Assembly (NCBI RefSeq): GCF_900112935.1
Contig: NZ_FONM01000005.1
Location: 62,001 to 126,000, forward strand
Length of the DNA stretch: 64,000 bases
Direction of reading: 5' to 3'
Source of the DNA: Trichococcus pasteurii
GTDB taxonomy: Bacteria; Bacillota; Bacilli; Lactobacillales; Aerococcaceae
Positions 1-64,000 of the stretch are shown in pieces (position 1 is the first letter of the stretch; each line of letters begins with the position of its first letter). The notes under the pieces were generated by a model. The model ran no database searches. It had not been told where the DNA came from and worked only from the letters and a program-made list of their open reading frames with translations. Made by a program: the position numbers and the translations under genes.

Positions 1-1
1 T

Positions 2-310
2 GGTTTAAAAAATAAGAAGCTGAAAATTGCCGTAGTTTATTTGCATGAAAAAGGCGTGTTCGAAGTCTGGTTGGCTGGGAATAACAGAAAAATTCAGGCT
101 GAGTATATCGCGTTGATGAGCAGTGAAAATATTGGCATATATAAATTGTCACAGGTTATTCCGGGAGTGGATTCCATTATAGAATCAACTCTGGTTGAAG
201 AACCGGATTTTGACCATCCAGAGGCACTCAAGAGGCAGATTGAAAAGAAGACGATGGCATTCGTAAAGGATATCATTTCTGTTCTGGATAAACCTCAAGG
301 AGTATTGTAA
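2..310 (+). CDS. DUF7000-like protein, C-terminal part
   Basis: The reading frame is open from the left edge, so the 5' end lies outside the window. The visible 102 residues include the stretch KIAVVYLHEKGVFEVWLAG, which resembles the central strand region of DUF7000 proteins of Firmicutes (family assignment from memory). No catalytic motif is visible and the function of that family is unknown to me. A TTG at 41 could serve as an internal start, but the upstream codons fit the family better, so I treat it as truncated by the window. The next gene follows after 30 bases on the same strand. Confidence 0.6.
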   Translation, partial: GLKNKKLKIAVVYLHEKGVFEVWLAGNNRKIQAEYIALMSSENIGIYKLSQVIPGVDSIIESTLVEEPDFDHPEALKRQIEKKTMAFVKDIISVLDKPQGVL

Positions 311-340
311 GCGGGTATAAGGAAAGGAGCTGGATGACAT

Positions 341-769
341 ATGAGCAAAAAGTCTGGAATTATTAAGGAAGGAATACTTGTTACGATAGCGAGCTTACTT
401 ATTTTGGCAGTTGCCTTTATGCTCTACTTTCTGATTTTCATGGTTTTTGAATCCTTTGCAAATCAGGATGGTTCCTATGGATTTGTGTCACCATTGCGCG
501 TTGGATATGGGATTATTTGGCTTGGCCTGTGTTTGATTGTATACCGTACGACGGTATACGATTGGCTCAAAGCCGGCGTGCTGACTGCTTCACTTACCAC
601 TTTTATGGTTGGTATTGGTGTGCAATTGTACGAAAGTCCCATTGTAGTGGGGTTGGTCCTGTTTTTGGTTGCTGCAACAAGTGCATTTCTGCTTCATAGA
701 ACGAATCAGAAATGGTATCACTACTACGCTATTGCAATTTCCATCATTGCCGCATTATTTTATTTATAA
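341..769 (+). CDS. Small membrane protein, four predicted TM helices
   Basis: This 142-residue protein has hydrophobic segments at about residues 11-37, 52-68, 78-112 and 125-142, with a short basic N-terminus, so it should be an integral membrane protein. I do not recognise a family and see no charged catalytic motif in the membrane. An AAAGGAG ribosome site lies about ten bases before the ATG. It follows the DUF7000-like gene closely and may share its transcript. The region is richer in A+T than most of the window (21 G/C in the 60 bases from 361, counted by hand). Confidence 0.6.
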   Translation: MSKKSGIIKEGILVTIASLLILAVAFMLYFLIFMVFESFANQDGSYGFVSPLRVGYGIIWLGLCLIVYRTTVYDWLKAGVLTASLTTFMVGIGVQLYESPIVVGLVLFLVAATSAFLLHRTNQKWYHYYAIAISIIAALFYL

Positions 770-797
770 CCCACTCAGCTAAGGGAGGAAAGATGAA

Positions 798-1168
798 ATG
801 CCAAGTCCGTTAGACTTCAAAAAGGAATACAAGAATCTCTACCAACCCAAGGCGGTCCCTGTGATCGTCGACGTGCCGTTGAGGGATTGAAGAAAAAGAA
901 ACCGTCGCTTGACCTCACCAAGGCAAGGTTGGCGGAGTTCACCGAAGGGCTTTGCGTTCAGATGATGCACATGGGTCCTTATGATACGGAAGCGGTGACG
1001 GTCAAGGCTATCGACGATTTTGCTGCGGCCAATGGATACGTCAATGCCATTTCGGAAGTAAGTCCGGATGGCACAATCCGCAGGCACCATGAAATTTACT
1101 TGAACGATCCGCGCAGAGTCGCTCCGGAAAAGATGAAGACAGTCGTCCGCCATCCGATCAGGAAATAA
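798..1168 (+). pseudogene. GyrI-like small-molecule-binding protein, internally deleted
   Basis: An ATG at 798 behind AAGGGAGGAA opens a frame reading MPSPLDFKKEYKNLYQPKA and stops at 888-890. From about 890 a second frame continues with the C-terminal half of the same family: TEGLCVQMMHMGPYD and HHEIYLNDPRRVAPEK through VVRHPIRK. Complete members of this GyrI-like group are about 200 residues, so roughly 90 central residues and the frame have been lost. The C-terminal piece could only start from a TTG at 887. I read this as a decayed gene. Two intact GyrI-like relatives lie at 16909 and 44484. Confidence 0.75.
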
Positions 1169-1209
1169 AAATAGAAAACGTGGAGAAGTAATTTTCGGAA
1201 ATAAAACGC

Positions 1210-1240
1210 TTCCCTTAGAGTGCACTCCAAGGTGTATACT
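1210..1240 (+). promoter_or_regulatory. MerR-type promoter and operator
   Basis: A near-perfect inverted repeat, CTTAGAGT-GC-ACTCCAAG at 1214-1231, sits between a -35-like TTCCCT (1210-1215) and a -10 TATACT (1235-1240). The spacer is 19 bases, the overlong spacing typical of promoters activated by MerR-family proteins. The repeat resembles operators of the AdhR/NmlR aldehyde-responsive group. It faces the SDR gene at 1328. No MerR-family gene is visible nearby, so the regulator must be encoded elsewhere. Confidence 0.6.
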
Positions 1241-1327
1241 TTTGTTTGTAATACGGGTGGCGCCATTTTGAGTCTCTAAAAAGGCGCAGTGATAAAAATA
1301 AACGGCTTTGGAGAGGAAGGAAACAAT

Positions 1328-2152
1328 ATGACAACATGGTTGATTACAGGCTGTTCCAGCGGCATCGGCAGAGGAATCGCAAAAGCAGTTTTAAAACATG
1401 GGGATAACGCAGTAGTGACTGCACGGAACATTTCCACGGTGACGGATATCGTCGAGAATTATCCCGACACTGCTATCGCGGTGCCTTTGGATATCACAAA
1501 TAAAGAAAGTATCGCTGGCGCCGTGAAAGCGGCAGCGGATAATTTTGGTGGGGTGGACATTCTGGTGAACAATGCAGGATACGGCTACCGCTCGTCCGTC
1601 GAAGAAGGCGAGGAAGAAAGTGTGAATCTGTTGTTCAATACGAACTTCTTCGGCCCGATTGAATTGATCAAGCAAGTCTTACCTTACATGCGGGCGCAGA
1701 AAAACGGCGCCATCCTCAATGTTTCCTCGATCGCTGCTGCCCGCTCAGGTGTCGGCTCCGGCTATTATGCAGCATCCAAGGCCGCTTTGGAATTGATGAC
1801 GGACGGACTGATGAAGGAAGTCGCACCGTTGGGGATCAAAGTGATGACCGTGGAACCTGGTGCTTTCCGGACCAAATTCTACGACACTTCCCTGAAAGGG
1901 ACCCAGAAGCAGATCGAAGATTATGCCGACACTGCTTGGAAAACCAGAAAAGAGAACATCGTCGACAACCAGGACCAGCCCGGTGATCCTGACAAAGCGG
2001 GCGAAGTCATTTACGAAACCATGCAGAAAGAAACCCTTCCGAAACGGTTGTTGCTTGGTTCGGATGCGGTGAAAATCGTGTCTGCTGAGATGAAGGAAAG
2101 ATTGCAGGAAATCGAGGACTGGAGCGCCATCAGTACGCAAACGGATTACTGA
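1328..2152 (+). CDS. Short-chain dehydrogenase/reductase
   Basis: This cytosolic NAD(P)-dependent oxidoreductase of 274 residues has the classical SDR pattern: TGCSSGIG at residues 7-14, NNAG at 81-84, catalytic Ser134, and Tyr147-x3-Lys151 (YAASK). The start is the ATG at 1328 because GAGGAAGG lies just upstream; an upstream in-frame ATG at 1289 has no ribosome site. The substrate is not evident. Control by a MerR-type promoter of the aldehyde-response kind suggests a carbonyl-stress role, which is inference. A terminator follows at 2190. Confidence 0.9.
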   Translation: MTTWLITGCSSGIGRGIAKAVLKHGDNAVVTARNISTVTDIVENYPDTAIAVPLDITNKESIAGAVKAAADNFGGVDILVNNAGYGYRSSVEEGEEESVNLLFNTNFFGPIELIKQVLPYMRAQKNGAILNVSSIAAARSGVGSGYYAASKAALELMTDGLMKEVAPLGIKVMTVEPGAFRTKFYDTSLKGTQKQIEDYADTAWKTRKENIVDNQDQPGDPDKAGEVIYETMQKETLPKRLLLGSDAVKIVSAEMKERLQEIEDWSAISTQTDY

Positions 2153-2189
2153 TCGGATTATTGGGAATATAAAAAAATAAATGATGCAA

Positions 2190-2226
2190 GACAGCGGAGG
2201 CGGGCATGATTGCCTCCGCTGTCTTT
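2190..2226 (+). terminator. Rho-independent terminator after the SDR gene
   Basis: ACAGCGGAGGC pairs with GCCTCCGCTGT around a nine-base loop, followed by five T residues. It ends the SDR transcript and isolates the Old Yellow Enzyme gene. Confidence 0.85.
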
Positions 2227-2381
2227 TTGCGTGACGGATCAGTGTAAAACTTGCCAAAAGCGAGTGCTTGTAATAAAATATATGCATGCGCATGCAATTT
2301 GAGGCGGCCGAGCATTTTGTTAGGGAATTTCCGGCAAGCTCGGTAGAATAAAACTAAGCGATCCAAGGGGAGAGAAAAAAT

Positions 2382-3488
2382 ATGTCAACAATGAACAGTA
2401 AACTGACTTTCAAACGCGGCCTGGAACTGAAGAACCGCATCATGATGGCACCGATGACGACGAAAATGAGTTTTTATGACGGGGTTGTGACATCCGACGA
2501 AATCAATTACTATGCGCTTCGTTCCGGTGAAATAGGCGCGGTCATCACAGGCGCTGCAAATGTTCAGAATGACGGCAAAGGCTGGGAAGGCGAATTGAGC
2601 GTTGCATCCGATGTGTTCATTCCTGGTTTGAGCAAACTAGCTGCAGCCATCAAAAAGAACGGCACCAAAGCCATCCTGCAGATTTTCCACGGCGGACGCA
2701 TGACGGATTCAAGCGTATTGAGAGGCGTTCAGCCAGTAGCGCCAAGTGCGATTGCTGCTGAAAGACCGAATGCCGAAACGCCGAGAGCATTGGCCGGTGA
2801 CGAAGTTCTGGACTTGATCGAAAACTTCAAAGCCGCGACCCGTCGCGCGATCGAAGCCGGTTTTGATGGTGTGGAACTGCATGGTGCCAATACTTATCTG
2901 TTGCAACAATTCTTCTCGCCGCACTCCAACCGGAGGGACGACGAATGGGGTGGCACGCTGGAAAAACGGTTCAGTTTCATCGACAAGTTGGTTGATGAAG
3001 TGACAGCAACCGTTGATGAATCGGGTGCTGAGAACTTTATCGTTGGCTACCGCTTTTCCCCTGAAGAATATGAAAATCCTGGCATCCGCTTTACAGATAC
3101 ACTGTTCCTTGTGGACCAATTGGCCGACAAAGGTTTGGATTATCTGCATATTTCCTTGAGAGACCGTCAACTCGTTTCCGTTTCTGAGAATCATAAAGAG
3201 AAAAGCATGCTGGCGTACATCCATGAGCAAATTAACGGACGCGTGCCGTTGGTCGGCGTCGGCGATGTCCTCACGAGCGAAGATGCGGAGCAAGTATTGG
3301 AAAATTCGGAGCTGGTTGCCGTTGGACGTGCTTTGCTGATCGATCCGCATTGGGGCGCGAAAGCCCTCGATAAAAAGGATGATCTGATCCGCCAAGAAAT
3401 ATCCAACTACGACCGCGAAGAACTGTTCCTCGCGAACGGCGTCTGGGGCTTCATGGAATTCATGATGCCGGACCGCTTAGGTAAATAA
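2382..3488 (+). CDS. NADH:flavin oxidoreductase, Old Yellow Enzyme family
   Basis: The 368-residue protein is a single TIM barrel of the Old Yellow Enzyme family, FMN-dependent enzymes that reduce activated C=C bonds with NAD(P)H. Visible marks are APMTT near the N-terminus, QIFHGGR at residues 100-106, the substrate-anion motif HGAN at 167-170, SNRRDDEWGG after it, and GVGDV with VGRALLIDP in the phosphate-binding C-terminal half. The start has AAGGGGAG upstream. No additional FAD/NADH domain follows, so it is the short form. A plausible promoter (TTGCCA, 17 bases, TAAAAT) lies around 2250-2280. The substrate cannot be predicted. Confidence 0.9.
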   Translation: MSTMNSKLTFKRGLELKNRIMMAPMTTKMSFYDGVVTSDEINYYALRSGEIGAVITGAANVQNDGKGWEGELSVASDVFIPGLSKLAAAIKKNGTKAILQIFHGGRMTDSSVLRGVQPVAPSAIAAERPNAETPRALAGDEVLDLIENFKAATRRAIEAGFDGVELHGANTYLLQQFFSPHSNRRDDEWGGTLEKRFSFIDKLVDEVTATVDESGAENFIVGYRFSPEEYENPGIRFTDTLFLVDQLADKGLDYLHISLRDRQLVSVSENHKEKSMLAYIHEQINGRVPLVGVGDVLTSEDAEQVLENSELVAVGRALLIDPHWGAKALDKKDDLIRQEISNYDREELFLANGVWGFMEFMMPDRLGK

Positions 3489-3500
3489 ACAATTTAGATA

Positions 3501-3545
3501 AGACCATACAGACCTTCTGGAATGGAAGTTCTGTGTGGTCTTTTT
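3501..3545 (+). terminator. Rho-independent terminator after the OYE gene
   Basis: AGACCA..ACAGA..TTC pairs with GAA..TCTGT.TGGTCT and runs into a T tract. Confidence 0.8.
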
Positions 3546-3591
3546 GCATTGTATCAGGGTGAAGCCTTACGCGATTCAGGTGCTCGTGATA

Positions 3592-3600
3592 TGTTATAAT
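3592..3600 (+). promoter_or_regulatory. Extended -10 promoter element for the lipoprotein gene
   Basis: TGTTATAAT is a perfect extended -10 (TGnTATAAT). No good -35 is present at 17 bases, which fits extended -10 promoters. It lies 90 bases before the lipoprotein start. Confidence 0.45.
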
Positions 3601-3689
3601 GAAGTCGAAAAAGAGCGGTTACAAAATAGGCTTTATAGTCGATTGTCTTCCTTTGTCATCAGTTTTTTTAGTCCAAGGAGGGACTTCAG

Positions 3690-4289
3690 ATGATCAAAAA
3701 TAACAAACGCCGATGCACGTTTTTCTTCATCATGTCCGTGTTGTTGTTTATCTTTTCGGGATGCGGTTCATCGAGCGAGGAAGCTGCCTCATCTTCGGAT
3801 CCGGAAGCGATCAGGGAGAGCCAAATCAGCGAACTGGAAAACAGCGATCTGATCGGGAATGTGGATGCGTATGCGGCTATCCAAGGCGTGCTAGCGGAAT
3901 CAGCAGCTCCGACACCAGCCAAAGTGTTCATCATTGAAAACGATGAATCTGTTGAGGAAGGGGCCGGAGAAAAGTACGTGTATTCGCCGCACTATTTCGA
4001 TTTACCGGAAGAATTGCAGGCCAAGTCGGATGCCGAGATGAACGTGCTGGTGAAGCTGCGCAGCTATTACATGGAAACGGGAACCTACTCCAATGAAGGG
4101 ATTGCTTATACGCGCTATGTCCAAATAACCATCCTGGACAGGGCTGCCGGCACCATCATCCATGAGGAAACAATGATCGGATCGGCTCCTTTCAGCATCA
4201 GTGAAGATCAATCCGCGGGGTATGGTTATGTCCCTGAATACCAAGTGCTGGAGAAAATTCTGGCGTATTTTGGCTATTCGGAAGAATGA
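3690..4289 (+). CDS. Putative lipoprotein of unknown function
   Basis: The 199-residue protein begins with basic residues, a hydrophobic stretch (10-22) and a lipobox FSGC with the acceptor at Cys25, so it is probably exported and lipid-anchored outside the membrane. A Ser/Glu/Asp-rich linker follows to about residue 55. The globular part (about 60-195) has no motif I recognise. AAGGAGGG precedes the ATG. It sits alone between the OYE gene and a ZIP-type transporter 36 bases downstream. Confidence 0.75.
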   Translation: MIKNNKRRCTFFFIMSVLLFIFSGCGSSSEEAASSSDPEAIRESQISELENSDLIGNVDAYAAIQGVLAESAAPTPAKVFIIENDESVEEGAGEKYVYSPHYFDLPEELQAKSDAEMNVLVKLRSYYMETGTYSNEGIAYTRYVQITILDRAAGTIIHEETMIGSAPFSISEDQSAGYGYVPEYQVLEKILAYFGYSEE

Positions 4290-4325
4290 TTCTTTTATGG
4301 AATGGATGAATCAGGGAGTGAAGTT

Positions 4326-5051
4326 ATGTTTACAGACAGTACATTCTATTTCGTTGCATTATTTGCTCTGAGCGCAATGGTCGTGAACAGCATCGGGATT
4401 TGGGTCATCTATAAAAATAAACAATGGGTAGACAGGAATATCGAATATTTTATGTGCTTTGCGGCTGGTGTCCTGGTTGCTTCACCGCTGATCATCGCCT
4501 TTCCGGAGGCGCTCGAAAAGAATAAAGATGCCGATCTGGCTGCTTTGACAGGGTTTATCTTCATGTTCTTCAGCAATAAATACATCAAACACAGAACGCA
4601 ACAGACAGCTCTGGCTTTCGGGATTGTCGCCCTCGAAGGCATCGGCATCCACTCCTTTGTCGATGGTATCATCTATGCCGTTGCCTTCAGCATCAGCACC
4701 GCTACTGGCGTGATGGCGGGGATCGGTCTGATTGGGCACGAGTTTGCGGAGGGTGCGATCACTTTCTCGGCGTTGATGAAAGCCGGGGTTAACGGGAAAA
4801 AGGCTATCCTCTATGCGTTTCTGGTTGCCGCTTTGACGACGCCACTTGGAGCTTTCATCGCTTACCAATTTGTGACCGGCCTGAATGACGCCGTACTCGG
4901 ACTTGCCCTTGGTTTTGCGGTCGGGGTATTGATCTATGTTTCGGCCGCGCACCTGTTGCCGGAAGCTGAAGAGCACGACAAGGAGCACTCGTACTTGGCT
5001 TTTCTGTGCGGTGTCGCTTTAGCACTGTTCATTATGTTCAGCGAGAGATAG
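4326..5051 (+). CDS. ZIP-family metal transporter
   Basis: This 241-residue integral membrane protein has the ZIP layout of about eight helices. The helix IV signature reads HSFVDG (His109) and the helix V signature HEFAEG (His138-Glu142), the residues that bind divalent metal in the family. The intracellular loop after helix III is short and lacks a His-rich run. I place the start at 4326 because GGGAG lies eight bases upstream; an ATG at 4302 has none. Metal specificity (Zn, Mn, Fe) cannot be read from sequence. Confidence 0.85.
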   Translation: MFTDSTFYFVALFALSAMVVNSIGIWVIYKNKQWVDRNIEYFMCFAAGVLVASPLIIAFPEALEKNKDADLAALTGFIFMFFSNKYIKHRTQQTALAFGIVALEGIGIHSFVDGIIYAVAFSISTATGVMAGIGLIGHEFAEGAITFSALMKAGVNGKKAILYAFLVAALTTPLGAFIAYQFVTGLNDAVLGLALGFAVGVLIYVSAAHLLPEAEEHDKEHSYLAFLCGVALALFIMFSER

Positions 5052-5072
5052 TCTGAAATGAAGGGAGCAGGA

Positions 5073-5747
5073 ATGATGGCAGTCTTCAACAATATCGCAA
5101 ACCAGTACGACGAATGGTATAGTCAAAAGAAAGGTGCATTCGTTGATAGAGTCGAGACCGATTTGGCATTCGGCCTGCTCAAGCTGGAGTCGGGAATGAA
5201 AGTGCTGGATGTGGGCTGCGGCACTGGAATTTTCAGCATGAAATTGGCCGAAAAAGGCTGCATTGTCACAGGAATCGATGTTTCGGAAGGAATGCTGAAA
5301 GTCGCCCGTGAAAAAGCCGCCGAAAAGAAACTGCCCATTTTCTATCATCAGATGGATGCGACCGATTTGGCATTCGAAGATGGCGCATTTGATGCCGTCC
5401 TCACGATGGCTGCCGTCGAATTCATCGAAGACACAGCTCGAGCAGTGGAAGAAATGTTCCGGGTCGTCAAGAACAGCGGACAGCTCCTGATAGGAACCAT
5501 CAATGCGGACAGCGATTGGGGCGATTACTACCAAACCAAAAAAATGCAGGGAAATTCGATCTATCGCTACGCCATTTTCAAAACCATCGACGATTTGAAG
5601 GCGTGGAATCCGGAGAAATTAGTCGGAACAGGGGCGTGCCTTTTTATCTCGCCGTTTGCGGAGGAGGAAGAGTTTACCCTTGAGAGGGAAAAGGAACTTT
5701 CCGAAACAAGACGGGGTGGATACATATGTGCGCTATGGAGAAAATGA
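5073..5747 (+). CDS. Class I SAM-dependent methyltransferase
   Basis: The roughly 225-residue protein carries a Rossmann-type methyltransferase fold: motif I VLDVGCGTG near residues 43-51, the acidic end of strand 2 in VTGIDVSEGML, and motif IV region AFDAVLTMAAVEF. Substrate is unknown; the family includes small-molecule and lipid quinone methylases. The start is at 5073 or 5076, directly after GGGAGCAGGA; a more upstream ATG at 5058 overlaps the ribosome site. The gene begins 21 bases after the ZIP gene and probably shares its mRNA. Confidence 0.8.
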   Translation: MMAVFNNIANQYDEWYSQKKGAFVDRVETDLAFGLLKLESGMKVLDVGCGTGIFSMKLAEKGCIVTGIDVSEGMLKVAREKAAEKKLPIFYHQMDATDLAFEDGAFDAVLTMAAVEFIEDTARAVEEMFRVVKNSGQLLIGTINADSDWGDYYQTKKMQGNSIYRYAIFKTIDDLKAWNPEKLVGTGACLFISPFAEEEEFTLEREKELSETRRGGYICALWRK

Positions 5748-5791
5748 CTAAATACAAGCTTTCGCCTCATACAGCGTAATTGTGTTCACAA

Positions 5792-5849
5792 TTTGTCCGC
5801 AATACTGTTGGATTCCGGACAAAATGTAGGCGCTTAAAAGTGCTATAAT
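5792..5849 (+). promoter_or_regulatory. Promoter of the HIT gene with upstream inverted repeat
   Basis: TGCTATAAT at 5841-5849 is an extended -10. Upstream, TTTGTCCG (5792-5799) and CGGACAAA (5816-5823) form a perfect 8-base inverted repeat with a 16-base gap, which could be an operator or a weak terminator of the methyltransferase gene. Its function is inference. Confidence 0.4.
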
Positions 5850-5883
5850 GGACCGGAAGTATATTTCTAGGAGGTCTGTGTTT

Positions 5884-6306
5884 ATGAAAGATGAAAATTG
5901 CGCTTATTGCATGGAAGGCGAAATGGTGTTGGCTTTCGGATATCCTTGCTGCGAATTGCCTTACAGTAAAGTCTATGTTTTTAAAGAACAAAGCCACAAA
6001 GGCCGTGTGATTGTTGCATACAAAGACCACGTGAGCGAATTGGTGAACATCACGGATGAGGAGCGTAACGGCTACTTCGCGGATATCGCTACAGTTGCGA
6101 ACGCGTTGCACAAAGCCTTCAGCCCTGAAAAAGTGAACTATGGTGCTTACGGCGATACCGGCAAACACCTGCATTTCCACTTGGTGCCAAAATACAAAGA
6201 CGACGCCTTCGAATGGGGCTCGACTTTCGACATGAACCCAGGCCGCGTGACCCTGACGGACGATACGTACGAAGCATTGGCTGAACAAATCCGTACAAAC
6301 ATGTAG
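5884..6306 (+). CDS. HIT-family nucleotide hydrolase
   Basis: This 140-residue protein has the histidine-triad active site HLHFHLVPK (His95, His97, His99) and an N-terminal CAYCMEG pair that often binds zinc in HIT proteins. Family members hydrolyse or transfer nucleoside phosphates such as dinucleoside polyphosphates in the cytosol. The start at 5884 follows AGGAGG; an upstream in-frame ATG at 5848 overlaps the -10 element. The TAG stop codon is also the first triplet of a tandem structured repeat, the same arrangement seen after argS. Confidence 0.85.
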   Translation: MKDENCAYCMEGEMVLAFGYPCCELPYSKVYVFKEQSHKGRVIVAYKDHVSELVNITDEERNGYFADIATVANALHKAFSPEKVNYGAYGDTGKHLHFHLVPKYKDDAFEWGSTFDMNPGRVTLTDDTYEALAEQIRTNM

Positions 6307-6427
6307 AGAGCGTGATGATTCGCGGGAGGGGATGAGCACTAAGAGGATATTACGAGAACAGCCGCTTTTTGGCTGTGACGTAATGTCAGCTTAGGCGGAA
6401 TCCCCTGCGAATCAGAACGCGTTTAAG
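6304..6427 (+). repeat. Structured repeat unit A
   Basis: The unit begins on the TAG stop of the HIT gene and folds into one long interrupted hairpin. Helices, outer to inner, are GCGT 6310-6313 with ACGC 6417-6420; a GA/GA tandem mismatch; TGATTCGC 6316-6323 with GCGAATCA 6407-6414; AGGGGAT 6327-6333 with ATCCCCT 6400-6406; CTAAG 6339-6343 with CTTAG 6390-6394; ATTACG 6349-6354 with CGTAAT 6379-6384; and CAGCC with GGCTG around GCTTTTT. The internal-loop strings GAGCACTAAGAGGA and TGTCAGCTTAGGCGGA recur nearly unchanged in unit C at 42.4 kb. I do not recognise a named family. Confidence 0.8.
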
Positions 6428-6549
6428 TAGAGAGCGTGATGATTTGCGTTTAGACACCCGTACGTTGGAGTAATCGGCTGCCGTTCACCTCTTTTGTGGA
6501 CGACAGCCGATTGCGAAACGGCAGTGGTGTCTGCAAATCAGAACGCGTT
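6428..6549 (+). repeat. Structured repeat unit B
   Basis: This second tandem unit starts with the same TAGAGAGCGTGATGA as unit A and ends with the same CAGAACGCGTTT. Its helices are GCGT 6434-6437 with ACGC 6543-6546; TGATTTGC 6440-6447 with GCAAATCA 6533-6540; AGACACC 6452-6458 with GGTGTCT 6526-6532; CGTT 6463-6466 with AACG 6517-6520; and ATCGGCTG 6473-6480 with CAGCCGAT 6504-6511. The helix sequences differ from unit A but pairing is kept, while the loop strings differ, so it is a second subtype. Confidence 0.75.
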
Positions 6550-6568
6550 TAGAGAGCGTGATGAATCC
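6550..6568 (+). repeat. Truncated third repeat start
   Basis: TAGAGAGCGTGATGA at 6550-6564 repeats the first 15 bases of units A and B, then the sequence breaks off into a terminator hairpin. The truncated last copy resembles the one at 42722-42739. Confidence 0.7.
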
Positions 6569-6574
6569 GAACTA

Positions 6575-6606
6575 AAAAAGCTGGCTCCAGGCGGAGTCAG
6601 CTTTTT
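6575..6606 (+). terminator. Terminator ending the HIT transcript and repeats
   Basis: AAAAAGCTGgCTCC pairs with GGAGtCAGCTTTTT around AGGC. It closes the transcript that would carry the HIT gene and repeat units. The 55 bases between it and the next gene show nothing else. Confidence 0.75.
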
Positions 6607-6661
6607 GCTTTACCCAAAAGAAAAGAGTCCCAATCACTTCAACAAACAAATTATCAACAAA

Positions 6662-7513
6662 TCAAGCAGTCCAATGAGAGGGCCTTTGGATGTAAAAGGG
6701 CAGCAATGTCTTTTCATCGCCTTTAGCCGAATTGATTTGCATTTGAGTCAAAAACATACTCGTGGATAAGTTCGCTCCCCTTAAATCAGCATCACGCAAA
6801 TCAGCACCGATAAAATCAACCGCTCTTAGATCCGCATTCCTCATATCGGCAGCAATCAAATAGGCTCCCCTCAAATTGACTGCCTGCAGATTTTGCCCGC
6901 TTAATTTTTTCCCAATCCAGTCGGCTCTCTCATGATTGTAATCCTTAGCTTTTTTTATGCTGGAAATTTTTTGGATTAGTTTTCCACGTATATAGTTGCT
7001 GGTTTCCGAAAGCAGTTCATTTAACGGGAACCTGTACATCACTATATCTAAAGACAGCAGTTGATCAGCATCGCGTTTTGTCAAACTCTGCAACTCATTG
7101 AGCTGCATGTTCAATTTCTCGGACAAAGCCGGGGGCAATTCATAAGACAAGGCTTCCGCCGCGTACGCAATCATTTCATGGATTTGTTCCATAATCGGAA
7201 ACACTTGGAACATTTTAGTTCCAATTTCTGGATCATCCCGCCAACTTAGACCTTTAAACGTAACTTGGGAAACAACTTGTCCGGCACCTAAACAGTCAAA
7301 CACTGTACAGCCCTTAAAACCTTTCTCTCGTAAGTTAGCATGAATTTTACAACCATAATCGGATTGTAGATTGGCACAAGGACTGCCTGCCGGTTTGTTG
7401 ATAGGAAAATCGCTCGACGCTATAATGTTGAGCGCTGTACAACAAAGCCCAAAGCACTGCGAACAATCCGCAGTTAAACTTTCTCTGATATTTTTGGCTG
7501 TTTCGTTATCCAT
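6662..7513 (-). CDS. Pentapeptide-repeat protein with Cys-rich N-terminus
   Basis: The 283-residue protein has two parts. The N-terminus carries eight cysteines (17, 20, 24, 25, 46, 55, 69, 74; CSQCFGLCC, then GCKIH, KGCTVFDC), which suggests a metal or iron-sulfur site. Residues about 205-262 are pentapeptide repeats of the A(D/N)LR type (NLRGAYLIAADMRNADL and on), which fold as a right-handed quadrilateral helix. The start could be the ATG at 7513 or a slightly upstream ATG; AAAGGA lies 12 bases before 7513. Function is unknown. The gene is more AT-rich than its neighbours and stands alone on the minus strand. Confidence 0.75.
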   Translation of the reverse strand: MDNETAKNIRESLTADCSQCFGLCCTALNIIASSDFPINKPAGSPCANLQSDYGCKIHANLREKGFKGCTVFDCLGAGQVVSQVTFKGLSWRDDPEIGTKMFQVFPIMEQIHEMIAYAAEALSYELPPALSEKLNMQLNELQSLTKRDADQLLSLDIVMYRFPLNELLSETSNYIRGKLIQKISSIKKAKDYNHERADWIGKKLSGQNLQAVNLRGAYLIAADMRNADLRAVDFIGADLRDADLRGANLSTSMFLTQMQINSAKGDEKTLLPFYIQRPSHWTA

Positions 7514-7760
7514 GTTTACAACCATTCCTTTCGCGTTGATCAAAGTAAAAAAAGGGGAAATTGATTTTCAGGCTAATAGCCCATTTGTATTTTTGAACTG
7601 AAGAGAAATTCTAGGTTCCATTATACATGAATTTCAAGCCATCTGTCGGTGCAAATAGCGACAATCATGGATGCTTCCTGATTCACAAAAATAGTCGGAT
7701 GGGGTGCGATGTTCTATAATAAGTATGACAACAAACGCACAGAAATACGGGGGAAAACGG

Positions 7761-9125
7761 ATGATACTGGAAGAAAGAATCAAACAATTGAACGATAAAA
7801 ATATAGTGGTGGAGCAACCGTATGTCGTCTACTGGATGCAGAGTTCGCAGCGGGAGGAGTACAACCATGCTTTGGAATACGCGATCCGTCAGGCCAACCG
7901 ACTCGAGAAGCCGCTGGTCGTCTACTTCGGCATCACGGACGGTTTTCCGGAAGCCAATGAGCGCCACTATGCGTTCATGCTGGAAGGGCTGAAGGAAACG
8001 AAGGCCGCATTGGAGCAACGCGGCATCCAACTGCTGATCCGGAAAATATCGCCGGAACAAGGCGCTTTGGAGATTTCCGGATTGGCAGCCCTGTTGGTGG
8101 TCGACCGAGGATATCTGAGGATCGAGCGGCAATGGCGCGCTACCTTGGCAAATGGTGCTGAATGTGCCGTCGTTCAGGTCGAAAGCAACGTCGTCGTCCC
8201 GGTCGAACTGGCTTCTCCCAAAGAGGAGTATTCCGCTGCGACACTGCGCTCAAAATTGAAAAAAATCCTGCCGCTTTGTTTGGCGCCATTGGAGGAGACA
8301 GTCAGCCAGCACCCATCACTCGCATTAGAGCTTCCGTTCGAGGCGTATGACGTTTCGGATACCGAAAAGGCCTTGTCCAGGTTGATTATCGACCGAAGTG
8401 TCCCGCGCGTATCGGACTATATCGGCGGAACAAGTGAAGCCAAGCGCTGGCTAGGAGATTTCATCGAGAATAAACTGGCTGGGTACAGTGAACGCAAGAA
8501 TCGCCCTGGAGAATCCTTCTCCTCAAACTTGAGTCCCTACCTCCATTTTGGCCAGATTTCCCCGCTCTATGTTTACCGCAGCCTGATGGGGATGGACAGT
8601 GAAAGTCAGCAAAGTTTCCTCGAGGAACTTGTCGTCAGAAGGGAGTTGGCCATCAATTTCGTTTACTACAATGAACAGTACGATTCCTTTGCAGCCGTGC
8701 CGGATTGGGCCAAGAAGACGCTGGCCAAACACTTGGCGGATGAACGGGAATATCTGTATTCTGTGGAGGAATTGGAAGCGGCCAAGACCCACGACGACTA
8801 TTGGAATACAGCACAAATGGAGATGAACCTGACCGGTAAAATGCATGGGTATATGCGGATGTATTGGGCCAAGAAAATCCTTGAGTGGAGCAGCACACCT
8901 GAAGAAGCCTATCGCAAAGCCATTTATCTGAACAACAAGTATCTGTTGGATGGCCGCGATCCGAACGGTTTCGCCGGAGTGAGCTGGTGTTTCGGCAAAC
9001 ACGACCGGCCTTGGGGGGAACGGGCCATCTTCGGGAATGTCCGTTTCATGAACGACAAAGGCCTGAAGCGCAAGTTCGACATGCAGCTGTATATGGATCA
9101 GGTTGCGGAACGGTCACTTAAATAA
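7761..9125 (+). CDS. phr: Deoxyribodipyrimidine photolyase, class II type
   Basis: This 454-residue flavoprotein should split cyclobutane pyrimidine dimers using blue light. Class II is indicated by YWMQSSQR near residue 24, SNLSPYLHFGQISP and KMHGYMRMYWAKKILEW (from residue 360), followed by NNKYLLDGRDPNGFAGVSWCFGKHDRPWGER, the FAD-binding C-terminal domain. Length is normal for the class. The start at 7761 follows GGGGGAAAA; a TATAAT at 7715-7720 may be its -10. The DUF2238 gene begins 15 bases downstream and a heliorhodopsin gene follows, so the three look like a light-response group. Confidence 0.93.
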   Translation: MILEERIKQLNDKNIVVEQPYVVYWMQSSQREEYNHALEYAIRQANRLEKPLVVYFGITDGFPEANERHYAFMLEGLKETKAALEQRGIQLLIRKISPEQGALEISGLAALLVVDRGYLRIERQWRATLANGAECAVVQVESNVVVPVELASPKEEYSAATLRSKLKKILPLCLAPLEETVSQHPSLALELPFEAYDVSDTEKALSRLIIDRSVPRVSDYIGGTSEAKRWLGDFIENKLAGYSERKNRPGESFSSNLSPYLHFGQISPLYVYRSLMGMDSESQQSFLEELVVRRELAINFVYYNEQYDSFAAVPDWAKKTLAKHLADEREYLYSVEELEAAKTHDDYWNTAQMEMNLTGKMHGYMRMYWAKKILEWSSTPEEAYRKAIYLNNKYLLDGRDPNGFAGVSWCFGKHDRPWGERAIFGNVRFMNDKGLKRKFDMQLYMDQVAERSLK

Positions 9126-9140
9126 AAGGGGGTGGAACGG

Positions 9141-9770
9141 ATGGCGGGAAATGGCAAAAAGGCGGAACCCTTGCACATAATCCTTTTGGTGCTTTTCGTT
9201 GTAGCGTACATTATTTCGGCTATTCGTCCATTGGATCGGCTGGCTTGGATGGGTCAGATGACGCCTGCGCTCCTGCTCGTTTTCTTGTTGGTTGTGACTT
9301 ATCGGAAGTTCCGGTTCAGCACCTTCGTCTATGTGATGGCTTTTCTGCATGCTTTGTTGTTGGTGTACGGCGCGCACTTTACCTATTCCCAGAATCCTTT
9401 GTTCAATCAATGGAAAGAACAGTTCGATTGGGAACGCAACTACTTCGATCGGGTGGGCCACTTCGCCCAAGGCTTCGTGCCGGCTTTTATGGCCAAGGAA
9501 TTCCTGCTGCGGGGCGGTTACGTCAAGAAAGGAAAAATGCTGTTGCTTATCGTCATTCTGTCCTGTCTCGGGTTCAGTGCAGCCTATGAACTGAGCGAAT
9601 TTGCGATCGTCAATATTATGGATGTACCCGCCGATGCCGTCATGGGGACGCAGGGTGACGCCTTCGACAGCCTTTGGGATATGATTTGGGCATTGATCGG
9701 CGCGAGCCTGGCCGTGTTTGTGTTCGGCCCGTTTCACGACAGCCAAATGGAAAAGATGGGGGATGGTTAA
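9141..9770 (+). CDS. DUF2238 (YjdF-type) membrane protein
   Basis: The 209-residue integral membrane protein has about six helices and the DUF2238 hallmarks YGAHFTYSQNPLF, FDRVGHFAQGFVPAF and GTQGDAFDSLWDMIWALIGA. Polar residues in the membrane (His, Asp, Glu in AAYELSEF) suggest transport or catalysis, but the function is not known. The start at 9141 follows AAAAGGGGGTGG; a GTG at 9132 overlaps that site. It lies between photolyase (15-base gap) and heliorhodopsin (94-base gap), which hints at a part in the same light response. Confidence 0.85.
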   Translation: MAGNGKKAEPLHIILLVLFVVAYIISAIRPLDRLAWMGQMTPALLLVFLLVVTYRKFRFSTFVYVMAFLHALLLVYGAHFTYSQNPLFNQWKEQFDWERNYFDRVGHFAQGFVPAFMAKEFLLRGGYVKKGKMLLLIVILSCLGFSAAYELSEFAIVNIMDVPADAVMGTQGDAFDSLWDMIWALIGASLAVFVFGPFHDSQMEKMGDG

Positions 9771-9864
9771 AGGCATTCTGATTGAAGAACAGTTTGATTC
9801 AATGAATGAAAATGGTTAGTTGTCATTATTTTACAGTTATTTATAGAAAGGAAGGTACATCATC

Positions 9865-10656
9865 ATGAAAGAGATCACCACAGAAAAACTACGACGCTTC
9901 AATTTGATCATGGGCGGACTCCATCTGGTCCAAGGCATTGCAATGCTCTTTTTGGCAACGAACGTCATCCAGAAAATCGGCGAGTTCAGTCCTGAAATCA
10001 GCCAATTCTATCTGGCTTTCAATCCAGAAACGCGCTCGCTGGAAACGGCCTCGCGTGTCCTTTTTGAATTACCATTCGGAGTTCTGGTTGCTTCGTTCTT
10101 GTTCATTTCCGCTATCGCGCATGCCTTGATTTCCATTCCGAAAAATCTGAATGCGATCTACAATGCCGATTTGGAAAAGGGCATCAACAAATTCCGTTGG
10201 TTCGAATATGCACTCAGTTCGTCAATCATGATTGTTTTGATCTCCACTTTGTTTGGCATCTACGATATCGCTTCGCTCATTCTGATCTTCATTGTGAATG
10301 CCACCATGAATCTCTTTGGGCTCGTGATGGAACAGCTGAATGCGGGCCATTCAAAAGATAACATCCAATGGGGACCATTCATCTGGGGCTCGGTTGCCGG
10401 AATTGCACCATGGATCGCCATCTTGCTCTACATGTTCGGGACCGGCAATTTCGGTGAAGTGCCTTGGTTTGTCTGGGCAATCGTCGGCACTTATTTCGTT
10501 GCTTTCAACACTTTCCCGATCAACATGATTTTGCAGTACAAGAAAATTGGTAAATGGGCGGACTACCTCTACGGGGAGCGGGTCTATATTGTGCTGAGCT
10601 TGGTTGCGAAATCGATCCTTGCCTGGCTCGTGCTTTTCGGGGCGATGCAGCCATAA
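9865..10656 (+). CDS. Heliorhodopsin
   Basis: The 263-residue seven-helix protein matches heliorhodopsins, retinal-binding photoreceptors with inverted topology and no established pumping activity. Helix 3 reads RWFEYALSSSIM with the Schiff-base counterion Glu114, and helix 7 reads LVAKSILAW with the retinal lysine Lys249. His20 (GGLHLVQG) and His86 match the two conserved histidines of the family. AAGGAAGG precedes the ATG. The upstream neighbour is DUF2238 and, before it, photolyase. From memory, a Trichococcus heliorhodopsin has been reported to assist its neighbouring photolyase. No retinal-synthesis gene lies in the window. Confidence 0.93.
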   Translation: MKEITTEKLRRFNLIMGGLHLVQGIAMLFLATNVIQKIGEFSPEISQFYLAFNPETRSLETASRVLFELPFGVLVASFLFISAIAHALISIPKNLNAIYNADLEKGINKFRWFEYALSSSIMIVLISTLFGIYDIASLILIFIVNATMNLFGLVMEQLNAGHSKDNIQWGPFIWGSVAGIAPWIAILLYMFGTGNFGEVPWFVWAIVGTYFVAFNTFPINMILQYKKIGKWADYLYGERVYIVLSLVAKSILAWLVLFGAMQP

Positions 10657-10798
10657 TTCAGGGAGGCTTTAGGCGCTGTCGTTTACAAAAAAAATACAGG
10701 ATTTTTCGATGCAATTTACAATGATGGTGTATATTGAATGTGTGGAGGAAATGTAACTTGTTTCTGCTTTTGCTTATATTTGAATGACATGCTTCAGC

Positions 10799-10857
10799 CG
10801 GACAGGTTGGGCGTCCACCAGAAAGCTTCTGATGGATGCCCAACCTGTCCGTTTTTC
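10799..10857 (+). terminator. Strong terminator after heliorhodopsin
   Basis: CGGACAGGTTGGGCGTCCA pairs with TGGATGCCCAACCTGTCCG (one wobble), followed by GTTTTT. The gap from 10657 to 10968 otherwise holds only AT-rich sequence at its start and a short stretch before the next ribosome site; I see no gene in it. Confidence 0.85.
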
Positions 10858-10968
10858 TGCGGCTTTCACCCAAAAGCCATCATTGGCAATCTCCTGCGAC
10901 AAGGACTACAATGGTGCTGAGGAATAACGCAGCCGGATTCAAAATGTCAGAAAGGAAAGGGAAGCGCA

Positions 10969-11472
10969 ATGGATATGTATCAAGCCCTCGTGGATGGAGT
11001 TATCTGGTCGTTACTTTGGGCTGCTGTCATCTTATTGACGATCTGGAAGGCACCTCAGCAACTAGTGCATGACTATCCCAAAGAAATCCAAGAACTCGTG
11101 ATCCTGCCTCCCGTAAACAAGAAGGTATACAGATGGATCATCGTTCCGGCACTCGTCATTTTGATCGGTTATCTGTTTATCAGTGTCATCGCAACGTACG
11201 GTGCTGCCGAAGTTGCGTTCTGGGTACCAATGCTGCATATTTTCGTCATGTGCATCGTCTGGAATAGTGTCGATCTGCTTGTCATGGATTGGCTGATTTT
11301 TTGTACAATCCAGCCGAAATTTATGATTCTGCCGGGCACCGAGGGGCATCCAGCCTATAAGGACTACTACTTCCATTTCCGGGGTTTTCTGATCGGATGT
11401 GCCTATTCGGTGATCGGCGGAGTTGTCTGTGGTGGCATCGGCTACGCGCTCCTGAAACTATTTTTTTGGTAA
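10969..11472 (+). CDS. Membrane protein of unknown function
   Basis: This 167-residue protein has about four hydrophobic helices (residues 11-27, 56-77, 83-110, 140-166). A soluble loop after helix 1 holds PPVNKKVYR and another before helix 4 holds PGTEGHPAYKDYYFHF. I recognise the type as conserved in Firmicutes but cannot name a function. AAAGGAAAGG precedes the ATG at a normal distance. The HhH gene follows after 29 bases and may be cotranscribed. Confidence 0.6.
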   Translation: MDMYQALVDGVIWSLLWAAVILLTIWKAPQQLVHDYPKEIQELVILPPVNKKVYRWIIVPALVILIGYLFISVIATYGAAEVAFWVPMLHIFVMCIVWNSVDLLVMDWLIFCTIQPKFMILPGTEGHPAYKDYYFHFRGFLIGCAYSVIGGVVCGGIGYALLKLFFW

Positions 11473-11501
11473 ATCCGGAATTGAATGGAGGGAGAAATCA
11501 G

Positions 11502-11750
11502 ATGAAAGAACTGCAGCAAATTCCCGGCATCGGGCCAAAGATGGCGGCTACGTTGAGACAGTTGGGCATAAATAAAATCGCTGATCTGCGGGACAAGAAT
11601 CCTCAGGAACTATATGAGCGTCTGAACCGGATAACCGGGCAGCGTCAAGATCCCTGCGTTTTGTATACTTTCCGCTGCGCAGTCTATTATGCGACCGAAC
11701 CGAATCCGGATCCCGAAAAGCTGAAGTGGTGGAACTGGAAAAACGGCTAA
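11502..11750 (+). CDS. Helix-hairpin-helix protein, pathogenicity-locus (Cdd1) type
   Basis: The 82-residue protein begins with IPGIGPKMAATLRQLGI, a helix-hairpin-helix DNA-binding motif, and continues with ITGQRQDPCVLYTFRCAVYYA and a C-terminal KWWNW, matching the small Cdd1 / pathogenicity-locus family. It probably binds DNA non-specifically, but its role is unknown. The start at 11502 has GGAGGGAG nine bases upstream. Confidence 0.8.
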   Translation: MKELQQIPGIGPKMAATLRQLGINKIADLRDKNPQELYERLNRITGQRQDPCVLYTFRCAVYYATEPNPDPEKLKWWNWKNG

Positions 11751-11768
11751 GCCAGCCAAATTGTCTTC

Positions 11769-11797
11769 TTTACTATACATACCTATAGGGGTATAAT
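11769..11797 (+). promoter_or_regulatory. Promoter overlapped by a CsoR-type operator
   Basis: TTTACT (11769-11774), a 17-base spacer and TATAAT (11792-11797) make a good promoter for the CMD-family gene. The palindrome ATACC-TATAGG-GGTAT (11779-11794) fills the spacer and touches the -10. It resembles operators of the CsoR/CstR/FrmR family, which sense copper, persulfide or formaldehyde. No such regulator gene is in the window. Confidence 0.55.
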
Positions 11798-11844
11798 GGT
11801 TTTTAACAAAACTGGCGAAGACTTGCAGAGTAAAGGAGAAAACA

Positions 11845-12438
11845 ATGGCGCAGGAATTCTACAAGAAAATATACTCGGTGCGGGAATTTTATACGATTTT
11901 GTATGAAGGAGTCCGCACAATGAAATACATGATCAAGGCCAAAAAGAAAAAAGAATTAAGTCCGGAATTCATCGAAAGGATCATGTTGGGGGTGACGGAA
12001 GTCAACGGCTGCGAAGTTTGCTCCTATGCCCACACGAAAATGGCTCTCGAGCAAGGGATGGCTGCGGAAGAAATCAAGCAATTGTTGGCCGGATCCGCTG
12101 ACGAAATCCCTGTTGAGGAAATGCCGGCGTACCTTTTTGCCCAGCATTATGCTGACCGGAGAGGATATCCGACCGAGGAATCCTGGGATCGGATTGTTTC
12201 GCTTTATGGGGAAGACAAGGCGAAAGGGATTTTGGGTGCCACTAGAGCCATTATGGTCGGCAACGCGCATGGGATCGCATTCAGCGCTTTCTTGAGCCGC
12301 TTGAAGGGCAAAGCTGTCAAAAAGAGCAGTCTGTTGTATGAAATCACAATGATGCTGAGCATCATCGTCTATCTACCGCTGACTTTGCTACATGCTCTGA
12401 TCGACGGCATGTTCAAAAAACCGATCATCAGTTTCTGA
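11845..12438 (+). CDS. Carboxymuconolactone decarboxylase / AhpD-like protein with membrane tail
   Basis: The 197-residue protein has a CMD domain with the redox-type motif CEVCSYAH near residues 52-59, as in AhpD-like alkylhydroperoxidases, and GATRAIMVGNAHGIAF. The last 35 residues contain a hydrophobic segment (ITMMLSIIVYLPLTLLHALI) that could anchor it to the membrane, which is unusual for the family. It stands alone behind a promoter with a CsoR-type operator, so it may respond to metal, persulfide or aldehyde stress; that is inference. A terminator follows. Confidence 0.8.
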   Translation: MAQEFYKKIYSVREFYTILYEGVRTMKYMIKAKKKKELSPEFIERIMLGVTEVNGCEVCSYAHTKMALEQGMAAEEIKQLLAGSADEIPVEEMPAYLFAQHYADRRGYPTEESWDRIVSLYGEDKAKGILGATRAIMVGNAHGIAFSAFLSRLKGKAVKKSSLLYEITMMLSIIVYLPLTLLHALIDGMFKKPIISF

Positions 12439-12485
12439 GGATGAACCAGAACTAAAAATCAATTTGTTTGTGGATAACGAAAAAG

Positions 12486-12530
12486 AATAAGCTGTGGAAA
12501 ACCATTGTTAATGGCTTTTCCACAGCTTAT
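12486..12530. terminator. Bidirectional terminator between the CMD gene and nadC
   Basis: AATAAGCTGTGGAAAaCCAT pairs with ATGGcTTTTCCACAGCTTAT around TGTTA. It can serve both converging genes. Confidence 0.75.
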
Positions 12531-12557
12531 CTGCGTTTTATTGGGAATAACTTTCCG

Positions 12558-13394
12558 TCAGATCCGTTCCAGGTTCTTCAGAGACAGATCAAGAATCGCC
12601 GAAGAGTGGGTCAGGGCGCCTGAAGACAGGTAATCCACGCCGGTTTCCCGCAAGGCAGCGATGTTTTCAGCGGTGAGGTTGCCGGAGCATTCCACTAGGG
12701 CGCGCCCGTCAATCAAACGGACGGCTTCCTTCATAACCGCCGGGGTCATATTGTCCAGCATGATGATGTCGGCTCTCGCCTCGAGCGCCTCTTTTACCAT
12801 ATCCAAGTTTTCCACTTCGACTTCGATCTTATGCACAAAGGCGGCATATTCCCGCGCTGCAGCGACAGCCTGCTTGATGCCGCCCGCCGCAGCGATGTGG
12901 TTGTCCTTCAGCATGATGCCGTCGGACAGGCTGAAACGGTGATTATGTCCGCCGCCAACTTTCACGGCATACTTTTCGAAAATCCGGTTGTTCGGTGTCG
13001 TCTTGCGGGTGTCGAGCAGTGTGATGCCGCTTCCTTCAAGCAAGCCGACGATTTTCCGGGTATGCGTGGCGATGCCGCTCATGCGCTGGAGATAATTCAG
13101 GGCGGTGCGTTCGCCGGTCAGGATGATCCGGATGTCGCCGATCACTTCAGCCAAAAGTTCTCCCGATTGGACAGCATCTCCATCCTGGCAATGGAAAATC
13201 ACTTCGGTCGTGTCGTCGAGGAGGGCGAAGGTCCTGGCGAAGACTTCAAGTCCCGCGATGATGCCGTCCTGTTTGCACAGCAGCTCGGCCCGGCCTTTTG
13301 TGCATCTGATGATGATGGCGTTGGTCGAGAGATCCTCGGTTGGGATATCTTCTTCGAGTGCCGCCAAAATCAGACGATCCATATTACTTTGCAT
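12558..13394 (-). CDS. nadC: Nicotinate-nucleotide pyrophosphorylase (carboxylating)
   Basis: NadC converts quinolinate and PRPP to nicotinate mononucleotide, CO2 and pyrophosphate, the third step of de novo NAD synthesis. The 278-residue protein shows GERTALNYLQRMSGIATHTR, DTRKTTP and GGGHNHRFSL, residues that bind quinolinate and PRPP, and a C-terminal ECSGN / SSGALTHS barrel end. It starts inside the end of nadB (11-base overlap) with GAGGAG seven bases upstream, so it is the last gene of a nadABC operon read from 15.6 kb. Confidence 0.95.
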   Translation of the reverse strand: MQSNMDRLILAALEEDIPTEDLSTNAIIIRCTKGRAELLCKQDGIIAGLEVFARTFALLDDTTEVIFHCQDGDAVQSGELLAEVIGDIRIILTGERTALNYLQRMSGIATHTRKIVGLLEGSGITLLDTRKTTPNNRIFEKYAVKVGGGHNHRFSLSDGIMLKDNHIAAAGGIKQAVAAAREYAAFVHKIEVEVENLDMVKEALEARADIIMLDNMTPAVMKEAVRLIDGRALVECSGNLTAENIAALRETGVDYLSSGALTHSSAILDLSLKNLERI

Positions 13395-14664
13395 GAGCTT
13401 TCTCCTCGATTCCGATTAATTCTAATAGATTTCTTGTAGCTTCATTCAAGCCATCCGCAATGGAACTGGCATCAGGTTCGGGGAACGGGAACGTCCGCTC
13501 ATTCCGGAATTCCGCTTCGATTGCTTGGGCAGCACGTTTGCTGAACACCAAGCTTTCCAACAGCGAATTGCTCGCCAAACGGTTCTTCCCGTGCACGCCG
13601 TTGCAGCTCGTTTCCCCTGCGGCATACAAGTTAGCCAGCGAAGTTTTGCTTTGCAGATCCACTTCGATGCCGCCCATGAAGTAATGTTGGGCGGGCACGA
13701 CCGGTATATAATCTTCAGTCAAATCATAACCTTCCTGCAGGCAGTGGGCGTGGATGCCCGGGAACCTTTCGGCGATCGATCCCTCTACGTGGCCTTTCAG
13801 AAGCATCCGGACATAAGGCAAGCGGTCCTTTTCCATTTGGGTGTAGATCGCTTTCGTCAACAAGTCGCGCGGCAACAGTTCATCAGCGAAACGCTGGCCG
13901 TCTTTGCCGACGAGGATGGCGCCTTCCCCACGCAACGATTCCGACATCAGGAAAGCTCTGCCCGGACGTCCGGTATACAACGAGGTAGGATGGATCTGGA
14001 CATAATTCATATCTTTGACGCGGATGCCGTGCTTCAGAGCAACAGCGATGGCGTCGCCGGTCAAGTGCGCGAAGTTGGTCGATTTGCTGAACAGACCACC
14101 GATTCCGCCGGTGGCAAGCAGGGTGGCCTGCGCATAAACGTTGGACAACTTTCCGGACTGATCGCGGAGCACCGCGCCGTGGCAACGGTCGCCCGCAACC
14201 AAAAGATCGACAAGCGTGCTGTTTTCCAGAATGCTGACATTCTTCCGCTCTTTGATCCTAGAGATCAGTTTACTGTTGATTTCTTTGCCTGTCATATCTT
14301 TGCAGTGCAGGATCCGGGCTCGGGAGTGGGCGCCTTCTTTGGTGTAGGAAAAGCCGTCTCCCTTTTTGTCGAATGCGACGCCCAAACCGATCAGGTCGTC
14401 AATGACTTCTTGTGATTGATTGATCATGATTGCGACTGCCGCTTCGTTGTTTTCGTAATGGCCGGCACGCAAAGTGTCCTCCATGAAAGGCTCGAAATCC
14501 GTTTCGTCGCGCTGAACGCAGATGCCGCCCTGGGCAAGGAAGGAGTCGTTATCTTCCAAAGTACCCTTTGTGACGATCAGAATTTTTTTGTCTTTGCTGA
14601 TGTTGAGGGCTGCGAAGAGTCCGGCGACACCTGTTCCGATGATAAGGACATCATAGTTGTGCAT
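13384..14664 (-). CDS. nadB: L-aspartate oxidase, short form
   Basis: This FAD enzyme oxidises L-aspartate to iminoaspartate for quinolinate synthesis. Of its 426 residues, the N-terminus holds the dinucleotide fold IIGTGVAGLFAAL, then DNDSFLAQGG (FAD/substrate contact), LLATGGIGGLFSKSTN, HPTSLY and the C-terminal FAD motif NRLASNSLLESLVFSKRAAQ. It is about 100 residues shorter than E. coli NadB because the C-terminal helical domain is mostly absent, as is common in Firmicutes. It overlaps nadA by 14 bases and nadC by 11, implying translational coupling. Confidence 0.93.
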   Translation of the reverse strand: MHNYDVLIIGTGVAGLFAALNISKDKKILIVTKGTLEDNDSFLAQGGICVQRDETDFEPFMEDTLRAGHYENNEAAVAIMINQSQEVIDDLIGLGVAFDKKGDGFSYTKEGAHSRARILHCKDMTGKEINSKLISRIKERKNVSILENSTLVDLLVAGDRCHGAVLRDQSGKLSNVYAQATLLATGGIGGLFSKSTNFAHLTGDAIAVALKHGIRVKDMNYVQIHPTSLYTGRPGRAFLMSESLRGEGAILVGKDGQRFADELLPRDLLTKAIYTQMEKDRLPYVRMLLKGHVEGSIAERFPGIHAHCLQEGYDLTEDYIPVVPAQHYFMGGIEVDLQSKTSLANLYAAGETSCNGVHGKNRLASNSLLESLVFSKRAAQAIEAEFRNERTFPFPEPDASSIADGLNEATRNLLELIGIEEKAHAK

Positions 14665-15580
14665 GGGTCTTCACCTCGGCCAATACCAGCATCCGCTCCA
14701 GCGGCTGCAGTCCTTTAATGCGCAATGATTCATCCATTTCCACAGCAGGTTCGAAAGTTTCAAGAGCATAGATGATTTTCTCCACGGTGTTCAGCTTCAT
14801 GTCAGGACAGACCTGACCGACGGAAGGAGCGTGGAACCTTTTGTCCGGCGACTGTTTTTCCATTTCATGGATGACACCGATTTCTGTGCAGATGATGAAA
14901 TCCTGGGAGGGGCTCTTTTCGGTATAGGCGACGAGGTCCGACGTGCTGCCAACAAAGTCCGCCAAATCAAGGATCTCTTCCTTGCATTCCGGATGCGCCA
15001 GAATTTCGGCTTGCGGAAGGTCGCGTTTCATCTTCAGAACATCGACAACGCGGATGCTGGTATGGATCGGGCAGTAGCCGTCATTGAAGAGGAACGTTTT
15101 CTCGGGAAGCTGATGGGAAATGTATCTGCCCAGGTGCTCATCGGGAATGAAATAGATATGACGATTGGGAAGGGCGGCGATGACGTTTTTCGCATTCGAC
15201 GAGGTGACGCAGACATCGGCATGGGCCTTGATTTCAGCTGTGGAGTTGATGTAACAGACGACAGCCACATCTTCGTAAGTCTCGCGGATTTTTTTGATAT
15301 CGCGGATCTTGACCATGTGGGCCATCGGACAATCCGCCTTCAGATCGGGCATCAGGACGACTTTATCCGGATTCAGCATCTTCGCGCTTTCGCCCATGAA
15401 GGCGACGCCGCAGAAAACAATCACTTTTTCCGTGACCTGTGCTGCAATTTTGCTCAAATAGTACGAATCCCCGATAAAATCTGCGATATCTTGAACGTCT
15501 CCAGGAACGTAGTAGTGTGCGAGAATGACGGCATCTTTTTCTGCTTTCAGCTGCAATATTCTTTCCGTAAGTTCATCCAT
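14651..15580 (-). CDS. nadA: Quinolinate synthase
   Basis: NadA condenses iminoaspartate with dihydroxyacetone phosphate to quinolinate using a [4Fe-4S] cluster. The 309-residue protein is of normal length for the compact form and shows AHYYVPGDVQDIADFIGDS, the Cys-containing motifs FCGV, ADCPM, HPECK and CPDMK from which the three cluster ligands come, and FVGSTSD. AAGGGGTCGC precedes the ATG. It is the first gene of nadABC, behind a promoter whose -35 lies inside a NiaR-type operator. Confidence 0.95.
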   Translation of the reverse strand: MDELTERILQLKAEKDAVILAHYYVPGDVQDIADFIGDSYYLSKIAAQVTEKVIVFCGVAFMGESAKMLNPDKVVLMPDLKADCPMAHMVKIRDIKKIRETYEDVAVVCYINSTAEIKAHADVCVTSSNAKNVIAALPNRHIYFIPDEHLGRYISHQLPEKTFLFNDGYCPIHTSIRVVDVLKMKRDLPQAEILAHPECKEEILDLADFVGSTSDLVAYTEKSPSQDFIICTEIGVIHEMEKQSPDKRFHAPSVGQVCPDMKLNTVEKIIYALETFEPAVEMDESLRIKGLQPLERMLVLAEVKTHAQL

Positions 15581-15617
15581 TTTTGCGACCCCTTTTTATG
15601 ATAGTTTAATGAAAATG

Positions 15618-15653
15618 ACTATATCACGTAACTTTACAGGTGTCAAGACACCT
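15618..15653 (-). promoter_or_regulatory. nadABC promoter with NiaR-type operator
   Basis: On the minus strand TTGACA (15641-15646), 17 bases and TATAGT (15618-15623) make a near-consensus promoter. The -35 lies inside the perfect inverted repeat AGGTGTC-AA-GACACCT (plus strand 15638-15653). This matches, from memory, operators of NiaR (YrxA), the niacin-responsive repressor of NAD synthesis. Between 15655 and the next gene at 15892 I see only a possible promoter (TTGACT near 15787, 16 bases, TATTGT) for the plus-strand gene. Confidence 0.75.
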
Positions 15654-15891
15654 TGTGGGGAAAAGAACTTATACCGTCCATTTAGTCATTCCATTTCAAA
15701 GTTGGAAGAAATCATCAAATAACACTGCAAAATTTCGCATTCAAAGGCTGTCTCAATATTTGCATAGGCAGGCTGTTTTGAGTACTATTGACTTAGGGGA
15801 ATACTTTTTTATTGTGCAAAATGCTGTGCCTCAGACTATCCATATGCAATTATTTTTATTAACTGGGACATTGGAAGAGGAGGAAATGAAG

Positions 15892-16713
15892 ATGGAAACG
15901 AAAATGGGAATGAAACTATCTGAAGCGCCCATCAAAATAGCGGTGGTTGTGACTTATCTTGTCATGATCGCCGTCAATGCAATGGCAAACATCCTGCCGA
16001 TCAACGGCATCGACACAGGAGCGGTATCTGATTCCTATCCGAATTTGTTTGCACCCGCCGGATTGACGTTTTCGATCTGGGGCGTCATCTACCTTTTGTT
16101 GGCTGGTCATGTGCTTTACCAATTTGGCTTATTCCAAGGGGACAAGAGCAAGGTGAAAACGGAACTGCTTAAGAAAGTCGGCATCGTCTTTTCGGCCAGT
16201 TCAATGGTGAACGCCGCTTGGATCTTCAGTTGGCATTACCGCATGATCGGTTTGTCGGTGATCCTGATGCTAGTGCTTCTGCTGAGCTTGATCTACATCA
16301 ACCAGCTGACACATAAGGAAAAACTCGAGCAGAAGGAAAAAATGTTCATCCGGCTGCCGTTCAGTGTTTATTTTGGCTGGATAACGGTGGCGACGATCGC
16401 GAACATCACCACGCTTCTGGTCGATATCGGCTGGAATGGCTTCGGGATTCCCGAGTCGATGTGGACGATCCTGATTATCGTGATCGGACTTGCGATCGGA
16501 GCTGTCACGATGATCCGCAATCGGGACATCGCATACGGACTCGTGATCATTTGGGCTTATGCGGGGATCCTGATCAAACACATGTCCGAGGACGGGTTTG
16601 CCGGGCAGTACTCGGGGATCATCACGACCGTCATCGCCTGCATCGTGCTGATGGGCGTGGCGATCGGCTATGTGCTCTTCGCGAAGAAACAAGCTCCGCC
16701 TATACTGAAATGA
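15892..16713 (+). CDS. TspO/MBR-like membrane protein
   Basis: The 273-residue protein has about eight hydrophobic helices, with motifs reminiscent of tryptophan-rich sensory (TspO/MBR) proteins: LFAPAGLTFSIWGVIYLLL near the N-terminus, SSMVNAAWIFSWHYR and SVYFGWITVATIAN. Such proteins bind tetrapyrroles or other hydrophobic ligands; this longer subgroup is not characterised to my knowledge. The start at 15892 lies nine bases after AGAGGAGG; ATG 15886 is too close to it. A terminator follows, so it is monocistronic. Confidence 0.7.
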   Translation: METKMGMKLSEAPIKIAVVVTYLVMIAVNAMANILPINGIDTGAVSDSYPNLFAPAGLTFSIWGVIYLLLAGHVLYQFGLFQGDKSKVKTELLKKVGIVFSASSMVNAAWIFSWHYRMIGLSVILMLVLLLSLIYINQLTHKEKLEQKEKMFIRLPFSVYFGWITVATIANITTLLVDIGWNGFGIPESMWTILIIVIGLAIGAVTMIRNRDIAYGLVIIWAYAGILIKHMSEDGFAGQYSGIITTVIACIVLMGVAIGYVLFAKKQAPPILK

Positions 16714-16752
16714 CTGTTATTTTGAAAGTGAGTAAGTTTTATTGATTCGAAA

Positions 16753-16800
16753 CAGGTGCTGACAACGATTTAACCAAATCGTTGTCAGTACCTGTTTTTG
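16753..16800 (+). terminator. Terminator after the TspO-like gene
   Basis: CAGGTgCTGACAACGATT pairs with AATCGTTGTCAGtACCTG around TAACCA, followed by TTTTTG. Confidence 0.85.
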
Positions 16801-16908
16801 TTCAGTTTCGGGCACTTTCTGGTAGCCATCGTATTGATGGTCGTGTGGTTAGGGAAGTGATAAAATAAGCATGAGACAATAGGCTTCGGCAAAGGAGAAG
16901 TGAAGAAG

Positions 16909-17367
16909 ATGGCTTACATTATTGAAATGATCGAAACGCAGGAACAACCGACTTTAGTTTTGAAAACGGTTACCCCTGTGAGCGAGCTTCCGAAAATATT
17001 GGGGAAAGCCTTCATGGACATCGTCACGCACATCATGGAATTGGGTGAACAGCCGGTTGGGCCGGCTTTCGTCGGTTATTTCAATATGGATATGGAAAGG
17101 CTCGAATTGGAAATCGGTTTTCCGGTATCCAAAGCGCTACCGGGCAAAGGCGATATCCTAGCCGGACACATCCCGGCAGGGAAACAGGTCAGTTGCATGT
17201 ACAAAGGCCCTTATATGCAGATGCCACCCGCATATGAGGAAATCCAGAAATGGATCAAGGATAATGGCTATAAGCCGCTTGGTCCGGTTTATGAACACTA
17301 TTACAATTCGCCAGAGGAAGTGCCAGAAAGCGAACTGCTGACGAAAATCGTATTCTTGGTGGAGTGA
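16909..17367 (+). CDS. GyrI-like small-molecule-binding protein
   Basis: The 152-residue protein is a stand-alone GyrI-like / AraC effector-binding fold: a repeat of beta-alpha-beta-beta modules with GPAFVGYFNMD, LELEIGFPVSKALPGKGDI, IPAGKQVSCMYKGPY and the conserved Glu in GPVYEHYYN. Such proteins bind or hydrolyse small hydrophobic ligands; the ligand here is unknown. A GTG at 16900 sits too close to AAAGGAG, so I favour the ATG at 16909. The DUF5655 gene follows after 43 bases. Confidence 0.8.
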   Translation: MAYIIEMIETQEQPTLVLKTVTPVSELPKILGKAFMDIVTHIMELGEQPVGPAFVGYFNMDMERLELEIGFPVSKALPGKGDILAGHIPAGKQVSCMYKGPYMQMPPAYEEIQKWIKDNGYKPLGPVYEHYYNSPEEVPESELLTKIVFLVE

Positions 17368-17410
17368 CAAAGGGCGAAGTCCTGACACGAGAAAAAATGA
17401 GGCGAAAGCT

Positions 17411-17821
17411 ATGACAGACGAAATGACGAACAAAGAAATAGAGGCATTTTTTGCCGGGAAACCGGAAGCCAAGGCGCTTTTCCAGATTGTGGAGCAGAAA
17501 ATCCGGGCAATCGGCCCTGCCATCATCAAGGTGAGCAAGACTCAGATTTCCTTCGCTACGCGGACGCAATTCGCATGGGTCTGGATGCCACAACCGACAG
17601 ACAGAAAGCGGCCGCTGCACAGCCTAGTGCTGAGTTTCGGCTGCGGGCGCCAGATTGTGCATGATCAAATTGTCGAAGCCATCGAACCGTACCCTGGCCG
17701 ATGGACGCACCATGTCATCATAGCGGAAGAAGCAGATTTGACTGATGTCCTCGATGTCTGGATTCGGGAAGCATACCGATTCTCGGAAACGCGCGGACGC
17801 GAGCCTTTTTCAAATATATAG
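17411..17821 (+). CDS. DUF5655 domain protein
   Basis: The 136-residue protein matches DUF5655: KALFQIVEQKIRAIGP, IKVSKTQISFATRTQFAWVWMPQ, the loop EPYPGRWTHHVII and a C-terminal WIREAYRFSE helix. Proteins of this type occur alone or attached to DNA-linked domains; the function is not known to me. It lies 43 bases after the GyrI-like gene and 34 bases before the chimeric ORF and probably belonged to the same operon as the original kinase gene. Confidence 0.7.
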   Translation: MTDEMTNKEIEAFFAGKPEAKALFQIVEQKIRAIGPAIIKVSKTQISFATRTQFAWVWMPQPTDRKRPLHSLVLSFGCGRQIVHDQIVEAIEPYPGRWTHHVIIAEEADLTDVLDVWIREAYRFSETRGREPFSNI

Positions 17822-17855
17822 GCAGCCGCAAAGCAAGAGCAAGGGGGAACCCATT

Positions 17856-18770
17856 ATGAGTGAGACACATTTGCACAGAGGGCGCCAGACCGTCAAATTA
17901 GGGTTGATCAAGGTGGTGCATGACCTTTTTCCGGAAGAGACGCTGAAAACATCCTATTCCATTCTGGAAGGGGTCTTCTGCAACCTGTACGGATCGATCC
18001 TGTCGACAAGGGAAGTGAAGCAGATCGAACTGAAACTGAGGGAGTGGGTCGAAAAGGACAGCAGCATCGTGTTGCTGCGAAAAGAAGGCGGTTATTACCA
18101 TTACCAGGTGGGGGACATCATCGTGAAGGCCGTCTATCCGGCTTTGACGGAGCCCCACCTTGTCGAACCGTTCACCATTCTTCCATTTTCCTATGGGTTC
18201 ATCGTGGATTTCGGGGATATTGACAAAGGCAGCAAGCGGCCGCTGATTCCGCCTGTGCAGTTATCAGCTGCGTTCGAAAAGAATCAACGCTGGATGGATA
18301 ATATCAACATTGAACAGGTCCAAGACGTCAATGACTATATCCGATCCGGGCGCACGATGAAATTGGTCAGCATCGCCGAAGCTTTGCATGAAAAGGAAAT
18401 TTCCATCATCGCGGATGCCATCCTGCAGCATCGGCGAAAGGACCTTGTCGGACCAGTAGCGGTAGCGGCACGCTTAAAGGAGCTCATTGTAGAAACGTGC
18501 ACCGCTCTATCCGTCGAAATTCAGGAAATGGAGATCATGCCTGACCACGTTCACCTCCTATTGGATATAGACCCACAATTCGGGGTTCACAAAGCAGTCA
18601 AACGCATCAAAGGAACTTCTTCCCGCGTGCTGAGACAGGAGTTTAAAGAGCTGACGACGAAGCTACCCACGCTTTGGTCGAATAGCTATTTCGTTTCCAC
18701 GGTGGGTGGGGCACCGCTTGAAATGATGAAGCAATACATTCAAAGCCAAAAGACCTCCCAACGCCAGTAA
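17856..18770 (+). CDS. Chimeric ORF: nucleoside-kinase N-terminus fused to truncated IS200-type TnpA
   Basis: The 304-residue ORF has two unrelated parts. Residues 1 to about 192 match the N-terminal region of uridine kinase-like nucleoside kinases (KLGLIKVVHDLFPEE, LKTSYSILEGVFCNL, GFIVDFGDIDKGS, VSIAEALHEKEIS..ADAIL); the P-loop kinase domain that should follow is absent. From about residue 193 (RRKDLVGPVAVAARLKEL) it is TnpA, the HUH Y1 transposase of IS200/IS605, with His231 and His233 in PDHVHLL and catalytic Tyr294 in KQYIQSQ, but the first strand of TnpA is missing. The junction lies near 18426-18440. The fused protein is unlikely to work as either enzyme. AAGGGGG precedes the ATG. Confidence 0.8.
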   Translation: MSETHLHRGRQTVKLGLIKVVHDLFPEETLKTSYSILEGVFCNLYGSILSTREVKQIELKLREWVEKDSSIVLLRKEGGYYHYQVGDIIVKAVYPALTEPHLVEPFTILPFSYGFIVDFGDIDKGSKRPLIPPVQLSAAFEKNQRWMDNINIEQVQDVNDYIRSGRTMKLVSIAEALHEKEISIIADAILQHRRKDLVGPVAVAARLKELIVETCTALSVEIQEMEIMPDHVHLLLDIDPQFGVHKAVKRIKGTSSRVLRQEFKELTTKLPTLWSNSYFVSTVGGAPLEMMKQYIQSQKTSQRQ

Positions 18771-18804
18771 ATGCAAAGCAATCATCAAGAACGGAGGAAC
18801 ACCT

Positions 18805-20319
18805 ATGGCTAAAAGCAAAACAGCTTCATTCGTCGTAGAGCTGGGACTTGTTACACATCAAAATGAACAAGCAGTGCTGGATAAGCGTTTCAAAATCGCT
18901 GAAAAACTGTATAACAAGGTCTTGTATCATGCGCAGACGCAGCTGACAGAGTTGTATAAGAACCGTCGATACCAAGACGTGCTGGCAGAACGCCGCTTGT
19001 CCATCAAAGCAAAGGACAAGAAATGTGTGATGGCTTGCAACAAGGAGTTGCAAGCTATCCAAAAGACCTTCGGTATGACCGAATACGCTTTGCATGCCTA
19101 CATCGGACGGATACGCGAGGCGTATAAGAAGCATATCGACAGCTTCACAGCACAGAAAATCGCTTCTACGGTCTGGACAAGTGTGTCCTCCCTTCTGTAT
19201 GGCAAAGGAAAAAAGGTACGCTTCAAAAAATTCGGACAGCTGGAATCGTTGGAAGGCAAGTCGAACGCTACAGGTATGCGCTTCAAAAGCGACCGTTTGG
19301 AGTGGAATGGGCTGGTTCTGCCCGTCAATATTCGTGCCAACGATTTATTTGTTCAGGAATCCCTTTCCTTGCACCGGGTGAAATACTGCCGCATCGTACG
19401 CAAGGCGTTCAAGAGCGGCAATCAGTACTTCCTGCAACTGGTGTTGGAAGGCATCCCGCCAGTGAAACGCAACCATAATACGGGTATGCCCCGCCGAAAA
19501 CCCGCTCCGAATGCGGAAGTGGGCATCGATATCGGCACCTCTACGGTGGCGGTGGCAGGTGATGACGGCGTCATCTTGAAGGAATTGTTTCCAGAAGGGA
19601 AGTCCTATGACCGCGCGATTCATCTGTTGCAACGAAAACTGGATCGGAGTCGCCGCGCAACCAACCCCACCAATTTTAACGTCGACGGCACCGTCAAGCG
19701 GGGTGTCAAGTTGACCTGGGTAAGGAGCAAGAATTACATGAAAATCGTGTTTCACTTGAAGGACCTCTACCGCCGTCGGGCGGTGGCCTTAAAGGAAGCT
19801 CACAACAAAACCGCCAATGCCATCCTGGCACTGGGTAATCAAGTTTATGTGGAGGACATGGATTTCCGCGCATTGATGAAGCGGGCCAAAGAGACCACTG
19901 TCAATAAAGGCGGGCGATTCAATCGTAAGGGGCGCTACGGCAAGTCCATCGGCTATCACGCGCCGGCTATGTTGGTCGGCATCGTGAAGCAAAAAGCACC
20001 CCAAGAAGGGGGTGCGCTGTACGAGGTGGATACCTTTAAATTCCGTGCCAGCCAGTATAACCACGTAAACGATACCTACATTAAGAAGACACGTGATGAA
20101 CGTACGACCCTTGTTGGCGGGCAGCTTGTCCAACGGGATCTGTACAGTGCATTCCTCCTGAAAAATAGCCAACCGACACGCAACGAAACTGACCGCACAA
20201 AATGTAGCACGACGTTCGCCACTTTCATGGCACACCACGACACCTGCATCCAGACGCTCTGCCAATCAACCGAACGCCAGTCCCGCAATTTCGGACTGCG
20301 AGACTTTCAATTTGCTTAA
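18805..20319 (+). CDS. tnpB: TnpB (IS605 OrfB), large form without visible zinc finger
   Basis: TnpB is the RNA-guided nuclease of IS200/IS605 elements. This 504-residue protein has a basic N-terminal half and a RuvC-like domain with GIDIGTSTVAV (Asp, motif I), VYVEDMDF (Glu, motif II) and QRDLYSAFLL (Asp, motif III). Between motifs II and III, where most TnpB proteins carry a four-Cys zinc finger, I see only SQYNHVNDTYIKKTRDERTTLVGG with no CxxC pairs. It starts 34 bases after the chimeric ORF, behind CGGAGGA. All three acidic residues are present, so it may be active. Confidence 0.85.
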   Translation: MAKSKTASFVVELGLVTHQNEQAVLDKRFKIAEKLYNKVLYHAQTQLTELYKNRRYQDVLAERRLSIKAKDKKCVMACNKELQAIQKTFGMTEYALHAYIGRIREAYKKHIDSFTAQKIASTVWTSVSSLLYGKGKKVRFKKFGQLESLEGKSNATGMRFKSDRLEWNGLVLPVNIRANDLFVQESLSLHRVKYCRIVRKAFKSGNQYFLQLVLEGIPPVKRNHNTGMPRRKPAPNAEVGIDIGTSTVAVAGDDGVILKELFPEGKSYDRAIHLLQRKLDRSRRATNPTNFNVDGTVKRGVKLTWVRSKNYMKIVFHLKDLYRRRAVALKEAHNKTANAILALGNQVYVEDMDFRALMKRAKETTVNKGGRFNRKGRYGKSIGYHAPAMLVGIVKQKAPQEGGALYEVDTFKFRASQYNHVNDTYIKKTRDERTTLVGGQLVQRDLYSAFLLKNSQPTRNETDRTKCSTTFATFMAHHDTCIQTLCQSTERQSRNFGLRDFQFA

Positions 20320-20339
20320 CAAATGTATATAACAACCAA

Positions 20340-20379
20340 AAGGTTCAGCTGTGAGCCTTCAACGTTAATGGTGCCGTTG
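20340..20379 (+). repeat. Paired hairpins, probable right end / guide-RNA scaffold
   Basis: AAGGTTCA (20340-20347) pairs with TGAGCCTT (20352-20359), and CAACG (20360-20364) pairs with CGTTG (20375-20379). Hairpins just past tnpB are expected at the right end of IS200/IS605 elements, where they form the 3' scaffold of the TnpB guide RNA. The assignment is by position and structure only. Confidence 0.45.
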
Positions 20380-20554
20380 GGCGCTTTGTTGAGAAAGTCT
20401 AAGGGCTATTGGGAATAGAACGGAAATAGAAAAACGACATTTCCACTTTTGTGGGAATGTCGCCAGTACGGTCCGTGACGTCCCAACCGCCCTTGGAACC
20501 CCCTGGATTTATCCATGGGGAGCAGTCAGGGTTGAGCCGAAAAAGGAAGGGCCG

Positions 20555-21517
20555 ATGGAAATGGAACGGGAGGAAATCATCGCATGGCTTCTGGAAGGCG
20601 ATCCAGCCATCCAATATCAGACAAGACGCGATCTGTTGCATGAAGACCAGGCTGCGTTGGCTGACCTGCGGAACAGGATAGCAAAGGAAGGTTGGGGTCT
20701 CGCTTTTCTGGAACGGCAACAGCCTGATGGGCACTGGGGACGTTGGTTTTATCAGCCGAAATGGACAAGCAGCCATTACACCTTGTTGGATCTGCGCAAC
20801 CTCTGCATGCCGGCGACCCCGGAAATAAAAAAGGCGCTGGATCTCATCCTTGCGACCGTCATCGCCACTGATGGCGGCATCAATCCGGCAAAAGGCATCG
20901 AGCAGAGCGATGTCTGCGTCAATGGCATGTTCCTGAACTATGCCTGCTACTTCGGGACGGAAGAAGAAATGCTCCAGACGGTGGTCGATTTCATCCTTAG
21001 CCAGCAGCTGGCCGATGGCGGCTTCAATTGCCGGCTCAACCGGTCCGGTGCCCGGCACAGTTCGGTGCATTCCACGCTCAGTGTGCTTGAAGGTATTCGG
21101 GAATATGCTGTAGCCGGGTATGTTTATCGTTTGGATGAATTGAAGCGGATCGAAAGCGAAGCACAGGAATTCCTTTTGCGGCACCGTTTGTACAAATCCG
21201 ACCACACCGGCGCAACCATCCATCCGAGTTTTTTGAGATTGGTCTATCCGCCGCGTTGGCGCTACGACATTCTGCGCGCGCTCGATTACTTCCAAAGTGT
21301 CCGTTACCCATACGATGAAAGGCTGCAGGATGCTTTGGATGTTCTGAAGGAAAAGCAACTGCCGGACGGACGTTGGAAAACGCAGGCCCATCATCCGGGC
21401 GAAGTGCATTTCATGATGGAAGAGGCCGGAAAACCGAGCCGATGGAATACGCTCAGATGTCTGCGGGTATTGGATTTCTATCATCAAGCTGAAACAGCAA
21501 ATGGAATTCGGGGATGA
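20555..21517 (+). CDS. Terpenoid-cyclase / prenyltransferase-fold protein
   Basis: The 320-residue protein has repeated GG- and W-containing motifs of the alpha/alpha toroid fold shared by terpene cyclases and prenyltransferase subunits: LERQQPDGHWGRWFYQP, LSQQLADGGFNCRLN and LKEKQLPDGRWKTQ. The DxDD motif of class II cyclases is absent, so enzymatic activity is uncertain. AAGGAAGG precedes the ATG. Its stop overlaps the next start as ATGA, so it is translationally coupled to the HEAT-like gene. Confidence 0.7.
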   Translation: MEMEREEIIAWLLEGDPAIQYQTRRDLLHEDQAALADLRNRIAKEGWGLAFLERQQPDGHWGRWFYQPKWTSSHYTLLDLRNLCMPATPEIKKALDLILATVIATDGGINPAKGIEQSDVCVNGMFLNYACYFGTEEEMLQTVVDFILSQQLADGGFNCRLNRSGARHSSVHSTLSVLEGIREYAVAGYVYRLDELKRIESEAQEFLLRHRLYKSDHTGATIHPSFLRLVYPPRWRYDILRALDYFQSVRYPYDERLQDALDVLKEKQLPDGRWKTQAHHPGEVHFMMEEAGKPSRWNTLRCLRVLDFYHQAETANGIRG

Positions 21518-22188
21518 TTTGGATGGAGCAAAAAGAAAAGGACAAGCTGCTCGAAAAGATTCAAGGCAAACCTGATCTGGAGGCATTCGTCAGGGAGGTG
21601 CTGCAGCAACCGGAATACATACCCGTGCTGTTTGCGCTCATCAAGAACGATCCGGGCAGCGCGAAATTTTATTGCGAGAAGGTTATCCGCATCGTGAGCG
21701 AGAGGCATCCCGAACTCGTCTATCCGTATTTCGAAGAAGTGGCGGCGCTGATTGGGAGCCCGAACAGCTTCATCAAATGGGGAGCGATCATCACGCTGTC
21801 GAATCTGGCGGCTGTGGACACAGAAAATAAATTTGCCTCCATCTATGAAAAATATTTCGGCTTGATTGCTGCAGACGCGATGGTGACGGCAGCGAACGTC
21901 ATCGGAAACGCCTGGAAAATCATCCTGAGTAAGCCGGAATATGAACAGGATATAACGAAGCGCCTGTTGCGGATTCCACAAAACACCTACCTTTACAAAG
22001 GGGAACCGTCCCCGGAATGCAGGAACATCCTTTGCGGGCACGCAATCGATTGTTTCGACAAATACTTCGAGGTTGCCCATGACAAAAATGGAATCTTGGC
22101 CTTTGCGTCTGCGCAAACGCACAATCCCCGCAAGCAAGTAGCCAAAAAGGCTGCGGCTTTACTGAAAAAGCACAAGGAGGGTTGTTGA
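21514..22188 (+). CDS. HEAT/ARM-repeat-like helical protein
   Basis: The 224-residue, mostly alpha-helical protein resembles HEAT-like repeats: LVYPYFEEVAALIGSPNSFIKWGAIITLSNLAAVD is a typical helix pair. Such folds serve as binding scaffolds; no partner is indicated. It overlaps the preceding gene (ATGA) and the following one (TGATG), forming a tight three-gene operon. An in-frame ATG at 21523 is an alternative start. Confidence 0.65.
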   Translation: MIWMEQKEKDKLLEKIQGKPDLEAFVREVLQQPEYIPVLFALIKNDPGSAKFYCEKVIRIVSERHPELVYPYFEEVAALIGSPNSFIKWGAIITLSNLAAVDTENKFASIYEKYFGLIAADAMVTAANVIGNAWKIILSKPEYEQDITKRLLRIPQNTYLYKGEPSPECRNILCGHAIDCFDKYFEVAHDKNGILAFASAQTHNPRKQVAKKAAALLKKHKEGC

Positions 22189-22742
22189 TGTCCGAACCGA
22201 AAATGCCCGAAACCTGGCTCAGCTGCCGAAATCCGCAGGAATGGCATGACTGGCTGGCACATAACCATGATCAAAAGGATCAAATTTGGCTGGAAATAAA
22301 AAAAGCCCATGCTTCAGGCGAGGGCATCCTGCTGGCGGAAGCGGTCGAAGAGGCGCTCTGCTTTGGTTGGATCGACGGAAAGATGTACAGTTTGGATGAA
22401 GAAAGCTTCATCATTCGCGTCACGCCTCGCAGATCCGGAAGTGTCTGGGCGCTGATCAATCGGAGGCGCGCTGAAGCATTGATTGAGGCTGGGAGGATGA
22501 CTGAAGCCGGTTTTGCGGCCATCCAAGCGGCCTATTCCTCGAAGGAAGTCCCGGAGCTGCCCGAAGAATTGGAGCAGGCCTTCAGAGATGACCCGGCTGC
22601 CCGCGAGAGTTTCGAAGGCTGGCCGACCGGCAAAAAGGCCCATTATCTTTTCTGGATTGCCCAAGCCAAACGTGCGGATACCCGCCAAAAAAGGATCGCC
22701 GAAACATTGGAACGGGCAAAAGCAAAAAGACCATCCCCGTGA
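22188..22742 (+). CDS. YdeI/OmpD-associated family protein
   Basis: The 184-residue protein matches the YdeI / bacteriocin-protection family: WHDWLAHNHDQKDQIWLEI, EALCFGWIDGKMYSLDEESF, RVTPRRSGSVWALINRRRAEALIEAGRM and a C-terminal KKAHYLFWIAQAKRADTRQKRI. The molecular function is unclear; related proteins protect against cationic peptides. The ATG at 22188 overlaps the previous stop and has AGGAGGG upstream. It is the third gene of the coupled operon. Confidence 0.8.
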   Translation: MSEPKMPETWLSCRNPQEWHDWLAHNHDQKDQIWLEIKKAHASGEGILLAEAVEEALCFGWIDGKMYSLDEESFIIRVTPRRSGSVWALINRRRAEALIEAGRMTEAGFAAIQAAYSSKEVPELPEELEQAFRDDPAARESFEGWPTGKKAHYLFWIAQAKRADTRQKRIAETLERAKAKRPSP

Positions 22743-22774
22743 AGAGGATGGCCGAGCTTGATGCGTAAATCTAA

Positions 22775-23770
22775 TTAAAGCAATTCCTGAGCCAATAAGG
22801 AATAGGTTTTGAGCCGCGCTTGTTGGGAGTGGGGCATGCTGATGATCATCGCTTCGTCGAAACCGTATTGTTCCTGCAGATTCAGCAATGTTTCGGCTGC
22901 CTCTGTGGCGGTCCCGAGAATATGCGTCTTGCGGATGTCGTTGATAAGCTGCTTCTCGATTTCCGTCAGCGGGTAAGCGGCGGCTTGTTCTGGGGTCATC
23001 AGATGGTTGCGCATCATTCCGCGGTAGAGTTGCATCTTGAAAATCGCATACGGCAACTCTTCGTAGAGTGCTTCTTCACGAGAATCCGCCACTATGGCAT
23101 GGAAGGCGACGTTGATCTGTTTTTCGGGCATGGCTGCGGATGGAACAAAATACTGCTTATACAGGTCGAAAATGCTCTTGTCGAGCGTCCCGGTGAAGAA
23201 TTGCGCGAAGGAATAGCCTACGCCCATTCTTCCGGCCTGGACGGCGCTGTTGCCGCTCGAACCCAGCAACCAAGTCTGCGGAATCGATACGGCTACCGGA
23301 GCTGCCGGAGTGTCCCGGTAAAGTGGATCCTGGGGTTTCCGGTCTTCCAAAAGATCCAATATCGTCTGCATTTTTTCGTAATGATTGTCCAATTGGGGTG
23401 GGTTGCCTTGTGCCAATGCGTACATGGATTGGCGATCGCCTCCGGGAGCACGGCCCACGCCCAAATCGATCCGGCCCGGAGCAAAGCCAGATAAAGTTTT
23501 GAAGACTTCTGCGATTTTCAAAGGGGAGTAGTGCATCATCATGACGCCGCCGGTTCCGACACGGATCCGATCCGTCGCGGCCGCGATGAAGGCGGCGATG
23601 ATTTCGGGTGCCGCACTTGCCATCAGTTGGCTGCCGTGATGCTCGGCGAACCAGATGCGTTCGAACCCGAGGCTGTCCCCTAAACGGGCGAGTTCTTTGG
23701 CGTACTGCAGGGACTGCTCGGCGTTGCCGCCTGCTGTGATGTGGACTTGGTCCAAGATGCTGAGTTTCAT
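22775..23770 (-). CDS. LLM-class flavin-dependent oxidoreductase
   Basis: The 331-residue protein is a luciferase-like monooxygenase of the single-subunit bacterial type: GFERIWFAEHHGS, RIRVGTGGVMMMHYSPLKIAEVF, RIDLGVGRAPGGD and QTWLLGSSGNSA line the FMN-binding TIM barrel. These enzymes use FMNH2 from a partner reductase. Substrate is unknown. It converges on the YdeI-family gene with a 32-base gap and diverges from the flavodoxin gene, so a common signal for both flavin proteins is possible. Confidence 0.9.
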   Translation of the reverse strand: MKLSILDQVHITAGGNAEQSLQYAKELARLGDSLGFERIWFAEHHGSQLMASAAPEIIAAFIAAATDRIRVGTGGVMMMHYSPLKIAEVFKTLSGFAPGRIDLGVGRAPGGDRQSMYALAQGNPPQLDNHYEKMQTILDLLEDRKPQDPLYRDTPAAPVAVSIPQTWLLGSSGNSAVQAGRMGVGYSFAQFFTGTLDKSIFDLYKQYFVPSAAMPEKQINVAFHAIVADSREEALYEELPYAIFKMQLYRGMMRNHLMTPEQAAAYPLTEIEKQLINDIRKTHILGTATEAAETLLNLQEQYGFDEAMIISMPHSQQARLKTYSLLAQELL

Positions 23771-23994
23771 ATTTTCCTCCGATTTTTCGTTCTGATTAAA
23801 TTTATGCAGACGAGTTGAGTATTGCTGATAGATTGACTATAACAAACTTGATCGCAACGGACAAAGAATCAGCTTCTGAATTGTAAGCGAAGATGTGCAC
23901 TCGAAAGAAAGTGGTTAAATGAGCCTCAGCTACAGGGAAGACGAAACACATCCATTAATGGCGAAAATTTAAACAACAGAAAGTGGGAAAGGCT

Positions 23995-24495
23995 ATGGAA
24001 ATCGGGATCATCGTCCATTCTTTGACCGGCAATACCTTGTCGGTAGCGGAGCGGCTGCAGGAAAGACTGGCGGCTGACGGGCACGACGTGGAAATCGAAC
24101 AGATCAAGACCATCGGAGAGGAAAACACGAACGAAAACAACAGCGCAAACATCAAACTGAAGTCCTATCCGGATCCGCAGGCGCACGATCTCCTGATCAT
24201 CGCCGGACCGGTCAGAGGCGCTTCTGCATCACCAGTCCTGAAGCATTATTTTTCGCAGGTCAGCCAATTTGAGAACAAGCCGACACTCCTTTTTGTGACC
24301 GAATTCTTCCCTTTCCCGTGGATGGGCGGCAAAAATGCCTTGAAGCAGATGACGGCACTTTGCGAAGAACACGGCGCCGACGTCATCGGCAGCGGCGTCA
24401 TCAACTGGAAGAATCCGCGCCGCGAAAGGCAGATTGAAGATCTGTTGCAGCAATTCAGCGAGTTGGCTGCGCGGATGGATCAAAAAATCAAATAG
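23995..24495 (+). CDS. Flavodoxin-family protein
   Basis: The 166-residue protein has the flavodoxin fold with the FMN phosphate loop HSLTGNTLSVAERL at the N-terminus and AGPVRGASASPVLKHYF plus TEFFPFPWMGGKNALKQM for ring contact. It may be a quinone or electron-transfer reductase. The start at 23995 follows GGGAAAGG. The RtcB gene follows after 38 bases and may share its transcript, but no functional link is evident. Confidence 0.8.
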   Translation: MEIGIIVHSLTGNTLSVAERLQERLAADGHDVEIEQIKTIGEENTNENNSANIKLKSYPDPQAHDLLIIAGPVRGASASPVLKHYFSQVSQFENKPTLLFVTEFFPFPWMGGKNALKQMTALCEEHGADVIGSGVINWKNPRRERQIEDLLQQFSELAARMDQKIK

Positions 24496-24533
24496 CTGCG
24501 CTGCGCAAGATATCCGGAAAGGAGCGTCATCAG

Positions 24534-25781
24534 ATGATTACCATCTTCAATCCCGAGGAACAGAAGTGGCCGATCAAGGTCTGGCTGGAGAATGAGGAAC
24601 AAATGGGTGAGGACTGTCTGCAACAAGCGAAGAATCTGGCGAATCTGCCGTTTCTGCATCAATGGGTCGTGCTGATGCCGGATACGCATTCCGGCTACGG
24701 CATGCCGATCGGGGGCGTCATCGCTTGCGAAAAGGTCATCATTCCGAATGCGGTCGGCGTGGATATCGGCTGTGGTATGAGCTTTGTCCAGACGAACATC
24801 CCGGTCGAACGGCTGATCGAAATCGAGACGCCGAACGGGAAACTCGCCCAGGCAATCGCGGGCGACATCCTACGGAATATCCCGACCGGCTTCGAACACC
24901 ATAAGAAAAAACAGCAATGTGAATCGGTAACCCGCTTCCTTGATGGCATGACGCCCGAGGAAAAGGAAACGATGCCGCAGGAATTGATGAAGGAGCTGGA
25001 CGATGCCGCCTATCAGGTCGGCACGCTCGGCAGCGGCAATCATTTCATCGAACTGCAGACCGACGATCAGGGAAAGCTTGGCATAATGCTGCATTCCGGG
25101 TCGCGCAATCTGGGCTTCAAGATCTGCCATTATTTCAACGACCTGGCCAAGGAATTGAACAAAAAAGACCAATCTCCGGTCCCTCCCGAGTGGGATCTGG
25201 CCTATTTTTCAACCGAAAGTGATCTCGGGAAACTGTATCTGCGTTGGATGAAATTAGCGATGGACTTCGCCGAGGAAAACCGCAACCAGATGATGGAGAA
25301 GGTGCTCGATACCGTCCGACTCTGGGTGAAAAAATATGCAGGCATCAACCATGTTAATTTGTCGGATGCCGTCCATTGCCACCACAATTATGCCGCGCTG
25401 GAAGAACACTACGGCAAAGCGGTCTGGGTCCACCGCAAAGGGGCGATCCGTGCCGGAGCGGGCGAAATGGGCATCATTCCGGGCGCGATGGGGACCTATT
25501 CCTATCTCGTCAGAGGCAAAGGCAATCCGGAAAGTTTCCTGTCCTGCTCGCACGGGGCGGGCAGGCGCATGAGCCGCTTGGATGCCAGAGAACAGTTCAG
25601 CGTCCAGGACACAATCCTTGACTTGAGGGCATTGGGTGTCTTTCTGGCGAAAGCCAAACGGACCGATGTCGGCACGGAATCCCGCTTTGCATACAAGGCC
25701 ATCGATTTTGTGCTTTCCCAGGAACTGGATCTCGTCGAACCGGTCCGCCGCCTCAAGACCGTCGCTGTAGTCAAAGGCTGA
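24534..25781 (+). CDS. rtcB: RtcB-type RNA ligase
   Basis: RtcB joins RNA 2',3'-cyclic or 3'-phosphate ends to 5'-OH ends with GTP and manganese. The 415-residue protein shows the metal and guanylate residues: MPDTHSGYGMPIGG (Asp50), GVDIGCGM (Asp77, Cys80), GSGNHFIE, HSGSRNLG, HCHHN and HRKGAIRAGAGEMG with the guanylylated His300. No RtcA or archease lies nearby. AAAGGAGCG precedes the ATG. In bacteria RtcB repairs stress-cleaved RNA. Confidence 0.93.
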   Translation: MITIFNPEEQKWPIKVWLENEEQMGEDCLQQAKNLANLPFLHQWVVLMPDTHSGYGMPIGGVIACEKVIIPNAVGVDIGCGMSFVQTNIPVERLIEIETPNGKLAQAIAGDILRNIPTGFEHHKKKQQCESVTRFLDGMTPEEKETMPQELMKELDDAAYQVGTLGSGNHFIELQTDDQGKLGIMLHSGSRNLGFKICHYFNDLAKELNKKDQSPVPPEWDLAYFSTESDLGKLYLRWMKLAMDFAEENRNQMMEKVLDTVRLWVKKYAGINHVNLSDAVHCHHNYAALEEHYGKAVWVHRKGAIRAGAGEMGIIPGAMGTYSYLVRGKGNPESFLSCSHGAGRRMSRLDAREQFSVQDTILDLRALGVFLAKAKRTDVGTESRFAYKAIDFVLSQELDLVEPVRRLKTVAVVKG

Positions 25782-25800
25782 AAAGAAAAGAGGTACAAAA

Positions 25801-26775
25801 ATGGAACTGCAGGAAAGGTACATCGCGGCCGGCCTGAAACATATCCCGCCGACCGAAAAAGCTGAAGTTGAAAAGGCCATGCGCCGCATCATCGCGGAGC
25901 GGTTGGAGGGACGCGGCGATCCTTCCGAAGAGACGGAACGCGAAGTGTTGAGAGGATTGGGGAGTCCGAGGCTTCTGGCTGAAAAGCAACTGAGGGAACC
26001 GCCCCATTTGATCGGTCCAGAGCTGTACGGCACCTATCTCCTGATCGTGAAAATCGTCATGACGGTGGCGGTCATCGGTACGCTGATCGGGAATACCGTT
26101 GATTTCATCGTCAATGGCGGGGGGCTGCTGGGATATTTTGCGCAGAGTTTTGCGACAGCGCTCAGTGCGGCAATCGGCGCCTTCGGATGGGTGACGCTTG
26201 TGTTCGCCATCATGGAAAGGACGGCAAAGGAGAAGATCCTGACGGAAATCCAGGAAGACTGGAGTCTGGCTGATCTGCCCGAGAAGGAAGTCCCGCAGAA
26301 ACCATTCAGCAGGGTCGGGGTCATCATAGGCATCATCTTTACGGTACTTTTCCTTATCTTGGTCAACCAATACAGCCAGCTGTTGGGATTCTACTATACG
26401 TTGGACGGCAGCAGGGAAATGATTCCGATGTTGAATCAGGAAGTGTTCCGCAGTTATCTGCCGTACATCAACGGCATGTTGGTGCTGCAATTGCTGTTCT
26501 CCGCCAGCAAACTCGTTTTCAGGAAGTGGACCTATCCGGTCGCGACCGCAAATCTGATTTTGAATGTGCTTTCGTTTGTATTGTTGTGGTTCATCCTTCA
26601 AGATACAGCCGTCCTGAATCCGGAGCTCGTCGCGAAAATCGCTGAAGCCACGGATGGGCAACGGGTCCTCAATACTGCATTCAACTCGATCAAAGCCGTT
26701 TTTCTGTTCATCTTCCTATTGGACTCGTTCGAAGGCTTCCGTGATGCCTACAAAAACAGCAAAAAGCCGGCTTGA
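25801..26775 (+). CDS. HAAS-type membrane protein
   Basis: The 324-residue protein starts with an about 70-residue helical HAAS-like domain (ERYIAAGLKHIPPTEKAEVEKAMRRIIAERLEG..EREVLRGLGSPRLLAEKQLR), often paired with PadR-type regulators, followed by about five membrane helices (75-100, 115-138, 172-195, 220-240, 255-275, 300-318). No PadR gene is next to it. It starts 19 bases after rtcB, so it may be cotranscribed. Function is unknown. Confidence 0.7.
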   Translation: MELQERYIAAGLKHIPPTEKAEVEKAMRRIIAERLEGRGDPSEETEREVLRGLGSPRLLAEKQLREPPHLIGPELYGTYLLIVKIVMTVAVIGTLIGNTVDFIVNGGGLLGYFAQSFATALSAAIGAFGWVTLVFAIMERTAKEKILTEIQEDWSLADLPEKEVPQKPFSRVGVIIGIIFTVLFLILVNQYSQLLGFYYTLDGSREMIPMLNQEVFRSYLPYINGMLVLQLLFSASKLVFRKWTYPVATANLILNVLSFVLLWFILQDTAVLNPELVAKIAEATDGQRVLNTAFNSIKAVFLFIFLLDSFEGFRDAYKNSKKPA

Positions 26776-26893
26776 AACGGCAAACGGTAATGCAGGTATG
26801 TGAAATGCGGAGCGGATGGTCTATAATGGAATTGCAAACAGAACAGGTTCACGCTGAGCGGCGGACCGGTATTTTTGGAGGGAAAACCTAACA

Positions 26894-27265
26894 ATGGAAC
26901 AGACAACAGCTAAAGAATACATCCTTTACAACGAGGTCACGAACGAATATCTGACGCGCGTCACCTTCATGGGCAGTACCGTCTACAAGAAGACGACGCT
27001 CGATTTGGCGATGCGTTTCTCCGAGCAGGATAAAGAAAACCTCGAGACGATGGGAGCCGGCAATCCGGAGAAGGTGCTGAACAACATCGAAGCGACGGCT
27101 TTCGGAAACGACAGCGATGTGAAGGAAACATACAGACTGTCCAACCTGAGTTTCCTGTCGATCAACGACTTGACGCCGGAGGAAAGGGCAGCCTTCGATC
27201 AGGAAATCGAAGAGGGCAAAAAGAAAGCCGCCCGAATCCATTGCTGCCGAATCGTCAGCAGATAG
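26894..27265 (+). CDS. Hypothetical protein
   Basis: The 123-residue soluble protein has no motif I recognise. It is acidic with alternating helix and strand propensity and ends in RIHCCRIVSR, a Cys pair at the C-terminus. A ribosome site GGAGGG lies ten bases upstream and a TATAAT at about 26822 may be its -10 element, which supports a real gene. Nothing in its neighbourhood suggests a role. Confidence 0.6.
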   Translation: MEQTTAKEYILYNEVTNEYLTRVTFMGSTVYKKTTLDLAMRFSEQDKENLETMGAGNPEKVLNNIEATAFGNDSDVKETYRLSNLSFLSINDLTPEERAAFDQEIEEGKKKAARIHCCRIVSR

Positions 27266-27432
27266 ACCATCAAGACACAGTCAGCAGCAGTCAATCAAAC
27301 CAGTCATTATCCAGAACAGAGCAGTAGGCAAATTCTCAGGTCAGGTTGCACAAGCCAGCCCGTAAAAAAGATTGCTGCTGACTTCGAATGACACTCCTCG
27401 ACGGATGGTCGGGGAACGCCACCGAAAAAGCA

Positions 27433-27477
27433 AAAACACGGGCGCTATGCAATAGGATTGCATAGCGCCCGTGTTTT
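27433..27477. terminator. Bidirectional terminator between 27265 and the acetate transporter
   Basis: AAAACACGGGCGCTATGCAAT pairs with its perfect complement across AGG, so either strand gives a hairpin followed by T residues. It mainly serves the minus-strand transporter gene. Confidence 0.85.
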
Positions 27478-27492
27478 ATTTGATTCAGTCGT

Positions 27493-28140
27493 TTATTTAC
27501 TAGTAGCTACTTCGACTTTTGCTGCTTTCTTTGCAGTCGTCACATTGCCCAACGGCAGAACTTCTTCGCCGTAGACTTCGTTCAAAACTTGTGCCAAAGC
27601 GCCGTAGATTGCTGAGAAGCCGCAGAAGATGCCTTCGTAACCCGCGATTGTAGCGATCATTTCATTGCCTGTGAAGTCTCCCAAAGCAAGCAGGAAGAAA
27701 AGCAGTGTCAAAGAACCGAAGACGATCTGCAGGTTTTTGCTGATGCGCAATGTTCCGACGAACATGCCCAACGTGAATAGTCCCCACATGAACAGGTAAG
27801 CTGCCATCGCTTGAGCTGAAGCCGCTTCGCCCATGCCAAGGCCAGGCATCACGATTGTTCCGACAAGGGAAAGCCAAAAGAAGCCGTAAGAAGTGAATGC
27901 AGTTGCACCGAAAGTGTTGTTTTTCTTGAATTCCATGATGCCGGCAACAACTTGCGCCATGCCGCCGAAGAAAATACCCATAGCTAAAATCATCGTGTTC
28001 ATCGGGAAGTAACCTGCATTGTGGATGTTCAACAAGACAGTAGTCATGCCGAAGCCCATCAAGCCAAGCGGCGCTGGATTAGCAGTGAATTCTTTCAAGC
28101 TGACGATTGTGTTGTTCTGTGTGTTTGATGCGTTTTTCAT
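27493..28140 (-). CDS. Acetate uptake transporter (AceTr / YaaH family)
   Basis: The 215-residue membrane protein has six helices and the family signature [18 protein letters not shown] near the N-terminus, followed by [37 protein letters not shown]. Members (SatP, GPR1/FUN34) move acetate or succinate with protons. I start at the ATG at 28140; AAAGGAG lies 12 bases upstream, and longer in-frame starts would run through the promoter. It is a single-gene unit with its own promoter and terminator. Confidence 0.9.
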
Positions 28141-28189
28141 TAGTAGTTCGTTCTCCTTTGATTTCAAATCTGAAAATAATGTCAGGGTG

Positions 28190-28218
28190 ATTATATCCAT
28201 ATTGCTTGCTGTCGTCAA
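28190..28218 (-). promoter_or_regulatory. Promoter of the acetate transporter gene
   Basis: On the minus strand TTGACG (28213-28218), a 17-base spacer and TATAAT (28190-28195) form a near-consensus sigma-A promoter. Confidence 0.75.
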
Positions 28219-28373
28219 TGTGTTTCGGGAAAAGTACACCTAAAGTTCATTTTTAATACGACGGCCAGCACGCCTGAATGAAAGCGTTCTTTCCATATAA
28301 GTGTTGATAAGAAGTGATTCTGCAGAGAAAATAATAAAACGATTTTGAGGATTATGAAAGGGTGGGAGAGAAA

Positions 28374-29234
28374 ATGATAGCGATAAAGAAAATCATTGCG
28401 GTCGGTGGGGTTCTGCTCGGGACTGCCGGAGTTGTGCATGCCTATCTGCGCACGGCGCCTTCCAAAGCCGCCAGGGAATTTACCGATTTGGCTGAGGATT
28501 TATTGAAGGAGACAGAGGCGGTCAAAGGCCGCTTCACGGAAGCTGACATTGCCACTTTACCAGGCCCTGTCCGGCGTCATCTGCGCCGCTGCGGTCATCT
28601 TGGGAAACCGAAAATGGCCTACATGAAGATCGTTTTTCCGGATGTGGCCTTTTCGCTCGGAAAGGGAAAAAAGAGCATCAAGATTGCCTACACGCAATAT
28701 AATTTTGTGGACGGGCCCGACCGCATCGCCTACATCGACAGTTCAATCTACGGCGTACCATTCGAAGGCGTGGATGCCTATGTCGACGGCAAGGGTTCGA
28801 TGAAAGGGATCGTGGCGAAGCGTTTCACCCTGTTCGATATTGACGGGGAAGCGATGGACAAGGCCAGCTTGGTGACGTTCCTGTCCGAATGCCTCTTCGT
28901 TCCGAACGCAGCGCTGCAGGACTACATCCGCTGGGAAGCCATCGATGCGCACCACGCCAAAGCGGTGATCACGGCGCACGGAACGAGTGCGGAAGGAATC
29001 TTCACTTTCAATGAAGATGATGAGATGGTAGCTTTCACGACCGATGACAGGGAAGCCACGACGATGGATGGGAAAAGCGAAAAAGTCAGATGGTCAGCCA
29101 TCTGCGGCGGGTACAAGGAAATCAACGGCATCCGCCAGCCGACTGAGCTGAAGGCGGTCTGGCATTATGAAGAAGGGGACTTCACATACTTTGATGCGAA
29201 AGCTGCGATGATGAGCTATGACAAACAAAAATGA
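28374..29234 (+). CDS. DUF6544-family protein
   Basis: The 286-residue protein has an N-terminal membrane segment (IIAVGGVLLGTAGVVHAYL) and then matches DUF6544 (formerly grouped as DUF6920): LPGPVRRHLRRCGHLGKP, YNFVDGPDRIAYIDSSIYGVPFEGVDAY and WEAIDAHHAKAVITAHG. The function is unknown. The start at 28374 follows AAAGGGTGGGAG; GTG 28362 overlaps it. Its 3' end overlaps the P-type ATPase start by 17 bases, so the two are probably made together. Confidence 0.7.
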   Translation: MIAIKKIIAVGGVLLGTAGVVHAYLRTAPSKAAREFTDLAEDLLKETEAVKGRFTEADIATLPGPVRRHLRRCGHLGKPKMAYMKIVFPDVAFSLGKGKKSIKIAYTQYNFVDGPDRIAYIDSSIYGVPFEGVDAYVDGKGSMKGIVAKRFTLFDIDGEAMDKASLVTFLSECLFVPNAALQDYIRWEAIDAHHAKAVITAHGTSAEGIFTFNEDDEMVAFTTDDREATTMDGKSEKVRWSAICGGYKEINGIRQPTELKAVWHYEEGDFTYFDAKAAMMSYDKQK

Positions 29235-31662
29235 TTGGACTGAATGGAAAGGATTATCGGAAGCAGAAGCGGCTGAACGGAGAGTCCGATACGGAGCGAA
29301 CGCATTGCCGGTACCGAGGCATCGACTTCTGAAGCTGATCGCAAGGCAATTCCGCGGCATCTTTAATCTGATGCTCCTGATTGCGGCGGGCGTGACATTT
29401 TCTTTGGGTGAGCCGATCGACGGCGCTTTTATCCTTTTGTTTGTGTTCCTGGGGACAGCGCTCAACGTCTATCAGGAGCATAAATCGAATCAAGCCGCCG
29501 ACAAGCTGAAAGCCTACCTGCTGAGCACGATCACGGTGATGAGGGATGGGTTGGAAAAGGAGGTGCCGACCGAGACATTGGTCCCCGGCGATATCCTGAA
29601 GCTCGAATCGGGCGATATCGTGCCGGCAGATGCAATTGTCCGCGTTGCCCGCGATCTGCTGGTAGATGAAACGACCTTTACGGGAGAGTCGATTCCAGTT
29701 ACGAAAAGTGCGGCTGCGTCAAGCGCAGCCGCTTCCGGAAAGGCTCCGGTTGCCGCAGATGGCGAGCGCCTGCTGCAAGGGATTGTGATCGTACGGGGAA
29801 ATGCATTGGCTGAAATCACCGCAATCGGTCAGGAAACGCAGTTGGCCCATATCGCTGCGACGGCGTCAACCGTCCAGGCGGAGAGTGAATTGGTCAAGAG
29901 CGTGGATAAAATCAGCAACTTTATCATGAAAGTGACGCTGCTGACGCTCGGACTCGTCGTGGTGGCCAACATCCTGATCGAAGGCCAGGAGGCGGATGTC
30001 ACGGGTTTACTGATTTTTGCGATTGCGCTGGCCGTATCGGCCATACCGGAAGCTTTGCCGTTGGTGCTGACGTTCTCCCTTTCACGGGGAGCTTTGGAAT
30101 TCGCCAAACGCGACGTCATCGTCAAGCGGCTTTCCGCGGTCCAGGACTTGGGATCCGTAAACCTGTTGTGCACCGATAAGACCGGCACAATCACGGAAAA
30201 CCATCTAGTTTTCAACAATCTCTATCCGATGGACGGCTCGCGTTATGATCCGTTGGTCTTGGCGCGCTTGGCCGCAATCAATCTGCATGAGCGGATACCG
30301 GAACCTTTCGACCATGCAAGCGATGAGGCCCTCACACACGAGCAGCGGCAGATTGTGAACCGCTACAGTCTTGTGCAGGAGGAGGCTTTCGATCCGGCGT
30401 TGCGCAGCAATGGTGCAGTCGTGAAACAGTCAGACGGAACAACACTGCATATCCGCCGCGGGAGCCCGGAATACTTTTTCGGGGAGGGGCTAATTTCCCA
30501 TGATGCAGTCGCGGACTGGCTGCAGTCGGAGGAAGAAAAAGGCCACCGAGTACTGGGTGTGAGTTACGATGACGGCACCGGTGCACATTTCGGAGGATTC
30601 GTTTCATTTGTGGACCGTATCAAGGAATCCACTATTGCGACCGTAGCAGCCGCAAAACAGATGAATGTCGCGATCACGGTCATCACCGGCGATGCCCTGA
30701 AGGTGGCCGAGGCAGTCGGAAGGGAAGCCGGTCTGGTGACGGAGAGCGCCGAAGTTACGGAAGCGGCAGCCTTTTTGGCATTGCCGTCCGCTGAAAGGAA
30801 GAAACGCCTGTCCTCGATCCGCGTCTTTGCCCGGACGACGCCGGAGCAGAAACTGGAAGTGATCCAACTGCTGAAGGAACAGTTCACGGTCGGTTACTTG
30901 GGTGAAGGGATCAATGACGCACCGGCTTTGAAGGCTGCCCATGTCTCGATGGTTGTGCAATCCGCGGCCGATGTCGCCCGTGAGACCGCCGACATCGTCT
31001 TGCTGCAGAACGATTTGCGGGTGATCGTCGAAGGCATCCGCTTCGGGCGGGAAACGCACGCCAATACGATGAAATACATCCGCGCCACTTTGATCTCAAA
31101 CTTCGGCAATTTTTATGCGGTCGCCATCGGCTCGCTCTTCATCAGCTTTTTGCCGATGCTGCCGAAGCAGCTGCTGCTCCTGAATCTGCTTTCCGATTTT
31201 CCGATGATGGCCATCGCCTTTGACCGGGTACCGGCTCAGGAAGTGGAGCGGCCGCAGCGGTATGATCTGCATTCCCTCTACATCATTTTTGTCACAATGG
31301 GGCTCGTGAGCACGGTATTTGATTTCATTTGCTTCGGGCTGTTCTATCGGATTTCCCCGGCTGTGCTGCAGACCAACTGGTTCATCGCCAGTGTATTGAC
31401 GGAGATATTATTGATGCTTTCCATCCGCTCCTTGGCGCCGATCACCAAGGCAGGCTGGCCGGCGCCTTCGATCATTATCCTATCGGTGATCGCCATGGTG
31501 CTTGCCGTCGGATTGCCGATGATCCCTGCTACTGCCGCCTTTTTTGAATTCCAAACGCCGACATGGGCGCATCTGGGGGTCATTTTGGGGATCGCTTTCG
31601 CTTATCTTGTCGTCACGGAACTCGTCAAGCGTCCGTTGTCCAGTTTCGTCAAAAAGAAATGA
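29218..31662 (+). CDS. Cation-translocating P-type ATPase, divergent type
   Basis: The 814-residue protein is a complete P-type ATPase: actuator motif TGES (155-158), phosphorylation site DKTGT with Asp320, and hinge GEGINDAPALK (from residue 562), with about ten membrane helices. The hinge normally reads GDGxNDAP; here the first Asp is Glu563. The helix 4 motif SAIPEALPLV resembles Ca/Mg/proton pumps (P2/P3 types) rather than copper pumps, as there is no CPx motif or N-terminal metal-binding domain. The ion is uncertain. The gene overlaps DUF6544 by 17 bases. Confidence 0.88.
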   Translation: MTNKNDWTEWKGLSEAEAAERRVRYGANALPVPRHRLLKLIARQFRGIFNLMLLIAAGVTFSLGEPIDGAFILLFVFLGTALNVYQEHKSNQAADKLKAYLLSTITVMRDGLEKEVPTETLVPGDILKLESGDIVPADAIVRVARDLLVDETTFTGESIPVTKSAAASSAAASGKAPVAADGERLLQGIVIVRGNALAEITAIGQETQLAHIAATASTVQAESELVKSVDKISNFIMKVTLLTLGLVVVANILIEGQEADVTGLLIFAIALAVSAIPEALPLVLTFSLSRGALEFAKRDVIVKRLSAVQDLGSVNLLCTDKTGTITENHLVFNNLYPMDGSRYDPLVLARLAAINLHERIPEPFDHASDEALTHEQRQIVNRYSLVQEEAFDPALRSNGAVVKQSDGTTLHIRRGSPEYFFGEGLISHDAVADWLQSEEEKGHRVLGVSYDDGTGAHFGGFVSFVDRIKESTIATVAAAKQMNVAITVITGDALKVAEAVGREAGLVTESAEVTEAAAFLALPSAERKKRLSSIRVFARTTPEQKLEVIQLLKEQFTVGYLGEGINDAPALKAAHVSMVVQSAADVARETADIVLLQNDLRVIVEGIRFGRETHANTMKYIRATLISNFGNFYAVAIGSLFISFLPMLPKQLLLLNLLSDFPMMAIAFDRVPAQEVERPQRYDLHSLYIIFVTMGLVSTVFDFICFGLFYRISPAVLQTNWFIASVLTEILLMLSIRSLAPITKAGWPAPSIIILSVIAMVLAVGLPMIPATAAFFEFQTPTWAHLGVILGIAFAYLVVTELVKRPLSSFVKKK

Positions 31663-31715
31663 GCTGTTGGACAATGCATGAATAGGCCAGTAATTTGAAA
31701 GTGAAGGTGAACAGT

Positions 31716-31979
31716 ATGCATCCATTTTACGGCGCCGTCAGCGAATTTTTTGCGGAAGGGTATTGGTGGATAGGCTTGCTGTCGATGGTCCTGTATCTGC
31801 TTTTTTGGGCTGTCGTCATCGTCTTTGCGGTGAAGCTCTTCAAGAAATATTTTGCCGACAGGGAGATTCCACCCAAAACAAAGGAGGATTCGGCGCTTAC
31901 GATTCTTCGCGAAAGGTATGCGCGCGGGGAAATCGATGCCGAGGAATTCAAGCAGAAGAAAAGCGATTTGCTGGAATGA
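31716..31979 (+). CDS. Small SHOCT-domain membrane protein
   Basis: The 87-residue protein has one membrane helix (about 18-42, IGLLSMVLYLLFWAVVIVFAV) and a C-terminal SHOCT motif, ALTILRERYARGEIDAEEFKQKKSDLLE, a short oligomerisation segment. GTGAAGGTG lies just before the ATG at 31716; upstream TTG and GTG codons fall in that site. It lies between the P-type ATPase and the radical SAM pair with short gaps on both sides. Confidence 0.8.
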   Translation: MHPFYGAVSEFFAEGYWWIGLLSMVLYLLFWAVVIVFAVKLFKKYFADREIPPKTKEDSALTILRERYARGEIDAEEFKQKKSDLLE

Positions 31980-32017
31980 AGTAACAAGGAACAGCCTTGG
32001 TCTGAAAGGGGTGCATC

Positions 32018-32920
32018 ATGGAACTGCGTTCGTTGCTGCAGTTGGCGTACTTTGGCGCCACGACGATTTTATTCAAAAGGAAACGGCCGCTGGTGGGTTC
32101 CATCATCCTGACCGACAAATGCAATTTGGCCTGCAAACACTGTGCCGTAAGCAACATCACCTCGATCATTTATCCTTATCCGCAGATCAGGGCTGAGATG
32201 CAGTGGCTGTACGCAGAAGGCGTCAGGATACTCTTTTTTTACGGAGGGGAACCCTTCCTTTGGAGAAATCAGGGCCACACGCTGCAGGATCTGGTCATCG
32301 AAGCAAAGCAGATCGGCTTTCTGCTCGTGAATGTGGTCACCAACGGAACGATTCAGGTGGATCTGCCGGAAGCCGATCTGGTGATGGTGAGCCTCGACGG
32401 CGGCAAAGAAAAGCACAACGATATCAGAGGAGACACCTACGACCGCATCATCGCCAATATCGAGAAAGCTTCCCGGGGTAATGTCTGCCTCTACATGGCA
32501 ATCAACCAGATCAACAAAGGCGATATCAGGGCAGTCTGCGAAACGGCTTTGCGTACGAAAAACGTCAAGGCTGTTTCTTTCAACTTCCACACGCCTTATC
32601 CCGGGACGGAGCAACTCAAACTCAGCCGGACCGAAAAGCAGGCTTGCGCCAACCAAATTGAAGAGCTTATCGATGCGGACTATCCGATCCTGAATCTGAA
32701 GAGCGCGTTGCCTTATATCGTGAACAATACATTTCCGACACCTTGCTATCAATGCATTGTTGTGGAAAATGGAGAAAAATGGGTATGCGGGCGTTGCATC
32801 GACATCGAAGGGCTCTGCGCAGAATGCGGCTTCTTTTTCGCCGCTGAATTTTCGCTGCTTTTCAAAGGGAATATGAAAGTATTGCTGGATCTGTTCAGGA
32901 CCTATCTGAAATATATTTAG
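32018..32920 (+). CDS. Radical SAM protein with Cys-rich C-terminus
   Basis: This 300-residue protein has the radical SAM cluster motif CNLACKHC (Cys35, 39, 42) and the GGEP SAM-binding motif in LFFYGGEPFLW, then VTNGT and VMVSLDGG strands. The C-terminus has at least six further cysteines (PCYQC, WVCGRCIDIEGLCAECG), suggesting an auxiliary iron-sulfur cluster as in SPASM-type enzymes, and ends in a hydrophobic tail. The substrate is unknown. A HemN-like radical SAM gene begins 11 bases after its stop, so the two probably act in one pathway. Confidence 0.85.
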   Translation: MELRSLLQLAYFGATTILFKRKRPLVGSIILTDKCNLACKHCAVSNITSIIYPYPQIRAEMQWLYAEGVRILFFYGGEPFLWRNQGHTLQDLVIEAKQIGFLLVNVVTNGTIQVDLPEADLVMVSLDGGKEKHNDIRGDTYDRIIANIEKASRGNVCLYMAINQINKGDIRAVCETALRTKNVKAVSFNFHTPYPGTEQLKLSRTEKQACANQIEELIDADYPILNLKSALPYIVNNTFPTPCYQCIVVENGEKWVCGRCIDIEGLCAECGFFFAAEFSLLFKGNMKVLLDLFRTYLKYI

Positions 32921-32931
32921 GAGGTGAAGTT

Positions 32932-34185
32932 ATGCGTTGGACATCATTGTTGCGGATATACCTTACCCGCTCGTTCAAGCCTTTCGTATTTGAAGGGACC
33001 CATGAGAATACACTGGATTTTGAAAAACTGGATAATCTGGGGCTGTATGTGCACATCCCGTTCTGCCGCTCGTTATGCAGTTTCTGCCCTTATTGCAAAG
33101 TGGTCCACAATAAACCGCAGGCGGATGCCTATAAGGTTGCGTTGCTGAAGGAAATCGATCTGGTCTGCAAGGGAATGTCCGGCAAAAAGCAGGCGACCAG
33201 TCTTTATTTCGGCGGAGGAACGCCTGCCATGATGTTGGACGATCTGAAGGACATCATCGCGAAGCTGAAAGAAAATTTTATACTGACAGGCGGAATCGGT
33301 GTGGAACTCCACCCCAGCGACATCACCGAAAGGAATCTGCAGAAGTTGAGGGATGCGGGGGTGACGATGTTGAGCATCGGCATCCAATCCTTCCAGGAAG
33401 ACTGCCTACGGAAAATCGGGAGAAGAAACGACTCATTCGTCGAAAAGATCCGTTTGGTGAGAAGTTCCGGCTTTGACGTAGTCGATGTGGACCTGATATT
33501 TGCCATTCCCGGTCAGACCGACGCGATTCTGGCGAATGACATCCATACGGCCTTCGCCAGCGGGGCGACGCAGGTTTCGACGTATCCCTTCATCGACTTC
33601 ACTTTCGCCGACAATGCCTACAAGCCGATGAGCGAAGAAGTAAAGCGGGAGATGCTGGAGCATTTGACGGATTATTGCCACGCAAATGGCATCGAGCGGA
33701 CATCGGTATGGACATTCGCGCAGCGGCAAACCGAAAAATATTCTTCCGTCACGCGGGATGCCTTTCTCGGATTCGGTGTTTCCGCAACCACGCTGCTAAA
33801 GGATATCTTCAAAATCAATACGTTTTCGATTCCCGAATACATCAAGCGGATCGAAGGCGATGCTTTGCCGACCTCCTTGACGCTCCGTTTCACCAAAAGG
33901 CAGCGGGCAGTCTATTACCTGTTCTGGAGCGCTTATGCCATGCGGATCGATGCCGACAGATTCGAGGAACTCATCGGCACCCCCTTGAACCGGATGTTCG
34001 GTCTGGAACTGTTCTTGGCGACCAAGCTGGGCTATCTCAGGAAGAAAGGGAGCGTCTACGAGCTGACCGATAAGGCCGCTTATCTCTATCACGATGTCGA
34101 ACAGGCGTATACGACAGCCTACATCGATAAGATGTGGCATATTTCAAGGCTCCAGCCGTTCCCTGAAAAGATCATCCTGAAATAG
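32932..34185 (+). CDS. HemN/HemW-like radical SAM protein
   Basis: The 417-residue protein belongs to the coproporphyrinogen-oxidase-like radical SAM group: VHIPFCRSLCSFCPYC with Cys45, 49, 52 and 55, YFGGGTPAMM (SAM), GIQSFQ and DLIFAIPGQT. An N-terminal extension of about 35 residues precedes the barrel. Members include coproporphyrinogen dehydrogenase, heme chaperone HemW and class C methyltransferases; nothing here decides among them. No other heme genes lie in the window. AGGAGG precedes the ATG, 11 bases after the preceding radical SAM gene. Confidence 0.85.
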   Translation: MRWTSLLRIYLTRSFKPFVFEGTHENTLDFEKLDNLGLYVHIPFCRSLCSFCPYCKVVHNKPQADAYKVALLKEIDLVCKGMSGKKQATSLYFGGGTPAMMLDDLKDIIAKLKENFILTGGIGVELHPSDITERNLQKLRDAGVTMLSIGIQSFQEDCLRKIGRRNDSFVEKIRLVRSSGFDVVDVDLIFAIPGQTDAILANDIHTAFASGATQVSTYPFIDFTFADNAYKPMSEEVKREMLEHLTDYCHANGIERTSVWTFAQRQTEKYSSVTRDAFLGFGVSATTLLKDIFKINTFSIPEYIKRIEGDALPTSLTLRFTKRQRAVYYLFWSAYAMRIDADRFEELIGTPLNRMFGLELFLATKLGYLRKKGSVYELTDKAAYLYHDVEQAYTTAYIDKMWHISRLQPFPEKIILK

Positions 34186-34201
34186 AAGATTAGAAAAGCG
34201 G

Positions 34202-34306
34202 AACGGGTTCGTTCAGCCCTGAAAGAAATTTAGGAAATCTGGCCCTGAATGAGCATCGTAGAGCGCAATGGGTCAGATTTATCTAATTTCCGAAGGGCTA
34301 ACCCGT
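34202..34306 (+). repeat. Long structured foldback, probable relative of the tandem repeats
   Basis: Stacked helices are AACGGGTT/AACCCGT (34202-34209 with 34300-34306), AGCCCT/AGGGCT (34215-34220 with 34294-34299), GAAATtTAG/CTAATTTC (34225-34233 with 34283-34290) and AAATCTGGCCC/GGGTCAGATTT (34235-34245 with 34270-34280). As in units A-C, a few unpaired bases lie only on the 5' side between the two outer helices and the 3' strand is continuous. It shares GAAATTTAGGAA (34225-34236) with unit D (42572-42583). Confidence 0.6.
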
Positions 34307-34411
34307 GAAGCTAGCCATCATTTTGGATGCATGGAACATTTTGCAAACTTGTAAATCACTTTTGATGATGCACTTTTATATTCAAATTATTGAATACTTT
34401 CATTCAACATC

Positions 34412-34445
34412 AAAAAGGCTGATTCCGTGTGGGAGTCAGCCTTTT
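34412..34445. terminator. Bidirectional terminator between the radical SAM pair and the MFS gene
   Basis: AAAAGGCTGAtTCC pairs with GGaGTCAGCCTTTT, with A and T runs on the two sides, so it can serve both converging units. Confidence 0.75.
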
Positions 34446-34471
34446 GGGTAGGGAACAGAAAAAACATCGGA

Positions 34472-35707
34472 TCAATTGTCCTCCGTGCGCAGCATCAGCA
34501 CGCCTCCGATGATGAAGAGAATTGAAATGCTGGCGAGCCCGTTGCGCGAGTCGCCGGTCAATTGGCTCGTGAGCGCATATAGCGCCGGACCCATGATGGC
34601 GGCAAATTTGCCGAGGATATTGTAGAAACCGAAATATTCATTGGCGTTCTCCTTCGGCACAAGCTTGGCGAAATAGGAACGCGACAGTGCCTGGATACCG
34701 CCTTGCGAAGTTGCGACCAGCGCAGCGAGGATCCAGAATTCGACAGCAGTGGTCATCCGGAAAGCCAGCAGGCAGGCAAACAGATAAATGACGATGCCCA
34801 CCAAAATCATTTTTTTACTGCCGAAGCGCTTGGCCAGTACTCCGTAGAGGATCGTGAAAGGAAAAGACAGGATCGGGATCACCAGCACGGCGATCATCAG
34901 CACATCAGACACGACCCCGATACTGTCGCCGAAGACAGCTGCCATGTGGATGATTGTGTTCAGCCCGTCGATGTAAAAGAAGTAGGCGATCAGGAACAGG
35001 AACATTTTCTTGTGGCTGCGGATCTGATGCAGCGTTTGGAAAAGCCTGGCGAAACTGTCATGGATGATATGTTCGCTGGCCGGGACAAAATAGCGCTGTT
35101 TCACATTGCGCAGCATCGGGATCGTGAAGACGATCCACCAAAAAGCTGTGAACAGGAAGGAGGCTTTGATGGCAGTCGTCCTGGGAATGCCGATTTTCTC
35201 TCCAAACATGATCAGCAGGATCGAAAGCACAAACGGAATCGTACTGCCCCCGATGTAACCCATCGCAAATCCGTAAGTGGACACCCGATCCATCCGATCC
35301 TCTGTCGCGACATCCACCAGAAAGGCGTCATAGAAAATGTTAGCGCCCGAAAAGCCGATTGTCGTGAGCATATAAAAGGCAAGCAGCAGGCGCCAATCGT
35401 CCGTGAAGCTCAGTGCGGCGGTTGCGACAACGCCGATCAGGAAGAAACTTTTGAACAGCCGCATTTTCCATTTCGGATAATCACCGATCGTACCGAGGAT
35501 CGGGGCGAATACTGCTATAGCCAAAGTCGCGGCAGATGTCGCATAGCCCCAATAGGAATCCGCCAAATTCGGGGCTATGCCTACGCCGGTAGTGATCGAT
35601 TTATAAAAAAGCGGCAGAATGACCGAGGAGATGATTATGGAGTAGGCGGAATTTGCCCAATCGTACATGATCCAACTTTTTTCCTGCAACGAAAAACTTT
35701 TCAACAT
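34472..35707 (-). CDS. MFS transporter, UMF1 / Atg22-like family
   Basis: The 411-residue protein has twelve helices and begins with EKSWIMYDWANSAYSIIISSVILPLFY, the typical start of UMF1 (Atg22-like) permeases, followed by APILGTIGDYPKWKMRL, NIFYDAFLVDVA and GGIQALSRSYFAKLVPKENANEYFGFYN. Substrates of bacterial members are mostly unknown; the yeast relative exports amino acids from the vacuole. It is a single minus-strand gene with its own terminator. Confidence 0.88.
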   Translation of the reverse strand: MLKSFSLQEKSWIMYDWANSAYSIIISSVILPLFYKSITTGVGIAPNLADSYWGYATSAATLAIAVFAPILGTIGDYPKWKMRLFKSFFLIGVVATAALSFTDDWRLLLAFYMLTTIGFSGANIFYDAFLVDVATEDRMDRVSTYGFAMGYIGGSTIPFVLSILLIMFGEKIGIPRTTAIKASFLFTAFWWIVFTIPMLRNVKQRYFVPASEHIIHDSFARLFQTLHQIRSHKKMFLFLIAYFFYIDGLNTIIHMAAVFGDSIGVVSDVLMIAVLVIPILSFPFTILYGVLAKRFGSKKMILVGIVIYLFACLLAFRMTTAVEFWILAALVATSQGGIQALSRSYFAKLVPKENANEYFGFYNILGKFAAIMGPALYALTSQLTGDSRNGLASISILFIIGGVLMLRTEDN

Positions 35708-35882
35708 GGCTTCCGCCTCCGATCATAAAAGTTGATAACGCTCTCATTTGCTTGTAATTTATTTATATCAGTTGTTGGGTGATAGCACAAGCCCCAAACC
35801 AGTCAAGCAGCCTATCTTTTCGGGAAAAAAGAAAATCATGGTAAAATTCAGCTATAGAGAACAGAATGGGGGAAGGGAAGTC

Positions 35883-36407
35883 ATGGCCAAATATGAACGC
35901 CCGGAATACACAGTACTGCTGTCTGAGGAGCCATTCGAATTGCGGGAATACCGCGATTTTTACATCGTGGAATACGAAAACGCCAATGATCCGGATGTTG
36001 ACAGCGGATTCGGCACCTTGTTCCGCTACATTTCAAAAGACAATCAGGCCAATCGAAAAATCAGCATGACTGTACCGGTTATCCAGGAAATGTCGGAAGA
36101 ACGCACGAAGATGGCATTTGTTGTCCCTAAGGCGGAATGGGAGGATATTCCGCAGCCCAACAGTCCTGCGCTGACCGTAAAAAAATTCGCCAACGGCCTT
36201 TTTGCGGTCATCCAATACGGCGGTTATTCGAATGATCGGAAAGAGCGTGACATGCTGGAGAAGCTGGCGCAGTGGGTGCAGGAGAAAAAGTACCAGCCTG
36301 CTTCGAACTATATGCTGGCGTCCTTCAACGCCCCGTTCGTGCCGCCGATGTTCCGGCATAACGAAATCATGGTGCGGGTCGCAACGGATCAGGAGTCTAC
36401 CAAGTAA
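35883..36407 (+). CDS. SOUL-type heme-binding protein
   Basis: The 174-residue protein matches the SOUL/HBP family: PEYTVLLSEEPFELREYRDFYIVEYE, FGTLFRYISKDNQANRKISMTVPVI, FAVIQYGGYSNDRKERDMLEKLAQWVQEK and SNYMLASFNAPFVPPMFRHNEIMVRV. Members bind tetrapyrroles weakly; the bacterial role is unknown. The start at 35883 has GGGGGAAGGGA upstream; longer in-frame starts lack a site. A TspO-like protein and two radical SAM enzymes of tetrapyrrole-related type also lie in this window, but not adjacent. Confidence 0.85.
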   Translation: MAKYERPEYTVLLSEEPFELREYRDFYIVEYENANDPDVDSGFGTLFRYISKDNQANRKISMTVPVIQEMSEERTKMAFVVPKAEWEDIPQPNSPALTVKKFANGLFAVIQYGGYSNDRKERDMLEKLAQWVQEKKYQPASNYMLASFNAPFVPPMFRHNEIMVRVATDQESTK

Positions 36408-36476
36408 ATACTGGACAATTCGGTGTTCCTTTTGTATCGTATCGGGGGAACACACTTAGCAAAAGGGGATAAATGG

Positions 36477-37049
36477 ATGAAAAATTTAAGAAGCGTCATG
36501 AAGGGCTTGTTCGCACTCTTGGCAATCATTTTGGCCGTATCGGTCAATGGGGTCGATTCGCTTTTCGAGGATCAAACACCTGACTCTTCGATCAGCATCG
36601 CCTCCAGCAGCTCGCAAGCAATTGAAGAAGGCATCCAAGAAACTAGCCCACAAAATGAGACGCAGGAATCGGCCGAAATAGTAACCAGCAACAGTGTCAC
36701 GGAAGGGCAGCCCTATTCCACGAAAGACGAAGTGGCGGCCTACATCCACCAGTTCAACGAGCTGCCGCCCAACTATCTGACGAAGGATGAAGCCGAAGCA
36801 TTGGGCTGGGACAACTCTGAAGGCAACTTGTGGGAAGTGACGGATGGGATGTCCATCGGCGGTGATTTCTTCGGCAATCGGGAGGGACTGCTTCCGAAGA
36901 AATCAGGCAGGACCTATTACGAGGCCGACATCGATTATGACGGCGGCTACCGCGGGGCGGAGCGCATCGTATACTCGAATGACGGACTGATTTTTTACAC
37001 GGATAATCATTATGAATCGTTCGAACAGCTTTACGGGGAGGGGGATTGA
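36477..37049 (+). CDS. Secreted barnase-type ribonuclease
   Basis: The 190-residue protein has a signal peptide (residues 1-25), a Ser/Glu/Gln-rich linker to about residue 78, and a barnase-like catalytic domain. Catalytic residues can be matched as Glu149 (TYYEADIDY), an Arg in YRGAERIVYS (159 or 163) and His178 (TDNHYESF). It should be an extracellular guanyl-preferring RNase. AAAAGGGG precedes the ATG at 36477. The barstar gene begins at its stop codon, giving an enzyme-inhibitor pair. Confidence 0.88.
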   Translation: MKNLRSVMKGLFALLAIILAVSVNGVDSLFEDQTPDSSISIASSSSQAIEEGIQETSPQNETQESAEIVTSNSVTEGQPYSTKDEVAAYIHQFNELPPNYLTKDEAEALGWDNSEGNLWEVTDGMSIGGDFFGNREGLLPKKSGRTYYEADIDYDGGYRGAERIVYSNDGLIFYTDNHYESFEQLYGEGD

Positions 37050-37340
37050 TTGAAGATGGAAATCATCCGTTTGGAAGGCAGGGAAATGACCGGCCGAAAA
37101 GCAACGCATGCCTATCTGAAAAAGAAATTGCACCTCCCCGAATATTACGGCAATAACCTGGATGCCTTGTGGGATTGTCTGACGACCGATTTTTCCGGGA
37201 AAATGATCATCCTGAATGATCCGCAAACCGTTAAAAGCCAACTCGGCGACTACGGATACTCCTTGGTGAGCTTGTTCAAGGAAGTTGCCGCAACCAACTC
37301 CGCCATCCGTTTGATCCTGGCCTACCCACTCCGAAGTTGA
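37050..37340 (+). CDS. Barstar-family ribonuclease inhibitor
   Basis: The 96-residue protein matches barstar: EIIRLEGREM, then YLKKKLHLPEYYGNNLDALWDCLTTDF, the helix 2 region that plugs the barnase active site, and a C-terminal IRLILAY strand. It stays in the cytosol to block the neighbouring RNase before export. The SD run GGGGAGGGGG fits a TTG start at 37050 (8 bases) better than the ATG at 37056 (14 bases); either adds only two residues. It directly abuts the RNase stop. Confidence 0.88.
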   Translation: MKMEIIRLEGREMTGRKATHAYLKKKLHLPEYYGNNLDALWDCLTTDFSGKMIILNDPQTVKSQLGDYGYSLVSLFKEVAATNSAIRLILAYPLRS

Positions 37341-37399
37341 TCCAAACCAACGAGCTGGGCAATACCCGATTGTCAACCTAAAACTAAGGCTCAAAGCAA

Positions 37400-37432
37400 A
37401 AAAAGACGATTCGTACAGAATCGTCTTTTTTT
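37400..37432 (+). terminator. Terminator after the barnase-barstar pair
   Basis: AAAAAGACGATTC pairs with GAATCGTCTTTTT around GTACA, followed by TT. Confidence 0.85.
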
Positions 37433-37528
37433 GCGGTTTTGTCAATTTCCGAACGAAAAATTCTTTCCTTGATTGTCAACCAGGCGTATAGTTGACTGTA
37501 TGGCTAGACAAGTCAATGGGGTGATCAG

Positions 37529-38065
37529 ATGGAAAAAAGGAAAGTCAGAGTCTACATCGCAGCCAGTCTGGATGGCTACATCGCGCATTCGGACGGAAAT
37601 ATCGATTGGCTCGAAAGTGTCGCCAGACCGGATGAAGATTACGGTTATGCCGCTTTCATCGAAACGATAGACACAGTCATCATGGGGCGGAAGACCTACG
37701 AAAAAGTGCTGTCTTTCGGCGGGGAGTTCCCGCATGCAGGCCGGGAATGCTATGTACTTTCCCGGGCAGAACGCACTCCTGATGGTCAGATCCATTTTTA
37801 CAGCGGACCGGCAGAAGAGCTGTTGGATCAGATCCGGAGCAAACCCGGCAAGGACATCTTTATCGATGGCGGGTCCGAAGCGATCGCCCTGTTCCGTGAA
37901 AAGTGGCTGATCGACAGCTACACCATATCCATCATCCCGATGCTGCTCGGCGAAGGCATTCCGTTGTTCAAAGAGAACGACAAGGAGCAACCTTTGAAAC
38001 TGGTGGAAGCAACCACATTCGATTCAGGTTTGGTTCAGCTCACTTACGAACCGATCAATGGATAA
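37529..38065 (+). CDS. Dihydrofolate reductase-like (RibD C-terminal) protein
   Basis: The 178-residue protein has the RibD-C / DHFR-like fold: VYIAASLDGYIAHSDGNIDWL, DTVIMGRKTYEKVL, DIFIDGGSEAIALFREKWLIDSY and ISIIPMLLGEGIPLF. It should bind NADPH and reduce a pterin- or pyrimidine-like substrate, but these stand-alone members are not the folate-pathway DHFR. The start at 37529 lies 9 bases after GGGGTGA. It converges on the AlkD-like gene with a 12-base gap. Confidence 0.88.
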   Translation: MEKRKVRVYIAASLDGYIAHSDGNIDWLESVARPDEDYGYAAFIETIDTVIMGRKTYEKVLSFGGEFPHAGRECYVLSRAERTPDGQIHFYSGPAEELLDQIRSKPGKDIFIDGGSEAIALFREKWLIDSYTISIIPMLLGEGIPLFKENDKEQPLKLVEATTFDSGLVQLTYEPING

Positions 38066-38077
38066 GAGCTTACCAGC

Positions 38078-38734
38078 TCAGACATACTTGCTGCCTTCCC
38101 TGATGCTCAGGTTGGAAAGATCATTCTTATGTACGGAAAGGAAGGCGCGCACCCAATCGGGATTCGTTTTGCTGAAATCGCGCAGGCACCAACCGATGGC
38201 TTTATTGATGAAGAATTCCTTTTGGTTAAGATTATTTTTGATGATTTCTTCCAATAACGCGGTATCCGTCTTTTCTTTGAAGCCGAGTTGATGATCGATG
38301 GCAACTCGACGCAGCCAGATGTCATCCGCCTCGCTCCATTCCAACAGGATCGGCTTGCATTCCGGATAACGTTGGACAATCGATCCGACAACCCCGTCCA
38401 AGCCATCGACGGTATCCCACCAAGATTTTGTCTGGATGTATTGCTTCAATTTAGGCAAGTCTTCCGGACCGAGGCAAGCCTGAATCGCCAAAAGATAGTC
38501 GACACCGGCATACTGGAATTCACGTTCATCTCGCTTGAAGCATTGGTCGACGAAATCGAAGTCGACGATTTTTTCTTTTTTTGCGGTCGCAAGAAATTTT
38601 TTATAGGCTGCTTTCCGCGGACCCGTTGGGATACCCAGGAACGGGAATTGATTCCGCATATAGGCAGACATCTGGGGGGCGCGTTCTTCATCGCGCAACG
38701 CCAGCAAAGATTCAAAAATGCCATCATACCACAT
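38078..38734 (-). CDS. AlkD-like DNA alkylation repair protein
   Basis: The 218-residue all-helical protein matches AlkD-type DNA glycosylases built from HEAT-like repeats that remove alkylated purines: FLGIPTGPRKAAYKKFL, EFQYAGVDYLL, SWWDTVDGLDGVVGS and IWLRRVAIDHQLGFK, with the Trp/Asp/Arg residues of the DNA-facing cleft. GAAAGGCAGG precedes the start. It is a single-gene unit between the RibD-C and hydrolase genes. Confidence 0.85.
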   Translation of the reverse strand: MWYDGIFESLLALRDEERAPQMSAYMRNQFPFLGIPTGPRKAAYKKFLATAKKEKIVDFDFVDQCFKRDEREFQYAGVDYLLAIQACLGPEDLPKLKQYIQTKSWWDTVDGLDGVVGSIVQRYPECKPILLEWSEADDIWLRRVAIDHQLGFKEKTDTALLEEIIKNNLNQKEFFINKAIGWCLRDFSKTNPDWVRAFLSVHKNDLSNLSIREGSKYV

Positions 38735-38840
38735 GGTGTTAACCTGCCTTTCTGAGGTGGATGCGACTCATAAGTCACTCATCATGATTACTTTAGAATA
38801 GTTTCCAGAAAAGTGCAAACTGGATCCAAAGGAGGATACT

Positions 38841-39599
38841 ATGGTAAATAACAGAAAATCCAGCTGGCTCCGAAAATGGCTGATCGGTTTGGCTGTGCTT
38901 ACAGTGATTGCTGCAGGTGCATTCTTTTGGTACGTGAATGATTACTACCAAGCAACGACGGATGCGGTCGAGGCGCTGCAGTCGGATGAATCGGTTACCA
39001 TCACCGAAACCGATGACGCGATCACCTTTGCGCCGAATGGAGAAGATCCGGAAGAAGGCGTCATCTTTTATCCGGGCGGAAAAGTGGAAGCAGAAGCCTA
39101 TGCGCCTTTGCTGCGCAGGTTGGCCGAAGCGGACTTGTTGGTGGTAATCGTCAAGATGCCTTTCCATTTGGCGGTCTTTGATGCGGATGCGGCTGAAGCG
39201 ATCATGGCACAGGAAAATGGGGTCGAGGATTGGTATCTCGCCGGGCATTCCTTGGGCGGCGTCATGGCCTCCAGTTTTGCGGCCGACCAATCTGATGAAG
39301 TTGCTGGCCTAATTTTCTTGGCATCCTATCCGTCCGGTGATTTAATCGACGTACCGTTTCCGGTCCTTTCCATCTATGGATCGGAAGACGAAGTCCTGAA
39401 CCGCGAAAGCTACGACGAAGCGCAAGGGAAGCTGCCGGATGACTACACGGAAATCGTGCTGGCTGGCGGCAATCATGGCCAGTTTGGCGATTACGGATCA
39501 CAATCAGGCGATGGAACAGCAACCATTTCCACCGTTCAGCAGCAAAAGCAGACGGTTGAAGCCATCACAGCATTCATCGAAAACAGCCACCAGCAATAA
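38841..39599 (+). CDS. Membrane-anchored alpha/beta hydrolase
   Basis: The 252-residue protein has an N-terminal membrane anchor (about residues 13-32, IGLAVLTVIAAGAFFWYV) and an extracytoplasmic alpha/beta hydrolase domain. The nucleophile elbow is GHSLGG, the acid is probably in GSEDEVLN, and the His is in GGNHGQFGDYG. A lipase/esterase-like role outside the membrane is likely; the substrate is unknown. AAAGGAGG precedes the ATG. Confidence 0.85.
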   Translation: MVNNRKSSWLRKWLIGLAVLTVIAAGAFFWYVNDYYQATTDAVEALQSDESVTITETDDAITFAPNGEDPEEGVIFYPGGKVEAEAYAPLLRRLAEADLLVVIVKMPFHLAVFDADAAEAIMAQENGVEDWYLAGHSLGGVMASSFAADQSDEVAGLIFLASYPSGDLIDVPFPVLSIYGSEDEVLNRESYDEAQGKLPDDYTEIVLAGGNHGQFGDYGSQSGDGTATISTVQQQKQTVEAITAFIENSHQQ

Positions 39600-39647
39600 T
39601 GCAGCGGATCAAACAATACGTGAGATTTGCATGAAGGGAAGACAAAT

Positions 39648-40259
39648 ATGACAGAAATAACGATGGCGAAAATGAGCCAATTATCGGAAACACAAAAAGA
39701 GGAAGTCAGAAAAATTTTCGTCACCAGCTACTATAAGGACATGAAGACGCTGCATCGCGATACCGAGCGCTTGCTTGGCGGATTCCGCAGACTGCTGCAG
39801 GAGGACCTGATCCGAGTTGCGATGGACGGGGATCGCCCGGTCGCGATGGTGGGTTGTTCGACCAACAAGCGCCGTGCGATGGAAGTGAACAAAGAGGATT
39901 TCTTGTCCAACTTCGGATTTATCTGGGGACATGTCGGTTATTTCAGTTTTCGCAAAGAATACGGCGAGCCACTGGCCATCGACGATGACACGCTCTATTT
40001 TGAATGCGTGGCGACGAATGAGGCAGACCGGCGTCAAGGCGTTGCCGGACAGATGCTGCTCAATCTGATCGAAACCGAACCTTACAAAACCTTCGCTTTG
40101 GATGTCGTCGACAGCAACGGGCGGGCACAAAGTGTTTATGAACGGATCGGCTTTCGCGAAATGCATCGGAAAAAATCCTGGATCGGAAAAATTTTCATGG
40201 ACTACTCGGAAAGCATTTGGATGAGCCGTCCGAAGCATTTGCCGGGAGTACCGGAATAA
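39648..40259 (+). CDS. GNAT-family N-acetyltransferase
   Basis: The 203-residue protein has the GNAT acetyl-CoA motif in FECVATNEADRRQGVAGQMLLNLIE and the following LDVVDSNGRAQSVYERIGFREMHRK. The N-terminal 90 residues are longer than in minimal GNATs. The acceptor is unknown. The start at 39648 has GAAGGGAAGA upstream. It lies 48 bases after the hydrolase gene and before the argS leader. Confidence 0.82.
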   Translation: MTEITMAKMSQLSETQKEEVRKIFVTSYYKDMKTLHRDTERLLGGFRRLLQEDLIRVAMDGDRPVAMVGCSTNKRRAMEVNKEDFLSNFGFIWGHVGYFSFRKEYGEPLAIDDDTLYFECVATNEADRRQGVAGQMLLNLIETEPYKTFALDVVDSNGRAQSVYERIGFREMHRKKSWIGKIFMDYSESIWMSRPKHLPGVPE

Positions 40260-40279
40260 CGGGGCAGCAAAAAATCAGT

Positions 40280-40308
40280 TAGACAAACAGCGCCAATTTT
40301 GATATAGT
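40280..40308 (+). promoter_or_regulatory. argS promoter
   Basis: TAGACA (40280-40285), a 17-base spacer and TATAGT (40303-40308) lie just before the T-box leader. Confidence 0.6.
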
Positions 40309-40336
40309 GATACAGATAGTAACCACATTCATTGAT

Positions 40337-40627
40337 GAAGAAAGTACTTCGAGCAATGTTCACAGCGAGCGGGGAAGGTGGAAGCCCGCAATGGAGCGAA
40401 GAAGGAAACGCACTTCAGAGAAAATGACTCGAAAACAAGCGCAGTCCTCTGTTCATCGGACAGATCGTAAGGAACGTTTGTGAGTAGCGTCATTCGGTTT
40501 AGCCCCGTTAGCGGTTCAAAAGGATAAACTAATCAGAGCCCATCTGTGTTGCTTTATCGAATTAGAGTGGTACCACGGATGTTCGTCTCTATTTTGCCAG
40601 GGCAGAATAGGGGCTTTTTTTATCGTT
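40337..40627 (+). promoter_or_regulatory. T-box leader of argS (Arg specifier CGC)
   Basis: The leader between the promoter and argS has the T-box sequence AGAGTGGTACCACGG (40564-40578), followed by a terminator CTATTtTGCC / GGCAgAATAG with a T run (40589-40620). Stem I closes with GAAG (40337-40340) and CTTC; the specifier loop holds AAAGTA on the 5' side and GGAAACGCA on the 3' side, which places the specifier codon CGC (Arg) at 40409-40411. Uncharged tRNA-Arg should favour the antiterminator and switch argS on. Confidence 0.9.
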
Positions 40628-40713
40628 ATCGCGCATTGTGATCCCTAAGAGAAGATACGTGATCCATTCATTGTGTGGATTAGCAGAGGCATATAATAAA
40701 GGAGCAGAAAAAT

Positions 40714-42411
40714 ATGGATTATAAAAAGATTGTTGCTGAAGAGATTCAAAAGCTGGTACCGGAGCATTTAAGCTACGACCAAGTGTACCAATTGCTGGAA
40801 GTACCCAAATATGCAGAACACGGGGACGTTGCATTTCCGGCATTCGCACTGGCGAAAGCACTGCGCAAAGCACCGCAAGCAATCGCCGGAGATTTGGCGG
40901 CACAACTGAACCATCCTTACATTGCGAAGGTGGAAGCAGTAGGCCCGTACGTCAACCTTTTCCTTGAAAAAGCAGCCGTTACAAATGCAGTCCTGCATGA
41001 AATTGCTGCCGAGAAGCATGCATTCGGAACAGCCGATATCGGCAAAGGCGGCAATGTTCCGATCGATATGTCCTCGCCGAATATCGCGAAACCGATCTCG
41101 ATGGGCCATTTGCGTTCAACAGTAATCGGAAATTCTTTGGCCAACATCATGAAAAAAGTCGGCTTCAACCCGATCAAAATTAACCACTTGGGCGACTGGG
41201 GAACGCAATTCGGCAAGTTGATCGTCGCCTACAAATTGTGGGGCAATGAGGAGAAAGTCAAAGCTGAGCCGATCAACGAATTGCTGACTCTGTACGTGCG
41301 TTTCCATTCGGAAGCAGAAACAGACGATACTTTGAACGACGAAGCCCGCGCCTGGTTCAAGAAATTGGAAGACGGCGATGAAGAAGCTTTGCATCTTTGG
41401 GAGTGGTTCCGTTCCGAATCGCTGCAGGAATTCATGAAAATCTACGATATGTTGGGGATCACGTTCGATTCCTTCAACGGCGAAGCTTTCTATAATGACA
41501 AGATGGATGAAGTCGTTGAGCTGTTGGACAAAGCCGGCATCCTGACCCAGGACCGCGGAGCAACCATCGTCGATCTGGAAAAATACAACTTGAATCCGGC
41601 TTTGATCAAGAAATCGGACGGCGCAACGCTGTACATCACCCGCGACTTGGCTGCGGCGATTTACCGCAAACGCAATTATGATTTTGCGATGTCCCTGTAT
41701 GCAGTCGGCAATGAGCAAAGCAATCATTTCAAACAACTGAAAGCCGTATTGAAAGAGTTGGGCTACGACTGGGCAGAAAACATGCACCACATCCCATTCG
41801 GTCTGATCACGCAAGGCGGCAAGAAACTGTCGACTCGTCAAGGGAAAGTCATCCTGCTTGAGGAAGTACTGAACGAAGCGACCGAGCTTTCCTTGAAACA
41901 GATCAACGAGAAGAATCCGACTCTGGAAGACAAAGAAGCAGTCGCCAAAGCAGTCGGCATCGGCGCCGTCGTTTTCCATGACCTGAAAAATGACCGTCTG
42001 AACAATTTCGACTTCGATTTGGAGGAAGTCGTGCAATTCGAAGGCGAAACAGGCCCATACGTACAATACACAAATGCACGCGGCTTGAGCATTTTGCGCA
42101 AAGCGGCAGTCGAACTGGACACGACCGAAGCTGCTGATCTTGGTTTGGATGACGCGTACGCATGGGAAGTCGTGAAACTGTTGAACAGTTTCCCTGAAAT
42201 CATCCAACAAGCCTACGAAAAATTCGAGCCATCGGTGATCGCGAAATACACGCTCCACTTGTCCCAAGCATTCAATAAATATTACGGCAACACAAAAGTG
42301 CTGGTAGAAGACGATAAACGCAACGCCCGCCTGGCATTAGTCCAATCCGTAGCCACAGTCCTGCAAGAAGGCCTAAGACTCCTAGGAGTCCAATCCCCAG
42401 AAAAAATGTAG
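40714..42411 (+). CDS. argS: Arginyl-tRNA synthetase
   Basis: ArgRS charges tRNA-Arg in the cytosol. The 565-residue class I synthetase has the N-terminal Add-1 domain (1-100), the HIGH-type motif [17 protein letters not shown] (about 118-134), the KMSK-type motif KKLSTRQGK (about 370) and the DALR anticodon-binding domain at the C-terminus ([19 protein letters not shown]). Regulation is by the upstream T-box. Its TAG stop is the first triplet of structured repeat unit C. Confidence 0.96.
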
Positions 42412-42530
42412 GATGAGATGATTCGCGGTTAGAGTTCGAGCACTAAGAGGACAAACACAAAGCGGACGCTTTTTGTCCGCGTGTGGTTGTCAGCTTAGGC
42501 GGAGAACTCTGCGAATCAGAACTCGACTAT
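42409..42530 (+). repeat. Structured repeat unit C
   Basis: The unit starts on the argS TAG stop. Helices are TGATTCGC 42419-42426 with GCGAATCA 42511-42518; AGAGTTC 42431-42437 with GAACTCT 42504-42510; CTAAG 42443-42447 with CTTAG 42494-42498; CAAACAC 42452-42458 with GTGGTTG 42483-42489 (one mismatch); and GCGGAC 42462-42467 with GTCCGC 42475-42480. The loop strings GAGCACTAAGAGGA and TGTCAGCTTAGGCGGA match unit A, while the second and fourth helices have changed on both strands. Confidence 0.8.
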
Positions 42531-42721
42531 GTAGAGCGAGATGAATCCCGCTCTAGGAATCGAGCACTAACGAAATTTAGGAACAACCAGCCTGGTTTTG
42601 GCTGGATGGGCCTAAATAGCGTTAGGCACTCAAACGTCACAGTGCGACGTTTGAGGTCTTTCGCAATGTTTGTGCTGAACCTAATGACGCACCGTTTGTT
42701 AGGGATTCAGAACGCGTTTGC
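42531..42721 (+). repeat. Structured repeat unit D, enlarged and branched
   Basis: The unit starts GTAGAGCGAGATGA and ends CAGAACGCGTTT like unit B. The outer helix is TGAATCCC 42542-42549 with GGGATTCA 42702-42709. Inside are GAGCACTAACG, a hairpin with CTAACG/CGTTAG, ATTTAGG/CCTAAAT and CCAGCC/GGCTGG (42567-42625), and a second perfect hairpin CTCAAACGTC/GACGTTTGAG (42629-42655). It is about 70 bases longer than A-C. Confidence 0.7.
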
Positions 42722-42739
42722 GTAGGATGAGATGATTCG
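42722..42739 (+). repeat. Truncated repeat start, exact copy of 42408-42425
   Basis: GTAGGATGAGATGATTCG occurs exactly at 42408-42425 and again here, 314 bases later, then passes into a terminator. The arrangement matches the truncated third start at 6550. Confidence 0.85.
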
Positions 42740-42761
42740 TCCTTCTTCAAAATCAAAACCG

Positions 42762-42795
42762 CCTAAAATTATGCATATAGTTTTAGGTTTTTTGA
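42762..42795 (+). terminator. Terminator ending the argS transcript and repeats
   Basis: CCTAAAA pairs with TTTTAGG around TTATGCATATAG, followed by a T run. Between it and the CLC start at 42835 only the ribosome site AAGAAGGG is visible. Confidence 0.65.
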
Positions 42796-42834
42796 TTTTC
42801 ATTGAACAATAAAAACAGAAAGAAGGGATAACCT

Positions 42835-44385
42835 GTGGATATCTACAGGAAACTTATGGCTGATGAGCGCGTCGTTTACCTTGCGAAAGGAACACTTGTG
42901 GGCTTATCAGCAGGTTTTATTATCAGTCTTTTCAGATTAGGAATTGAATTTATTTTAGAAACAGTAGTTGAAAGCTATCATTATATGCAAGAACGACCCA
43001 TCTGGCTTTTGCCTTGGCTGCTATTTTCAATAGTGGCTGCCATCATTGTTGGCCAGCTAGTCAAAAGCGAACCCAACATCAAGGGCAGCGGCATCCCACA
43101 AGTGGAAGGGCAAGTCCAAGGGATTATGAAGCTCAACTGGTGGCCCGTGCTCTGGAAAAAATTCGTCGGAGGCCTGCTGGCGATCGGATCGGGCCTCTTC
43201 TTAGGAAGGGAGGGCCCTTCCATCCAATTGGGATCCGCAGTGGGACAAGGCATCAGCAGTCTCACAAAAGGGGATGACGTGGAAGAAAAAATCCTGCTTT
43301 CGAGCGGTGCTGGCGCCGGTTTGGCGGCAGCTTTCAATGCGCCCTTGGCAGGCTTGATGTTTGTCCTTGAGGAAGTTCATCACAATTTTTCCCCCTTGTT
43401 GGCCATCACGACCTTTTCCTCCGCGCTCGTGGCAAATTTCGTGTCCTTGAACATCTTCGGTTTGACTCCGGCGTTGGACATCGGCATGATGAACACGATC
43501 CCAATCGCCTACTACGGCTTGGTTATTGGTTTGGGGATCTTTCTGGGATTGAATGGCTGGCTCTACACCAAAGTAGTCCTGTCAATGCCAAAACTCTATG
43601 GCAAACTCCCATTCATCCCGGCGCGGTACAACGCAATCTTGCCATTCATTCTGGTTATCCCGATCGGCTATTTTCTTCCCCAGGTCATCGGAGGAGGCAG
43701 CGAGCTGATCCTGCATTTGAGCAATTGGCAACTCTCTTTGGGTATGCTGATTGGCTTGTGGGTTCTGCGCTTTGTATTTTCGATGATCTCTTACGGCGCG
43801 AATGTTCCCGGCGGCATTTTTCTGCCGATCTTATCATTGGGAGCGATATTGGGCGCCATCTACGGAAAAGCGGCTCTGACTCTGCTTTCGTTCGATCCGC
43901 AATATTTGCCGCATTTCATCATTTTTGCGATGGCGGGTTATTTCACAGCCATCGGAAAAGCACCTTTGACTGCCATCATTCTGGTGACGGAGATGGTTGG
44001 TGGGATGAATCAGTTGATGCCGCTTGCCATTTGTTCATTCAGCGCCTATATCACTGCTGATTTGTTGGGTGTGGATCCCATCTATGAAAGCCTTTTGGAA
44101 AGGCTTATCGCTTCGCACGACAGCAAGCGCATCGGGAAAAAATACCTATTTGATCTCCCGGTCATAGCCGAAAGCCATTTCTCTGGAAAAAAAATCCGTG
44201 ACGTACGGTGGCCTGAAGATGTATTGGTGACCTCGATCCGAAGAGGCCAACAGAATGTTGTGGCTACAGGGAAGACCGTTATGCAAACGGGGGATGTGTT
44301 GCATGTTTTGACTGATCTGGGACTGGCCAAAACTGTTAAGGAAGAACTCAAACAACTGGAAATAAGACGACTTTCCGACATTTGA
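42835..44385 (+). CDS. CLC-family chloride channel/antiporter with TrkA-C domain
   Basis: The 516-residue protein has the CLC membrane domain with its three selectivity motifs GSGIPQVEG (84-92), GREGPSIQLG (124-133, gating Glu126) and GIFLPILSLGAI, and a C-terminal TrkA-C (RCK-C) domain from about residue 435. Glu126 suggests a chloride/proton exchanger. The start is a GTG at 42835, seven bases after AAGGG; an ATG at 42856 is an alternative. It is a single-gene unit. Confidence 0.92.
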   Translation: MDIYRKLMADERVVYLAKGTLVGLSAGFIISLFRLGIEFILETVVESYHYMQERPIWLLPWLLFSIVAAIIVGQLVKSEPNIKGSGIPQVEGQVQGIMKLNWWPVLWKKFVGGLLAIGSGLFLGREGPSIQLGSAVGQGISSLTKGDDVEEKILLSSGAGAGLAAAFNAPLAGLMFVLEEVHHNFSPLLAITTFSSALVANFVSLNIFGLTPALDIGMMNTIPIAYYGLVIGLGIFLGLNGWLYTKVVLSMPKLYGKLPFIPARYNAILPFILVIPIGYFLPQVIGGGSELILHLSNWQLSLGMLIGLWVLRFVFSMISYGANVPGGIFLPILSLGAILGAIYGKAALTLLSFDPQYLPHFIIFAMAGYFTAIGKAPLTAIILVTEMVGGMNQLMPLAICSFSAYITADLLGVDPIYESLLERLIASHDSKRIGKKYLFDLPVIAESHFSGKKIRDVRWPEDVLVTSIRRGQQNVVATGKTVMQTGDVLHVLTDLGLAKTVKEELKQLEIRRLSDI

Positions 44386-44483
44386 TGCATCAGAAAAGTT
44401 TTTTTCTGAAAAGTATGCTATCCTTATATTGAAGTTTTCAAAAGTCGGTGCTTCGCAAGCCTTGATAGAGGGGGTTCTGTAAA

Positions 44484-44960
44484 ATGGGAAGAATTTCAGA
44501 CATCACATTGACCAATCAACCGGAACAGCGCATCATTTCCATCAAAACGGAAACGACGTTGAAAAATATGCAGACGAAGATAGAGGATTGCCGCGAAAAG
44601 ATCCTGACCTATCTGAACCTGTTGGAAGAACTGCCTGCAGGTCCCTGTTTAACGATCTATTACTCATTCACGAAGCAAAATGTCGAAATCGAAGTCGGCT
44701 ATCCAATCGCGAAGATGTTGCCGCCGCAGGATGATATCCGCATGTCCAGCATTCCGGCAGGGAAACGCGTATCCTGTCTGAATATCGGCCCTTATAATGA
44801 AATCCCGAAACTTTACCAGGAGATGGATCAGTGGATGGAAGTCCATGATTTCGAAACGAACGGCATCTCCTATGAAACCTACTACAATGGTGAAGGCTTC
44901 ACGCCGCAGGAATATTTGACCAAAATCGAATTGCCTATCCAAGAGGCAGATGAAAATTAA
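44484..44960 (+). CDS. GyrI-like small-molecule-binding protein
   Basis: The 158-residue protein is a stand-alone GyrI-like fold: GPCLTIYYSFTKQNVEIEVGYPIAKML, IPAGKRVSCLNIGPYNEIPKLYQEM and the conserved Glu in GISYETYYNGE. It resembles the protein at 16909 in layout. A hairpin and then a MATE efflux gene follow within 66 bases, so it may bind a toxic compound that the MATE pump exports; that link is inference. GAGGGGG precedes the ATG. Confidence 0.8.
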   Translation: MGRISDITLTNQPEQRIISIKTETTLKNMQTKIEDCREKILTYLNLLEELPAGPCLTIYYSFTKQNVEIEVGYPIAKMLPPQDDIRMSSIPAGKRVSCLNIGPYNEIPKLYQEMDQWMEVHDFETNGISYETYYNGEGFTPQEYLTKIELPIQEADEN

Positions 44961-44981
44961 AAATTATAGCTACAAAAGAGC

Positions 44982-45011
44982 GAGCCGTCGAATAGACGGC
45001 TCCACTTTTTT
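44982..45011 (+). terminator. Hairpin between the GyrI-like and MATE genes
   Basis: GAGCCGTC pairs with GACGGCTC around GAATA, followed by CACTTTTTT. The T run is offset by two bases, so it may be a partial terminator that lowers MATE expression. Confidence 0.6.
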
Positions 45012-45026
45012 GGAAAGGAAGAAAAT

Positions 45027-46430
45027 ATGCAACAAAACAAACAGCCAGCAATGGCGGAAAACAAGATGGGTGTCATGCCCGTCAACAAATTACTGATCTC
45101 GATGTCCGTGCCGATGATGATTTCCATGCTGGTGCAAGCTTTATATAATGTCGTCGACAGCATCTTTGTGGCCCAAATTGGTGAAAAAGCCCTGACTGCC
45201 GTATCCTTGGCATTCCCGGTGCAGAACTTGATGATCGCTTTGGCGGTCGGTACCGGGGTCGGGATCAATGCCTTGGTTTCCAGACGCCTCGGGGAAAAAA
45301 ATTACGAGGCGGCAAACAGCACGGCCGATAACGGCATTTTCCTGAATGCTGTGCATTTCCTGTTGTTCTTGGCATTGGGATTGTTCTTCATCCCGCTTTA
45401 TTTCTCATTCCAAACGAAGGATGCAGAAATCATCGCCTACGGAATCGATTATCTGCAAGTCATCTGCGTCTTCTCGATTGGAGTATTCATGCAGGTCAGT
45501 ATGGAACGCTTGTTGCAGTCGACCGGCAGAACCCTGTTCACGATGACGACCCAAGCGACGGGTGCGATCCTGAACATCATCCTCGATCCGATCTTCATTT
45601 TCGGCTGGTTCGGCGTTCCGGCGATGGGGACAAGAGGCGCTGCGATCGCAACCGTCATCGGACAAATAGCCGCGGCTTCATTGGCCTTCTTTTTCAACGT
45701 TCGGTTCAACAAGGAAATCACCTTGTCGTTTAAAGGGTTCCGCCCGGACATGCAAACAATCAAAAAAATCTATTCCATCGGCGGCCCTTCGATTCTGATG
45801 CAAGCTGTCGGCTCCTTCCTGAATTTGAGCCTGAACAATATTCTGATCCGTTTCACACCTACTGCGACTGCTGTTTTCGGTGTCTACTTCAAGCTTCAGA
45901 GTTTCATATTCATGCCGGTTTTCGGCCTGAATAACGGAATGGTTCCGATCATCGCCTATAACTACGGCGCCGACCAAAAAGATCGGATCAAGCAGGCCAT
46001 CACCTTGTCGAAAAGATATGCGATGGCGATCATGTTCATCGGTGCTGCCATTTTCTTGCTGATGCCCGGAACACTTCTGCAATTGTTCAATGCATCCGAT
46101 GAAATGCTGGAGATCGGTATCCCGGCTTTACGGATCATCAGTCTCTGCTATGTTGCTGCAGGCTACAACATCGTTTCCGGGTCTGTGTTCCAAGCCTTCG
46201 GAAGAGGCGGCCTGAGTCTGTGGGTCTCCATGATCCGCCAGGTCGTGGTGCTGCTGCCGGCAGCATACCTGCTTTCTTTGTTGGGGAACGTTTCGTTTGT
46301 CTGGTGGGCGTTTCCGATCGCGGAAGTCTTCGCATTGGTCATGAGCATCTATTTCAACAAAAAAATCGACAAAGAAGTCATCGCGAATATCTATCCGCAT
46401 ACAATCGGAGACGCTGTTCCGGAACAATAA
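45027..46430 (+). CDS. MATE-family efflux transporter
   Basis: The 467-residue protein has twelve helices and MATE features: PVNKLLISMSVPMMISMLVQALYNVVDSIFVAQIGE, then GTGVGINALVSRRLGE, the repeat-domain equivalent SIGGPSILMQAVGSFLNLSLNNILI and NNGMVPIIAYNYGA. It belongs to the NorM/DinF-like group and probably exports cationic drugs with sodium or protons. GGAAAGGAAG precedes the ATG. The GyrI-like gene lies just upstream and a terminator follows. Confidence 0.92.
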   Translation: MQQNKQPAMAENKMGVMPVNKLLISMSVPMMISMLVQALYNVVDSIFVAQIGEKALTAVSLAFPVQNLMIALAVGTGVGINALVSRRLGEKNYEAANSTADNGIFLNAVHFLLFLALGLFFIPLYFSFQTKDAEIIAYGIDYLQVICVFSIGVFMQVSMERLLQSTGRTLFTMTTQATGAILNIILDPIFIFGWFGVPAMGTRGAAIATVIGQIAAASLAFFFNVRFNKEITLSFKGFRPDMQTIKKIYSIGGPSILMQAVGSFLNLSLNNILIRFTPTATAVFGVYFKLQSFIFMPVFGLNNGMVPIIAYNYGADQKDRIKQAITLSKRYAMAIMFIGAAIFLLMPGTLLQLFNASDEMLEIGIPALRIISLCYVAAGYNIVSGSVFQAFGRGGLSLWVSMIRQVVVLLPAAYLLSLLGNVSFVWWAFPIAEVFALVMSIYFNKKIDKEVIANIYPHTIGDAVPEQ

Positions 46431-46440
46431 TAAAAATGAA

Positions 46441-46481
46441 AGCCTTGCAGAGCCGTATAGCGGTTCTGCAAGGCTTTTTTT
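46441..46481 (+). terminator. Terminator after the MATE gene
   Basis: AGCCTTGCAGAgCCG pairs with CGGtTCTGCAAGGCT around TATAG, followed by TTTTTT. Confidence 0.88.
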
Positions 46482-46601
46482 ATTGATTCGCGGGATCGGG
46501 TGTTTTCGGATCCGGATAAGTGTCCGGCTTTACTTTTATTCCCCGGAATCCTAAAATGAAAGAGACAGAAGGACGTTTGAAACCAGAACGGAGGGATTTC
46601 A

Positions 46602-47240
46602 GTGAAGATCGGAATCATCGGAGCAACAGGCAGACAGGGCAGGCTGATTTTGGAAGAAGCGCATGCCCGGGGACACGAGGTGACCGCCATCATCCGGAAT
46701 CCCGCCAAGCTTGCGGACAAACAAATAACCATTATGGAGCGGGATATTTTCGATGTGCAGGTGGAGGATCTGAGAGGGTTCGATGTGATTGTGGATGCGT
46801 TCAATGCGTCGGCGGGGATGGAAGAGGAACACGTCACCTCGCTGCAGTCATTGATCGACGAACTGGAGCACCTGCCGGAAACGCGTTTGATTGTTGTAGG
46901 TGGTGCCGGCAGCCTTTACGCCGATCCGGGAAAGACAATCCGCGTCATGGAAACGGCCAATTTTCCCGAGGCCTACAAGCCCACTGCAACGAACATGGCC
47001 AAAGCTCTCAATATCCTGAAGGAAAGCACTGTGAATTGGACTTATCTTTCGCCATCCGCTTTTTTTGACCCGAACGGCAACCGGACCGGGAAATACGCGG
47101 AAGGTGCAGATACATTACTGCTGAACAGCGAGGGTGAGAGTTACATCAGTTACGCGGATTATTCGATCGCGCTTGTGGATGAAATCGAAAGAAAACGGCA
47201 TCTAAGGCAACGCTACACAGTCGTCGGCGAGCGGCAGTAA
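46602..47240 (+). CDS. NAD(P)-binding protein, atypical SDR / NmrA-like
   Basis: The 212-residue protein starts with the dinucleotide motif KIGIIGATGRQGRLILEEA, has DVIVDAFNA and VVGGAGSLYAD at later strands, and WTYLSPSAFFDP, typical of atypical SDRs of the YwnB/NmrA type. It lacks a clear YxxxK, so it may be a redox sensor or reductase. The start is a GTG at 46602, nine bases after GGAGGG. The methyltransferase gene follows after 47 bases. Confidence 0.85.
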   Translation: MKIGIIGATGRQGRLILEEAHARGHEVTAIIRNPAKLADKQITIMERDIFDVQVEDLRGFDVIVDAFNASAGMEEEHVTSLQSLIDELEHLPETRLIVVGGAGSLYADPGKTIRVMETANFPEAYKPTATNMAKALNILKESTVNWTYLSPSAFFDPNGNRTGKYAEGADTLLLNSEGESYISYADYSIALVDEIERKRHLRQRYTVVGERQ

Positions 47241-47287
47241 ATCCTGTTGCTGACAGCCACGGAGGACGAAGATCAGGAGGGGAAATC

Positions 47288-48034
47288 ATGGAAACATTGG
47301 ATTTGATCATCGATTTTCACAAAAATAACCCGCGCCAAGGTCCCGGCAGCCAACAGAGCACCATCAAAGCGCTTCAGTTTCTGCCGCAATTGACCCTGCA
47401 AGCGCAACTGCTGGACGTAGGTTGCGGAACCGGCGCACAGACTATGGTGCTGAGCGAACAGACGCCGGCCCATATCACTGCGGTTGACAGCAGCAAGGAA
47501 TTCTCGAGCATACTGAAGCACAAAGTCCTGCAGCAAGGCATCACGAACCGCTTGACGGTCAAGGAAATGGATATGGAGCAGCTTGCCTTCGCTCCCGAAT
47601 CTTTGGACGTCATCTGGGCGGAAGGCGCCATCTATAACATCGGTTTTTCCAGAGGCATCCGGGAATGGCGTCCGCTGCTGAAAAAGGACGGTTATCTGGT
47701 CGTTTCCGAAATCTCTTGGCTGACGCCGCAACGTCCGCAGATTGTGGACAAATATTGGACCGAAGTCTACCCGGAAATGGGGACGATCGCGGAAAAGATT
47801 GCCCAAGTAGAGGATGCGGGGTACATTCCAGTTGCTCATTTCGTCCTGCCCGAATCGGATTGGACAAGCCACTACTACCATTATTACGAGGCCAATGAAG
47901 CGGCCTTCCTGGAAAGGCACGGTCACAGCGAGGACGCGAAAGCTTTGGTGGAGGAGAACCGCCAGGAAATGAAGCATTTCGAAAAATACAGTGCCTACTA
48001 CAACTACGTTTTCTACATCATGCAGAAACGATAA
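47288..48034 (+). CDS. Class I SAM-dependent methyltransferase
   Basis: The 248-residue protein has motif I LLDVGCGTGAQTM (about 42-54), the strand 2 end ITAVDSSKEF, and motif IV LDVIWAEGAIYNIGF. A C-terminal cap from about residue 150 includes SDWTSHYYHYYEANEAAFL. The substrate is unknown. AGGAGGGG precedes the ATG. It is the last gene before a strong terminator. Confidence 0.82.
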   Translation: METLDLIIDFHKNNPRQGPGSQQSTIKALQFLPQLTLQAQLLDVGCGTGAQTMVLSEQTPAHITAVDSSKEFSSILKHKVLQQGITNRLTVKEMDMEQLAFAPESLDVIWAEGAIYNIGFSRGIREWRPLLKKDGYLVVSEISWLTPQRPQIVDKYWTEVYPEMGTIAEKIAQVEDAGYIPVAHFVLPESDWTSHYYHYYEANEAAFLERHGHSEDAKALVEENRQEMKHFEKYSAYYNYVFYIMQKR

Positions 48035-48084
48035 AAAATCGAGGCACCTTGTCCGTTGGATGGACAGGGCGCCTCGATTTTTTT
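48035..48084. terminator. Bidirectional terminator between the methyltransferase and antiporter genes
   Basis: AAATCGAGGCaCCttGTCC pairs with GGACaGGGCGCCTCGATTT across the centre, with A and T runs at the two ends. Confidence 0.85.
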
Positions 48085-48096
48085 GTTCAGTCTGCT

Positions 48097-49284
48097 TTAA
48101 AATCCGTTCACCTTCGTCAAGAAAGTCTTGTAGGTGCGATCTATGAAGGTGGCTCCGATCGGTGCGGTCAGGATAATCGCCAAGACGGCGACACTCAAAA
48201 TGATGCTGCCCGCTTCGACTCCGGCAGCCAAAGGAATCGATCCGATGGCTGCTTGGACGGTTGCTTTCGGCGTATACGCCATCGCAGAGAAGATGCGTTC
48301 CTTCGCATTCAGGTTTGTTCCGGAGACAGCCAGGAAAACCGCTAGCATCCGGAAAACCAAAGCTCCGAAGATCAAGGCGACAGCTGCAAAACCGGCGCCG
48401 CCCAAGGACGTGATCTCAACGGCCGCACCAACCAATACGAACAGGAAAATTTCGGCGCCGGACCAGATTTTCGAGAATTTGTCATTGAGACGTTTAGCTA
48501 ATTCCGGACGTTTTTTCAATAACGTCGCTCCCACCGCCATCACGCCCAACAGGCCGGAGAACGGAATGAATTTGGCGAATGAATCCTCCACGGTCACCAA
48601 TAGGAAACAAGCGCTCAGCACCAGCATGACTTTCATCGTGTCACGGATATGGAATGCCCTGAAGAGGACAACCAGACCCAAGCCGACCAACAATCCGCCA
48701 AGCAGGCCCAAAGCGATTGAGACCGGGACGGAAAGCAGCGTGATGGCTTGGAACCCGGTGCCTGTATACATCCCCAAAAAAGAAGTGAAAAGCACGACGA
48801 CATAAACGTCATCGACGGAAGCGCCGGCCAGGATCATCTGCGGAATCCCTTTGGCTTTGCCGTAGCCGCTCTCGATCAGCATGATCATGCGCGGAACGAC
48901 GACAGCCGGAGAAACAGCCCCAAGGACGGTGCCGAGGATAGCGGCCTCCAACAGTGTGATGCCCAACAGTTTCGGCGCCAACAGGGTGACCGCCAGGATT
49001 TCGAAGGTCGCCGGCAAAAAAGTCATCAGAACGGCAGGCCGGCCGATTTTTTTGAGATCGCCCAGTTCCATTGTCAACCCGGCGCGCACCAGAATGACAA
49101 TCAGGGCGATCTTCCGGATATCCGCTGAAATGGCCAGCAATTCCGGTGCCATCAGATCCATTCCGTAGGGTCCCAACAGGATGCCGGTCAAAATCAAGCC
49201 CAACAAGCCGGGCAGCTGGAGTCGGGTGAAGAGCGAACTGAGCAGAAAACCTAGAATAAGAATAAGCGCGATACTGTAAATCAA
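48097..49284 (-). CDS. Cation:proton antiporter (CPA family)
   Basis: The 395-residue protein has about twelve helices of the Na/H-exchanger fold, with LPGLLGLILTGILLGPYGM near the N-terminus, VSPAVVVPRMI, and the ion-binding aspartates in GASVDDVYVVVLF. No C-terminal nucleotide-binding domain is present. I place the start at the TTG at 49284 because GGAGG lies eight bases upstream; the reading frame could open at 49299 but that would overlap the ribosome site. A leader with a terminator hairpin and fluoride-riboswitch-like features precedes it, so fluoride may control it; that is inference. Confidence 0.88.
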   Translation of the reverse strand: MIYSIALILILGFLLSSLFTRLQLPGLLGLILTGILLGPYGMDLMAPELLAISADIRKIALIVILVRAGLTMELGDLKKIGRPAVLMTFLPATFEILAVTLLAPKLLGITLLEAAILGTVLGAVSPAVVVPRMIMLIESGYGKAKGIPQMILAGASVDDVYVVVLFTSFLGMYTGTGFQAITLLSVPVSIALGLLGGLLVGLGLVVLFRAFHIRDTMKVMLVLSACFLLVTVEDSFAKFIPFSGLLGVMAVGATLLKKRPELAKRLNDKFSKIWSGAEIFLFVLVGAAVEITSLGGAGFAAVALIFGALVFRMLAVFLAVSGTNLNAKERIFSAMAYTPKATVQAAIGSIPLAAGVEAGSIILSVAVLAIILTAPIGATFIDRTYKTFLTKVNGF

Positions 49285-49311
49285 TAGTTGCACCTCCAAA
49301 TGGTTGCCGCC

Positions 49312-49406
49312 AAAAAAAGCTGATGACGGACTGCGCCTATTGCGCAGAAGTCATCAGCTTTGATAAGCGGTTTAAGCGATTGGCTAGGGGAGACATTCAT
49401 TCCCTC
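49312..49406 (-). promoter_or_regulatory. Candidate fluoride riboswitch (crcB motif) with terminator
   Basis: Read on the minus strand, AGGGA..UCCC forms the first helix, then UUAAACCGCUU-AUCA-AAGCUGAUGA follows, with GCUU/AAGC pairing, matching the crcB-motif core (AAACCGC..GCUGAUGA) as I remember it. A pseudoknot GAAuGUC/GACUUC between the first loop and the 3' end is possible. GCUGAUGAC is also the 5' arm of a terminator (GCTGATGAC/GTCATCAGC plus seven T) just before the ribosome site, the usual switch layout. The linker between the helices is longer than in examples I recall. Confidence 0.6.
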
Positions 49407-49419
49407 ATTTATAAATAAA

Positions 49420-49448
49420 ATCATAGCATGTTTTCGGAGGGCAGACAA
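49420..49448 (-). promoter_or_regulatory. Promoter of the antiporter leader
   Basis: On the minus strand TTGTCT (49443-49448), 17 bases and TATGAT (49420-49425) place transcription start just before the riboswitch-like fold. The remaining gap to 49671 holds AT-rich sequence with no feature I can name. Confidence 0.6.
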
Positions 49449-49671
49449 GGGGAAGCGGCCTCAGTTGCCTTGTTTTGGATCTATTTTTACAGCTAACGCT
49501 ACTCTGATCAGACGAAAATTGTCAAAATTGCGATAATCTGCTAAAAATGATAGGATAAAAATAATCAAATTGCACAATTGAGGCTGACGACTAGTGTTTA
49601 CGGACGTTCTGTCATTTCCCGACCGGCCGCTCCAATAAGGTTTTTCATCAGAAAAATAAGAGGTGATGCGT

Positions 49672-50439
49672 GTGAACGAAGTGAACAGAGAGAAGATTGT
49701 GAGCGAACTGAAAAGCATTCCAGGATTGAAAGGCATTGTGGCTTGCGGAGATGGATATAACATCACGGAATCGGCGATTTTGCTGTATTATGTCCCCGAA
49801 GAACTTTTCTTTCAGGAGCTGGATCAGACGATCAGCCGGGTGGATGATGCCGGTTTGCTGATCGAATACAGTTTAAGGGAAATCAGACTTGTGGATCTGG
49901 CCATCGCGGATTGCCTCGAGGGGAGGATAACAATCCAACACTCGAGCGGCCATCCTTTTGGCATCGTGAACAGCAGTTATGCGGCTGAAATCCATTATGG
50001 CCGAATTCTCTGGGAATCGACAAATCATCCGATTACGACGTTGAAAGAAAAGCTTGCAATGGAGGGACCCTATCCGGAAAAGCTGCGCCAAGCGACGATT
50101 GCATATTTCATGAGAGAGGCAGCACTGTCGCTCGGAAATGGCCATAGTGCCGCTATGCAGGGGGGGATCCATTACGCCAGCGGCAGTTTCTTCCAGGCTG
50201 CTTGTTCCTGGGTTCAGGTCATCCATGCATTGAACCAACAGTTTCTCCTGAGCGAGAAGGGCGGACTGAAGCGCGCGAACGAGTTGCCGATCAGCCCGAA
50301 ACAATTCCGCGTGCGCGTGAACCAAGTTTACCGCTATTTCGCGGCAAACAATCCGAAGCTCGCCTATTGCGAAATCGATATGCTGGAAAATGAAATGAAC
50401 GTGCTGGTAAGATCTTTTGCGGAAACTAGGGAGGGATGA
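49672..50439 (+). CDS. Nucleotidyltransferase-like protein (DUF4037 type)
   Basis: The 255-residue protein resembles stand-alone nucleotidyltransferase-fold proteins: an N-terminal SIPGLKGIVACGDGY strand-loop where the GS motif would be, VDDAGLLIEYSLREIRLVDLAIADCLEGRI, and a helical C-terminal domain with KLRQATIAYFMREAALSLG and ACSWVQVIHALNQQFLLSEKGG. The GSxxxG and DxD residues are not clear, so activity is uncertain. AGAGGTGAT fits a GTG start at 49672; ATG 49666 lies inside it. The next gene overlaps its stop. Confidence 0.65.
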   Translation: MNEVNREKIVSELKSIPGLKGIVACGDGYNITESAILLYYVPEELFFQELDQTISRVDDAGLLIEYSLREIRLVDLAIADCLEGRITIQHSSGHPFGIVNSSYAAEIHYGRILWESTNHPITTLKEKLAMEGPYPEKLRQATIAYFMREAALSLGNGHSAAMQGGIHYASGSFFQAACSWVQVIHALNQQFLLSEKGGLKRANELPISPKQFRVRVNQVYRYFAANNPKLAYCEIDMLENEMNVLVRSFAETREG

Positions 50440-50441
50440 TT

Positions 50442-50906
50442 TTGAAGTTTTACGACGAGCAACAGAAAAAGATAAGGTATCAATTTGGCTACTACAGTAT
50501 GCTGCTGATGGCAACGCTGCTTCTTGTTTATATCGCAATACCGGATGCTAGCCTTGGCGGGATTTCTTATCGAAACGCAATTATGATCATCATCATGATC
50601 ACGGCTTTATTCTTTTTGGTGAACGTTGTCTATCGAAACGCCTTTTTTGACCTATATACGCGCCGGCCTTTTTGGAGCAACGCTTTCTTTTTAGCGATGG
50701 CCGGGCTGCAGGCGCAGCAGGCTTATCAGCTGTATCAACTGGGCATGGATCTCCCTGATCCGATCAATACGGTGGAATTTGTGATGATGCACGGTCTGAA
50801 GGTAGCCTTGCACCTTTCGATCCCTTTAACGTATGGTGTGCGTGCATTTGTCGATTGGCTCTCGGCAAAGGAACAGAATACGGAAGAAACCGGACAGTCG
50901 TCATGA
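50442..50906 (+). CDS. Small membrane protein
   Basis: The 154-residue protein has about four hydrophobic helices (15-33, 42-62, 80-97, 117-137) and a hydrophilic C-terminus. I do not recognise a family. The TTG at 50442 is preferred because GGGAGGG lies six bases upstream; an ATG at 50436 directly abuts that site. It begins at the stop of the preceding gene and its own stop lies inside a terminator stem. Confidence 0.55.
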   Translation: MKFYDEQQKKIRYQFGYYSMLLMATLLLVYIAIPDASLGGISYRNAIMIIIMITALFFLVNVVYRNAFFDLYTRRPFWSNAFFLAMAGLQAQQAYQLYQLGMDLPDPINTVEFVMMHGLKVALHLSIPLTYGVRAFVDWLSAKEQNTEETGQSS

Positions 50907-50920
50907 ACGACTGTTTTTTG
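50894..50920 (+). terminator. Terminator overlapping the stop codon
   Basis: ACAGTCGT pairs with ACGACTGT around CATGA, followed by TTTTTT. The TGA stop at 50904-50906 lies at the base of the hairpin loop. Confidence 0.75.
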
Positions 50921-50925
50921 TTTTG

Positions 50926-51076
50926 TATTGATGATCATATCAGCGGATAATCCGAAGACAGAACAGCCGAGATAAGTCTTATGTGTCGACTGATAGAGAC
51001 AAACGGAATGCGGAACAGTCGAGAAAAGCCATTGATGTCGGCTGTTAGAGAGGAGCCGAATGTACAACAGCCGACA
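50926..51076 (+). repeat. Degenerate 52-base tandem repeat
   Basis: GAACAGCCGAGA at 50961, GAACAGTCGAGA at 51013 and CAACAGCCGACA at 51065 recur every 52 bases. The parts between also align: ATTGATG and GGAT..TCCGAA at 50928-50955 match ATTGATG and AGAG..GCCGAA at 51031-51060. Each unit can pair internally (CAGCCGA with TCGACTG; GTCGGCTGT with ACAGCCGAC). Apart from the terminator, the gap 50907-51226 holds nothing else I can name. Confidence 0.65.
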
Positions 51077-51226
51077 GCTATCCACAATCCCGCCATCATA
51101 CGCAATCAAGCCACCGCCACCCAGAGTTCTTTCCGGTAATCGGTCCTTGATTTTTGCGAAACCGCTTTCTGCGTGCTAGTCTTAAAGCAAAAGCAAGTGA
51201 GCCATTCAAAAAGGGAGACGACCAAC

Positions 51227-51892
51227 ATGGGAATTTCAAGAATGACTGTCAAAGGCAAAGGTTTCGCCAGCGCACCACCTGATGCAATCGCCATTTCGCT
51301 GCAGTTGGAGGACATCAAGGACACGTACGAATTGGCGATGCAGCATGCCGCCTTGGCGCTGGAGCAAGTCCGGGAAACGTTGCTGCCGCTCGGATTCCCG
51401 AAAAAGGAGATCCGCTCCACACACTTTTCGATCGACAGCGCGTATGAGCACAGGAACGACTTCCGCGGCGAAAACAAGCGCTACTTCCTGGGCTACCGCT
51501 ACAGTAATGACCTGAAGATCACCTTCGGAAATGATAGCAAGCGCCTTGGCGAAATCCTGTTGGCTTTGTCGACCTGCGAAGCGGATCCGGAATTTTCGGT
51601 CTATTTTTTCCTGAAGGATCGTCAGGCGGTCGAGCAAGCCTTGTTGGAGGATGCCGTGCGCGACGCCAAGGCGAAGGCGCAGATACTGGCAGCAGCGGGC
51701 GGCGTCATGCTCGGGAAAATCTTGTCGATCGATTACGATTGGGGCGAAATCGAAGTGCGCTCCCGCGTCTATGCGGCTTCATCGAAGATGGTCTATGATA
51801 GTGCTCCGATGATCGATCTTGAGCCGGAAGACATCAGCAACAGCGATACCGTTACGGTCGTCTGGGAAATCCTGAGTCCGCAAAAATCCTAA
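51227..51892 (+). CDS. SIMPL (DUF541) domain protein
   Basis: The 221-residue protein matches SIMPL: MTVKGKGFASAPPDAIAISLQLE, TLLPLGFPKKEIRSTHFSIDSAYE, GYRYSNDLKITF, LLEDAVRDAKAKAQILAAAGGVMLGKILSIDY and a C-terminal DTVTVVWEI strand. Bacterial members assemble into cages and occur inside or outside the membrane; this one has no signal peptide. AAAGGGAG precedes the start at 51227. It is a single gene. Confidence 0.88.
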   Translation: MGISRMTVKGKGFASAPPDAIAISLQLEDIKDTYELAMQHAALALEQVRETLLPLGFPKKEIRSTHFSIDSAYEHRNDFRGENKRYFLGYRYSNDLKITFGNDSKRLGEILLALSTCEADPEFSVYFFLKDRQAVEQALLEDAVRDAKAKAQILAAAGGVMLGKILSIDYDWGEIEVRSRVYAASSKMVYDSAPMIDLEPEDISNSDTVTVVWEILSPQKS

Positions 51893-52114
51893 AGGGTATG
51901 TGTTTCGAAGTAGGGTAGGTATACTTGGAAAGCCGAAGATTATCATAATATTTTCAGCCTCAGTCAATGAATTCTGCAACATAACAGTACAGAAAATCAT
52001 CATGATGGTTTATCCTATACAAAGCAATGCGGGTTTCTTACAAAAATTCATAAAAACTTCGCAATTGAAAAGTATACTGAAACCCGCTAGAAACATCATT
52101 AAAGGAGCAATTCG

Positions 52115-53566
52115 ATGAAACTGAAACAAATGCTGTCTGATTATCAGCTGGGAGAGCAGCCGAAGTGGGATGGAGAGCAAATAATCACCGGCATTAGCGA
52201 TAGTTCCAGGGACATCGCGGACGGAATGATATTTGTCGCCATCGCTGGATTTGAACAGGATGGGCATGATTATATCCCGCATGCAATCGAACAAGGGGCC
52301 GCTTTGATCGTCGGCGAACGTGATTGCCCAGAGGCATTACCGATTCCTTACCTAAAAGTCGCCAACAGCCGCCAGGCACTGGGACAGTTGGCGGATAAAT
52401 TCTATCAGCATCCTTCCGGAAGGAAACACGTAATCGGCATAACCGGTACGAACGGGAAGACGACGACCGCTTTTTTCCTCAAGCATTTGCTGGAGCAGCA
52501 AGGGTTTAGCGTTTCCCTGATCGGCACCATCTACAACGAAATCAACGGTATCCAATATCCGACGCCGAACACGACACCGAATGCCGAAAAGGTGCACGAG
52601 TTGATTGCGGCGTCACAGGATGACTTTGTCGTCATCGAAGTCTCTTCGCATGGCCTGACGCAATACCGTCTGGAGGGCGTCGCATTCGACTACGCCTTGT
52701 TCATGAACCTGCAGCACGACCATTTGGATTACCACAAGACAATGGAGGCTTATTTCGAAGCCAAGGCTATGCTGTTCGACAAGCTGAAGCCGAATGGGAA
52801 AGCGGTCGTCAACACCGATGACATCTGGGGATTGAAACTGGCGCAGCGTCTCGTCGCCAAGGGGATAGCGGTCATCACCGTGGGTCATCAGGATGATGCT
52901 GTACTTTCGATCAAAAAGATGACGAATCAGGTGGTCACGTTGGCTGTTTCGGGTGAGACGTCGGCGTTGGATCCGCATATGCCCGGTGAACACAACCTTT
53001 ACGACATCGCGATGGCGGGTGCGGTGATTCAGGATCTTAGCTATCCGTTGGCGGATGTGACGGAGCAGATGCGTTCGTTTGCGGGCGTGCCGGGCCGTTA
53101 CGAGTTTGTCCATCTGAAGGATGGGGTCCACTGCATCATCGATTACGCGCATACGCCGGAAGCGGTCAGTTCGATTTTGACTTCGATGCGCAGGGACGGC
53201 GCGGAGCGGATCACGCATATTTTCGGCTTCCGCGGCGACCGGGATGCGTCGAAGCGGGATGAAATGATTGCGGCTTCGACTGGACAGAGTTCGCGCGTAA
53301 TTTTGACGACTGACGATCTGAACGGCATTCCGGAAGAGATGATGAAGCAGGAATATGCAGCTTATCAGCATAAATTTGCTGGGATGCACAAAGTCGATGT
53401 CATGATGGACAGGACACTGGCCATACAAGCAGCAGTAAACGAGGCTCGGGAAGGGGATTGGATTTTGGTGACCGGTAAAGGCCATGAAAAATATAAGACC
53501 GCTTATGCATTGCCGACTTCCTCCGACAAAGAAACGGTGCTTTTTCTGAAAAGTTCAGAAAAATAG
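52115..53566 (+). CDS. murE: MurE-type Mur ligase
   Basis: MurE adds the third amino acid to UDP-MurNAc-L-Ala-D-Glu. The 483-residue protein has three domains with SSRDIADGMIFVAI (UDP site), the P-loop GTNGKTTT (111-118), TPNTTPNA, EVSSHGL with the carbamylated-Lys region after it, NLQHDHLDYHKTM, and IIDYAHTPEAV. At the position of the amino-acid specificity motif (DNPR in diaminopimelate enzymes) it reads DDLN near residue 400, so it should not use diaminopimelate. Lysine or ornithine is more likely. AAAGGAG precedes the ATG. Confidence 0.88.
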   Translation: MKLKQMLSDYQLGEQPKWDGEQIITGISDSSRDIADGMIFVAIAGFEQDGHDYIPHAIEQGAALIVGERDCPEALPIPYLKVANSRQALGQLADKFYQHPSGRKHVIGITGTNGKTTTAFFLKHLLEQQGFSVSLIGTIYNEINGIQYPTPNTTPNAEKVHELIAASQDDFVVIEVSSHGLTQYRLEGVAFDYALFMNLQHDHLDYHKTMEAYFEAKAMLFDKLKPNGKAVVNTDDIWGLKLAQRLVAKGIAVITVGHQDDAVLSIKKMTNQVVTLAVSGETSALDPHMPGEHNLYDIAMAGAVIQDLSYPLADVTEQMRSFAGVPGRYEFVHLKDGVHCIIDYAHTPEAVSSILTSMRRDGAERITHIFGFRGDRDASKRDEMIAASTGQSSRVILTTDDLNGIPEEMMKQEYAAYQHKFAGMHKVDVMMDRTLAIQAAVNEAREGDWILVTGKGHEKYKTAYALPTSSDKETVLFLKSSEK

Positions 53567-53575
53567 AATGATCCT

Positions 53576-53619
53576 AAAGCTGCAAGACACTGAAGAAAAG
53601 TGTTTTGCGGCTTTTTTTG
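53576..53619 (+). terminator. Terminator after the Mur ligase gene
   Basis: AAAGCtGCAAgACACT pairs with AGTGTtTTGCgGCTTT around GAAGAAA, followed by a T run. Confidence 0.8.
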
Positions 53620-53811
53620 TTTGGCCGGGGTGTTCGCTTTCTCCTATCAAACGTGTTCGGAAATGCGGGATATCCCAACTCACTATGAAATGATAAGCTA
53701 ACATAAGCTATTTTCTGTTCATTTGAACGGGGACATAATGCCTGTGCCGCCTTATAAAAGGCATGCACAGCATCAGAATTGCGGGTATAAGTTGGGGGAG
53801 GAATCAGATAA

Positions 53812-55197
53812 ATGGCATCACATGTGATAGATATGATCATGATGAGGAACAATTTCGGAACGGAAGCAATGCGTGGGGTTTGGTCGGAGGATAATCGGCT
53901 CCAGAAGCATCTGGATGTCGAAGCGGCGTTGGCGCTCGCGGAAGGGGAACTGGGCTTGATACCTCAGTCCGCCTCCGAGACGATCGCATCGAAAGCGAAG
54001 AGCGAATACATCAATCTGGAGGCGTTGGCGGCCAGCGGGGCGAAGTTGAAACACTCGTTGATGCCGACGATCAATGCCTTGCAGGAGTTGAGCGGGGCAG
54101 ACGGCGAATATGTACATTTCGGCGCGACGACACAGGACATCGTGGATACGGGGACGATGCTGCAACTGAAGGAAGCGCACCAGATTTTCATCAGCGAACT
54201 GGAGGAAATCGCGCGTGAATTGGCCCGGCTTGCGGCTGAATATCGCACGACACCGATGGCTGGACGTTCGCACGGAATGCAGGGCTTGCCGACGACCTTC
54301 GGCTTCAAGATGGCGGTCGTGCTCAGTGAAGTTTTGCGTCATCTGGATCGTTTGAAGGAATCCGAGGAGCGGATTTTCGTGGGCGGCATCGCTGGAGCGG
54401 TCGGAACGTATGCTTCTTTCGGTGAGCAAGGTCCGGCTATCGAAGCCGCCGCATTGACGCGGTTGGGCCTGAACACACCGGACATCTGCTGGCAATCCTC
54501 ACGCGATCGGATCGCGGAATATGCCAGCATCATCGGCCTCATCAGCGGAACGCTCGGAAAGGTCGGGAATGAATTCTACAACTTGATGCGGACCGAAATC
54601 GATGAAGTCGAAGAGCCGTTTTCGGCAGGCAAAATCGGCTCCTCAACGATGCCGCACAAACGCAATCCGGCGGCATTCGAAGGCATCGCCAGCCTGACGC
54701 GCCCGATTTTGGCGAATGTCTCGTTGATCCAGCAATCCACAATTGTCGAACATGAACGCGATGCGATGAGCTGGAGGGGCGAATGGATCGCTCTGCCGGA
54801 AATCTGCATCTACCTTTCATCGCAATTGACCACTACGAAGGCCGTCCTGAAAGGCTTGGTCGTGAAGCCGAAGCATATGCTGCGCAATCTGAACCTGCAG
54901 GGCGGCTTATTGCTGTCGGAACGGGTCATGTTCGTTTTGTCCGAACAATTGGGCAAACAGACGGCGCATCATCTTGTCTATGAACTGTCGATGGCGGCGG
55001 TCGAGGAGGAACGTTCCTTCCGCGACGTGCTTGTCGAAAACGAAACGGTCCGCCAGCATCTGACCGAAGATGATATCGATACTTTGCTTGATCCGGAAAC
55101 GTATCTCGGCTCGGCTCCTCAAAAAGTCGACGAAGTGCTGAAACGATTCGAAGCAACCGGTTTGAACAGCAGCGCAAAAGGAGCGGATGCAGAATGA
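53812..55197 (+). CDS. Fumarase/aspartase-superfamily lyase (adenylosuccinate lyase / CMLE type)
   Basis: The 461-residue protein carries the superfamily signature GSSTMPHKRNP (from residue 276), plus HFGATTQDIVDTG and GRSHGMQGLPTTFGFKMA. The HFGATTQD form and length are closer to 3-carboxymuconate cycloisomerase and C-N lyases of catabolic clusters than to canonical PurB. It should cleave or form a C-N or C-O bond next to a carboxylate. It heads a five-gene same-strand cluster with GNAT, Ldh2-type dehydrogenase, M20 amidohydrolase and MmgE/PrpD genes. GGGGGAGG precedes the ATG; its stop overlaps the GNAT start. Confidence 0.85.
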   Translation: MASHVIDMIMMRNNFGTEAMRGVWSEDNRLQKHLDVEAALALAEGELGLIPQSASETIASKAKSEYINLEALAASGAKLKHSLMPTINALQELSGADGEYVHFGATTQDIVDTGTMLQLKEAHQIFISELEEIARELARLAAEYRTTPMAGRSHGMQGLPTTFGFKMAVVLSEVLRHLDRLKESEERIFVGGIAGAVGTYASFGEQGPAIEAAALTRLGLNTPDICWQSSRDRIAEYASIIGLISGTLGKVGNEFYNLMRTEIDEVEEPFSAGKIGSSTMPHKRNPAAFEGIASLTRPILANVSLIQQSTIVEHERDAMSWRGEWIALPEICIYLSSQLTTTKAVLKGLVVKPKHMLRNLNLQGGLLLSERVMFVLSEQLGKQTAHHLVYELSMAAVEEERSFRDVLVENETVRQHLTEDDIDTLLDPETYLGSAPQKVDEVLKRFEATGLNSSAKGADAE

Positions 55198-55694
55198 CGC
55201 AGATTTTCCGTTTGGCGCAGGTAGCGGATGCGCCGGCATTGGCTGAACTGCTCCGGCAGGCTTACGTTTCCAACACAGAGCTGGGCATCCATTTTGCCGC
55301 CGCGCATGCGGACAATGAAGCCGCAAAAAAACACATAACCAACAATGTCTGCTACCTTTTGGAGGAGGAAGGGCAATTGTTGGGGACGGTCTCGCTGCGG
55401 ATGCCTTGGGGACCGAATCCGGGCCCGGCAGGGTTGCCGCATATCGGCTGGCTGGCTGTTTCACCGACGGCAGGGAAAAAAGGAATCGGCAGCCTTTTGT
55501 TGGATTTCATCGAACAGGACATCGCCCGGGACAAATTGAAATGCCCGGCCGTCACTTTGGGCACGGCAGTCGAGCATCCATGGCTGCCGCAGCTGTATGA
55601 AAACAGAGGCTACGAAAAATTTGCGGAGACCGATCTCGGTTTGGGGCACATCACCGCTTATTTCAAAAAAAGATTGATAAAATCATTTAGTTGA
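55194..55694 (+). CDS. GNAT-family N-acetyltransferase
   Basis: The 166-residue protein has a GNAT fold: IFRLAQVADAPALAELLRQAY at the N-terminus, HIGWLAVSPTAGKKGIGSLLLDFIEQ (acetyl-CoA pyrophosphate loop) and LYENRGYEKFAETDLGLGHITAYFKK. The acceptor is unknown. It overlaps the lyase gene (ATGA), so both are translated together, which suggests the substrate belongs to the lyase pathway, for example a free amine. Confidence 0.85.
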   Translation: MTQIFRLAQVADAPALAELLRQAYVSNTELGIHFAAAHADNEAAKKHITNNVCYLLEEEGQLLGTVSLRMPWGPNPGPAGLPHIGWLAVSPTAGKKGIGSLLLDFIEQDIARDKLKCPAVTLGTAVEHPWLPQLYENRGYEKFAETDLGLGHITAYFKKRLIKSFS

Positions 55695-55935
55695 ACCCGT
55701 GCGAGTTATATTGCACTTTTTTGTAGTGTGACCATCAAGGGAACCCTTTTCTGTGATTGTGTGGTGGTGATTGAACCATGTCGGATTGGGGTTCTTTTTG
55801 TACATCCGGAAAGTTATTTTCGGAGCAATGGGGAGTGCTGCTGCAGCGATGTTTGCAATAGTTCATTTTGGATTTCATGAATCATTCGGGTGAACATAAA
55901 TCATTATTTGGGTTCATTATCAGGAGGCGATGGCG

Positions 55936-57021
55936 ATGGCGGATTGCAGATTGGACAGTGAAAAACTAGCAGAATTTTGTATAGAAATCTTTGGGAAATT
56001 GGGTATATCAGACGTTGAAGCAAGAACAATTGCTGATAATCTTATTGAGGCACAATTAAGAGGCATACAGTCCCATGGTATAGCGAAGGTGATAAATTAT
56101 GCCGATTATATCGAAAAGGGCATATTCAATACAAAACCTGATATAAAAATATTAAGAGAGAGTCATGCAACGATTGCCATAGATGGTGATCATGGAATGG
56201 GTGCTGTACTTGGGAAATTTGCCATGGAAAAATGCATTGAGAAGGCAAAGATATCAGGTATAGCTTCGGCTACAGTTTCAAAAGGAAGTCATTTTGGGAT
56301 TGCGGGATTTTATTCAATGCTGGCTTTAAAAGAGAACATGATTGGAATTGCATTATGCAATAGCGGAAATGTAATGACAATATACGGAGGGACTTCAAGG
56401 GTGCTTGGGACAAATCCAATAAGTATAGCGGTTCCTGCCAATGAAAAGTATCCGATTGTTTTTGATGCAGCAACAAGTGAAGCGGCTTTTAACAAAATTC
56501 GCATTGCAGATATCGAAGGGAGAGATATACCAAAGGGTTGGGCGATTGACAAAAATGGTGAGGCTACTGTAAATGCTAAGGAAGCATTATCAGGAGCTGT
56601 GATTCCTTTTGGAGGATACAAAGGATCCGGCTTGGCTGTTATGGTGAATATCTTAACAACTGTCCTAAGTGGTGCTTTTCTTGATGCCCATGGTGATGAA
56701 ACAAAAAAAGGTGAGACTTCGAAAAGTGTAGGTTTTTATTTCAGTGCCATCGACATTGAAAAATTCCAAGATGTTGCTATATTTAAAGCATCAATTGATT
56801 TGATGGTGGATGAACTGAAAGCTTCCGGTCGTAATGAAGATGGTGAGAATATCTTTATGCCTGGAGAATTAGAATACTTGCGCAAGGAAGAAAATTTAAG
56901 ATTTGGAGTAGAAATAGGCGGCGGTGTATTGGACAATCTGAAAAAGTTGCAGAAAAAATACGCATTAAAAAACAGAATTGAAGACTGCATCATCCGAGTC
57001 GACACCCCTACCTGCGGATAG
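55936..57021 (+). CDS. Malate/L-lactate (Ldh2-type) dehydrogenase, AT-rich gene
   Basis: The 361-residue protein belongs to the Ldh2/MDH family of NAD(P)-dependent 2-hydroxy-acid or imino-acid dehydrogenases: GIQSHGIAKVINYADYI, TVSKGSHFGIAGFYS, GGTSRVLGTNPISIAVPA and PFGGYKGSGLAVMVNILTTVLSGAF. Known members act on malate, ureidoglycolate, or cyclic imino acids. The ATG at 55936 lies eight bases after GGAGG; ATG 55930 is too close. The gene is much more AT-rich than its neighbours (23 G/C in the 60 bases from 56041 against 41 in the 60 from 57241, counted by hand), with many ATA, AGA and TTA codons, a sign of recent transfer. Confidence 0.88.
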   Translation: MADCRLDSEKLAEFCIEIFGKLGISDVEARTIADNLIEAQLRGIQSHGIAKVINYADYIEKGIFNTKPDIKILRESHATIAIDGDHGMGAVLGKFAMEKCIEKAKISGIASATVSKGSHFGIAGFYSMLALKENMIGIALCNSGNVMTIYGGTSRVLGTNPISIAVPANEKYPIVFDAATSEAAFNKIRIADIEGRDIPKGWAIDKNGEATVNAKEALSGAVIPFGGYKGSGLAVMVNILTTVLSGAFLDAHGDETKKGETSKSVGFYFSAIDIEKFQDVAIFKASIDLMVDELKASGRNEDGENIFMPGELEYLRKEENLRFGVEIGGGVLDNLKKLQKKYALKNRIEDCIIRVDTPTCG

Positions 57022-57067
57022 AACATTCTCAATACCGCCATTGAAACATGAAAAGGAGATTGGAAAC

Positions 57068-58240
57068 ATGACTGAAACGCAAACACAAACGGAGAAACAT
57101 ATCGAAACGGGACTATACGAAAAATTGGTCGCTTATCGGCGCGAACTGCATGCGCATCCGGAACTGTCCCGAAAGGAATTTGCGACTACGGAGCGCATCC
57201 GCCACTGGCTATCAGAAGAAGGGATCACTGTCCTGGATTATCCGTTGGAGACCGGCCTGATTGCGGAGGTAGTGGGTGCACTGCCGGGCCCGACCATCGC
57301 TTTGCGTGCGGATATCGATGCTTTGCCGGTGAAGGAAGCTACCGGTTTGCCTTTCGTTTCCGAAACGGAAGGGCTCATGCATGCTTGCGGCCATGATTAT
57401 CATACGGCTTCCATGATCGGGGCAGCGCTCCTGTTGCAAGCGAAAAGGGCACAATTGAAAGGAACCGTCCGTTTCATTTTCCAACCCGCCGAAGAGATTG
57501 CGCAGGGCGCGAAGTGGGTCGAAGAGGCCGGTGCTCTGGAGGGCGTTTCCGCCATCTTCGGGATGCACAACAAACCGGATCTTCCGGTCGGCACGATCGG
57601 AATCCGTGAAGGCGGACTGATGGCCAGCGCGGATCGCTTCGAACTGGAAATCCACGGAGTCGGCGGCCATGCCGGCATTCCCGACTCGACCATCGATCCG
57701 ATCGTCATCGCAAGCCAGATCATCACCGGCCTGCAGACGATCATCAGCCGCAATACGAGTCCGTTCCACAACGCTGTCATCAGCATCACGCAGATCCACG
57801 GTGGCAATTCATGGAACGTCATCCCCGAGAAAGTCTACATGGAAGGCACCGTCCGCGCTTTCCAAAAGGAAGACCGCGAGAAAATCCCGGCCTTGATGCG
57901 CCGGACAGCCGAAGGGATCGCAGCCGCGTTCGGCGCTATAGCCGATTTCCGTTGGCACCCTTACGTTGCCATCGTGGATAACGATGCCCGATTCAAGGCG
58001 ATCATGGAAGAAACGGCTGCCGAACAAGGCTACCTTTTCTTGGAGCCGAAACCGGTCGCCGGCGGGGAGGATTTCGCGCATTACCAGACGCTCATCCCCG
58101 GCTTCTTCGTGTTCATGGGCGTCGAAGGTACGCGCGAATGGCACCATCCCGAGTTCAATCTCAAAGAGGAAGCCTTGGCGGTCGCCGCTGATTACTTCTC
58201 GGCTTTGGCGATCAAGGTGCTGGATCGATGGGAAGACTGA
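57068..58240 (+). CDS. M20-family amidohydrolase
   Basis: The 390-residue protein is an M20D-type metallo-amidohydrolase: RRELHAHPELSRKEFATTERI, LRADIDALPVKE, the metal motif HACGHDYH (from residue 105), FQPAEEIAQGAKWVEEAG, MHNKPDLPVGTIG and GGEDFAHYQ. It hydrolyses N-acyl amino acids or similar amides in the cytosol. The start at 57068 follows AAAAGGAGA. The gene overlaps the next by 13 bases, so both are probably coupled. Confidence 0.93.
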   Translation: MTETQTQTEKHIETGLYEKLVAYRRELHAHPELSRKEFATTERIRHWLSEEGITVLDYPLETGLIAEVVGALPGPTIALRADIDALPVKEATGLPFVSETEGLMHACGHDYHTASMIGAALLLQAKRAQLKGTVRFIFQPAEEIAQGAKWVEEAGALEGVSAIFGMHNKPDLPVGTIGIREGGLMASADRFELEIHGVGGHAGIPDSTIDPIVIASQIITGLQTIISRNTSPFHNAVISITQIHGGNSWNVIPEKVYMEGTVRAFQKEDREKIPALMRRTAEGIAAAFGAIADFRWHPYVAIVDNDARFKAIMEETAAEQGYLFLEPKPVAGGEDFAHYQTLIPGFFVFMGVEGTREWHHPEFNLKEEALAVAADYFSALAIKVLDRWED

Positions 58241-59589
58241 CGGTATTCACTGAAACAATGGCTGAGGAAGTTTTGAAGTCAACTCCGACAGACAATCAAG
58301 CTGCTTTGCGGGAAGCAAAAAGGGGCATCCTTGATTTTCTGGCCAGTGCATTTGCTGGCCGGGAGGATGCCGGGATAGCCAAGCTTTTGCATGCCATCGA
58401 AGAAGAAGGGGGTAACCCCATTACACCTTTGATAGCTCAAGGTAAAATGGCGAACCGGCGCCAAGCGGCTCTCGTGAACGGGTTCATGGGCCATGCGCTG
58501 GATTACGACGACGTCCATTCCGACGTCCGCGGCCATCCCAGCTCGGTTATTTTGCCTGTGCTCTTTGCTTTGGCTTCCGGTCGGGAAATCTCCGGTAAAA
58601 GTTTTTTGGATGCGTACATCATCGGTGTCGAAGTGATGGCCCGGCTTGGCCAAGCGATCGGAACGGGCAGCTATCTGAAGGGATGGCACAACACCTCATT
58701 GCTCGGGGGTGTTGCCGCTACTTTCGCAGGTGCGCGGCTGCTTGGATTCACGGTTGCTCAAATGCGGAACGCTGTCGGAATCGCCGTCAGTCAGGCTAGC
58801 GGACTGCGGGTGCAGTTCGGCACGGAAATGAAGCCGTTGCATGCCGGACTAGCGGCACAGCAAGCGGTCCAGTCCATCGAGTGGACCCAGCAGGATTTCC
58901 ATGGTACTGAAATGGCGCTTGATTCAGCAATCGGGTTTCTGCATGTCTATGCCGGAAAAGAAGCGGATGAAGCCGTCCGGGCGGCCTTGACCGAAGGCTG
59001 GGGTAAGTCGTGGCGGATAGCCGAGCCCGGTCTCTGGTTCAAACGCAATCCGTTCTGCTCCGCTGCCTCCCATGGCGCGGATGCCGCGTTGGCATTGGCG
59101 CAACTGAACTTGGATGCCGAAGCTATCGAAAAGATAGACATCGTATTTCCGCCTGGCGGAGATGCGGCTCTAATCCACAAACGCCCGAAGACCGGTGAAC
59201 AGGGCCGTTTCAGCATCGAGTATGTTGTCGCTTTGGCATTGCTGGGACAGCCGTTTACGCTCGGAAATTTCGGATCCGCCGCTGTTTCGGCAGATGCCGA
59301 AAAGCTGATGAGGAAAATGTTCCGCAGCAATGATGCAGATCATAAGCCGGACCCGCAGGCCATCCCGAAAGGGCGTTTTACGATCGTCCGCATTGCGCTG
59401 GCTGATGGTTCCGTCCACAGCCGCGAAGTGTGCGTGCCGAAGGGATCTCCGCAAGCTCCCTTGTCGGATGCGGAACTGGAAAGCAAATGGCGCGAATCAG
59501 CGCCGGATCTGGAAGTAGCTGAGCGGATCCTGCAGGCAATCCGCGGTCTGGAGAATAGCAGCTTGCGTGAGTTGGAGGAATTGCTTTGA
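58228..59589 (+). CDS. MmgE/PrpD-family protein
   Basis: The 453-residue protein matches MmgE/PrpD: NGFMGHALDYDDVHSDVRGHPSSVILPVLFALA, YIIGVEVMARLG, GWHNTSLLGGVAATFAGARLLG, MKPLHAGLAAQQAV and RFSIEYVVALALL. The family contains methylcitrate dehydratase, cis-aconitate decarboxylase and iminodisuccinate epimerase. Without the other propionate genes, PrpD is unlikely here. The pairing with a fumarase/aspartase-type lyase recalls iminodisuccinate degradation, which is inference. It ends the cluster before a terminator. Confidence 0.88.
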   Translation: MGRLTVFTETMAEEVLKSTPTDNQAALREAKRGILDFLASAFAGREDAGIAKLLHAIEEEGGNPITPLIAQGKMANRRQAALVNGFMGHALDYDDVHSDVRGHPSSVILPVLFALASGREISGKSFLDAYIIGVEVMARLGQAIGTGSYLKGWHNTSLLGGVAATFAGARLLGFTVAQMRNAVGIAVSQASGLRVQFGTEMKPLHAGLAAQQAVQSIEWTQQDFHGTEMALDSAIGFLHVYAGKEADEAVRAALTEGWGKSWRIAEPGLWFKRNPFCSAASHGADAALALAQLNLDAEAIEKIDIVFPPGGDAALIHKRPKTGEQGRFSIEYVVALALLGQPFTLGNFGSAAVSADAEKLMRKMFRSNDADHKPDPQAIPKGRFTIVRIALADGSVHSREVCVPKGSPQAPLSDAELESKWRESAPDLEVAERILQAIRGLENSSLRELEELL

Positions 59590-59591
59590 TG

Positions 59592-59645
59592 CATGCAAAA
59601 GGGAGCCCGGAACATACTGCTGTTCGGAGCTCCTCTTTTTGCATG
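59592..59645 (+). terminator. Terminator after the MmgE/PrpD gene
   Basis: TGCATGCAAAAGGGAGC..GAAC pairs with GTTC..GCTCC.CTTTTTGCATG, a long interrupted stem with a T run in its 3' arm. Confidence 0.75.
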
Positions 59646-59817
59646 CTGGTGAAGATTTTTTGCTTTCCAGCTTCGGCCTTTCCAAAAAACGAATCTTTCA
59701 AAAGTCAGCGGATATTTTAAATGAACCATCGTTTAGGTTATAATAAGGGGGCAAGCTGCCGATCCGAAAGGCATTCAGGCAGCGAACCCAAATTCCCAGA
59801 AAGAAAGGATCATCCCT

Positions 59818-60027
59818 ATGGCAGACATCACCTTTGAAATCGTCGAAGAACTCGGCGTCCTGTCCACATCCGCAAAAGGTTGGACGAAAGAATTGAACCT
59901 GGTCAGCTGGAACGGCAGACCGCCTAAATACGACATCCGCGAATGGAGCCCGGGCCACGAAAAGATGGGCAAAGGACTGACCTTCAGCGAAGAAGAGATG
60001 GCCGCACTCGCCACACTCCTGAAATAA
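59818..60027 (+). CDS. YdbC / PC4-type single-stranded DNA-binding protein
   Basis: The 69-residue protein matches the bacterial PC4-like YdbC family: ITFEIVEELGVLSTSAKGWTKELNLVSWNGRPPKYDIREWSPGHEKMGKGLTFSEEE, a small beta-sheet plus helix that dimerises to bind single-stranded nucleic acid. Length is normal. AGAAAGGA precedes the ATG and TTATAATA near 59740 may be the -10. A strong terminator follows. Confidence 0.9.
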   Translation: MADITFEIVEELGVLSTSAKGWTKELNLVSWNGRPPKYDIREWSPGHEKMGKGLTFSEEEMAALATLLK

Positions 60028-60034
60028 CCAGAAA

Positions 60035-60090
60035 GGCTGCATCAAAGCCAGAATGTGCAATTCTGGCTTTGATGCAGCCTCTTCGTTTTT
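60035..60090 (+). terminator. Perfect 20-base-pair hairpin after ydbC
   Basis: GGCTGCATCAAAGCCAGAAT (60035-60054) and its exact complement (to 60079) enclose GTGCA, followed by TCTTCGTTTTT. The T run is offset by five bases. Confidence 0.75.
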
Positions 60091-60121
60091 GGAATGGGAA
60101 CGAATGAACGCGCAAGAATAA

Positions 60122-60253
60122 CCCGCCAAAACCTTATTGGCGGGCAAAATCAGTTTGAATCCTATTCAGTTTCCCCGCCAAAATAGGCATGGCGGGGAAA
60201 AATAACCGTGGATACCACGAGATTCCCCGTCAAAAACCACCTTGGCGGGGAAT
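60122..60253. repeat. Cluster of three related GC-rich palindromes
   Basis: CCCGCCAA/TTGGCGGG (60122-60144), TTCCCCGCCA/TGGCGGGGAA (60171-60199) and ATTCCCCGtCAA/TTGGCGGGGAAT (60222-60253) share the core CCCGCCA..TGGCGGG with different loops. They are spaced about 50 bases apart between the converging ydbC and MFS genes. Confidence 0.8.
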
Positions 60254-60291
60254 TCCATTACTAATCCGAAGACTTAGAATGCAACGTTGTG

Positions 60292-61497
60292 TTAAGCATG
60301 GCTTGTGCCATTGTGTTTCCCGCGCTTATAGAAAAGAAACATCAAAAAGGCCGAAAGCAGGGCCGTTAAGGAACCAAAATAGAAAGGCACCTGATTATTG
60401 AACGTGTCATAGAGCCAGCCGCCGATCAGGCTGGCCGGCAGCAGCGTCATCCCCAAGAGTGCGTTGTAGAGGCCCAGCCCAGTGCCTTTCTTTTCCTTGC
60501 CGATGATATCGGATACCAGAGCTTTCTGGATGCCGTCCGTCGCGGCGCTGTAAAGTCCGTAGAAGGCGAACAGGATGACAATTTCGAAGGGCGTCGCAGC
60601 CTTTCCGAAGCCGAAATAAATCAGCGAAAACACCAGATAGCCGCCGATGATGATCCGCTTGCGGCCGATTTTGTCGGACAGTTTCCCGAGCGGAACGGCA
60701 AAGGCGACCGAAACCGCGTTGAACACCAGATACATGATCGGGATGAAGGCATCGCGGACGCCGACGTCACTCGCCTTGATCAAAAGCAAGGCATCCGTCG
60801 AATTCCCCAACGTGAAAAGAAAGACGATGAGCAGGAACAGATAGAAATCCTTAGGGAAATCACGGAAAGCCAGTTTGCCGAGCCGCTCCGATTTGGCGCG
60901 CTTGGCTTCCTTCACAAAAAAGATGATCGACAATAGCCCCAACAATCCGGGGATGGCCGCAAACAGGAAGACACGCCGGTAATCGCCGGGAAAAGCTGCC
61001 AATACGGCAAAGGCAATCAGCGGCCCGACAATGGCCCCGCTGTTGTCCATCGCCTTATGGAAACCGAAATTCAGGCCGGCGTTGTTGTTTTCCTCCGAAG
61101 AACCTGCCACAAGACTGTCTCGGGGAGCGGTGCGGATGCCTTTGCCGACGCGTTCAACAAAACGGATCGCCAGAACCTGCAGCGGTGTCGTCACGAATGC
61201 GAACAACGGGGAAAGGAGCGCGGTGATGCCGTAGCCGATGACCATGAAAGGCTTGTTTCGGCCGATTTTGTCGCTCCACCAGCCGGAGAGTGATTTCAGG
61301 ACGGAGGCGGTGCTTTCGGCAATCCCTTCGATCAAGGAAATCTCCGTTTTCGAAGCGCCCATTGTCGTCAGGAACAACGGCAGGATGCTGTACACCATTT
61401 TAGTCGTCGTATCCGTCAGGAAACTGGTCAAGCCGACAAAGAAAATATTGCTTTCGACGCCGAGGATCCGCTTTTTCTTTTTCTGATTATTCGCCAT
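60292..61497 (-). CDS. MFS transporter
   Basis: The 401-residue protein has twelve helices and MFS marks: FVGLTSFLTDTTTKMVYSILPLFL, GWWSDKIGRNKPFMVIGYG (motif A), FVERVGKGIRTAPRDSLVA, and in the second half GKLSDKIGRKRIIIGGYLVF. This combination with GKGIRTAPRD is typical of a group annotated as general or drug efflux permeases. The start at 61497 follows AAGAAGG; a longer frame upstream has no site. Substrate is unknown. Confidence 0.9.
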   Translation of the reverse strand: MANNQKKKKRILGVESNIFFVGLTSFLTDTTTKMVYSILPLFLTTMGASKTEISLIEGIAESTASVLKSLSGWWSDKIGRNKPFMVIGYGITALLSPLFAFVTTPLQVLAIRFVERVGKGIRTAPRDSLVAGSSEENNNAGLNFGFHKAMDNSGAIVGPLIAFAVLAAFPGDYRRVFLFAAIPGLLGLLSIIFFVKEAKRAKSERLGKLAFRDFPKDFYLFLLIVFLFTLGNSTDALLLIKASDVGVRDAFIPIMYLVFNAVSVAFAVPLGKLSDKIGRKRIIIGGYLVFSLIYFGFGKAATPFEIVILFAFYGLYSAATDGIQKALVSDIIGKEKKGTGLGLYNALLGMTLLPASLIGGWLYDTFNNQVPFYFGSLTALLSAFLMFLFYKRGKHNGTSHA

Positions 61498-61686
61498 CCC
61501 GAAAACCTTCTTTCCGCTTATTTCTTCAACTCCATTTAATTCCTTTTCCGGCCAAAAGTCTAGCAGAGCGACCGCGCACGCACACCCATCCCGCGCGGTA
61601 CGGACAAATGGATAATCAGCCGGAATTTTGGTAAAGTGTACTTGTTGAAATGTCCGGACTGAACAGGTCTTTAGGGAGGAATCGGA

Positions 61687-62235
61687 ATGGAAAAGTTGCA
61701 GTTCAATCAAACCATTTTGCGCTTGAGAAAAGGCGATATCACCCGTTGCGAAGTTGATGCCATCGTCAATGCCGCCAATGAGAGCCTGCTTGGCGGAGGA
61801 GGAGTCGACGGCGCTATCCATCGTGCCGCCGGGCCGGAACTGTTGGCTGCCTGCCGACTGTTGAACGGGTGCCGTACCGGCGAGGCGAAACTCACGCCAG
61901 GCTTCCGACTCAAAGCCGCTTATGTCATCCACACGGTCGGTCCAGTCTGGATGGGCGGAACGCACGGAGAAGCTGATTTGCTGTCTTCCTGTTACCAAAA
62001 ATCATTGGAACTGGCTGACGCCAACAGAATCCGGACACTTGCCTTTCCGGCGATCAGCACCGGCATTTACGGTTATCCGCTGGACCAGGCGACAACCATC
62101 GCTGTCGGAACCGTCCGGAAATATCTGGAAAATCATCCGCAAACAATCTTAAAAGAAATAACGTTTGTCTGCTTCGATGATGCGACAGTGCATGTATATG
62201 AGCAGGCATTCGAAGAATCGGAAAGGGGGAATTGA
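61687..62235 (+). CDS. Macrodomain protein, O-acetyl-ADP-ribose deacetylase type
   Basis: The 182-residue protein is a MacroD/YmdB-type macrodomain: [40 protein letters not shown] holds the catalytic Asn/Asp and ADP-ribose loop, and [16 protein letters not shown] the second loop. It removes acetyl or ADP-ribosyl groups from ADP-ribose derivatives. AGGGAGGAA precedes the ATG. No ADP-ribosyltransferase or sirtuin lies nearby. The zinc-ribbon gene follows after three bases. Confidence 0.92.
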
Positions 62236-62238
62236 TTG

Positions 62239-62622
62239 ATGTTTTTGTTTTTTGACGTATTGCCGTTCCGCAAGCAACTTGAATACAACCAGACGATCAC
62301 GTGCAGCAGATGCGGCCACTTTGGGCGCTACGAGGTTTATCTCGTGGGTAATCGTTTCCGCCTGTTTTTCATCCCGATCATCACATTCGGGAAAAAGTAT
62401 CTCGTCCGCACAACCTGTTGCGATACTTGGTACCTGCTTGATCCTGATGTAGGCAAAGCGATCGAACGGAAAGAATCTGTATCGATCCGGGACAGCGATC
62501 TGCAGATGTATCAGACGGGTGAACCGCTTGAAAGCAGATGCCCCAGTTGCGGGGCATCCTATCCTCAAGGCGCGCATTTTTGCCCGAATTGCGGAGCGAA
62601 AGTGGACGAACAGGAACGCTGA
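62239..62622 (+). CDS. Zinc-ribbon protein
   Basis: The 127-residue protein has an N-terminal zinc-ribbon half (TCSRCGHFGRYEVY.. with a distal TTCCDTWY) and a C-terminal double CxxC ribbon, CPSCGASYPQGAHFCPNCGAK. The middle contains FRLFFIPIITFGKKYLV, common in small bacterial zinc-ribbon proteins of unknown function. The start at 62239 follows GGGGG; it begins three bases after the macrodomain gene and is probably cotranscribed. Confidence 0.82.
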   Translation: MFLFFDVLPFRKQLEYNQTITCSRCGHFGRYEVYLVGNRFRLFFIPIITFGKKYLVRTTCCDTWYLLDPDVGKAIERKESVSIRDSDLQMYQTGEPLESRCPSCGASYPQGAHFCPNCGAKVDEQER

Positions 62623-62664
62623 CAGAATGCCGACGAAATAAATGAAAGACAATTAACTGAAAGC

Positions 62665-62692
62665 GTTGCAAATTGCACAATTATGGTATACT
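62665..62692 (+). promoter_or_regulatory. Promoter of the DUF975 gene
   Basis: GTTGCA (62665-62670), 16 bases and TATACT (62687-62692) form a plausible promoter 38 bases before the start codon. TTGCAA-ATTGCACAA also contains short repeated TTGCA elements. Confidence 0.5.
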
Positions 62693-62729
62693 ACAATTAT
62701 CGAAATTTGTAAGGGGTGGTCATAATCAT

Positions 62730-63557
62730 ATGTTAACGAATAAAGAAATCAGATCAACTGCTCGAGAATATCTACGCGGCAATTATAAAATGGCGGTCAT
62801 CAACCTGATCCTTATCACGATCGCGAACAGCGTGCTGCAATCGGTAATCAGAACGCTGACTGGCGAAAGCGCGTTGAACATGCGGATGACAGGGGAGACT
62901 TTGCCGAATTGGGATTCTGTCTTTTCGATGCAATACTCACCTTTTCAAACAACACTGAATGTCGTCCTTTCGATCATCGTGGCGTTGATCATAGGCTCCA
63001 TGCAGATGGGAAATGAATGGGGATATCTGGATATGCTCGACGGCACGCCTCTTTCATCAGGCCACCTGCTCAAACCGTTTGAAAATCAGTTGTCCAAGAC
63101 GCTCGGCGTTCTTGCGCTGCAAGCCGTCTACGTTATTTTATGGTCCGTCTTGCTGATCATACCGGGCATCATCAAGCTGTATTCCTTGGCATTATCGAAC
63201 TTCATTTATTTCGATAACCCGGATATGAAAACGACGGATATCCTGAGACAAAGCGAAGCCTTCATGAAAGGCAAGAAGATGCGACTTTTCCAATTGGATC
63301 TGACTTATTTTGTTGTCTACCTGATCCCGGTCGCGCTGTTCCTGGGTATCGGGGTTTCCGCGTTTTCGATGTATGCCGGAGCGGCGAACGCCGACTCAGA
63401 TGCGTTGCTGTACCAAGCGTTGTTGCTAGTGGGATTGATGCTGGCTGCATTCGCCATCTTCGGAATCCTGACCTTCATCGTTGAGCCAAGAAGAAAAGCG
63501 GCGCGTGCGGTCTTCTATTCGGAAGTGCTGAAGGAAGAAAACCTCATCGTCGGTTGA
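62730..63557 (+). CDS. DUF975-family membrane protein
   Basis: The 275-residue protein matches DUF975: EIRSTAREYLRGNYKMAVINLILI at the N-terminus, FENQLSKTLGVLALQAVYVILWSVLLIIPGIIKLYSLALSNFIYFDNP and ILRQSEAFMKGKKMRLFQLDLTY. It has about five or six membrane helices. The function is unknown. AAGGGGTGG lies ten bases before the ATG at 62730. The final gene follows after 46 bases. Confidence 0.88.
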   Translation: MLTNKEIRSTAREYLRGNYKMAVINLILITIANSVLQSVIRTLTGESALNMRMTGETLPNWDSVFSMQYSPFQTTLNVVLSIIVALIIGSMQMGNEWGYLDMLDGTPLSSGHLLKPFENQLSKTLGVLALQAVYVILWSVLLIIPGIIKLYSLALSNFIYFDNPDMKTTDILRQSEAFMKGKKMRLFQLDLTYFVVYLIPVALFLGIGVSAFSMYAGAANADSDALLYQALLLVGLMLAAFAIFGILTFIVEPRRKAARAVFYSEVLKEENLIVG

Positions 63558-63603
63558 TTTCTCTATACCTTACAATCGAATTTTCCAGAAAAGGAGCGGA
63601 ATA

Positions 63604-64000
63604 ATGGAACCAAGAATCAAAAGAGAAGCACCGAGCATCACAACCGATCTGCGCAGTGATACCGTCCAAGTTCCCAGCGTAATCCGGAACTGTTCCGGAA
63701 TCAGGATTTTTGGGAAGCGGATCAAATCCCTGATCTTTACGACGGATATCGCCATCATCCTGAATAACGATGCAGATGCTGTCATCGCGGTTTATCCATT
63801 TACCCCGCATCCGGCGGTCATCCAAAGCATTGCCAACGTCTCAACGATTCCGATCCTTTCCGGTGTCGGTGGGGGGACGACCCAGGGCAAACGCAGCGCC
63901 AACATTTCCTTGTTTTCGGAGGCTCAAGGTTCCTTGGCTGTCGTCGTCAATGCGCCGACACCGATCGAAACGATCAAACAGATCGAAGAGGCGGTTGATA
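63604..64000 (+). CDS. Conserved hydrolase-like TIM-barrel protein, N-terminal part
   Basis: The frame is open from the ATG at 63604 to the right edge (132 codons). It contains ITTDLRSDTVQVPSVIRNCSGIRI, LIFTTDIAIILNNDADAVIAVYPFTPHPAVIQSI and PILSGVGGGTTQGKRSANISLFSE, matching a conserved Lactobacillales protein usually annotated as hydrolase, about 235 residues, with a barrel-like phosphate loop GVGGG. The reaction is unknown. AAAAGGAG precedes the start. About 100 residues lie outside the window. Confidence 0.75.
   Translation, partial: MEPRIKREAPSITTDLRSDTVQVPSVIRNCSGIRIFGKRIKSLIFTTDIAIILNNDADAVIAVYPFTPHPAVIQSIANVSTIPILSGVGGGTTQGKRSANISLFSEAQGSLAVVVNAPTPIETIKQIEEAVD

Follow-up and report, generated by a model that had tools for sequence, protein, structure and literature searches.

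A structure-conserved, probably mobile hairpin repeat behind argS in Trichococcus and in other genomes of the Lactobacillales

Two hairpin arrays in the window

The window analyzed here (the whole stretch of 64,000 nt from Trichococcus pasteurii) holds two arrays of long hairpins, one behind an open reading frame that we take to carry a HIT-family name and one behind argS (Table 1). With a T-box upstream, argS has a likely regulated 5' leader in addition to its 3' hairpin array. The covariance model R1, built from twelve units of the window's own genome, scores unit A of locus 1 at 131.1 bits and unit 1 of locus 2 at 140.9 bits, both units having been part of the model's alignment, and unit B of locus 1 at 54.1 bits. 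Unit 1 of locus 2 is a hairpin with the loops GAGCACTAAGAGGA / TGTCAGCTTAGGCGGA; unit 2 is longer and branched, contains GAGCACTAACG and GGCACTCAAACGTC...GACGTTTGAGG, and at only 20.7 bits (E 0.12) is not significant alone. The solo left end that closes locus 2 reads as the remnant of an older unit, and similar terminal remnants are present at the argS sites of relatives. The hairpin that follows is likely to be the intrinsic terminator of argS, judging from its letters; the terminator detector did not flag it.

Table 1. Features of the window discussed in the text.
Feature	Position	Strand	Description or basis
TAG stop of ORF 5848..6306, gene upstream of locus 1	6304..6306	+	ORF
Locus 1 unit A	6308..6424	+	Left end GAGCGTGATGA, right end CAGAACGCGTTT; loop strings as in locus 2 unit 1
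Locus 1 unit B	6432..6550	+	Ends of unit A, other inner hairpin GCGTTTAGACACCCGTACGTTGGAG...GGTGTCTGC
Solo left-end remnant GAGCGTGATGAATCC	6554..6568	+	Sequence
Intrinsic terminator AAGCTGGCTCCAGGCGGAGTCAGCTTTTT, 3' of array	6578..6606	+	Sequence and terminator detector
T-box leader 5' of argS	40323-40593	+	RF00230, 95.7 bits
argS ORF	40714..42411	+	Name from earlier finding and upstream T-box
TAG stop of argS	42409..42411	+	ORF and sequence; its G is the first base of the unit 1 left end
Locus 2 unit 1 (earlier "unit C")	42411..42528	+	Left end GGATGAGATGA, right end CAGAACTCGACT
Junction spacer ATGTA	42529..42533	+	Same 5 letters precede the first unit (argS end ...ATGTA)
Locus 2 unit 2	42534..42719	+	Left end GAGCGAGATGA, right end CAGAACGCGTTT; another module type
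Spacer GCGTA and solo left end GGATGAGATGATTCGTCC	42720..42742	+	Sequence
Likely intrinsic terminator of argS, CCTAAAATTATGCATATAGTTTTAGG TTTTTT, 3' of array	42762..42793	+	Read from sequence
Fluoride riboswitch	49338-49413	-	RF01734, 41.9 bits

The first-pass annotation had described two loop strings repeated between the loci inside helices that differ, and this description is borne out: GAGCACTAAGAGG is exact at both loci (6334-6346 and 42438-42450), as is TCAGCTTAGGCGG (6386-6398 and 42490-42502), and the flanking helices have changed on both strands, from AGGGGAT/ATCCCCT at locus 1 to AGAGTTC/GAACTCT at locus 2. A covarying linker hairpin between units had also been proposed. Its letters, ACGC/GCGT and CTCG/CGAG, are present, but a separate conserved hairpin is not, as the pairing is explained by the matching unit ends; in the fold of locus 1 the linker ACGC pairs with the left end of its own unit, and the linker pairing wins in the fold of locus 2 only. 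Against shuffled sequences the folds have z-scores of -12.1 (locus 1) and -9.2 (locus 2).

Across the genome the first loop string has 12 exact sites, where about 0.1 would be expected in random sequence of even composition, and with one mismatch allowed there are 17 sites vs. 4 for the reversed control pattern. A genome-wide search of the kind that had been suggested for the paired strings finds the second (CTTAGGC plus three bases) within 70 bases at 10 of these 12 exact sites, each of the 10 having 6 or 7 of 7 helix positions matched (counting G-U as a match and using the best of four offsets), and the remaining two, L002 and L005, have a different right half. The strings are thus mostly paired and helix-flanked (10/12) and are not scattered without complementary helices.

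Architecture and distribution of the units

A typical unit is one long hairpin of ~110-120 nt with ends of about AGAGYGYGA ... RCRCGTTT. Left ends take the form GAGCGTGATGA, GGATACGATGA, GGATGAGATGA and similar, right ends CAGAACGCGTTT, CAGAGTTCGACT and similar, and the two are paired in many units, giving terminal inverted repeats that are short (a few base pairs). This end pairing covaries among the 12 own-genome units, with columns 13/121 read as GC in 8 and AU in 3, and columns 14/120 as UA in 8 and CG in 2. Three unpaired features recur within the hairpin, namely a basal tandem G-A, a bulge of 3-4 nt on the 5' side, and a central GA / NGA loop that adjoins GC-A-CUAAG / CUUAG-GC. Other units keep the ends around a different inner hairpin (as in unit B, 6432-6550, and in the branched unit, 42534-42719), and a solo left end usually follows the last unit of an array.

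Covariation is also seen within the hairpin. In a MAFFT alignment of the 12 own-genome units, 21 of the 39 pairs have changed on both sides. In an order-wide alignment of 60 rows (59 distinct), 95.1% of cells pair and two-sided changes occur in 39/39 pairs, compared to 36-41% paired for control structures slid by 1-3 columns, although these order-wide figures lean towards R1 because the rows were found with the model and fitted to it, as were alignments A2-A4. Pairs of G-U outnumber those of A-C in the helices by 132:26 and 96:20 (in fitted alignments, with one conserved closing G-U pair included), as would be predicted for folding of the sense strand.

The earlier suggestion of conserved loops inside varying helices also holds far outside the window. 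In 41 matches from outside the genus (one per locus) the loop letters are mostly kept. The central G-A persists in 90% and 93% of them and the A that partners it in 85%; for the basal G-A the figures are 88/83% and 76/85%, for the A-G beside the bulge 88/90%, and for the C of the terminal CGUUU 90%. When every column is counted, the most frequent letter reaches on average 0.64 at unpaired and 0.56 at paired positions, and not every loop column is conserved, as L090, L091 and L096-L100, for example, carry other central-loop letters. It seems reasonable to suppose that a putative protein or ligand grips the loops.

Several irregular structures accompany the arrays. One unit (L010) is a hybrid made of halves of two unit types. 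A second repeated module, GATGCACTGTG...CAAGTGTATCATGTCTCTAAGCGATTAAAATCG.AAGAGCCATGACAA, lies beside arrays at L010 (~1115-1215) and also at L004, L117 and L413 (in the last of these from its start alone), and looks like a satellite or partner element. Further short hairpin repeats in tandem stand beside the arrays of L002 (1200-1400) and L008 (1200-1420), with GAATCGGACAAGCGGAGAGCGAATG... and CCCGCCAAAACCTATTAGGCGGG. Collapsed units, in which the left end is joined to the right end or to a short stem, are seen in L122 (G060), L039, L115 and L432; by their sequence they apparently arose through hairpin deletion at short direct repeats.

The own genome has 30 matches to R1 at E<=10, 26 of them below 0.01. 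At E<=0.01 the model matches 27 of 76 genomes of the family, among them all 13 of the genus that were searched, with 8 to 39 matches each; at E<=0.001 with strict filters it matches 55 of the 395 genomes searched from the order, as well as 25 of 80 genera, and the other 340 genomes have no match at that setting. The genome G265, which appears to be "Lacticaseibacillus-like", has 88 matches at E<=0.01. In family f3 (that of G085, and probably Enterococcaceae) the strict filters and E<=0.001 leave 7 of 78 genomes with a match, at 1-3 copies each, and four of these have 3-7 copies at E<=0.01. Weak matches could be plain hairpins because R1 is mostly structure; ends and loops were read by eye in 19 distant loci and in 20 of 23 further ones, not all of which have all features. 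The first-pass picture of two regulatory loci is incomplete in that the family comprises tens of copies whose number and composition vary between relatives.

Names of carriers come from a pattern scan in which some loop letters were forced and which was kept out of the conservation figures (80 of at least 120 stretches); those among the matches listed include Levilactobacillus, Lactiplantibacillus, Ligilactobacillus, Companilactobacillus, Pediococcus acidilactici, Trichococcus patagoniensis and others. The T. patagoniensis contig can be aligned with a locus of the window's genome at 93% over 1.6 kb. A phage collection gave no match to the locus 1 array at E<=0.001, viral contigs gave none to the strict pattern, and plasmids gave none to locus 1 or to the f3 unit L205. 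A unit of G265 is matched by 15 plasmid records.

Placement at gene ends and turnover of unit sets

In the window's genus, arrays stand in sense orientation directly after stop codons, and this also holds for two of the three further genomes that were sampled. In G000, G071, G068 and G066 a same-strand stop codon lies within -20..+12 nt of 38 of 46 array heads, compared to 74 of 1638 random positions in the same loci (4.5%), where a stop was counted if it closed a same-strand open stretch of 80 codons or more and five array starts were skipped as not first. Three of the eight heads without a stop (L397, L408, L419) seem to follow an older unit. An earlier, cruder count gave 41 of 54 array starts, two of which were apparently spurious. 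In 16 of the 38 cases the stop is a TAG and the element begins on its G, and in 6 of 46 arrays an opposite-strand gene terminates at the right end.

In a wider window (-45..+14 nt), a sense stop lies upstream of 11 of 12 arrays in G361, 8 of 11 in G367 and 2 of 21 in G265. These arrays were read in 20 regions of G265 (88 matches), 10 of G367 (35) and 10 of G361 (23), the regions being taken from the best matches and one of 63 rows (L238, E 0.0048) being dropped. In G265 (L224-L243) the units have the left end AGTGAGCG and the right end GCGTTA, and several are antisense and directly 5' of a ribosome-binding site by eye, which is a different placement rule.

A terminator-like hairpin occurs within 150 nt downstream of 18 of 43 arrays and 4 of 129 control windows, in a test that took 43 of 54 array starts, includes one match that looks spurious (L421) and misses the argS terminator. 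The units are probably transcribed as part of 3' UTRs.

Comparison of related genomes illustrates how the content of single sites changes. The 3' end of argS was found in 12 of the 13 genus genomes, and in all 12, by eye, one to four units directly follow the TAG, about ten different unit sets being present; L110 has one unit type in common with L114, and L108 one with L113. A similar hairpin then follows the argS array in 11 of the 12 (by eye). At the ORF 5848 site, 11 genomes were read (L127 and L129 being left out of 13 loci); hairpin units are present in seven, one retains nothing but three solo left ends, and the other three are without units.

In syntenic stretches of five species, R1 units lie at four sites, a lower bound in that the model missed the ORF 5848 unit of G067 (L125), and each site is occupied in at least two species with none private (G000 and G061 have units at four sites, G068 and G071 at three, G067 at one). 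Sites therefore seem rather stable while their contents change, and the absence of private sites speaks for slow insertion at new ones. Among 32 units from three shared sites, the best match is at the same site in another species for 18, so that much of the unit content is inherited in place, and at a different site for 11, some of these labels being wrong (L420 is in fact the s32k site). Unaffected by this is one 95-nt unit that is identical at two sites of G071, argS and s32k. Junction spacers resemble the local flank, with a mean common suffix of 2.35 nt over 66 junctions vs. 1.41 permuted (maximum 2.02 in 2000 permutations), although the spacers are short (0-7 nt) and many of the arrays are orthologous and hence not independent.

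Plasmids allow comparison between much closer relatives, and 4 of 8 records were read in one set and 5 of 13 in another. In the first, pWX3 of Lacticaseibacillus paracasei carries two full units directly to the left of a collapsed unit. Plasmids ZY-1 and Lp02 (98.9% and 98.5% identical to pWX3 over the aligned pieces of a 1.2-kb query) carry the collapsed unit alone, and plasmid L1 p1 (95.5% vs. pWX3) carries one full unit. In the second set, two L. paracasei plasmids have different units at nearly the same base between two PTS genes, one of which recurs at this site in Pediococcus inopinatus, and in two plasmids of Lactiplantibacillus plantarum, which share 99.5% identity across the aligned pieces of a 0.9-kb query, a right-end remnant is all that is left. 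Collapsed units in both sets stand at short direct repeats, in the second set TGNGAGCG. As the plasmid pairs are nearly identical over ~1 kb, single units are evidently present, absent or replaced between very similar plasmids. No pristine empty site was found among the plasmids in a near-identical background, and since plasmids without units still carry solo ends they may be deletions, not ancestors; the direction of change is our reading of these comparisons.

Interpretation and comparison with known systems

The units are dispersed, their stems covary, their ends are fixed, and related species have different unit sets at the same site. We consider it probable that both loci belong to a mobile repeat of the MITE/REP kind, non-coding and conserved in structure, which has spread through the Lactobacillales. 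Tens of copies, variable in number and composition and placed in the window's genus at gene ends, are better explained by a mobile or recombining repeat than by a riboswitch-like regulator. In such a repeat the stems would be free to change, with the basal tandem G-A, the bulge and the central GA/NGA loop mostly kept, and a trans-acting protein may recognize the folded strand through these loops. New units would be added at the left edge of a resident unit, duplicating a few bases of the site, and older units would collapse to solo ends through hairpin deletion. Those lying between a stop codon and a terminator would form part of the transcribed 3' UTR, where they may shield or stabilize the mRNA.

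It is also important to consider a mainly host-useful 3'-UTR RNA element, in which a conserved RNA-binding protein would grip the loops and thereby control how stable the mRNA of the upstream gene is or how its 3' end is processed, mobility being incidental. We regard this as rather unlikely given that the number and type of units at one gene differ between relatives and that 340 of the 395 order genomes are without a match (E<=0.001, strict filters). The sense orientation directly behind stop codons fits it, yet only 2 of 21 arrays of G265 follow that rule and several there are antisense, 5' of a ribosome-binding site. It would also accord with the excess of terminator-like hairpins downstream, the G-U bias, the order-wide retention of the loops, and preliminary data, mentioned for the similar Efa elements, that they may enhance stability (PMC1590033).

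The mobile-repeat interpretation could be carried further, to a dedicated cassette system across the order whose protein-gripped, loop-recognized hairpins of folded RNA or ssDNA are delivered to stop codons (perhaps via the mRNA or the transcription bubble of the transcribed gene), stacked there and exchanged as 3'-UTR modules; this extension we judge to be decidedly improbable. Very improbable as well are hairpins acting as single-strand DNA recombination sites, similar to attC or to the targets of a Y1 transposase, with arrays that grow and reshuffle like cassettes: the units are folded hairpins with conserved extra-helical bases, fixed ends and tandem swapped modules, as this would lead one to expect, but they are without genes, and by eye their ends AGAGYGYGA / RCRCGTTT do not fit the R'/R'' boxes of integron attC sites (GTTRRRY / RYYYAAC). 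That old copies merely decay, slip in replication or convert one another with no dedicated machinery left is extremely improbable, since loop and end letters are kept order-wide and plasmids ~98.5-99% identical differ by two complete units beside a collapsed one, even though the collapsed units at short direct repeats, the hybrid unit L010, the shared sites with none private and the majority of best matches in place would agree with it.

Most bacterial MITE families are known from one species or genus. For the repeat favored here, one structure with largely the same loop letters can be traced from Trichococcus to many genera of Lactobacillaceae, with stems and modules turning over. In the window's genus the family tags ordinary genes, argS among them, at their 3' ends, and its stop-codon placement together with the plasmid pairs makes both the movement and the mRNA effect of protein-less hairpin repeats testable.

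With regard to known RNAs and repeats, no Rfam family matches either locus at its gathering score, and matches far below that score (such as trpB, snoRNA and miRNA families, E<=10 or E<=1) looked like chance, so that a riboswitch or other known RNA was set aside. A kink-turn was rejected as, by eye, Watson-Crick pairs and not tandem G-A follow the bulge, and a CRISPR array as the units, instead of being identical repeats, are hairpins that vary, and their spacers measure 0-7 nt. The family shares the broad traits of bacterial MITEs in that it is short, non-coding and dispersed in many copies with terminal inverted repeats. In the open-licence literature, as represented mainly by titles and abstract openings, we did not recognize it.

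BOX elements have a modular make-up. The hairpin family would seem to be set apart from them by its unit ends, size and loops. The BOX elements of Streptococcus pneumoniae are listed among multi-copy intergenic repeats (PMC2267715). RUP, ERIC, NEMIS and other MITEs are described as non-coding, with short terminal inverted repeats, often adjoining coding sequences and transcribed (PMC3733652, PMC2229807). The hairpin family is unlike RUP, ERIC and NEMIS in that its structure and loop letters are detected order-wide, its arrays consist of swapped modules, and its anchoring to stop codons is strong in three of the four lineages looked at.

EFAR elements of Enterococcus faecalis are built up from many sequence types and take stem-loops as insertion targets, and REPs of the GTAG superfamily go with RAYT transposases. 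Efa and EFAR would seem to be the same elements, and they are likened to the hairpin family by description, not by sequence. Efa repeats lie near gene 3' ends, with preliminary data that they may enhance stability (PMC1590033); EFAR/Efa are also listed among MITEs of 70-300 bp (PMC3733652), and a single table row, "Efa-1 163 65 (18)", can be read as length and number (PMC2267715). Hairpins of GTAG REPs stand at gene ends where the terminus often supplies a TAG stop (PMC3733652), which is similar to the G shared between TAG and unit in the hairpin family, whose GTAG is found at the argS and ORF 5848 loci and not at all sites. REPs, which are 20-40 bp long and form wider super-families, differ in size from our units of ~110-120 nt with several conserved internal loops, so that membership among the GTAG REPs was rejected. 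The nearest published kinds are nevertheless EFAR/Efa of Enterococcus and the GTAG REPs, and it is these that the hairpin family most closely resembles in the way it works.
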